A stretch of DNA of 24,628 bases from Nitrospinota bacterium. GTDB taxonomy: Bacteria > Nitrospinota > Nitrospinia > JACRGO01. Where the stretch lies: the NCBI GenBank assembly GCA_016212295.1, contig JACRGO010000152.1, forward strand, positions 1-24,628. The letters run 5' to 3'. The notes below the pieces were generated by a model. That model saw only the letters and a program-made list of their open reading frames with translations, made no database searches and was not told where the DNA came from. The position numbers were made by a program, and so were the translations under genes. Within the stretch, counting starts at the first letter, position 1; the number at the start of each line of letters is the position of its first letter. Shown one piece after another: positions 1-24,628 of the stretch.

Positions 1-754
1 AGCCGGAAGAGATGCTCATCCAGTCTCCTCCGCTGCTGACAGCGGCCCTCCATGCCAAGGTCCCTCCGCCGGTATTGGACACGCTGAAACTGGTGGACGT
101 GGCCCCATACCCGACAGTCCTTGACTTGGGGGTGACGGATAACGCGGGCGATCCAGAACCGCCGCCCGTGCCGCCGCTTGTGGAACCGCCAGTCGATCCG
201 CCTGAACTTCCCCCGGAGGAGCCGCCACTCGTTCCTCCAGTCGATCCGCCGGAGCTCCCGGACTGTTCAAGGACAAAATCCTTGTTAAGCTCAATGCCAT
301 TGTATTTTATAGTGTCTCTTTTGGTTTTATAGCCTGTTTTACTTACTGTCACTGAATAGGTGATTTTTTTTAAAGCGTTGCTATAAAAACAATAGTACCC
401 GTCGCTGTCAGTCTGCGCGGCAAGATTCCTGGCCCCTTGCTTCAGTTTCACCATGGCCTTATTAACCGCGTCTTCGTTTTGGTCCGTAACGAACCCTGAA
501 ATGCCGCATGTATCAGCCGCAAGAAAGGCGGAAATAGAAGCGGTTGACGGTTCCCGATTTTCAATTATCAATTGTCGATTGTCAATTGCCGGTTGGAGAC
601 CGGTTGCCAGGGAAGTATGGGACTTGGCCCTATGGCGGAGTCCTTTCCCGCCCGCCGCTTCCGAAGCGCCAGGAAAGCGCGATACTGCAAGATACACCGC
701 GCATACGGAGCAAATGAAAATAAACGCCCTAGTGAAAAATTTTTGTCTGGACAT
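1..754 (-). CDS. Secreted CarboxypepD_reg / BACON-like protein, 5' part only
   Basis: The minus strand is open from an ATG at 754 to the window edge (251 codons, no stop), so the C-terminus is missing. AGAAAGG lies about 7 bases upstream as ribosome binding site. Seen: basic start (MSRQKFFTR), hydrophobic signal segment at about residues 9-25, and a variable region at about 38-75. A carboxypeptidase-regulatory-like beta-sandwich follows at about 80-145 (CGISGFVTDQ, DSDGYYCF, VSKTGYKTK). A Gly/Ser/Thr linker of about 37 residues leads into a BACON-like Ig domain (LSVTPKSRTVGYGATSTSF, FSVSNTGGGTLAW, GGDWMSISSG). Known: these folds occur in exported adhesion or polymer-binding proteins. Inferred: exported or surface protein with adhesive or structural role. 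Part of the N-terminal region is encoded by repeat-like DNA (560-600). The proline-rich plus-strand frame is its shadow. Confidence 0.75.
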   Translation of the reverse strand, partial: MSRQKFFTRAFIFICSVCAVYLAVSRFPGASEAAGGKGLRHRAKSHTSLATGLQPAIDNRQLIIENREPSTASISAFLAADTCGISGFVTDQNEDAVNKAMVKLKQGARNLAAQTDSDGYYCFYSNALKKITYSVTVSKTGYKTKRDTIKYNGIELNKDFVLEQSGSSGGSTGGTSGGSSGGSSGGSTGGSTSGGTGGGSGSPALSVTPKSRTVGYGATSTSFSVSNTGGGTLAWRAAVSSGGDWMSISSG

Positions 755-798
755 GGAAAACCCTTTCTATTTGAGATTTAAGATTTGAAAATATGAAT

Positions 799-863
799 CA
801 CCGCAAAGACGCAAAGAACGCAAAGTTTAGGTTTTCCTTTGCTAACTTTGCGTCTTTGCGGTG
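799..863. repeat. Inverted copies of the CACCGCAAAGACGCAAAG repeat
   Basis: Left arm 799-825 reads CACCGCAAAGACGCAAAG and onward; right arm 837-863 ends TTTGCGTCTTTGCGGTG, giving a long near-perfect hairpin with a short loop. Related copies occur near 2851, 8690-8770, 12249, 13949, 21795-21865 and 22353. It is intergenic between the secreted protein and the eboE-type gene. Confidence 0.8.
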
Positions 864-877
864 AAGCTTTTAAAAAT

Positions 878-925
878 AAAAAAGCCCGTTTGAAACGCCG
901 GTATGAGGCGTCAAACGGGCTTTTG
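878..925 (-). terminator. Intrinsic terminator after the eboE-type gene
   Basis: AAAAGCCCGTTTG pairs with CAAACGGGCTTTT, extended by ACGCC/GGCGT with one bulge, around a short loop. Read on the minus strand the stem is followed by TTTTTTATTTTT, so it best serves the minus-strand gene ending at 1053. The A/T symmetry could also let it act on the plus strand. Confidence 0.8.
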
Positions 926-1052
926 AATTTAAAACAAAAGAAAGGGTCAGGAAGAGAAGATATTATTGATTGATTGGGCCGGGGAAATAATCATATCTTT
1001 GGAGTAAGCCATGTATTTTTCAGGAAAAAAACCGTCATTAATATTACAATTT

Positions 1053-2273
1053 TCACGGCTGCTTGTCAAAAAAATTTTCCAAAACATTTTTCAAAACCCA
1101 TCCATATTCCTCCACTATTGCCTCCACTACCCCCCTTCGCGAAAAATTTTCTGGCAATACTCCGTAAGTATAAGTCTCAATTTCCAGATGGGGCGCGGCC
1201 CCGGCCGCTAAAAGCGCCGCGAATTCCGGCGTGAGCAGGGACGAAGTGGATTCCAGCCCCTCGTGCTCCACGAAAAAAAGGGGCACATGGAAATGGACGC
1301 GCCACTCGTCCTCCTCGCACCCGGCGGAAGCCTCTTTTGCCAACGCATCAGGCAGGTCTGGCCAGGAATCAATCCTCCCCCCTGCCCTCTTCACCTTCAC
1401 CTGGTGCAGATAAACCGGATCGCAAAATTTCCTCAGCTTTTCCAACGCCTGGCCGGTTGGCTTCAACCGCAGTCCGGCGCTAAGCTGGACCTTTGGAACT
1501 GAAATACAGTGGTCCAGTAACCGCTTGAGGCCCCGGCTCAAATCCTCGAATTGAACGGCCTGGTGCGCTGTGTCGAAACAAATCCCCAAATGGCGGTTGA
1601 TGATGTTCAGCGCCCCGGAGGACCCAAGGCCGTACCGTTTTTTCAAATACCTTTTGCCATCTGTCCTCAGTGGTCCCTCGAAAAAACTCACCGCCTCCTC
1701 AGTGGTCTCAAGAAGGCAATCCGGCTCAGGTTCAAGTCCAATGCAAATCAGTCTCCCGGATTGTTCATGGATCTCCGCCAGCCGGAACGCCGCGTCCGAA
1801 AGCCTTTCCGCCATCAGCGAAACATCTCCCTCCCGCCTTATCCACTTTTTATAGGAACATGGAACGGAGCTGATGCTGCCCGGCATGGATTCAGGGAGTA
1901 TTTTTGAAAGTATATCAGCGAGGAGCATGGTGTATTCAAGCCGCTCAGAGGTCCGCCAGTCAGGTTGGTACACCCTCTCCTTTACCGGACCGCCGTGAAA
2001 CCGGCCGTATGGAAAACCGTTTACGGTAAAGACGTATAGATTTTGGGCTGAAAGAAATTCCTGGAATTGCTCCAGTGCAACAGGGTCCTTCAATGTTTGG
2101 GCGGCCCGGTAACTCAGGCGCAGCCCAAGGCCAAAGGGGCCTTTCCCGCCAATCAAGTCCCTTATGGCCAAGGTTTTTTCCTTGATGGCGGAGAAATTCT
2201 CCTCCCATGATTCTCCTGGGTGTACGTTAAGGCAGTAGGTCAGGTGCAGTTGCGGGCCCGTTTTGATTTTCAT
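1053..2273 (-). CDS. eboE: EboE-type metabolite traffic protein (TIM barrel)
   Basis: 406 aa from the ATG at 2273. Family signatures: LTYCLNVHPGESW (11-23), FGLGLRLS (47-54), YVFTVNGFPYGRFH (80-93), VYQPDW (101-106), GSISSVPCSYKKW (132-144). Probable metal-site residues of a xylose-isomerase-like barrel are E181 (LEPEPD), D234 and H237 (CFDTAH), H327/H329 (VHFHVP) and E366 (ETYTYG). Known: EboE belongs to ebo clusters (EboA-F) linked to metabolite trafficking or export, for example of scytonemin precursor; its chemistry is unsettled. Seen: the gene starts 4 bases after the upstream stop, suggesting translational coupling. No EboA/B/C/D/F partner is visible, so this is an orphan. An in-frame TTG at 2300 is less likely. 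The terminator at 878-925 closes the unit. Confidence 0.8.
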   Translation of the reverse strand: MKIKTGPQLHLTYCLNVHPGESWEENFSAIKEKTLAIRDLIGGKGPFGLGLRLSYRAAQTLKDPVALEQFQEFLSAQNLYVFTVNGFPYGRFHGGPVKERVYQPDWRTSERLEYTMLLADILSKILPESMPGSISSVPCSYKKWIRREGDVSLMAERLSDAAFRLAEIHEQSGRLICIGLEPEPDCLLETTEEAVSFFEGPLRTDGKRYLKKRYGLGSSGALNIINRHLGICFDTAHQAVQFEDLSRGLKRLLDHCISVPKVQLSAGLRLKPTGQALEKLRKFCDPVYLHQVKVKRAGGRIDSWPDLPDALAKEASAGCEEDEWRVHFHVPLFFVEHEGLESTSSLLTPEFAALLAAGAAPHLEIETYTYGVLPENFSRRGVVEAIVEEYGWVLKNVLENFFDKQP

Positions 2274-2277
2274 GGTT

Positions 2278-2820
2278 TCATGCAAGCTCCAATGCCTCAA
2301 CCAGCAAGGACAGTTCCGTTAAATTTTTGGGAGAATCGTTATAGAGGATTTTTTTCTTTCCCTTTCCCCAAGGGAGTTCCCTGGTCTTTGAGACGCCCAG
2401 TTTTTTGTAGGTTTTCAGGTCGTTCAAACCCTCCTCCGTGTACACAAGCCACCTGGTCTTGAGGCCCCCTTTTTTAATAAAGGATTTAAAAAGTCTGGCG
2501 GCTTCGGCAACGTTCCAGATGGCGTGGCCCTGGTTTTTTTCCTGATCGCATGGCGCCAGTATCCTTGGTCCATAGCGGGTCTTATTTTCCAGAAACGCGG
2601 CCCAATTGATCCCGATGACAAGGCGGCCCATTACTTTTTCCTCCTGGGAGAGGGCCTGAATTTCCAGCTTGTATATCCACATGTTTTGGATAACACCGGT
2701 GTTCAGCGCCTTTGTTATTGGCTCCTTGGGCGCGATCTTCTCGAAGATATGCTTGATTTGCAGCGCAATCACCATCCGCCGGTTGATCTGCTTGCCTGGA
2801 ATGGATTTAAAGAAGGACAT
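2278..2820 (-). CDS. Conserved hypothetical protein, 180 aa
   Basis: Start ATG at 2820 was chosen because AGGA lies 6 bases upstream; the frame continues further upstream only through repeat DNA (VFFSS, AAAKPRY). The product (MSFFKSIPGKQINRRM...) is soluble, basic and mixed alpha/beta. It begins with an amphipathic helix region (residues 8-40), then predicted strands (MWIYKLEIQAL, GRLVIGINWAAF), a helix (WNVAEAARLFKSFIKKGG) and a Lys-rich C-terminus. No signal peptide or membrane segment. I do not recognise the family. The strand pairing and lone-domain size faintly recall bacterial HORMA-type proteins, but no CD-NTase or TRIP13-like neighbour is present, so no function is assigned. It is immediately upstream of the eboE-type gene (4-base gap) and probably co-transcribed with it. 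Confidence 0.6.
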   Translation of the reverse strand: MSFFKSIPGKQINRRMVIALQIKHIFEKIAPKEPITKALNTGVIQNMWIYKLEIQALSQEEKVMGRLVIGINWAAFLENKTRYGPRILAPCDQEKNQGHAIWNVAEAARLFKSFIKKGGLKTRWLVYTEEGLNDLKTYKKLGVSKTRELPWGKGKKKILYNDSPKNLTELSLLVEALELA

Positions 2821-2872
2821 GGTTTCCTGGAGAAAAATAACATTAATTAACCACAAAGACGAAAAGAACACA

Positions 2873-3060
2873 TAGCGCGGCTTTGCCGCAGCCAAAAGGT
2901 AAACAAAATCCCAAATGGCAAATAACAAATCCCAAATAAATTACAAATTACAATTACCGAATGTTCGAAACAATTCCATTTCCTTGTTTGCCATTTGCAA
3001 TTTCGGTTATTGAGATTTATTTGCTATTTGACAATTGAGATTTGGAGTTTTGCATTTGCT
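2873..3060 (+). repeat. Composite dispersed repeat, copy 1
   Basis: A GC hairpin (TAGCGCGGC-ttt-GCCGCAGCC, 2873-2893) is followed by about 150 bp of AT-rich imperfect palindrome containing TTACAAATTACAATTACCG, CAATTCCATTTCCTTGTTTG and TTATTGAGATTTATTTG. The same order recurs at 4659-4840 and 23840-24012. It fills the gap between the 180-aa gene and the BshC-like gene. Confidence 0.85.
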
Positions 3061-3070
3061 TATTACGCAT

Positions 3071-4648
3071 TCAGCATTCCTTAACTATTTCTGCCATGCG
3101 CATGGGATCGAACAGGAAAAACGGATACTCCCTGAACCGGAGAGCCTTTTCCTCTTCCTCCCTGACGCGAAGAGCGGCCAATTCCTGTTCCGTCTCCAGG
3201 CGCGCTGGTTCCAGAAAGGAGTAGAGGGTTTCATTTATTTCATGTATTCGCCGGAAGAACTCCTTCCCTCTGCTTTCCACTGAAGAGTCTCCAAGCAGGG
3301 AATTTTTAACGCGCAGGATATCCATGAACTCCCTTCGTTTTGATTCATCAGGAATGGCGTCCAGGAATTTTTCCGGCTTGAACTTCATCTCCCGCAGCCG
3401 GATTTGTAATCTCTCATCTTCACCATCAGGGAGGCCCGATATTCCTAGTTCCGGGTAAAGGGTCAAAGAGGCCGCAAGGTAATGGGGCGGGGTGACTTTA
3501 AAATATTCCCTCATTATGAAATCCGATGTCTCGTCGTATTTTCCACCTCCTATCCCGTGCAGGAAAAGATCGCAAAAGAAGAGGCGGAAGAAGAGGGTAA
3601 GGGCCAATGCCTTGGGCCGTATGCGGACGGACGCCTGGATAAGCCTTTCAACGGCCTCGCCCGTGGCGGACCGGCCCACTTCCCAAATTCCGTTTCCTTC
3701 GAACTCCAGGGAAAATTTCCCGGTCGCGGAATCCGCTTTAGCGGTGGATGCGGAGAGCACGCTATGTCTGGCCCCCTTTTCATCTATCCACCAAAAGGGG
3801 AGTTCACAAAGTCCTTCGCCTGTCCGCAGGTCCGGAAATGGATTCGCCTTGTACCTGAGCTTGTGCCGTTTCCGGTAATCCTCCAGCGCGGAGTTGTATG
3901 CTGAGGCAAAACGTTTGGCGTCGGCTGCGATCATCATGAAGAAGCGGAGAAAGGACCGGGTCCCGCAAGCATGGGACAAGGGCAGGGAGAGATAGCCAAG
4001 CTTTGCCGGTTCCTCGAATCCGCGCCGCAATCGTGCAAGGAAGCCGGAGAGTCCACGGTCCTTCTCAATAATTCCAGACCCGATCCGCGCCAATGTCTCC
4101 ATCCTTTCCAGAATTTTTTTATCTGGAAGGGACGCCAGATGTCCCCTGGCCCTGGCCGTGAAGTCTTCCCATTCCCCGGCGGACGGGACGCTGAGCGACT
4201 CCAGCGCGTGTTCACCGGTCCAGGTCCCCAAAGGCTCCCGCGCGATCCTCAAGTTGTCAACTCTCGTTGGCAGTGGTACAGCCATTGGACCGGCCATATT
4301 GCTGTCCACCTCCAGGTTCACTGCCAGGGCGTTGGATTCAAGCGCCAGCCGGTCCAGGAGAAAATACTTTATCCAGACTCCGGGATGGTTAAGGAGAGGT
4401 TGGTGGCCGGAGAGAATTATCCGCTGGACATTTATGGACTCCTGCCTCTCGCCGCTGACGCCGCACCCAAGGCGGACCAGTTCCTCCCTGCAATGCGCGC
4501 GGAAGGAATTTCCGTCCATGTTCCCCAGGGAAAGGGAGGAGAGGTCCAGGCGGGAGCGATTCTCCTCTATCCTGTCCCCTGCCTCGGAAATGGGGAAGCT
4601 GCTAAAAAATTCGCCGTTTTTTTCCGGCACTGTCCAGTGTTTGGTCAT
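3071..4648 (-). CDS. BshC-like conserved protein, 525 aa
   Basis: Start ATG at 4648 (MTKHWTVPEKN); upstream codons lie in the repeat hairpin and no clear ribosome site is seen. Diagnostic stretches: LSGHQPLLNHPGVWIKYFLL, followed by AVNLEVDSN; mid-protein LFFRLFFCDLFLHGIGGGKY with TSDFIMREYFKVTPPHYLA; C-terminal Glu/Arg-rich helical segment ending REYPFFLFDP. The GHQP-x-L-x-HPG-x-W motif resembles the G(H/Q)QPGLFTGP segment of BshC, the cysteine-adding enzyme of bacillithiol synthesis, and I recall similar uncharacterised proteins in planctomycetes. BshA and BshB are not present here, so bacillithiol synthesis is not claimed. Soluble, no signal peptide. It heads a same-strand group with the 180-aa protein and EboE; the 250-bp gap holding a repeat makes co-transcription uncertain. 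Confidence 0.65.
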   Translation of the reverse strand: MTKHWTVPEKNGEFFSSFPISEAGDRIEENRSRLDLSSLSLGNMDGNSFRAHCREELVRLGCGVSGERQESINVQRIILSGHQPLLNHPGVWIKYFLLDRLALESNALAVNLEVDSNMAGPMAVPLPTRVDNLRIAREPLGTWTGEHALESLSVPSAGEWEDFTARARGHLASLPDKKILERMETLARIGSGIIEKDRGLSGFLARLRRGFEEPAKLGYLSLPLSHACGTRSFLRFFMMIAADAKRFASAYNSALEDYRKRHKLRYKANPFPDLRTGEGLCELPFWWIDEKGARHSVLSASTAKADSATGKFSLEFEGNGIWEVGRSATGEAVERLIQASVRIRPKALALTLFFRLFFCDLFLHGIGGGKYDETSDFIMREYFKVTPPHYLAASLTLYPELGISGLPDGEDERLQIRLREMKFKPEKFLDAIPDESKRREFMDILRVKNSLLGDSSVESRGKEFFRRIHEINETLYSFLEPARLETEQELAALRVREEEEKALRFREYPFFLFDPMRMAEIVKEC

Positions 4649-4658
4649 TGATTGCCCG

Positions 4659-4840
4659 TATCGCGGCATGGCCGCAACCAAAAGGAAAACAAAATCCCAA
4701 ATGACAAATAGCAAATTACAAATAAACTACAAATTACAATTACCGAATGCCCAAAACAATTCCTTTTCCTTGTTTGTTCTTTGTAATTTTGGTTATTGAG
4801 ATTTATTTGTTATTTGGCAATTGTAATTTGGATTTTCATA
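4659..4840 (+). repeat. Composite dispersed repeat, copy 2
   Basis: GC hairpin (TATCGCGGC-atg-GCCGCAACC) at 4659-4679, then the AT-rich palindrome with CAAATTACAATTACCGAATG and TTGGTTATTGAGATTTATTT. It lies directly upstream of the start of the BshC-like gene, whose 5' leader must cross it. Confidence 0.85.
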
Positions 4841-4930
4841 AAAACTTTAGTAACTAACTATTCAGTGTGTTTTTATTTTTGTTCTCCTTAAAACTGAATT
4901 TTTATAGTTAAAGGGAGCCTGCGGTCTTTT

Positions 4931-5033
4931 TACATCCCCCTGGCCCCCTTTTCCAAGGGGGAATCAGGCGATGTCCGGGCGATGGATGGCACAACCCATT
5001 CCCCCTTAACAAAGGGGGATTAAGGGGGATGTA
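4931..5033. mobile_element. MITE-like element with C-rich/G-rich inverted ends, copy 1
   Basis: The element begins TACATCCCCCTGGCCCCCTT and ends AAGGGGGATTAAGGGGGATGTA, about 34-bp imperfect inverted ends around a ~35-bp core, 103 bp in all, with no coding capacity. A second copy is at 23166-23265 with a different core. The rest of the gene-free stretch 4841-4930 and 5034-5124 shows nothing recognisable beyond AT-rich sequence. Confidence 0.75.
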
Positions 5034-5124
5034 AAGATGCATTTAACGGCGACTATCGGGGTTATATAATATTTCGCTGAATAGTTACAAACTTTGTTAA
5101 AAAGTTGCAATCACAAATCTAAAA

Positions 5125-6477
5125 TCACTCCCCTCCATGCCTGATCTTTTCCCAATACTCCTTAAAGGAAAAGCGTGGGTCCTTGGACCTCGTGTGGCAC
5201 CTCCGGCAGGTTTCCTCGTTCGCCTTGCCGTATGGCTTTGACGAGTCGGCAGTGTGTTCCTTTCCTGGACCGTGGCAGGACTCGCATTGCACATTGCCAA
5301 GCTCCGGCGTGACTTCCCTCTCAACGTATCCGCCGGACCCATAACCAGTCACATGACACCCGACGCATTCTGGATCGAAGGACCCGCCCTCGGATTCCAA
5401 GGTTTCCAGGGCGCGCGCGTGGCGGGTCAGCCTCCAGCCGCTTACTATCTTTTCATGGCAGGGCATGCATGACTCAGCCGAGACGTAAGGCGAGGTCTCT
5501 CTGGCCTTTTTTCCCTTTTCCGATTTTTCCATGAACAATTTTTTTGCCGACTCCTTATATTCCGCGTAAAGAGGCTCCATATCCGGGTCATCGTTAATGG
5601 AAGCGTCCAACGTTATCCAACGGTGGCGAAGGGCCGGGGCCTCGCCTTGTGACACGGTGATTTCCCCAATCCTCCTTCCCCGGTTGTCGGCGAAAAAAAT
5701 CCCCCTCTCTTCCCGCTGGACGGGTTCCTTGGGCGTTTCGTTCTCCGGGTCATCAGTATGGCCTGCAACAATAATTTTTATCGCCGGAAATTCCGATAAA
5801 ATTTCATTGGCCTGTGTGTCAGAGCCGTGGAACAGGAGCGCTGGAATATCAACCCTGTTCTCCCGCAAGAGAGAAGCAAGCCGTTCCTTTAGAAATTTCC
5901 CGGGCGGCTCAATGGAAATTCCAGCGTGCGAGGCGTTGGGGAAAAGGGCAGGGTCGATCAGTCCAATGATCCCAACGCGAATGCCGGTGGAAAGCTCCTT
6001 CACAATTATATCCAGAAACGAAGCACCGGGATATTTAAGGTTGGAGGCGAGCCAGCCGCCGAAGCCCTGCGCGGCAAAGAAGGACGGACCGTACGCAAAA
6101 TCCTTTTCTCCTGCTAGCGCCGCGTTGTATTTCATGACAGGCAAGGCCCTGGCGATGAAGTCCGCTTTCAGGCGGCCCTGGGCGCTTGACCCTTTCAAGC
6201 TGTCTCCCGCGTCCAGCACGAGGACGTTTTTTTCTTTTTCCCTCACTGATTTAATTGCCGCGGCGCGCCTTGGCAATCCGCCGAAATCCGCTTCCTTCGA
6301 GCAGCCGCAGGGCTTGATCTCCTCCAGCGTGTTTCCGGTGTAGAGTATGGTGAAGGAAGGCGGTTTGGCTTCTTCGGTCCCCTGCGCCCAGAGCGCGGTA
6401 TAGGGCAGGAAGGACGCGGAGAGAGGGAAAATGGCCAGGGACAAGAATTTTAAAAATTTGCGCCTACAATTTTTCAT
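5125..6477 (-). CDS. UshA-like phosphoesterase / tetraheme cytochrome c fusion
   Basis: 450 aa. Signal peptide 1-32 (hydrophobic 11-30, A-x-A-like end). Residues 42-290 follow the UshA/5'-nucleotidase metallophosphoesterase layout: FTILYTGNT, VLVLDAGDSLKG (85-96), LAGEKDFAYG (121-130), LLFHGSD (214-220), IVAGHTDD (236-243). The usual DxH ligand pair at the first motif is absent and the GNHE-type motif reads GEKD, so ordinary hydrolase activity is doubtful. A CGC pair (57-59) sits at the first motif; I recall UshA-like (seleno)protein families with Cys or Sec there. Residues 330-450 are cytochrome c554-like with four CxxCH sites at 337, 371, 398 and 424. Inferred: periplasmic redox protein. 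The gene overlaps the upstream glycosyltransferase gene by 14 bp, indicating translational coupling. Confidence 0.85.
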   Translation of the reverse strand: MKNCRRKFLKFLSLAIFPLSASFLPYTALWAQGTEEAKPPSFTILYTGNTLEEIKPCGCSKEADFGGLPRRAAAIKSVREKEKNVLVLDAGDSLKGSSAQGRLKADFIARALPVMKYNAALAGEKDFAYGPSFFAAQGFGGWLASNLKYPGASFLDIIVKELSTGIRVGIIGLIDPALFPNASHAGISIEPPGKFLKERLASLLRENRVDIPALLFHGSDTQANEILSEFPAIKIIVAGHTDDPENETPKEPVQREERGIFFADNRGRRIGEITVSQGEAPALRHRWITLDASINDDPDMEPLYAEYKESAKKLFMEKSEKGKKARETSPYVSAESCMPCHEKIVSGWRLTRHARALETLESEGGSFDPECVGCHVTGYGSGGYVEREVTPELGNVQCESCHGPGKEHTADSSKPYGKANEETCRRCHTRSKDPRFSFKEYWEKIRHGGE

Positions 6478-7867
6478 TTTCCCAACGGGTATACAGGCCG
6501 TCCAGGACCAATCCGCAGCTATAAACGGCGAAGGGTATCAGGGCCAGCATGGAGCGGTGGATGGTCATCTCATTCTGGAGAAACAGGAAATTATGGGTCA
6601 GTATGTATGGAAGAAGGGAGGCCGCGCAAGCGGCGCCCAGGAATATGAAATTATAACGCAATGGCGGCTCTTTTAAAATTTTCCAGCCCGCTATAATAGT
6701 GAGAAGCAGTCCCAGCCAGAACAGGTCATACTCCCCTTCAAAAAAAAGTTTTTGATACAAATGGTAAAACGCCTCTGGATGGAACTCAAGCGCCGTGCCT
6801 TTGTCACTCTGGTCAAAGGCCAGGCCGAACTTCCATTTAATGGCGATCCACACGGCGTCTACCGCTAACGCCGCTGCCATGTATAGCGCCACCTTTTTGA
6901 AATTTTCCATGATTTTTTCCTTCCGCGAAACCAGGAACAAAAAAAGCGTGAGGAGAATGGACGGAGTGTATAGGACCAACCCCTCGTTTTTCGTCAGGTT
7001 GGCGACCCCAAGCAGGCAGGCGGAGGCGATGAAGTGCGGCCCTTTTCCAGAGTCGAACCACTTGCAAAGATAAATAGCTGACGAGGTGAGGAAGAACGAG
7101 ATTGTGAGGTCCGCGTAATTGCTCGCGGAATGGACCAGAAAGAATGGGACCGAGGCGAGGAGGTAAACAGCAAGGAAGGGGACGAACCTTGAGCGGACGC
7201 CTTTTAAATGGACATAGACCGTGGCCAGGAGCAGGAAGCCGTAAAGTGAGGAGAGGAGTTTAGCCGCTGGCTCGCTCCAGCGCCCAATGGCCGTCATCAC
7301 GTACGCCTTGAGGAGTTGGATGTAGAGCGGATAATGCTTCTTGTGCGACCCGCCCAGAAAGGATTCGCTTTCAGGGTCCATGCTGAGCTTTCCCTCGTAA
7401 AATATGATCTTGGCCCTCAGGTTCCAATGCGTGAAGGCATCGTCGAAGCAGGTGGGCATGTAGAGGACGTGGGACGCCACGAAGACCAGTTTGAAAGCCA
7501 TGATGGAAAGGAAAACGCCTGTCAATATCTTCTGGGCCAAGGTCAATGGGACTTTATTTTCCCCGCCTTCTGAATTACTGGAAGCCTCTCCTCGAAAAAA
7601 AACAGGACGGCCTTGGGAAAAAAGGCACAGGCAGCCCAGTATAAAGGCGATAAGGTATGGGACAAAATGGCCCTTGGAGTAGGAAAGACCGGCGATTCCC
7701 AGGCATAACATATAGACTGTGAGGGTCCCAGTGCCCAAGGCGAAGGAGAGAAGGAATTTCTCACCATAGGAAAACACCCGCTCTTTTTTTTCAATGAAGG
7801 CCACTATGACATAGCCGGAGAAGAGGGGGAGAGAGAGCCCGGTGAAAAAGAGAAGGAGGGTTTTCAT
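6464..7867 (-). CDS. GT-C family glycosyltransferase (ArnT/PMT-like membrane protein)
   Basis: 467 aa with about ten or more hydrophobic segments (5-25, 38-60, 68-86, 112-134, and others through 450). A large first extracytoplasmic loop carries the acidic motif CFDDAFTHWN (140-149; D142, D143), typical of GT-C enzymes using lipid-linked sugar donors. HYPLYIQLLKAYVM (178-191) and NYADLT further on are consistent with the family. Known: GT-C enzymes move a sugar from polyprenyl phosphate to lipid A, protein or glycan at the periplasmic side; the substrate here cannot be told. CAGGA just upstream of the ATG is a plausible ribosome site. The 3' end overlaps the start of the phosphoesterase-cytochrome gene by 14 bp, so the two are probably one operon. 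Confidence 0.8.
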   Translation of the reverse strand: MKTLLLFFTGLSLPLFSGYVIVAFIEKKERVFSYGEKFLLSFALGTGTLTVYMLCLGIAGLSYSKGHFVPYLIAFILGCLCLFSQGRPVFFRGEASSNSEGGENKVPLTLAQKILTGVFLSIMAFKLVFVASHVLYMPTCFDDAFTHWNLRAKIIFYEGKLSMDPESESFLGGSHKKHYPLYIQLLKAYVMTAIGRWSEPAAKLLSSLYGFLLLATVYVHLKGVRSRFVPFLAVYLLASVPFFLVHSASNYADLTISFFLTSSAIYLCKWFDSGKGPHFIASACLLGVANLTKNEGLVLYTPSILLTLFLFLVSRKEKIMENFKKVALYMAAALAVDAVWIAIKWKFGLAFDQSDKGTALEFHPEAFYHLYQKLFFEGEYDLFWLGLLLTIIAGWKILKEPPLRYNFIFLGAACAASLLPYILTHNFLFLQNEMTIHRSMLALIPFAVYSCGLVLDGLYTRWENEKL

Positions 7868-7914
7868 GTTCCTGATATAAATTCATGACACATTGTTTTT
7901 TAGCAAGTATCTCA

Positions 7915-8016
7915 TAGCGCGGCATGGCCGCAACCAAAATAAATTTCGATGTGTTCAAACGTTCGATGTTGATTGCATCAAGAGACATTTATTTTGGCCG
8001 CGGCAATGCCGCGGTA
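7915..8016. repeat. Element bounded by inverted GC hairpins
   Basis: Left unit TAGCGCGGC-atg-GCCGCAACC starts at 7915; the right unit at 7992-8016 is its inverse (GGCCGCGGC-aat-GCCGCGG). Between them are AAATAAATTTCGATGT, TTCAAACGTTCGATG and CAAGAGACATTTATTTT, the last inverse-related to the left AAATAAAT. Related sequence lies at 13239-13389. The right unit overlaps the 3' end of the phospholipase-D-like gene and encodes its last codons. Confidence 0.75.
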
Positions 8017-8612
8017 CGGATATATTCAAGAAAATAGGCGGCCAACTCCTTGGATTCCACCATAAGGCTCGTTTCATTGCTCGTGCTAAGGGCCGTGTGG
8101 CTGAAATTGTGGCTTCCTATAAAGACCAGGCTTCCGTCAATCACCACCAATTTCGCGTGGGTGGTGATTTTTTTGCCGTCGAAGCTCACCTTGATCCCGG
8201 CGGCTTTAAGCTTTTTCGCGGTTTGATGGTTTTGGGCGTTCAGATCGTCATTCCGGTTGTCATTTTCCTCCATCAATACAGACACTTTCACCCCCCTCTT
8301 GGCCGCGTCGATCAGGCCATCCACTATTTTATTGGCAAGGTTATTGGGGCTCTCCGTGGTTTTAAACAGGTACATGCAGATTTCAATTTCCTTTTTGGCC
8401 TCTTTTATCTTGTCAGTCAGGACTTGAAAATATTTTTCATTTTCAAGCGCCTTGACAGGTCCCGTGAACGAACCAAGCCCATGGAGCTCCCCGGCTCTTC
8501 CCGGTAAAGTGGAAAATACCAGGATAATGAGCGTGAAAAAAAATATAAAAATTTTTCGTGTGTCCGGGGCCATGGGTTGAATGCTTAAAATATTCGTTGA
8601 TTTCAAGCGCAT
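7989..8612 (-). CDS. Secreted phospholipase D-like (Nuc-type) protein
   Basis: 207 aa with one complete HKD motif: H152, K154, D159 with G-S-x-N at 166-169 (HAKLVVIDG then FIGSHN). A single HKD in about 200 aa is the size of Nuc-type nucleases, which dimerise to form the active site. Known substrates in the family are DNA or phosphodiesters; which applies here is not shown. A hydrophobic segment at 21-36 followed by GRAGE suggests export. GAGATAAA precedes the ATG at 8612; the in-frame ATG at 8573 is an alternative start with no visible ribosome site. The C-terminal TAALPRPK and the stop codon come from the dispersed hairpin at 7992-8016, so the original end may have been replaced. Confidence 0.85.
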   Translation of the reverse strand: MRLKSTNILSIQPMAPDTRKIFIFFFTLIILVFSTLPGRAGELHGLGSFTGPVKALENEKYFQVLTDKIKEAKKEIEICMYLFKTTESPNNLANKIVDGLIDAAKRGVKVSVLMEENDNRNDDLNAQNHQTAKKLKAAGIKVSFDGKKITTHAKLVVIDGSLVFIGSHNFSHTALSTSNETSLMVESKELAAYFLEYIRTAALPRPK

Positions 8613-8684
8613 TTTATCTCAATTTTATTTTTAACTCAAACATTGCTGTTTTGCTTCCGCAATTCTTTCATGATATTTTGGTAA

Positions 8685-8802
8685 CTTCTAAGGCGCATAG
8701 GCAGAAGGCGCAAAGGACACGAAGAAAGGATTAGAAAAAAACTTTGCGCTCTTTGCGTCTTTGTTGTTAATTCTTATCCTTGGCTGCGGCAACGCCGCGC
8801 TA
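8685..8802. repeat. Dispersed repeats between PLD-like and ldcA genes
   Basis: GGCGCAAAGGACACGAAG (about 8707-8724) faces CTTTGCGCTCTTTGCGTCTT (about 8742-8762), an inverted pair of the CGCAAAGACGCAAAG family. It is followed by an inverse GC hairpin unit at 8780-8802 (GGCTGCGGC-aac-GCCGCGC). No gene is seen in 8613-8825. Confidence 0.7.
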
Positions 8803-8825
8803 TGAATATCAGTGGTGGGAATTAA

Positions 8826-9722
8826 ATGAAAAAAAAAAAGCAAGCGGAAACCGAATTGTCCATCTGCGCGCCGTCCTCCCCTTTCGCGAAAAAGGACCTT
8901 CTCCCTGGAGTGAAGTGGATAAGGTCCCTTGGCTTGAAGGTGTCTTTCCCGGAGGAGATATTCCAATGGAAGGGGCACCTGGCCGGGCCGGACCATGTAC
9001 GCGCCGGGGTATTGCTTAAATCTCTAAAGGAAAGCAGAATTATTGTTGCCGCAAGAGGCGGCGGCGGATGCGGCCGGCTGTATCCCTTGGTCAAAAAAGG
9101 ATTGGCCGCGCTCAAGCCATATTCAAGGCTCATTGTCGGGAGCAGCGACGCCACCTTCCTATATCTTTTTTTCCAATCGCTAAGTCCACAAGCCTTCGTT
9201 TACGGCCCAATGGCGCGCAGGTATGGCAATAGCGAGTTCAAGGGTTTTGAAAAAAAGGTCATGGAAGCGGTATTCCGCGGGACAATAAAATTCCCCCTCC
9301 CCTACCCCGGCCAATTCTCCATTGCCAAGGAAGGCAAGGAAACACAAGGGAGGCTGGACGGCGGAAACCTCACCATACTGGCCTCCTCCCTTGGGACCCC
9401 TTACGAATGGAAGCCCAAGGGGAATATTTTATATATCGAAGACGTTAATGAGCAATTGTACCGGATTGACCGGATGTTGACCCAGTTGGGCCATGCCGGT
9501 AAATTCAAGGGCTTCAAGGCGGTTTTGGTTGGAAGGATGGACGGGCCGTCGGATCCCGCATGGATATCGCTCAAGGAATGCTTCCTGGAACATTTCGGGA
9601 AGATGGAAGGTCCTGTCCTGGCCAGGATACCCACCGGCCACGGCAAGATCCAATGGCCTTTTTTCCTTGGAGGGGAGTATTCAGCGGGAAAGGAGATTAT
9701 TTGCTTGGATGCGTATTGTTAA
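8826..9722 (+). CDS. ldcA: LD-carboxypeptidase (peptidase S66, LdcA-type)
   Basis: 298 aa, cytoplasmic, no signal peptide. S66 landmarks: ARGGGGCGRLYP (76-87) in place of the usual ARGGYGSxRLL, SSDAT with nucleophile S107, LDGGNLTIL (178-185), acid E205 in IEDVNEQLYRIDRML (204-218), and H272 in PTGHGKIQWPF. The Ser-Glu-His triad is therefore intact. Known: LdcA removes the terminal D-Ala from murein tetrapeptides during peptidoglycan recycling. GGTGGG about 8 bases upstream of the ATG may be the ribosome site; the start codon is followed directly by a poly-Lys/poly-A run. It converges on speA with a 19-bp gap and no evident terminator between them. The gene symbol is by family only. Confidence 0.88.
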   Translation: MKKKKQAETELSICAPSSPFAKKDLLPGVKWIRSLGLKVSFPEEIFQWKGHLAGPDHVRAGVLLKSLKESRIIVAARGGGGCGRLYPLVKKGLAALKPYSRLIVGSSDATFLYLFFQSLSPQAFVYGPMARRYGNSEFKGFEKKVMEAVFRGTIKFPLPYPGQFSIAKEGKETQGRLDGGNLTILASSLGTPYEWKPKGNILYIEDVNEQLYRIDRMLTQLGHAGKFKGFKAVLVGRMDGPSDPAWISLKECFLEHFGKMEGPVLARIPTGHGKIQWPFFLGGEYSAGKEIICLDAYC

Positions 9723-9741
9723 CGATAAGCCTTGTAAAAGA

Positions 9742-11691
9742 CTACATATTTTCCAGATAAGTATAGCCCCTAAGGCGCTGGTCGTAAATCCTCAGTAATT
9801 GGGCGGATTCCTTGATCGTGATCATTTTTTTCTGGACTCCTTTTTCCACCTTTTTCCTCAAGCGGTTATACAGGTCGTCCCTTTGATAATCCACGTAACT
9901 GATTACGTCCCTTACCGAGTCCCCATGAATTACCTGGTCTATTTCATATTCGCCGTCCTCTCCTATGGAGATGTGGACTGTGTTCGGGTCGCCGAAGAGA
10001 TTATGCAGGTCCCCAAGGCTTTCCTGGTAGGCGCCTAGCAGGAAGACCCCCATGTAGTAAGGCTGGTCCTGCTTCAGTTCATGCACCTCCAGAGTGTCCT
10101 TCACGTCCCGCAAATCTATGAACTGGTCGAATTTTCCGTCCGAGTCGCAGGTTATATCAGCGAAGGTGGCCTTTTTAACCGGCTGCTGTTGCAGCCTGTG
10201 GATGGGAATTATGGGGAAGAGCTGCCTTACCGCCCAATGGTCAGGGGCGGACTGGAAAAGGGAAAAATTGCCGTAATAGGTGTCTGACAGAAAAGACTCC
10301 AGTCCTTCCAATTCGTCCGGGACATAGTCAAGGGTCTCAACGATCCTCGCTATTTTCCTGCATATATTCCAGAACAACTCCTCGATCTTGGCGCGTTCAG
10401 GAAGGGAGAGATAGCCCAGGTTGAACATCAAGAGGGCCTCGTCCTTGCACTGTATTGCGTCGTGGTACGCCTCCTGAAAACTCTTCCTGCTTATGCTTTT
10501 GTCGATCTCCATGAGGTCCTTGAGGGAATCCGACATCTCCTTTTCGGCCTTGTCCTTATAAGTGAAATTCATGTTGCCGAGGCCGGAGGCGCCGAGGATA
10601 TCGAAAATCAGGACCGAATGGTGGGCGACTATGGCCCTGCCGCACTCCGTGACTATGTGCGGGTGCTTGATCTTTTCCTCCTTGCAGGCCGCGTGAATGG
10701 CGCTCACTATGTCATAAGCGTATTCCTGCATTGTGTAGTTGGTGCTGGACGCGAAATTCGTCTTGCTCCCGTCATAGTCGACTCCCAGCCCCCCGCCGAC
10801 GTCGAAATACTTAAGCGGGACCCCCAGCTTGCATATCTCCACGAAAATTCTCGTGCCTTCGGTCAGGGCAGTCTTGATGCTCTGAATGGCGGTGATCTGC
10901 GACCCTATGTGGTAATGCAGCAATTGAAAGCAGTCCAGCATGCGGTTTTTCTTGAGTATCTCTATGGCCACGAGGAGTTCGGAGGTGAAGAGGCCGAACT
11001 TGGATTTATCGCCCCCTGATGATTCCCATTTCCCCTTGCCCAGGGAGGAAAGTTTAACGCGGATCCCCAATACCGGCCGTATGCTGTACCGCTTGGAAAC
11101 CTGGATCACGAGGTCCAGTTCGCTCAACTTCTCAATGACTATGATGACCTTTTTCCCCACCTTGGAGGCGAGGAGGGCCATCTCGATGAATTCCATGTCC
11201 TTATAGCCGTTGCAGATGATGAGCGAGTTCGGGTTTTCGCTGAAGGCGAGCGCGATCATAAGCTCCGGCTTGCTCCCTGCCTCCAGGCCGAAACTGTATT
11301 TCGACCCGAACCGTATTATTTCCTCCATTACCTGGCATTGCTGGTTCACCTTCATTGGATACACCCCCAGGTATTCCCCCTGGTATTTATACTCCTCCAT
11401 TGCCTTTTGAAAGCACTGAATGAGCTGCTCCAGCCTTTTGGCCAGGATGTCCGTGAAGCGCAGCAGCACGGGCAATTGGATCCCGCGCAGATTGATGTCC
11501 TCCACGAGTTCCTTCAGGTCGATTTCCCCCCCGTCTGCCAGGAGAGGCCGGACCACGATATTCCCCTTCTTATTTATATCGAAAAAGTTAAGCCCCCACT
11601 CCCGGATGTTGTACAACTCCAGGGCCTCGTCTATGGTCCATCGCTTGATGGAGGTCTTTTCCTTCTTTTTTATGCCTTTTGGCCGCATCAT
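9742..11691 (-). CDS. speA: Biosynthetic arginine decarboxylase
   Basis: 649 aa, normal length for SpeA. The PLP lysine is K114 in YLGVYPMKVNQQ. Other signatures: FGLEAGSKPEL, LICNGYKD, KFGL at the substrate pocket, QLLHYHIGSQI, FDVGGGLGVDYDGS, IVTECGRAIVAHHSVLI and the C-terminal DITCDSDGKFDQFID. Known: it converts arginine to agmatine, the first step to putrescine and spermidine; cytoplasmic, Mg2+ and PLP dependent. Two consecutive ATGs (11691, 11688) are possible starts, neither with a clear Shine-Dalgarno. A good sigma-70-like promoter sits 30-60 bases upstream. It stands alone and divergent from the 69-aa gene. Long plus-strand frames across it are shadows. Confidence 0.96.
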   Translation of the reverse strand: MMRPKGIKKKEKTSIKRWTIDEALELYNIREWGLNFFDINKKGNIVVRPLLADGGEIDLKELVEDINLRGIQLPVLLRFTDILAKRLEQLIQCFQKAMEEYKYQGEYLGVYPMKVNQQCQVMEEIIRFGSKYSFGLEAGSKPELMIALAFSENPNSLIICNGYKDMEFIEMALLASKVGKKVIIVIEKLSELDLVIQVSKRYSIRPVLGIRVKLSSLGKGKWESSGGDKSKFGLFTSELLVAIEILKKNRMLDCFQLLHYHIGSQITAIQSIKTALTEGTRIFVEICKLGVPLKYFDVGGGLGVDYDGSKTNFASSTNYTMQEYAYDIVSAIHAACKEEKIKHPHIVTECGRAIVAHHSVLIFDILGASGLGNMNFTYKDKAEKEMSDSLKDLMEIDKSISRKSFQEAYHDAIQCKDEALLMFNLGYLSLPERAKIEELFWNICRKIARIVETLDYVPDELEGLESFLSDTYYGNFSLFQSAPDHWAVRQLFPIIPIHRLQQQPVKKATFADITCDSDGKFDQFIDLRDVKDTLEVHELKQDQPYYMGVFLLGAYQESLGDLHNLFGDPNTVHISIGEDGEYEIDQVIHGDSVRDVISYVDYQRDDLYNRLRKKVEKGVQKKMITIKESAQLLRIYDQRLRGYTYLENM

Positions 11692-11725
11692 GATTTATGG
11701 TGAAAAAATTAAAGTTCTGTATGTT

Positions 11726-11755
11726 ATTATAAACTTCGCGAAATAGCAATGTAAA
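11726..11755 (-). promoter_or_regulatory. Promoter for speA
   Basis: On the minus strand TTTACA (11755-11750), an 18-bp spacer and TATAAT (11731-11726) match sigma-70 consensus closely, leaving a leader of about 28 nt to the ATG. The spacer contains a TTCGCGAA palindrome (11735-11742) that could be an operator. Confidence 0.65.
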
Positions 11756-11762
11756 AAATATT

Positions 11763-11791
11763 TTGAAATATTCCGGAAAAAGTATTATATT
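11763..11791 (+). promoter_or_regulatory. Promoter for the 69-aa small protein gene
   Basis: TTGAAA (11763-11768), 17-bp spacer, TATATT (11786-11791), followed by AGGAG at 11803-11807 and ATG at 11816. It is back-to-back with the speA promoter, whose -35 box lies 8 bp away. Confidence 0.65.
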
Positions 11792-11815
11792 TTTTAGTGG
11801 ACAGGAGATATAATA

Positions 11816-12025
11816 ATGCCCAGTTCACTTGGAAATGTAGGCGACGCTAACATAGCGGCCGTGGAAAGGCAGGCCCAAAAGAGGGAAAGCGCCTCGCGCG
11901 AAAGGGACGCCGCCTTTATACAGCAAATCAACAGCCGGACCGTCCACGGCTCCGATGAAAGAAGACGCAGGCAGGTGGAATCGGTTGAGTCGAGCAAGGG
12001 ACAAAATATAAGCATCAATGCATGA
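11816..12025 (+). CDS. Small charged hypothetical protein, 69 aa
   Basis: MPSSLGNVGDANIAAVERQ and onward: no Cys, no Trp, no membrane segment. The centre is rich in Arg, Glu and Gln (AQKRESASRERDAAF), probably one amphipathic helix followed by a disordered Ser-rich tail. I do not recognise the family. Expression signals are strong: AGGAG eight bases upstream and a good sigma-70-like promoter. Codon use resembles the neighbouring genes, unlike an accidental frame. The opposing 80-aa minus-strand frame lacks such signals and is rejected. It is divergent from speA. Function unknown; the size and charge would suit a regulatory or nucleic-acid-binding peptide, but that is only a guess. Confidence 0.6.
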   Translation: MPSSLGNVGDANIAAVERQAQKRESASRERDAAFIQQINSRTVHGSDERRRRQVESVESSKGQNISINA

Positions 12026-12038
12026 GCGCTTTCCATTT

Positions 12039-12275
12039 AAAATTTCAGATTTGAGATTTCAAATTTCAGATTTAAATCAGCAATTCTCGTTGAATTGTCA
12101 CGGGCTTGAGATTGCTTCGCTTCGCTCGCAACGACAAAAATGGTTTTCGTGATGTCATTGCGAGGCGCGCCTTTCAGCGCCGCGGCAATCTCGCTTTTTC
12201 ACCGAGAATTGCTGGATTTAAATCCACTATCCGAAATCCGAAATTTCTTTGTGTCCTTGGTGGTTAAAAAAATCT
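12039..12275. repeat. Nested inverted repeats of the TTGCGAG...GCAATCTC type
   Basis: Outer arms 12069-12089 (ending CAGCAATTCTCG) and 12203-12224 (CGAGAATTGCTG and onward) match except for one inserted base. Inside, GAGATTGCTTCGCTTCGCTC (from 12108) faces TGTCATTGCGAGGCGCG and CGGCAATCTCG (12154-12193), a pattern widespread as a short non-coding repeat in bacterial genomes. Flanks are AAATTTCAGATTT-type simple repeats and a CTTTGTGTCCTTGGTGG copy. No gene is seen in 12026-12278. Confidence 0.8.
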
Positions 12276-12278
12276 TGC

Positions 12279-13238
12279 CTAAACTATCCCCGCCTTTAGT
12301 ATGTCGTGCAAATGGATCAGTCCAACCGGCCTCTTCCCGTCGTCGGAAACAATCAAGGCCGTAATTGAATGGCTCTCCATTATCTGTAACGCCTTCGCGG
12401 CCAGGGCGTCCCTTTCAATGGTCTTCGGATTTCTTCCCATTACGTCGCCTGCGCATTTCTCCAGAATGTCCTTATGGGTTTCCAGGGCCCTGCGCAAATC
12501 TCCGTCGGTTATGACCCCCGCGATCAGTCCATTCACGTCAACGACAATAGCGGTCCCCATCTTCTTTCTGGATATTTCCATGATCGTGTCCTTTATCCCC
12601 ACGCTTTCCTTGACCAACGGAAGCTGGTCGCCGACATGCATGAGGTCCTCCACTTTCGTCAATAATTTGCGCCCCAGCGTCCCACCAGGATGAAACACCG
12701 CGAAGTCCTCTTCCTTGAAACCTCTTTTGTCCAGCAGGGCAATGGCAAGGGCGTCCCCCATTGCCAGGGCGGCGGTGGTGCTTGCGGTTGGGACCAGGTT
12801 AAGCGGACACGCCTCTTCCGCGACGGAAATATCAAGGACTATATCGCTTCTTTTCGCGAGGGTGGACCCGGTTTTTCCGGTCATGGCCACCAGGGGGAGG
12901 TTGAAGCGTTTGATGGTGGGAAGGAGTTGAAGAATCTCGTCCGTTTCCCCGCTGTTGGAGATGGCGATAATAAGGTCGTCCTTCACCACCATCCCAAGGT
13001 CTCCGTGGACCCCCTCTGCGGGATGGAGGAAAAAGGCCGGTACCCCTATGCTGGCCAGGGTGGAGGCTATTTTTTTCCCTATCAGGCCGGACTTGCCCAT
13101 GCCGGTGATCACCACCCTGCCGCGGCATCTGTCCATGGCCTCCACCGCCTTTTCAAATTTCTCGTCCAGACGGTCGATAAGGCCGGCAACGGCCTGGCTT
13201 TCTATCCGCAAAACTTTTTTTCCGGTTTCAATTACCAT
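12279..13238 (-). CDS. kdsD: D-arabinose-5-phosphate isomerase (KpsF/GutQ family)
   Basis: 319 aa from the ATG at 13238 (MVIETGKKVL). N-terminal SIS domain: GMGKSG (46-51), HPAEGVHGDLG (72-82), SNSGETDE (94-101), FHPGGTLGRKLL (182-193). Two CBS domains fill 195-319 (VEDLMHVGDQLP, GVITDGDLRRAL, VGLIHLHDILKAGIV). Known: interconverts ribulose-5-P and arabinose-5-P, feeding KDO synthesis for the LPS inner core; the CBS pair may sense a nucleotide or sugar ligand. The few codons upstream of 13238 lie in a degenerate repeat hairpin, and no strong ribosome site is visible because the repeat abuts the start codon. It is transcribed in the same direction as tsaE but separated by about 210 bp of repeats. 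Confidence 0.93.
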   Translation of the reverse strand: MVIETGKKVLRIESQAVAGLIDRLDEKFEKAVEAMDRCRGRVVITGMGKSGLIGKKIASTLASIGVPAFFLHPAEGVHGDLGMVVKDDLIIAISNSGETDEILQLLPTIKRFNLPLVAMTGKTGSTLAKRSDIVLDISVAEEACPLNLVPTASTTAALAMGDALAIALLDKRGFKEEDFAVFHPGGTLGRKLLTKVEDLMHVGDQLPLVKESVGIKDTIMEISRKKMGTAIVVDVNGLIAGVITDGDLRRALETHKDILEKCAGDVMGRNPKTIERDALAAKALQIMESHSITALIVSDDGKRPVGLIHLHDILKAGIV

Positions 13239-13441
13239 AGCGCGACATATCCGCAATTAAAATAAATTTCGATGTATTCAAACGTTCGATGAGATTACTA
13301 AGTTCAGAAATTTATATTTTCCGCTTGAAATAAATTCAGCGATGCATGCTGCAAGAGAAATTTATTTTGATTTCGGACATGCGCGCTCCAAGAAGCGGTT
13401 GAAAACTTGCGCGGAAAACATAAATTTCTGAACTTAGTAAT
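13239..13441. repeat. Interlocking inverted repeats between kdsD and tsaE
   Basis: Pair 1: a degenerate GC hairpin at 13239-13257 and its inverse at about 13371-13389, with AAATAAATTTCGATGT and CAAGAGAAATTTATTTT inside, resembling the 7915-8016 element. Pair 2: arms 13294-13324 and 13411-13441 match at 30 of 31 positions (ATTACTAAGTTCAGAAATTT at the left end). The two pairs overlap rather than nest, so each structure excludes the other. No coding capacity and no clear target duplication. Confidence 0.8.
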
Positions 13442-13450
13442 ATATAACAC

Positions 13451-13891
13451 CTAACGCGGCGTCGCCGCAACCGGAAGAGAAATTGAAATCTTCCTTTCGC
13501 TTTCAGAAACTTCCTCAATGAAAATATCGATACGGTTTTCTGGAAGCAGAGGACCCAGCCTCTCCGGCCATTCAACGGCGCAAACGCCCTCTCCAAGAAA
13601 ATATTCGCTTAGTCCAAGTTCCTCGATTTCTCCGGTATCGGAAAGGCGGTAAAAATCAAAATGATGCAGTGGAGGGCTTCCCCGGTAGGTAAGGAGGATG
13701 GTAAAAGTGGGGCTCCTGACATACTCCCTCTCGCTTATTCCCAAACCCGAGGCGATGCCCTTTATAAGGCAGGTTTTCCCGGACCCCAGTTCCCCGAATA
13801 CACAAACCACGTCCCCTTTTTTTAGTCCGAGGCCGATTTTTTTCCCAAGCTCCAGGGTTTCTTCAGGATTGCGGGTTGTGTAAGTTTCCAT
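13451..13891 (-). CDS. tsaE: tRNA t6A biosynthesis ATPase TsaE
   Basis: 146 aa. Walker A GELGSGKT (33-40), SPTF (60-63), HFDFYRL (77-83) and VEWPERLG (106-113) are all in register for TsaE/YjeE. Known: the ATPase partner of TsaB-TsaD in N6-threonylcarbamoyl-adenosine formation at position 37 of ANN-decoding tRNAs; cytoplasmic. The last residues (VAATPR) and the TAG stop are encoded by a GC hairpin copy at 13452-13473, so the native C-terminus has been capped by repeat sequence. It is divergent from the heptosyltransferase gene, with 81 bp between start codons. Confidence 0.95.
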   Translation of the reverse strand: METYTTRNPEETLELGKKIGLGLKKGDVVCVFGELGSGKTCLIKGIASGLGISEREYVRSPTFTILLTYRGSPPLHHFDFYRLSDTGEIEELGLSEYFLGEGVCAVEWPERLGPLLPENRIDIFIEEVSESERKISISLPVAATPR

Positions 13892-13972
13892 TGGCTGTAA
13901 TAAATTCTACCTTTTTTTCGCTCAGCTTAAAATAGTAAGATGAATTAACCTTTGTGCCTTTGTGGTGAGAAA

Positions 13973-15052
13973 ATGTTTATTATAAGCGCCATCATGCCCA
14001 CACCCGACCCAGAAGAAGTCCGCTCCATTTTGGTCTGGGGACCGAACTGGATAGGAGACATCATCCTGAGCCTCCCGGCCGTAAAGGCCATGAAGGGCCG
14101 GTTCCCAGGGTCGCGGCTTGTTTACGCGGCCAGGTATCCCTTGGGTGATCTCCTCTCCGGGGAAAAATACATCGACGAGTTGGTCCCGATTAAACGCGGG
14201 TCCTTCTTCGACAATATTTCCCTTGCTAAAAATTTAAGGACCAGGGGCTTCGACCTGGCTGTTGCCCTCCCTAATTCCTTCCGGGCAGGGCTCATGCTCT
14301 TCCTCTCCGGCGCCGGGAGGCGGGTTGGATACGCAAGCGACCACAGGGGCTTTTTATTGACCGGCCCCATCCCGCCGCGAAACAGGAAAGAGGAAGGCCA
14401 CAGAGTCCAATACTTCCTGGAGATAGCTAAGAAAATCGGTTGCGTGGACCCTGCCCCCACAGTTTCCCTTTCCATATCAGAGGAAGAGAAGGAAGAGGCG
14501 AAAAAAATCCTGAAAGAATACGAAGTGGGGAGCGATGATCTGCTTATATGCGTCCACCCCGGGGCGTCCAAGCCGCCAAGGACCCTTGCCCCATCCCGCT
14601 TTTCCGGAATATGCCGGTTAATAAGGTCCAGGTGGAACGCCAGGGTCCTTCTCATCGGCGGCGCGCAGGAGCGCGGCCTGTTGGAAGAGGTCCGCGCCGG
14701 GTCCGGCGAAACAGGGGCTTTCTTTATCAACCGGCCTTTTTCACTCAGGACCACCGCGGCCATCCTGGAGCGCTGCGATTATTTCATAGGATGCGACAGC
14801 GGCCTGATGCACCTTGCCGCGGCGGTCGGCGCTCCAGTGGCAGGGATTTTCGGCCCAGGGGTCCCGGAGCATACAGGACCCGCCTGCGAGGACGCCAAGA
14901 AGGCTATTGTCTTTCACCGCTTTCCCTGCGCCCCGTGCTCGCAAAATTTTTTCACGGAGTGCCGCCCTTCCCCGGACGGGCGTCCCCCATGTATTGAAGA
15001 GGTGAGGCCGGAAGAGGTCCTTGCCGGACTGGAAGCCCTTATGACAAAGTAG
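13973..15052 (+). CDS. waaF: Lipopolysaccharide heptosyltransferase II (GT9)
   Basis: 359 aa from the ATG at 13973, preceded by GGTGAG; a TTG at 13952 and an ATG at 13994 are alternatives. GT9 marks: LVWGPNWIGDIILSLPA (20-36), VHPGASKPPRTLAPSRF (about 194-210), GCDSGLMHLAAAVGAPVAG (about 272-290) and IFGPGVPEHTGP. A C-terminal Cys cluster (PCAPC, then C and C within 20 residues) is common in this family. GPNWIGD favours heptosyltransferase II over I. Known: adds the second L,D-heptose to the LPS inner core from ADP-heptose, at the cytoplasmic face. The region just upstream of the start contains a CTTTGTGCCTTTGTGGTGA repeat, which supplies the ribosome site. Together with kdsD it indicates an LPS-bearing envelope. 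Confidence 0.88.
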   Translation: MFIISAIMPTPDPEEVRSILVWGPNWIGDIILSLPAVKAMKGRFPGSRLVYAARYPLGDLLSGEKYIDELVPIKRGSFFDNISLAKNLRTRGFDLAVALPNSFRAGLMLFLSGAGRRVGYASDHRGFLLTGPIPPRNRKEEGHRVQYFLEIAKKIGCVDPAPTVSLSISEEEKEEAKKILKEYEVGSDDLLICVHPGASKPPRTLAPSRFSGICRLIRSRWNARVLLIGGAQERGLLEEVRAGSGETGAFFINRPFSLRTTAAILERCDYFIGCDSGLMHLAAAVGAPVAGIFGPGVPEHTGPACEDAKKAIVFHRFPCAPCSQNFFTECRPSPDGRPPCIEEVRPEEVLAGLEALMTK

Positions 15053-15107
15053 AGGTAAAGAGATTTCAAATTTCAGATCTGAGATTTAAAACTCACAGGA
15101 GGTTACA

Positions 15108-18100
15108 ATGCCCAAAAAGCCCGCGAAAGCAAGAACTAATAAAACTAATAGAACTAATAGGACCAATATGACCGATAGGTCTGATCTGACCGATCAGCCC
15201 GATAAAACCACCCCAACCAATAAAACCACCCCAACCAATAAAACCAACAGAACCAATGGAACCAACAAACCCACCCCCTTCCCCATTGTCGGCATCGGCG
15301 CCTCAACCGGCGGGCTGGAGGCCCTGGAGGTCTTCGTTTCCAATATGCCCTCCGGCCAGAACATGGCCTTTGTAATCATCCAGCACCTGAGCCCCAGCCA
15401 TAAAAGCATCATGGCTTCCCTGCTGGATAAACACACGAAAATGGCGGTGCTGGAGATCAAGGACGGCATGAGGGTCCAGCCCGGCTCCCTCTATCTCAAC
15501 CCGCCTAACAAAAACGTGGCCCTCATCAACGGCAGGCTGCATCTGTCCCCGCCACATGAAATACATGGAGTGAAACTGCCAATCGACTACTTCTTCCGCT
15601 CCCTGGCCGAGGACCAGGGGGAAAAGGCGATATGCGTGGTCCTCTCCGGCACCGGCACTGACGGCACCTTGGGACTGAAGGCGGTAAAGGGCGCCGGTGG
15701 AATGACAATGGCCCAGGAGGAAGCCCAGGCCAAGTATCCGGGAATGCCGAGGAGCGCCATTGACACCGGCATGGTGGACTTCGTCCTGCCCGTGCAAAAG
15801 ATGCCTGAGGAGTTGATGAAATACGCCCGGCACCCGTATATAAGGGGACCGCTCAAGGAAGAGGAGTCCGCTGAACACCCCTTTTCCATGTTCGTGGACA
15901 AAATATTTCTCCAGATCCGGTCACAGGCCGGACACGATTTTTCCCACTACAAGCGAAGCACCATCCACCGCCGCATCCAACGGCGCATGGCCGTGCATCA
16001 AATCGACAAGATCGCGGATTATGTGCGTTTTCTTCACCGGACCCACGGCGAGGCGAACATCCTCTTCAAGGACCTCCTTATCGGGGTGACCAATTTCTTC
16101 CGCGACCCGGACGCATTCATGTCCCTTAAGGAAAAGGTCCTCCCAAGTCTCCTGGAAAACAAGACCCGCGACACTCCCTTGCGCGTATGGGTCGCGGGAT
16201 GCGCCACCGGCGAGGAAGCCTACTCCATGGCCATCCTCATACTGGAGACCATGGAGGAGATGAAGAAGCATGTGGAGTTCCAAATCTTCGCCACGGACCT
16301 GGACCACGAGGCCCTTGACCACGCCCGTCTGGCCGCTTACCCGGACAGCATAGCGGCGGACGTCAGCCCCCAGCGTCTCGAACGTTTCTTCGTGAAGGAG
16401 GACAATACCTACAGGATCAAGAAAAAGATACGGGAGATGGTGATCTTCGCGGACCAGAACCTGATCAAGGACCCGCCCTTTTCCAGGCTGGACCTTGTCT
16501 GCTGCCGGAACCTCCTCATCTACATGGACTCCTACCTTCAGAAAAAAATCCTCCCCCTCTTCCATTACACGCTGGTCCCCGGCGGCGCCATGTTCCTTGG
16601 CTCTTCCGAGACCATAGGGGATTTCATCGACCTCTTCCAGCCTCTGGATATCAAATGGAAGATATTCCGGCGCAAGGAGGCGTTCCTGGAGAGGGCCGCG
16701 GATTACCGCGGCGTCCCTTTCTTCAAGGTCCTCCAGCCCCTGGAAAAAGGCGGAAAGGACAAGAGGCCCGGCAAAATAGAAGCCCGGCATCTTGTTGAAA
16801 AGGTCATTCTGGACAACTACGCCCCTCCGTGCGTCCTCATCAATGAAAGATACGAAATTCTTTATTTTATCGGCCGCACGGACCGCTATCTCGCGCCTCC
16901 TGCCGGGGAGCCTACTTTCAATATCCTTAATATGGCAAGGGAGGGGCTCAGGTACAAACTGAACACCGCCCTGCATAAGGTGCTCAACCAGAAAAAGGCG
17001 GTGGTGGAGGAGGGAGTGCGCGTGAAGCAAAACGGGGACTTCCGCACAGTGAACCTGGTGGTGAGGCCGTTCGTGGAGCCGGACTTCCCCCAAAACCTTA
17101 TCATGGTCCTCTTTGACGACAAAACCCCTTCCTTTCCTTCCGCCGGAAAAAAGATAAAATCCTCCGCCGGCAAGGAGTCGGATCCCCGCATCGCCGCCCT
17201 GGAACAGGAACTCTATTCCACCAAGGAATATCTCCAGACCACCATTGAGGAGTTGGAGACCTCCAACGAGGAATTAAAATCAACAAACGAGGAGTTGCAG
17301 TCCGTGAACGAGGAACTGCAAAGCACGAACGAGGAACTGGAGACCTCCAAGGAGGAACTGCAATCCACCAACGAGGAACTGGTCACTGTGAACGCTGAAC
17401 TGCAGAAGAAGGTTGATGAACTCTCCCAGGCCAATAACGACATGAGCAATCTCCTGGCCAGCACCGATATAGGGACCATCTTCCTGGACGACAGCCTGAG
17501 GATCAAGCGCTTCACCCCGGCCATGACCAGGATATTCAACCTTATTCCGTCGGACATCGGCCGTCCCATCAGCCACATCACGTCCAACATAGACAATGAC
17601 AGGCTCCAGAGGGACGCCAGGGAGGTCCTCAGGACCCTGGTCTGGAAGGAACAGGATATTAACGCCGGGGAAGGAAAATGGTATGCCATGCGCATCATGC
17701 CGTACCGCACAACTGAAAACGTCATAGACGGACTGGTCATTACCTTCGTGGACGCCACCAATATCAAGCAGGCCGAGGGGTCGTTAAAGGAAAGCGTGGA
17801 GCAGTACCGCGCCCTTGCGGAGAACAGCCGGGACTATATTCTGCGGTTTGGCCGGGATTGCCGTCCTGTTTACGCCAATGCAGCGGCGTTGAGCATTTCA
17901 GGCACGGTGGCGGGACAATTAACCGGGAAGACGCGCCAGGAGTTAGGCTTCCCGGAAGACCTTTGCGCCCTGTGGGAAAAGGCAATATGCAAGGTCTTCA
18001 AAACCGGCAAGCCGCAAATGGAAATTTTTGAGTGGGAAAGCGCCGGGGGCAGAAAGACCCTTGACTGGAGGTTCATGCCGGAATTTTCCCCGGACGGCGC

Positions 18101-18161
18101 GGTGGCAACTGTCCTTTGCGTGGCGAGGGACGTCGCGGGATTGGAGAAGAAAAGGGGTTGA
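15108..18161 (+). CDS. CheB-CheR hybrid methylesterase/methyltransferase with PAS domains
   Basis: 1017 aa with AGGAGG five bases before the ATG. Order: Thr/Asn-rich low-complexity leader (about 10-55); CheB methylesterase 58-240 with catalytic S66 (GIGASTGG), H93 (QHLSPSH) and D185 (GTGTDG); CheR helical domain from 262; CheR methyltransferase with GVTNFFRDP (326-334), SAM loop AGCATGEEA (363-371) and FATDLDHEAL (394-403). A long coiled coil (about 700-780) of ELxSTNEELQS heptads follows, then two PAS domains (about 785-895 and 900-1012). No receiver or kinase domain is present. Known: such hybrids regulate chemoreceptor methylation or signal with stand-alone kinases. No other che gene is nearby, so the partner chemoreceptor array is not in the window. 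Confidence 0.95.
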   Translation: MPKKPAKARTNKTNRTNRTNMTDRSDLTDQPDKTTPTNKTTPTNKTNRTNGTNKPTPFPIVGIGASTGGLEALEVFVSNMPSGQNMAFVIIQHLSPSHKSIMASLLDKHTKMAVLEIKDGMRVQPGSLYLNPPNKNVALINGRLHLSPPHEIHGVKLPIDYFFRSLAEDQGEKAICVVLSGTGTDGTLGLKAVKGAGGMTMAQEEAQAKYPGMPRSAIDTGMVDFVLPVQKMPEELMKYARHPYIRGPLKEEESAEHPFSMFVDKIFLQIRSQAGHDFSHYKRSTIHRRIQRRMAVHQIDKIADYVRFLHRTHGEANILFKDLLIGVTNFFRDPDAFMSLKEKVLPSLLENKTRDTPLRVWVAGCATGEEAYSMAILILETMEEMKKHVEFQIFATDLDHEALDHARLAAYPDSIAADVSPQRLERFFVKEDNTYRIKKKIREMVIFADQNLIKDPPFSRLDLVCCRNLLIYMDSYLQKKILPLFHYTLVPGGAMFLGSSETIGDFIDLFQPLDIKWKIFRRKEAFLERAADYRGVPFFKVLQPLEKGGKDKRPGKIEARHLVEKVILDNYAPPCVLINERYEILYFIGRTDRYLAPPAGEPTFNILNMAREGLRYKLNTALHKVLNQKKAVVEEGVRVKQNGDFRTVNLVVRPFVEPDFPQNLIMVLFDDKTPSFPSAGKKIKSSAGKESDPRIAALEQELYSTKEYLQTTIEELETSNEELKSTNEELQSVNEELQSTNEELETSKEELQSTNEELVTVNAELQKKVDELSQANNDMSNLLASTDIGTIFLDDSLRIKRFTPAMTRIFNLIPSDIGRPISHITSNIDNDRLQRDAREVLRTLVWKEQDINAGEGKWYAMRIMPYRTTENVIDGLVITFVDATNIKQAEGSLKESVEQYRALAENSRDYILRFGRDCRPVYANAAALSISGTVAGQLTGKTRQELGFPEDLCALWEKAICKVFKTGKPQMEIFEWESAGGRKTLDWRFMPEFSPDGAVATVLCVARDVAGLEKKRG

Positions 18162-18200
18162 CAGAAGATAGAAGAAAGGGGGCAGGGCTCAGTGGACAGG

Positions 18201-18270
18201 GTTCGATGTTGGACGTTCGATGTTCAATGTTCGACGTTCAATGTTCGATGTTCTATGTTCGATGTTCTAT
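18201..18270 (+). repeat. Short tandem GTTCGATGTTCTAT-type array
   Basis: About six to seven imperfect units of roughly 10-11 bp (GTTCGATGTT, GTTCAATGTT, GTTCTATGTT) lie in tandem, 40 bp after the CheB-CheR stop. TTCGATGT/ACGTTCGATG words also occur in the hairpin-bounded elements at 7945 and 13270, so this may be an expanded piece of that family. Units are too short and spacer-free for a CRISPR. Confidence 0.75.
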
Positions 18271-18291
18271 CTTTTTATTTTTTATCATTGC

Positions 18292-18542
18292 TGTCCAAAA
18301 TAACTTTTTTGGACAGATTTTGCCCAAAGCAAATAATTTCAATAGGTTAAATAAATGGGAACTGGATTTCTGAAACGAGGTTCCCTGTTACTGAAAATAG
18401 CCTGTCCAAAATAGCTAAAACGGATTTTATAGCCATTTTCCGTCTAAATATGATTAGTAAAGGGCTTTCACGGACATTGGCATGCCCCAAATTTAACTTT
18501 AGAATGCATTCGGCCTGTCCAAAATAATTCCTATTTTGGACA
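18292..18542. repeat. TGTCCAAAATA inverted-repeat set upstream of the histidine kinase
   Basis: TGTCCAAAATA occurs at 18292-18302, 18403-18413 and 18516-18526, and inverted at 18532-18542. A further TTTTGGACAG at 18307-18316 pairs with CTGTCCAAAA at 18291-18300. Two perfect short hairpins result (10-bp arms with 6-base loop; 11-bp arms with 5-base loop). The set may be a cluster of operators or the ends of a 251-bp non-autonomous element. It fills most of the gene-free stretch 18162-18576, where I see no coding sequence. Confidence 0.7.
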
Positions 18543-18576
18543 ATAGTGATTTTTTATGTTTATTATTTAACCCCTT

Positions 18577-19971
18577 ATGAAAAAGAAAAAACCCATCACC
18601 CCTGAATCCTCCTCCCTCCGCGAAAGGGCGGAGAAAAAACTTCCTTCCACAGCCAAGTCCATCGAACGCCTGTCCGAGGCCAAGGTCCGCAAGCTGGCCC
18701 ACGAACTCCAGGTCCACCAGATAGAGTTGGAGATGCAGAACGAAGAGCTTCGCGCTGCCCAGTTGCAGGTGGAAGAGTCGCGAAACAGATACTCCAGCCT
18801 CTATGACTTCGCCCCAATCGGATACGTCACCATGGACGCGCGGGGAATCATCAGGGAAGCCAATCTCACCTTCGCCGCGCTGGCCGGCATGGAAAGAGGG
18901 CGGCTCATCAAGCGTCCCTTTTTCCAATTCATTCACGAAGCGGACCGGCCATTATTCTTTCACTCCCTCCGGAAAATCTTTGTAAGCGGAACAAGACATA
19001 ACGCCGAAGTCCGGTTAAAAGCGCCTGGCGGCATGGAATTTTTTGTCCTGCTGGAAGGCTTGTTATTCGATGACGGCCGCAACGGCGGGGCCTCATGCCT
19101 GGCAACGGCCACGGACATAAACAATCTCAAGCGGCTGGAGCATGAGTTGGAGACCCACCGGCATTCCCTGGAGGAACTAGTCAGTAAACGGACCGCCCAG
19201 CTTGCCGTCGCAAATAAAAAACTGCAAGAGGAAACAAAAGAACGGATACGGACGCAGGAGGACCTCTTCAAGGCCAGGAAGATGGAATCCCTTGGCCTGC
19301 TGGCGGGCGGCATAGCGCACGATTTCAGCAATATCCTCACCGGGTTTTCCGGCAAAATCACCCTGGCCCGATGGGCCATAGACAAAAAGGAAACGGCCCT
19401 CCAAAGACTGAAGGAGGCAGAGGCGGTCCTGGGCCATGCCAGGAGCCTGGCGGAGAGGCTGCTCGCTTTTTCAAGGGGAAGCGACGTCATTAAAAAAAAA
19501 TGTTCGCGCATCGAGGATTTTTTGCAAGGCGCTACAAAATTTTTTCTTTCGGACTCAAACGTCCGGTGCGACTTCTTAATAAGCGGCGATCTTTGGCCGG
19601 TGGAAGTTGACGAGGTGCAAATGAGCCAGGTCTTCACAAATCTGGCGGTAAACGCCAAGGAGGCCATGCCGGGGGGCGGAAGGCTGGAGGTCGCCGCGAA
19701 AAACATCGTGTTAAGGAAAAAAAAAATCCCGGCATTGAAAGCGGGGAAATATGTGAAAATTTCCTTTAAGGACAACGGCCCTGGCATTCCGGTGGAAGTC
19801 CGCAATAAAATATTCGATGCCTTTTTCACCACCAAGGAAAAAGGGGCCGGCCTTGGGCTGCCCTCGTCTTACCACATAATAAAAAAACACGCGGGGCATA
19901 TTGAGGTGGAATCCGCCCCCGGCGAGGGGGCTGTTTTTACTATATATTTACCGGCGTGCGTGGAGGGATGA
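18577..19971 (+). CDS. PAS sensor histidine kinase, soluble
   Basis: 464 aa, no membrane segment. N-terminal helical segment LRERAEKKL and LAHELQVHQIELEMQNEEL (about 15-70), PAS domain about 70-185 (YDFAPIGYVTMDARGIIREA), a coiled coil to about 235, and HisKA with phospho-acceptor H248 (GGIAHDFSNIL). The ATPase domain has N box N355-N359 (NLAVNAKEAMP), G1 DNGPGIP (399-405), F box IFDAFFTTKEKG and G2 GAGLGLPSS (423-431). All catalytic boxes are intact. Known: NtrB-like kinases of this type phosphorylate sigma-54-dependent activators. The gene encoding such an activator begins 305 bp downstream, so it is the likely partner. No clear ribosome site precedes the ATG; the upstream leader holds the TGTCCAAAATA hairpins. 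Confidence 0.92.
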   Translation: MKKKKPITPESSSLRERAEKKLPSTAKSIERLSEAKVRKLAHELQVHQIELEMQNEELRAAQLQVEESRNRYSSLYDFAPIGYVTMDARGIIREANLTFAALAGMERGRLIKRPFFQFIHEADRPLFFHSLRKIFVSGTRHNAEVRLKAPGGMEFFVLLEGLLFDDGRNGGASCLATATDINNLKRLEHELETHRHSLEELVSKRTAQLAVANKKLQEETKERIRTQEDLFKARKMESLGLLAGGIAHDFSNILTGFSGKITLARWAIDKKETALQRLKEAEAVLGHARSLAERLLAFSRGSDVIKKKCSRIEDFLQGATKFFLSDSNVRCDFLISGDLWPVEVDEVQMSQVFTNLAVNAKEAMPGGGRLEVAAKNIVLRKKKIPALKAGKYVKISFKDNGPGIPVEVRNKIFDAFFTTKEKGAGLGLPSSYHIIKKHAGHIEVESAPGEGAVFTIYLPACVEG

Positions 19972-19976
19972 AAAAA

Positions 19977-20262
19977 AGGGGACAGTTGTCAGGGCGCAGG
20001 GGGCAGGATGAAATTTGAAGCTTTGGATGTGTGGAAAAGAGCATCGCGGTTAAGCGCGAATATTTAGCCGAGGGGATTGAAAGAGAATCGGATAAAGAAT
20101 GTGTCAGGTTCTTACAATACGCCAAAGCTTCTTGTGGTGAGTTACGCACCCAAGTTTTCATTGATATGGATATTGGCTTAATCAAGTCAAAGCGAAACAG
20201 CATGCAAGAGCAAGTTGAGGAGTAATGAAATTCTGACAACTGCACCCTGATACCTGCACCCT
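19977..20262. repeat. Inverted TGACAACTG repeats flanking a pseudogene
   Basis: Left copy 19977-20007 contains GGGGACAGTTGTCAGGGCGC; right copy 20232-20262 contains CTGACAACTGCACCCTGAT. They are inverse-related and bracket the IVP-type pseudogene. A third, direct copy lies at 21988-22018 (GATAACTGCGTCCTGACAAC). Confidence 0.65.
20008..20225 (+). pseudogene. Decayed four-helix-bundle (23S rRNA IVP-type) gene
   Basis: Frame 1 from the ATG at 20008 reads MKFEALDVWKRASRLSANI then a TAG. A second frame (GTG at 20031) then gives AEGIERESDKECVRFLQYAK, ASCGELRTQVFIDMDIG and LIKSKR to a TAA at 20225. Known: the intact family (about 115-125 aa, 23S rRNA intervening-sequence protein) starts MKFExLxVWK, has SNIAEGxxR mid-protein, then CGELRTQ and ends near GLIKS. 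Here the stretch between SANI and AEGIE is deleted with a frame change, and a second deletion joins MDIG to LIKSKR, removing most of the last helix pair. So it is dead, and recently enough that the remaining residues are near consensus. It lies between the kinase and response-regulator genes. Confidence 0.75.
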
Positions 20263-20275
20263 ATTTTCTAAAAAA

Positions 20276-21622
20276 ATGGAAAAAATACTAATCATAGATG
20301 ACGAAAATTTAACAAGGGCCGGCATTTGCGAAGTAATCACGGCCTCCGGTTTTTCACCTATTGAAGCCTCCGGCGGCAAGGAAGGGATCAAGGCATTCAA
20401 GGAAGGTGGATTTTCCGCCGTGGTCCTGGACATGAGAATGCCTGGAATTGACGGCATGGAGGTCCTGGCGAAACTGAAGGAGGAAGACCCTGATGTCCCG
20501 GTGATCATGTTGACGGCATACGGAGACGTGCCCACCGCGGTCAAGGCCCTGAAGCTGGGCGCTTATGATTTCATCGTCAAGCCGCCGAATTTTGACAACT
20601 TCATGGAGACTGTTCAGCGGGCCGTTGAAAAGCAGGCGTTGAAAAAAGAGGTAAAGCGGCTTCATGGAATAGTCGGCTCCTCCCTGTCGCAGTTGATGGG
20701 CAGAAGCGAGTCAATCAGGAATATAGCAAGGGACCTGCTCCCGGTTGCACAGAGCAACCTGTCCCTCATTCTCGAGGGGGAAACCGGCACCGGGAAGACC
20801 ACCCTGGCCCAGGAAATCCATAATCTGAGCAAAAGATCAGACAAGCCCTTTGTCAAGGTGGACGTGAACGCCCTGGCGGAAAGCCTGGTGGAGAGCGAGC
20901 TTTTCGGACACGAAAAGGGCTCCTTCACGGGCGCTGACAGGAAGAGGAAGGGATTTTTTGAAACCGCGAACGGAGGGACCATTTTCATTGACGAAATAGA
21001 AAACATGTCCCACGCGGTGCAGCGCAAACTTCTCCAGGTGCTTGAAGAGAAGGAAATTTATCTCGTGGGGAGCAGCAAGCCGCTGCAAGTCGACTTCCGG
21101 GTCATCGCCGCCACCAACGCCGGCATTGAGGAACTGCTCAGGAAAAAAAACCTGCGGCATGACCTTTTTTACCGCCTGGGCGAGCATGTAATCAAACTCC
21201 CCCCTTTAAGGGAAAGGCCGGAGGACATAAAATTTTTCGCCGAAAATTTTATTCTGGACGCCTCCGAGGAACATGAACTGCGCGTGGAAGGAATTACCGA
21301 AGGCGCCATGTCTTTCCTGATGGGCAGGCCCTGGCCCGGAAATATCAGGGAGTTGAAAAGCATGGTCAGAAAGGCTGTCCTTTTTACCAGGGAGGGACTA
21401 ATCACGGAAAAACTCCTTGAGGGATTGATGAGGACCCAAGAGGAAACAGGCTCTTCCTCTCTTTTTCCCCTCAGACAGGCGGTAAGGATTCAGGAGGCAC
21501 AGAGCATCAAGGAGGCCCTGAGGCTATGCTCCGGCAACAGGGAAAAGGCCGCGTCCCTGCTTGGGATATCTTCCAGGAGTCTTTATTCCAAGATAAAGGA
21601 ATGCGGAATTACGGAAGAATGA
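20276..21622 (+). CDS. NtrC-family sigma-54-dependent response regulator
   Basis: 448 aa. Receiver 1-120: acidic D8/D9, phospho-acceptor D52 (VVLDMRMPG), T80, K102. AAA+ domain about 139-375: Walker A GETGTGKT (168-175), sigma-54 contact loop GSFTGA (215-220, the Ser variant of GAFTGA), Walker B GTIFIDEIE (234-242), AATN (278-281), and arginine-finger region FYRLGEHVIKLPPLRERPED (298-317). The C-terminal Fis-type helix-turn-helix is at about 405-445 (REKAASLLGISSRSLYSKI). Known: once phosphorylated, such proteins oligomerise and open sigma-54 promoters from distant sites. Probable partner of the upstream PAS kinase. No Shine-Dalgarno precedes the ATG, which follows a repeat directly, so expression may have been disturbed. 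Target genes are not shown. Confidence 0.94.
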   Translation: MEKILIIDDENLTRAGICEVITASGFSPIEASGGKEGIKAFKEGGFSAVVLDMRMPGIDGMEVLAKLKEEDPDVPVIMLTAYGDVPTAVKALKLGAYDFIVKPPNFDNFMETVQRAVEKQALKKEVKRLHGIVGSSLSQLMGRSESIRNIARDLLPVAQSNLSLILEGETGTGKTTLAQEIHNLSKRSDKPFVKVDVNALAESLVESELFGHEKGSFTGADRKRKGFFETANGGTIFIDEIENMSHAVQRKLLQVLEEKEIYLVGSSKPLQVDFRVIAATNAGIEELLRKKNLRHDLFYRLGEHVIKLPPLRERPEDIKFFAENFILDASEEHELRVEGITEGAMSFLMGRPWPGNIRELKSMVRKAVLFTREGLITEKLLEGLMRTQEETGSSSLFPLRQAVRIQEAQSIKEALRLCSGNREKAASLLGISSRSLYSKIKECGITEE

Positions 21623-21677
21623 GGAAGGGCGGAAGGCTAAAGGTGAGAGGCTAAGGGCGAAAGGTCTGCCCGCATAT

Positions 21678-21865
21678 CTCTCGCTCCAGGGTCCTCCCTG
21701 GGAACGAGAGAAGACTGCAAATTTCTGCAATATCGGAAAAAATCTTCAATTTCTGTTTTCACCATGGAATGCCGCATATAAAAACGTACTGATTTCACCG
21801 CGAAGGCCCAAAGACACTGAGTAAGCCACTAAAATTTCCTCTGCGTCTCTGCGCCTCCGCGGTGG
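21678..21865. repeat. Two dispersed hairpin repeats in a gene-free stretch
   Basis: 21678-21710: CTCTCGCTCCAGGG pairs with CCCTGGGAACGAGAG, a common bacterial GAACGAGAG-type repeat; no T-run follows, so it is not an intrinsic terminator. 21795-21865: CACCGCGAAGGCCCAAAGAC faces TCTGCGCCTCCGCGGTG, the CGCAAAGACGCAGAG family. The rest of 21623-22034 holds a TGACAACTG copy and AT-rich DNA, with no gene seen. Confidence 0.75.
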
Positions 21866-22034
21866 ATCAACACGCGTTTCCCTGAAAATTCCAGCAGTCA
21901 CCACGCAATAGTCTCTTCCAAATTTCCTTTAAAAACAACCACTTCACTATTGGCCCCGTTCTTGCTGATATATAATGCATTTCATTCTCTGATAACTGCG
22001 TCCTGACAACTGCCCCCTTTAACCAATCACTCTC

Positions 22035-22328
22035 ATGTGCCACATTCAAGAGATGGTTTTTAAATTGAAAAAGGGATTCACGGAGCCCCACAGGGTGGAA
22101 ATCTCCTTCAACAGAAGCGGGAACTACGCCAAGGTAATGGTTGGAGACAGCAGGAGGCAAAAAATCGAACTGTTTCCTTGTTCCGGCAGGGAAGCGAGAT
22201 GCGCCGATTGCCCGGAACTACATGGGAAGAAACAGGATTCCCTGGAAAAAATTTTTGCCGGTCTTATGAAATTCGATGAAATTTTTGTTAAAAATTACCA
22301 AACTAAGGAGGTGGCTAAAGCCGGGTAA
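22035..22328 (+). CDS. Small Cys-containing hypothetical protein, 97 aa
   Basis: MCHIQEMVFKLKKGFTEPHR and onward. An N-terminal beta-rich part (RVEISFNRSGNYAKVMV) is followed by FPCSGREARCADCPELH with C49, C56, C59 and H63, then a helix (SLEKIFAGLMKFDEIFVKN). The C-x6-C-x2-C-x3-H spacing could bind a metal or FeS cluster; this is inference. Codon choice is like the neighbouring genes. Neither ATG (22035 or 22053) has a good ribosome site, and a TGACAACTG repeat ends 16 bases upstream. The family is not recognised. It lies between the NtrC-type regulator and the CBM48 gene on the same strand. Confidence 0.5.
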   Translation: MCHIQEMVFKLKKGFTEPHRVEISFNRSGNYAKVMVGDSRRQKIELFPCSGREARCADCPELHGKKQDSLEKIFAGLMKFDEIFVKNYQTKEVAKAG

Positions 22329-22352
22329 AAAAATATTTTAGATTTAAAATTT

Positions 22353-22516
22353 TATTCACCGCGGAGGCGCAAAGACGCAGAGAAAAAGACAATTTCAAAT
22401 TTCAAGTGACTAAAGTTTCAAGTGAACTAAAGTTAAGGTGGAAAAGCAATTTTTTATTTTTTAACTTTAGTCGCTTTAGTCGCTTTTAATTTGGTTGCGG
22501 CCAAAGGCCGCGCCGT
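22353..22516. repeat. ACTAAAGT inverted repeat plus two dispersed units
   Basis: 22353-22385 is a CACCGCGGAGGCGCAAAGAC copy. Left arm 22401-22435 (AAGTGACTAAAGTTTCAAG through ACTAAAGTTAA) faces right arm 22461-22488 (TTAACTTTAGTCGCTTTAGT) with some indels. An inverse GC hairpin unit follows at 22491-22516 (GGTTGCGGCC-aaa-GGCCGCGCC), just upstream of the CBM48 gene. Confidence 0.75.
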
Positions 22517-22557
22517 GTCTCAGCGGTTCATTAATGTCACTTTAAAGGAGAAAAAGC

Positions 22558-23115
22558 ATGCCCATAAACATAAAGAAAACCGGGTTCAAGCCAATGGCAA
22601 TGAAGTCCCCGGCCCCAACCGCGTTCACGGAAAAAACCCAGGAAAAAAAACAGGCCGTGGAGAAAACCGCGTTGCCTCGCATTGAAACAGCAATACCCCG
22701 GCCCGTAGCCAAGCCTGTGGAAACAAAATCCCCGGCCCCAACCGCCGCGTCCACGGAAAAAACCACGGAAAAAAAACCGGCCCTGGAGGAAACGCCCGCA
22801 TCAAACAGCGGAATAATGAAAGAGTATTTCGAAGGGAAAAAAATATGCCGGGTGACATTCCGGCTGCCGAAGTCAGCAGCGCCCAACGGAAAAAGCGTGT
22901 TCATCGTCGACGATTTCAACAATTGGAACATGCACGCGCACCAAATGAAGAAGCAGAAAAACGGGGACCACGCCATCTCCCTGAATATAGCGGCAGGCAG
23001 GGAATACCAGTTCCGTTACCTTATTGGCGGATCAAAGTGGGAAAACGACTGGAAGGCTGACAAATATGTACGAAGCCCCTATGGAGACTGCGATAATTCC
23101 GTTGTAGTTGTTTGA
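22558..23115 (+). CDS. Small CBM48 / isoamylase early-set domain protein
   Basis: 185 aa with AAAGGAG seven bases before the ATG. Residues 1-85 are Pro/Lys/Thr/Glu-rich and probably disordered, with a near-duplicate segment: KSPAPTAFTEKTQEKK (16-31) and KSPAPTAASTEKTTEKK (57-73). Residues 95-185 form a glycogen-binding, AMPK-beta-like CBM48 fold: CRVTFRLPKSAAPNGKSVFI, the DFNNWN turn (119-124, W123), REYQFRYLIGG and WENDWKADKY (161-170), ending in DNSVVVV. Known: CBM48 modules bind alpha-glucan and usually precede a catalytic domain or kinase scaffold. Here no enzyme is attached and no glycogen gene is nearby. Inferred: a free carbohydrate-sensing or scaffold module, cytoplasmic, since no signal peptide is seen. 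Confidence 0.85.
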   Translation: MPINIKKTGFKPMAMKSPAPTAFTEKTQEKKQAVEKTALPRIETAIPRPVAKPVETKSPAPTAASTEKTTEKKPALEETPASNSGIMKEYFEGKKICRVTFRLPKSAAPNGKSVFIVDDFNNWNMHAHQMKKQKNGDHAISLNIAAGREYQFRYLIGGSKWENDWKADKYVRSPYGDCDNSVVVV

Positions 23116-23165
23116 TGAAATGAAATAATGAAAAACCAAATTGAGCCTTATTCGTTGTTTTTTTT

Positions 23166-23265
23166 TACATCCCCCTTAATCCCCCTTGACAAGGGGGAAT
23201 TAAACCAGATCCCATTTTAGGTGTTTCCGTATTCCCCCTTACCAAAGGGGGACCAAGGGGGATGT
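23166..23265. mobile_element. MITE-like element with C-rich/G-rich inverted ends, copy 2
   Basis: The element opens TACATCCCCCTTAATCCCCC and closes AAAGGGGGACCAAGGGGGAT plus GT, 100 bp, with arms of about 30 bp and no ORF. Same family as 4931-5033. The remaining intergenic sequence up to the next gene shows nothing definite. Confidence 0.75.
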
Positions 23266-23357
23266 GGTTTCAACTGCCAATTGAGCGTTAAGCTGTTTTC
23301 CACGACACCTCGTGAACGGTCACAAAGAAATCAACAATGATATAAGAGGGTACAAAA

Positions 23358-23774
23358 TTGTCCAGCACTCCTCTATTCACGGCAAAAATGAACATCCTCG
23401 TGGTGGATGATGAGGAATACATGCGCTCAGCGTTGAAGGCCTTGCTGGAAACCTGGGGCTACCAGACAACCATAGCCTCCAACGGACAAGAAGCATTGGA
23501 CGCCATCCTTGAAAAAGAACCCACGCCTCACAGCTTTTCACTTATCATCACGGACATCACCATGCCTGTCATGAACGGCGTGAGGCTGATCGAAGAGGTC
23601 AGAAAGCTGGAAAGGCTGGTGCCGGTCCTGGTTATGTCTGGAAACATCGACAGGGAAACGGCGGCATGCCTGGTCCGGCACGAAATGGTGCAAATCCTTC
23701 ATAAGCCCTTTATACCCGATGACCTCATGGTTATAGCCATGGGCGTTTTCTCAAGCGGGGCCCTGCGCGGTTAA
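23358..23774 (+). CDS. Stand-alone receiver-domain response regulator
   Basis: 138 aa from a TTG at 23358, chosen because AGAGGG lies 6 bases upstream. The in-frame ATG at 23388 (MNILVVDDEEYM) lacks a ribosome site but is the more usual beginning of such a protein. Receiver features: D17/D18 acidic pair, phospho-acceptor D66 (LIITDITMP), switch S94 (VLVMSGN), K116 (LHKPF). No output domain follows. Known: CheY/Spo0F-like single-domain proteins relay phosphate or bind a partner. It sits after the CBM48 gene and near the PAS kinase/NtrC genes, so either kinase output or the hybrid CheB-CheR pathway could be its context; this is inference. Confidence 0.9.
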   Translation: MSSTPLFTAKMNILVVDDEEYMRSALKALLETWGYQTTIASNGQEALDAILEKEPTPHSFSLIITDITMPVMNGVRLIEEVRKLERLVPVLVMSGNIDRETAACLVRHEMVQILHKPFIPDDLMVIAMGVFSSGALRG

Positions 23775-23839
23775 GGAATTTTTGATTTGGAATTTGGGAT
23801 TTCGGGTTTTAGGCTTGTTGATTAAAAACCCGAATTCAC

Positions 23840-24012
23840 CACGGCGCGGCAAGGCCGCAACCAAGGGGAAAACCAAATCCCAAATTACAAATTTCAAATA
23901 AATTCCAAATTGCAATTACCGAATGTCCAAAACAGTTCCATTTCCTTGTTTTGTCTTTTGTAATTTTGGTTATTGATATTTATTTGTCAATTGTTATTTG
24001 AAATTTGTTTTT
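23840..24012 (+). repeat. Composite dispersed repeat, copy 3
   Basis: GC hairpin (CGGCGCGGC-aag-GCCGCAACC) at 23840-23862, then the AT-rich imperfect palindrome with CAAATTGCAATTACCGAATG, TTCCATTTCCTTGTTTTG and TTTTGGTTATTGATATTTAT. It ends about 45 bp before the cytochrome gene start, so it forms most of that gene's upstream region. Confidence 0.85.
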
Positions 24013-24057
24013 TTTATGTTTATATGTGTCTCAAAATTTTAAAGGGGGGAGGCAAAT

Positions 24058-24588
24058 ATGAGCTTTAAAATGCGGTCTGTTTTTTTCAGTTTCCTTTTCC
24101 TTGCGGTTTCGGCCTTCCTTTTCTCACTTGGGGAAATGAACGCCTGGGCCAAGGACAACGACGCTGTCAAGAAATGCGGCGGGTGCCACAAGCAGTACCT
24201 GGAGGATTGGGCCCCAACCAAGCACGGAAAGATTTTCACCAATAGCCCGCAAAACGCGCTTCAGGCAAGGGCCTGCGAGGCATGCCACGGGGACGGGGCG
24301 GACCATATAGCCGACGCGAAAAAGGCCGCTGATGAGGCCGGCGGCAAGGTGGACCTTGGCCTGATCCGGAGCCTTACAAAAAAATCAAAACTCTCGGCCA
24401 AGGAAAAAGACGACGTTTGCCTCCAGTGCCACAGGAAGGAAGCCAGGAATTTTCTCTGGATGGGAAGCAAGCATGAAGCCTCAGGCCTCACGGTAAATTT
24501 GTTCTACCATATCTCACACGCCATTAAGGGTGCAGGAGTTTTTTGTCATGCGCAGGTAATCGAAGACCAACCTGGCGCTACGGTGTAG
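24058..24588 (+). CDS. DmsE/MtrA-like multiheme cytochrome c, truncated
   Basis: 176-codon frame, strong GGGGAGG ribosome site. Signal peptide 1-31 (SFLFLAVSAFLF ... NAWA). Three CxxCH heme sites: CGGCH (40), CEACH (73) and CLQCH (121), with LEDWAPTKHGKIF and WMGSKHEASGLT in the pattern of DmsE/MtrA-type decaheme cytochromes. Known: those proteins are about 300 aa or more, with up to ten hemes, and carry electrons across the periplasm or outer membrane. After GLT (residue 145) the expected next CxxCH is replaced by VNLFYHISHAIKGAG and the frame stops at 24588 without further hemes. The break is at about 24493. The gene is thus probably an interrupted pseudogene; residues 146-176 are not cytochrome. 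Confidence 0.8.
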   Translation: MSFKMRSVFFSFLFLAVSAFLFSLGEMNAWAKDNDAVKKCGGCHKQYLEDWAPTKHGKIFTNSPQNALQARACEACHGDGADHIADAKKAADEAGGKVDLGLIRSLTKKSKLSAKEKDDVCLQCHRKEARNFLWMGSKHEASGLTVNLFYHISHAIKGAGVFCHAQVIEDQPGATV

Positions 24589-24628
24589 TTGCCTCATCTT
24601 TTGCGCGACATTGGAGACACCTTTGGAT
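24493..24628. mobile_element. Probable edge of an inserted element
   Basis: Cytochrome homology ends abruptly at 24493, where the sequence changes to GTAAATTTGTTCTACC and onward. On the minus strand a frame is open from the window edge to a TGA at 24514-24516, ending QLHRSARLVFDYLRMTKNSC and six more residues. Such a frame stopping about 20 bases inside a junction is the usual layout of a transposase gene in an insertion sequence. I cannot name the family, and the element continues outside the window. Confidence 0.45.
24514..24627 (-). CDS. Possible transposase C-terminus, partial
   Basis: 37 codons open from the window edge, ending LTKNS-like text (LRMTKNSCTLNGV) and a TGA at 24514. Basic, with a helical look (VAQKMRQLHRSARLVFDYL). 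Its position just inside the cytochrome break suggests the C-terminal end of an element-encoded protein. No catalytic motif is visible in this short piece, so identity is a guess from context. Confidence 0.3.
   Translation of the reverse strand, partial: SKGVSNVAQKMRQLHRSARLVFDYLRMTKNSCTLNGV

What the first reader, a model, noticed from the sequence alone, without database searches (positions are those of the whole stretch)
5125..6477. Phosphoesterase-cytochrome fusion with degenerate metal site and CGC motif
The 5'-nucleotidase-like half lacks the DxH pair and has GEKD in place of GNHE, while a CGC pair sits exactly at the first metal motif. It is fused to a c554-like tetraheme domain. This suggests the phosphatase fold has been turned into a redox or metal(loid)-handling module feeding electrons to or from hemes.
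Basis: partly seen in the sequence, partly recalled or inferred. Interest (0 to 1): 0.6.

Follow-up and report, generated by a model that had tools for sequence, protein, structure and literature searches.

The report
Cysteine-type UshA-like heme selenoprotein relative
The gene encodes the cysteine version of an already catalogued but functionally unknown bacterial selenoprotein family, a disabled phosphatase fold joined to a four-heme cytochrome, and in almost all of its phylum (though not next to this copy) it sits beside the disulfide-bond enzyme DsbA while the usual DsbA-recharging enzymes are missing, which suggests it may do that recharging job.

Summary
ORF 5125-6477(-) belongs to the UshA-like (seleno)protein family NF041198 ("PCGU"; 267 bits, cut-off 275). 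In relatives a UGA codon falls on residue 59, so C57-G-C59 is the Cys form of C-G-Sec. Fusion to a c554-like tetraheme domain is usual in the family. C57 and C59 are invariant in all 81 members aligned. The DxH pair is lost, but "degenerate metal site" is only half right: D89, E124, H217 and H240 (metal site 2, Asn to acid) are filled in all 53 Nitrospinota members. The CGC lies 8-10 residues after DxH, in the following loop.

New here: the host is a Nitrospinota bacterium with SelB and tRNA-Sec. In 51 of 51 assessable Nitrospinota loci outside the window's genus, the next gene is a DsbA-like protein. No Nitrospinota genome carrying the UshA-like gene has detectable DsbB or VKOR (0 of 48). I propose a thiol-to-heme electron-transfer protein, in Nitrospinota probably oxidising DsbA. 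That partner is inferred. Against it: the window's genus has unlinked the two genes, and carriers elsewhere show neither the neighbour nor a lack of DsbB/VKOR.

The parts
5125..6477 (-). UshA-like (seleno)protein family member, Cys form, 450 aa
   Evidence: NF041198, 267.3 bits, cut-off 275
6385..6477 (-). N-terminal signal sequence (residues 1-31), RRKFLK motif then hydrophobic stretch ending ALWA; export and Tat-like character inferred from sequence only
   Evidence: sequence
5578..6366 (-). 5'-nucleotidase/UshA-like phosphoesterase domain (about residues 38-300)
6325..6333 (-). degenerate DxH motif (N49-T50-L51), metal site 1 lost
6301..6309 (-). C57-G58-C59; C59 aligns with UGA/selenocysteine of relatives
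6211..6213 (-). D89, bridging metal Asp retained
6100..6111 (-). G123-E124-K125-D126 in place of GNHE; acid at the Asn ligand position
5827..5829 (-). H217, metal site 2 His retained
5758..5760 (-). H240, metal site 2 His (GH motif) retained
5128..5490 (-). c554-like tetraheme domain (residues about 330-450)
5455..5469 (-). heme site 1 CMPCH (337-341)
5353..5367 (-). heme site 2 CVGCH (371-375)
5272..5286 (-). heme site 3 CESCH (398-402)
5194..5208 (-). heme site 4 CRRCH (424-428)
6464..7867 (-). upstream PMT_2-like membrane protein whose 3' end overlaps the start of the finding's gene by 14 bp; context only
3071..4714 (-). downstream 547-aa protein, no family hit, also downstream in the same-genus relative L040; context only

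Best explanation
It is the Cys form of the UshA-like PCGU (seleno)protein family: an exported 5'-nucleotidase-fold domain that has lost metal site 1 and hence the usual two-metal phosphatase chemistry, and that carries an invariant CxC (CxU in relatives) redox pair in the loop next to the old active site, fused to a c554-type tetraheme domain. Proposed mechanism: a substrate dithiol or disulfide exchanges with C57/C59, and the resulting two electrons are passed one at a time through the four hemes to or from the respiratory chain; a single metal in the surviving site 2 (D89, E124, H217, H240) may tune or activate the thiolate. In Nitrospinota the most likely partner is the DsbA encoded next door in most members, with the protein acting as a soluble or lipid-anchored analogue of DsbB that sends electrons to hemes instead of quinone. 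Shown: family, Cys/Sec position, ligand status, fusion, DsbA adjacency and co-occurrence, lack of DsbB/VKOR hits. Inferred: redox activity of the CGC, electron flow to the hemes, direction, metal binding, DsbA as partner. My estimates: family membership in the broad sense 0.95; not an ordinary two-metal nucleotidase 0.9; CGC-to-heme redox 0.7; DsbA as partner in Nitrospinota 0.4.
For: Family: NF041198 at 267 bits over both domains; curated motif CxU (PMC13188914; PMC2398784). UGA aligned exactly at residue 59 in 13 distant members. C57, C59, G66, G67 and G91 are the only invariant columns in 53 diverse members, while DxH is lost and site-2 ligands vary outside Nitrospinota. Four CXXCH plus H353, H408 and H447 invariant in 53 Nitrospinota members. 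DsbA-like protein (PF01323; CGHC) directly downstream, same strand, 13-222 bp, in 51 of 51 assessable Nitrospinota loci outside the window genus plus L162. DsbA and UshA-like genes agree in presence or absence in 58 of 60 class genomes. DsbB and VKOR found in 0 of the 48 UshA-like carriers; the only genomes with VKOR/DsbB (G004, G009) lack both DsbA and UshA-like. All but one DsbA-positive genome has a single such homologue. SoxB, the same fold, is solved in a disulfide-linked complex with a thiol carrier protein (4uwq, Z 27.5).
Against: In the window's own genus the DsbA gene is elsewhere (G000:C119, CSHC, beside an ABC-transporter ATPase and metF; G001:C457). None of the non-Nitrospinota loci searched holds a DsbA homologue near it. 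Among 231 non-Nitrospinota genomes, DsbB/VKOR is no rarer with the family (9/45) than without (53/186; Fisher p 0.35). The joint absences fall mainly in two families (f4, f6), so they are about two independent events. Several genomes lack all of these genes, so absence of a known DsbA oxidase is not diagnostic. No biochemical data; distances between CGC and hemes could not be measured.
Confidence: 0.55

Rival explanations
1. A mononuclear metallohydrolase: site 2 (D89, E124, H217, H240) binds one metal and the protein still hydrolyses a phosphate or thioester-like substrate; CGC is a structural disulfide and the hemes are a separate module.
For: All four site-2 positions are occupied by ligand-capable residues in 53/53 Nitrospinota members. 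C59 aligns with a cysteine of CD73 and snake 5'-nucleotidase in the same loop.
Against: Site-2 ligands are incomplete in 22 of 28 members outside Nitrospinota while both cysteines are kept in all; Sec at position 59 is not expected for a structural disulfide; the His of GNHE is lost.
Confidence: 0.12
2. A SoxB-like sulfur enzyme: the pocket acts on sulfur-loaded thiols or inorganic sulfur species and the hemes accept or donate the electrons (sulfur oxidation or reduction instead of DsbA oxidation).
For: SoxB is among the nearest enzymes by profile (up to 102 bits for relative L115; E 5e-19) and by fold (Z 28).
Against: Best matches by profile and fold are nucleotidases, not SoxB; site-1 ligands lost; the conserved Nitrospinota neighbours are DsbA and an S41 protease.
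Confidence: 0.15
3. One reading: CGC/U binds or reduces a metal or metalloid, with electrons from the hemes.
For: CxC/CxU pairs can bind soft metals (general knowledge); a partial paralogue in the same genus (L164) lies next to a gene that reads like a CsoR-type metal-sensing regulator (by sequence only).
Against: No metal or metalloid resistance gene recognised beside the loci examined; near-universal in complete Nitrospinota genomes, which suits housekeeping better than resistance.
Confidence: 0.08
4. A reductive role: hemes feed electrons to CGC and on to DsbA-like or apocytochrome disulfides, for isomerisation or cytochrome c maturation.
For: Same anatomy run backwards; in the window genome DsbA lies beside an ABC-transporter ATPase gene that could belong to heme export (not confirmed by a family search).
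Against: Nitrospinota DsbA would then lack any known oxidant.
Confidence: 0.1

Closest known systems
UshA-like (seleno)protein NF041198 (UshA_like_PCGU)
   Same: Phosphoesterase-like domain with PCGU/PCGC motif fused to a c554-type tetraheme domain; aligned along both halves
   Different: Window and tested Nitrospinota members score 254-267 bits, just below the curated cut-off 275; Cys not Sec; acid-substituted site 2 uniformly kept; DsbA neighbour in most Nitrospinota
UshA-like (seleno)protein family 2, NF049981
   Same: Related domain with a Cys/Sec motif; weak match (43 bits)
   Different: CxxU motif (PMC13188914), 262-position model without the heme domain, far below cut-off 140
5'-nucleotidases UshA / CD73
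   Same: Fold (Z 29-30), bridging Asp and two site-2 His
   Different: DxH lost, GNHE changed to GEKD, substrate-specificity domain replaced by cytochrome
SoxB thiosulfohydrolase
   Same: Fold (Z 28); SoxB works on a protein-bound thiol adduct (established knowledge)
   Different: SoxB model only 27.5 bits against cut-off 550; no cytochrome in the SoxB model
Cytochrome c554 (Nitrosomonas)
   Same: C-terminal tetraheme domain (E 8e-13)
   Different: Here fused to a phosphoesterase-like domain
DsbB / VKOR (DsbA oxidases)
   Same: Proposed role in Nitrospinota: re-oxidation of DsbA through a Cys pair
   Different: No sequence relation; heme in place of quinone as acceptor; not a four-helix membrane protein

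Membership tests
UshA-like (seleno)protein NF041198 | P-C-G-U/C motif followed by GG-x-x-R | tested here: met
   PCGC at 56-59, UGA of relatives aligns at 59
UshA-like (seleno)protein NF041198 | model match spanning both domains | tested here: met
   E 2.5e-79, model positions 5-266 and 347-519
UshA-like (seleno)protein NF041198 | score above curated cut-off 275 bits | tested here: not met
   267.3 bits; Nitrospinota relatives 254-264; so a close sister branch of the curated equivalog rather than a formal member
UshA-like (seleno)protein NF041198 | selenocysteine at the second motif position | tested here: not met
   TGC codon at 6301-6303 (Cys); the family title '(seleno)protein' admits both forms
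5'-nucleotidase (UshA/CD73) | two-metal ligand set DxH, D, NH, H, GH | tested here: not met
   N49/L51 and GEKD; only D89, H217 and H240 kept
5'-nucleotidase (UshA/CD73) | hydrolysis of nucleotides | not testable with these tools
   needs purified protein
SoxB | TIGR04486 above cut-off 550 | tested here: not met
   27.5 bits
c554-type tetraheme cytochrome domain | four CXXCH and PF13435 match | tested here: met
   4 CXXCH; PF13435 E 4.9e-15 over gathering score
DsbA oxidase (functional analogue of DsbB) | re-oxidises DsbA with transfer to an electron acceptor | not testable with these tools
   only adjacency and co-occurrence tested

The most novel reading that the evidence does not exclude
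In Nitrospinota this family is a previously unrecognised DsbA oxidase: a disulfide-generating system in which DsbA passes electrons through a CGC pair on a repurposed phosphatase fold into c-type hemes, replacing DsbB/VKOR and quinone.
Probability: 0.3. Interest if true: 0.8.

Novelty: new variant of a known kind. Interest (0 to 1): 0.5.

Why it matters
The UshA-like PCGU family is catalogued as a selenoprotein; I found no functional study of it in the papers searched. The DsbA pairing throughout Nitrospinota, together with the missing DsbB/VKOR, gives a concrete, testable partner for it and would name the missing DsbA oxidant of a major group of marine nitrite oxidisers. If right, it is a further kind of electron outlet for disulfide formation, directly into c-type hemes.

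Tried and rejected
Rejected: that the motif or fusion is novel (known family NF041198). Rejected: that residue 57 is the Sec position (it is 59). Rejected as a general rule: that the whole family replaces DsbB/VKOR (no anticorrelation in 231 genomes outside the phylum; no DsbA homologue near the non-Nitrospinota loci). First AlphaFold run with close relatives only left 56-63 and the cytochrome poorly modelled (pLDDT 71); the wider alignment fixed it. Model coordinates are not exported, so heme-to-CGC distances could not be measured. The structure lists were filled by nucleotidase chains, so the cytochrome half was not tested as a fold on its own. Literature searches for Nitrospina with DsbA or UshA/c554, and for DsbA oxidised through cytochromes, returned nothing relevant in titles and abstracts. 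One neighbour search failed for a too-short input and was repeated. The tree needs 6 Sec/Cys switches but deep branches are long and unresolved, so the direction of the change at the base of Nitrospinota is unknown.

Full report
What is there. The ORF at 5125-6477 on the minus strand encodes 450 aa with an N-terminal signal sequence, a 5'-nucleotidase-type domain and a C-terminal domain with four CXXCH motifs. Pfam gives Cytochrome_C554 (E 4.9e-15). NCBIfam gives UshA_like_PCGU, NF041198 (E 2.5e-79, 267.3 bits, cut-off 275), over both halves. The window is one whole contig of a 3.7 Mb Nitrospinota genome; that genome has SelB over the curated cut-off and a tRNA-Sec gene about 0.9 kb away on contig C130.

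The motif. A search of 291 genomes, most of them outside the phylum, found the family in 48 at E 1e-40 or better, many with an in-frame TGA. Extracted and aligned, the TGA lies exactly at the column of C59 in 13 members used for the alignment, always as C-G-U before a GG-x-x-[RK] motif. In 53 diverse members the only fully invariant columns are C57, C59, G66, G67 and G91. The literature lists the family as UshA-like, CxU; the passages read give no function (PMC13188914; PMC2398784; PMC9312934).

The metal site. The profile alignment to CD73 and snake 5'-nucleotidase puts DxH at N49-T50-L51, the bridging Asp at D89, the Asn of GNHE at E124, and the two site-2 His at H217 and H240. That these are the site-1 and site-2 ligands of UshA and CD73 is established knowledge. 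Site 1 is therefore gone. Site 2 is filled by D, E, H, H; in 53 of 53 Nitrospinota members each of these positions holds a residue able to bind metal (D; D/E; H; H or N), but only in 6 of 28 others. One distant member, L114, still has a D-T-H next to CGC. The two cysteines are thus kept where the metal ligands are not, which argues that they are the working part. The CGC is 8 to 10 residues after the Asp position of DxH, in the next loop; its second Cys aligns with a Cys of the vertebrate enzymes in that loop, a possible origin.

Structure. With 53 diverse sequences AlphaFold2 gives pLDDT 91.0 and pTM 0.87. VIA-align finds CD73 at Z 30.1 (rmsd 2.7, 274 aligned), UshA at Z 29.2, SoxB at Z 28.0. 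The cytochrome half is c554-like by sequence: 1bvb, E 8e-13. Besides the four heme-binding His, H353, H408 and H447 are invariant in Nitrospinota. That would leave one heme without a conserved distal His, as I recall for cytochrome c554; this is inference.

Context in the phylum. A named-genome scan gave 53 loci closely related to the window's protein, nearly all labelled Nitrospinota or Nitrospina. In 51 of the 51 outside the window's genus that hold enough downstream DNA, the next gene, same strand, 15 to 222 bp away, encodes a DsbA-like protein, and so does L162 of a further family (13 bp). Its active site is CGHC in the 44 ORFs where it could be read, and it matches PF01323; an S41 protease usually follows (47 loci). 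Across 60 class genomes the two genes are present or absent together in 58 (both in 48; UshA-like never without DsbA). DsbB is found in 1 and VKOR in 2 of the 60, all in genomes lacking the UshA-like gene. All but one DsbA-positive genome shows a single such DsbA. These facts leave the Nitrospinota DsbA without a known oxidant and with a Cys-pair-plus-heme protein encoded beside it.

Limits. The window's own genus is the exception: both genes exist but on different contigs. The joint absences are clustered in two families, so they are few independent events. Outside the phylum neither the DsbA neighbour nor an anticorrelation with DsbB/VKOR (9/45 against 53/186, p 0.35) is seen. The DsbA partnership is therefore proposed for Nitrospinota only. 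The general function of the family, thiol or selenol redox coupled to hemes, rests on the invariant CxC/U, the recurrent Sec and the heme fusion; some members lack the heme domain and must use another partner.

Evolution. In the tree Nitrospinota form one strongly supported all-Cys clade (100/99), with the window and L040 as sisters; Sec and Cys switch 6 times at the least on this tree over 53 rows, 3 being the least forced by well-supported branches. Direction cannot be told.

Verdict. Real, partly misdescribed, and belonging to a catalogued but uncharacterised family just under its cut-off. The added value is the resolved Sec position, the kept second metal site, and the DsbA linkage, which makes a mechanism testable.

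Noticed in passing
window 4929-5035: Between the finding's gene and the next ORF lie nested inverted repeats (TTTACATCCCCCT / AGGGGGATGTAAA, 13 nt perfect; CCCCCTTnnnnAAGGGGG twice). The same palindrome recurs at 23180-23251; 5 matches against 0.28 expected. Possibly a small palindromic mobile repeat.
   Followed up: partly
window 6385-6477: Signal sequence begins MKNCRRKFLKF, resembling a Tat signal (RRxFLK), whereas several relatives have a lipobox-like end; unusual for a c-type cytochrome if truly Tat-exported.
   Followed up: no
window 1053-2300: EboE (NF035939, 417 bits); the adjacent ORF 2278-2928 has no Pfam or NCBIfam hit.
   Followed up: no
window 3071-4714 and L040:4662-6383: 547-aa and 574-aa homologues without any Pfam hit, downstream of the UshA-like gene in both members of the window's genus.
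   Followed up: partly
window 15108-18161: CheB-CheR-coiled coil-PAS fusion of 1017 aa, followed by a PAS histidine kinase and a sigma-54 response regulator.
   Followed up: no
L163:4018-5331: Second UshA-like paralogue in G002 with an ORF upstream that reads like a TlpA-type redoxin (CEPC) instead of DsbA: another thioredoxin-fold neighbour.
   Followed up: partly
L164:4262-5392: Paralogue (31% identical) in the window's genus whose called ORF lacks the CGC region; lies tail to tail with a gene that looks like a CsoR-type regulator.
   Followed up: no
L114: Distant member that keeps D-T-H beside CGC (TNDTHAQIQGCGC), a possible evolutionary intermediate.
   Followed up: no
window 24058-24588: Possible second multiheme cytochrome fragment near the contig end (weak Pfam hits below the gathering scores).
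   Followed up: no
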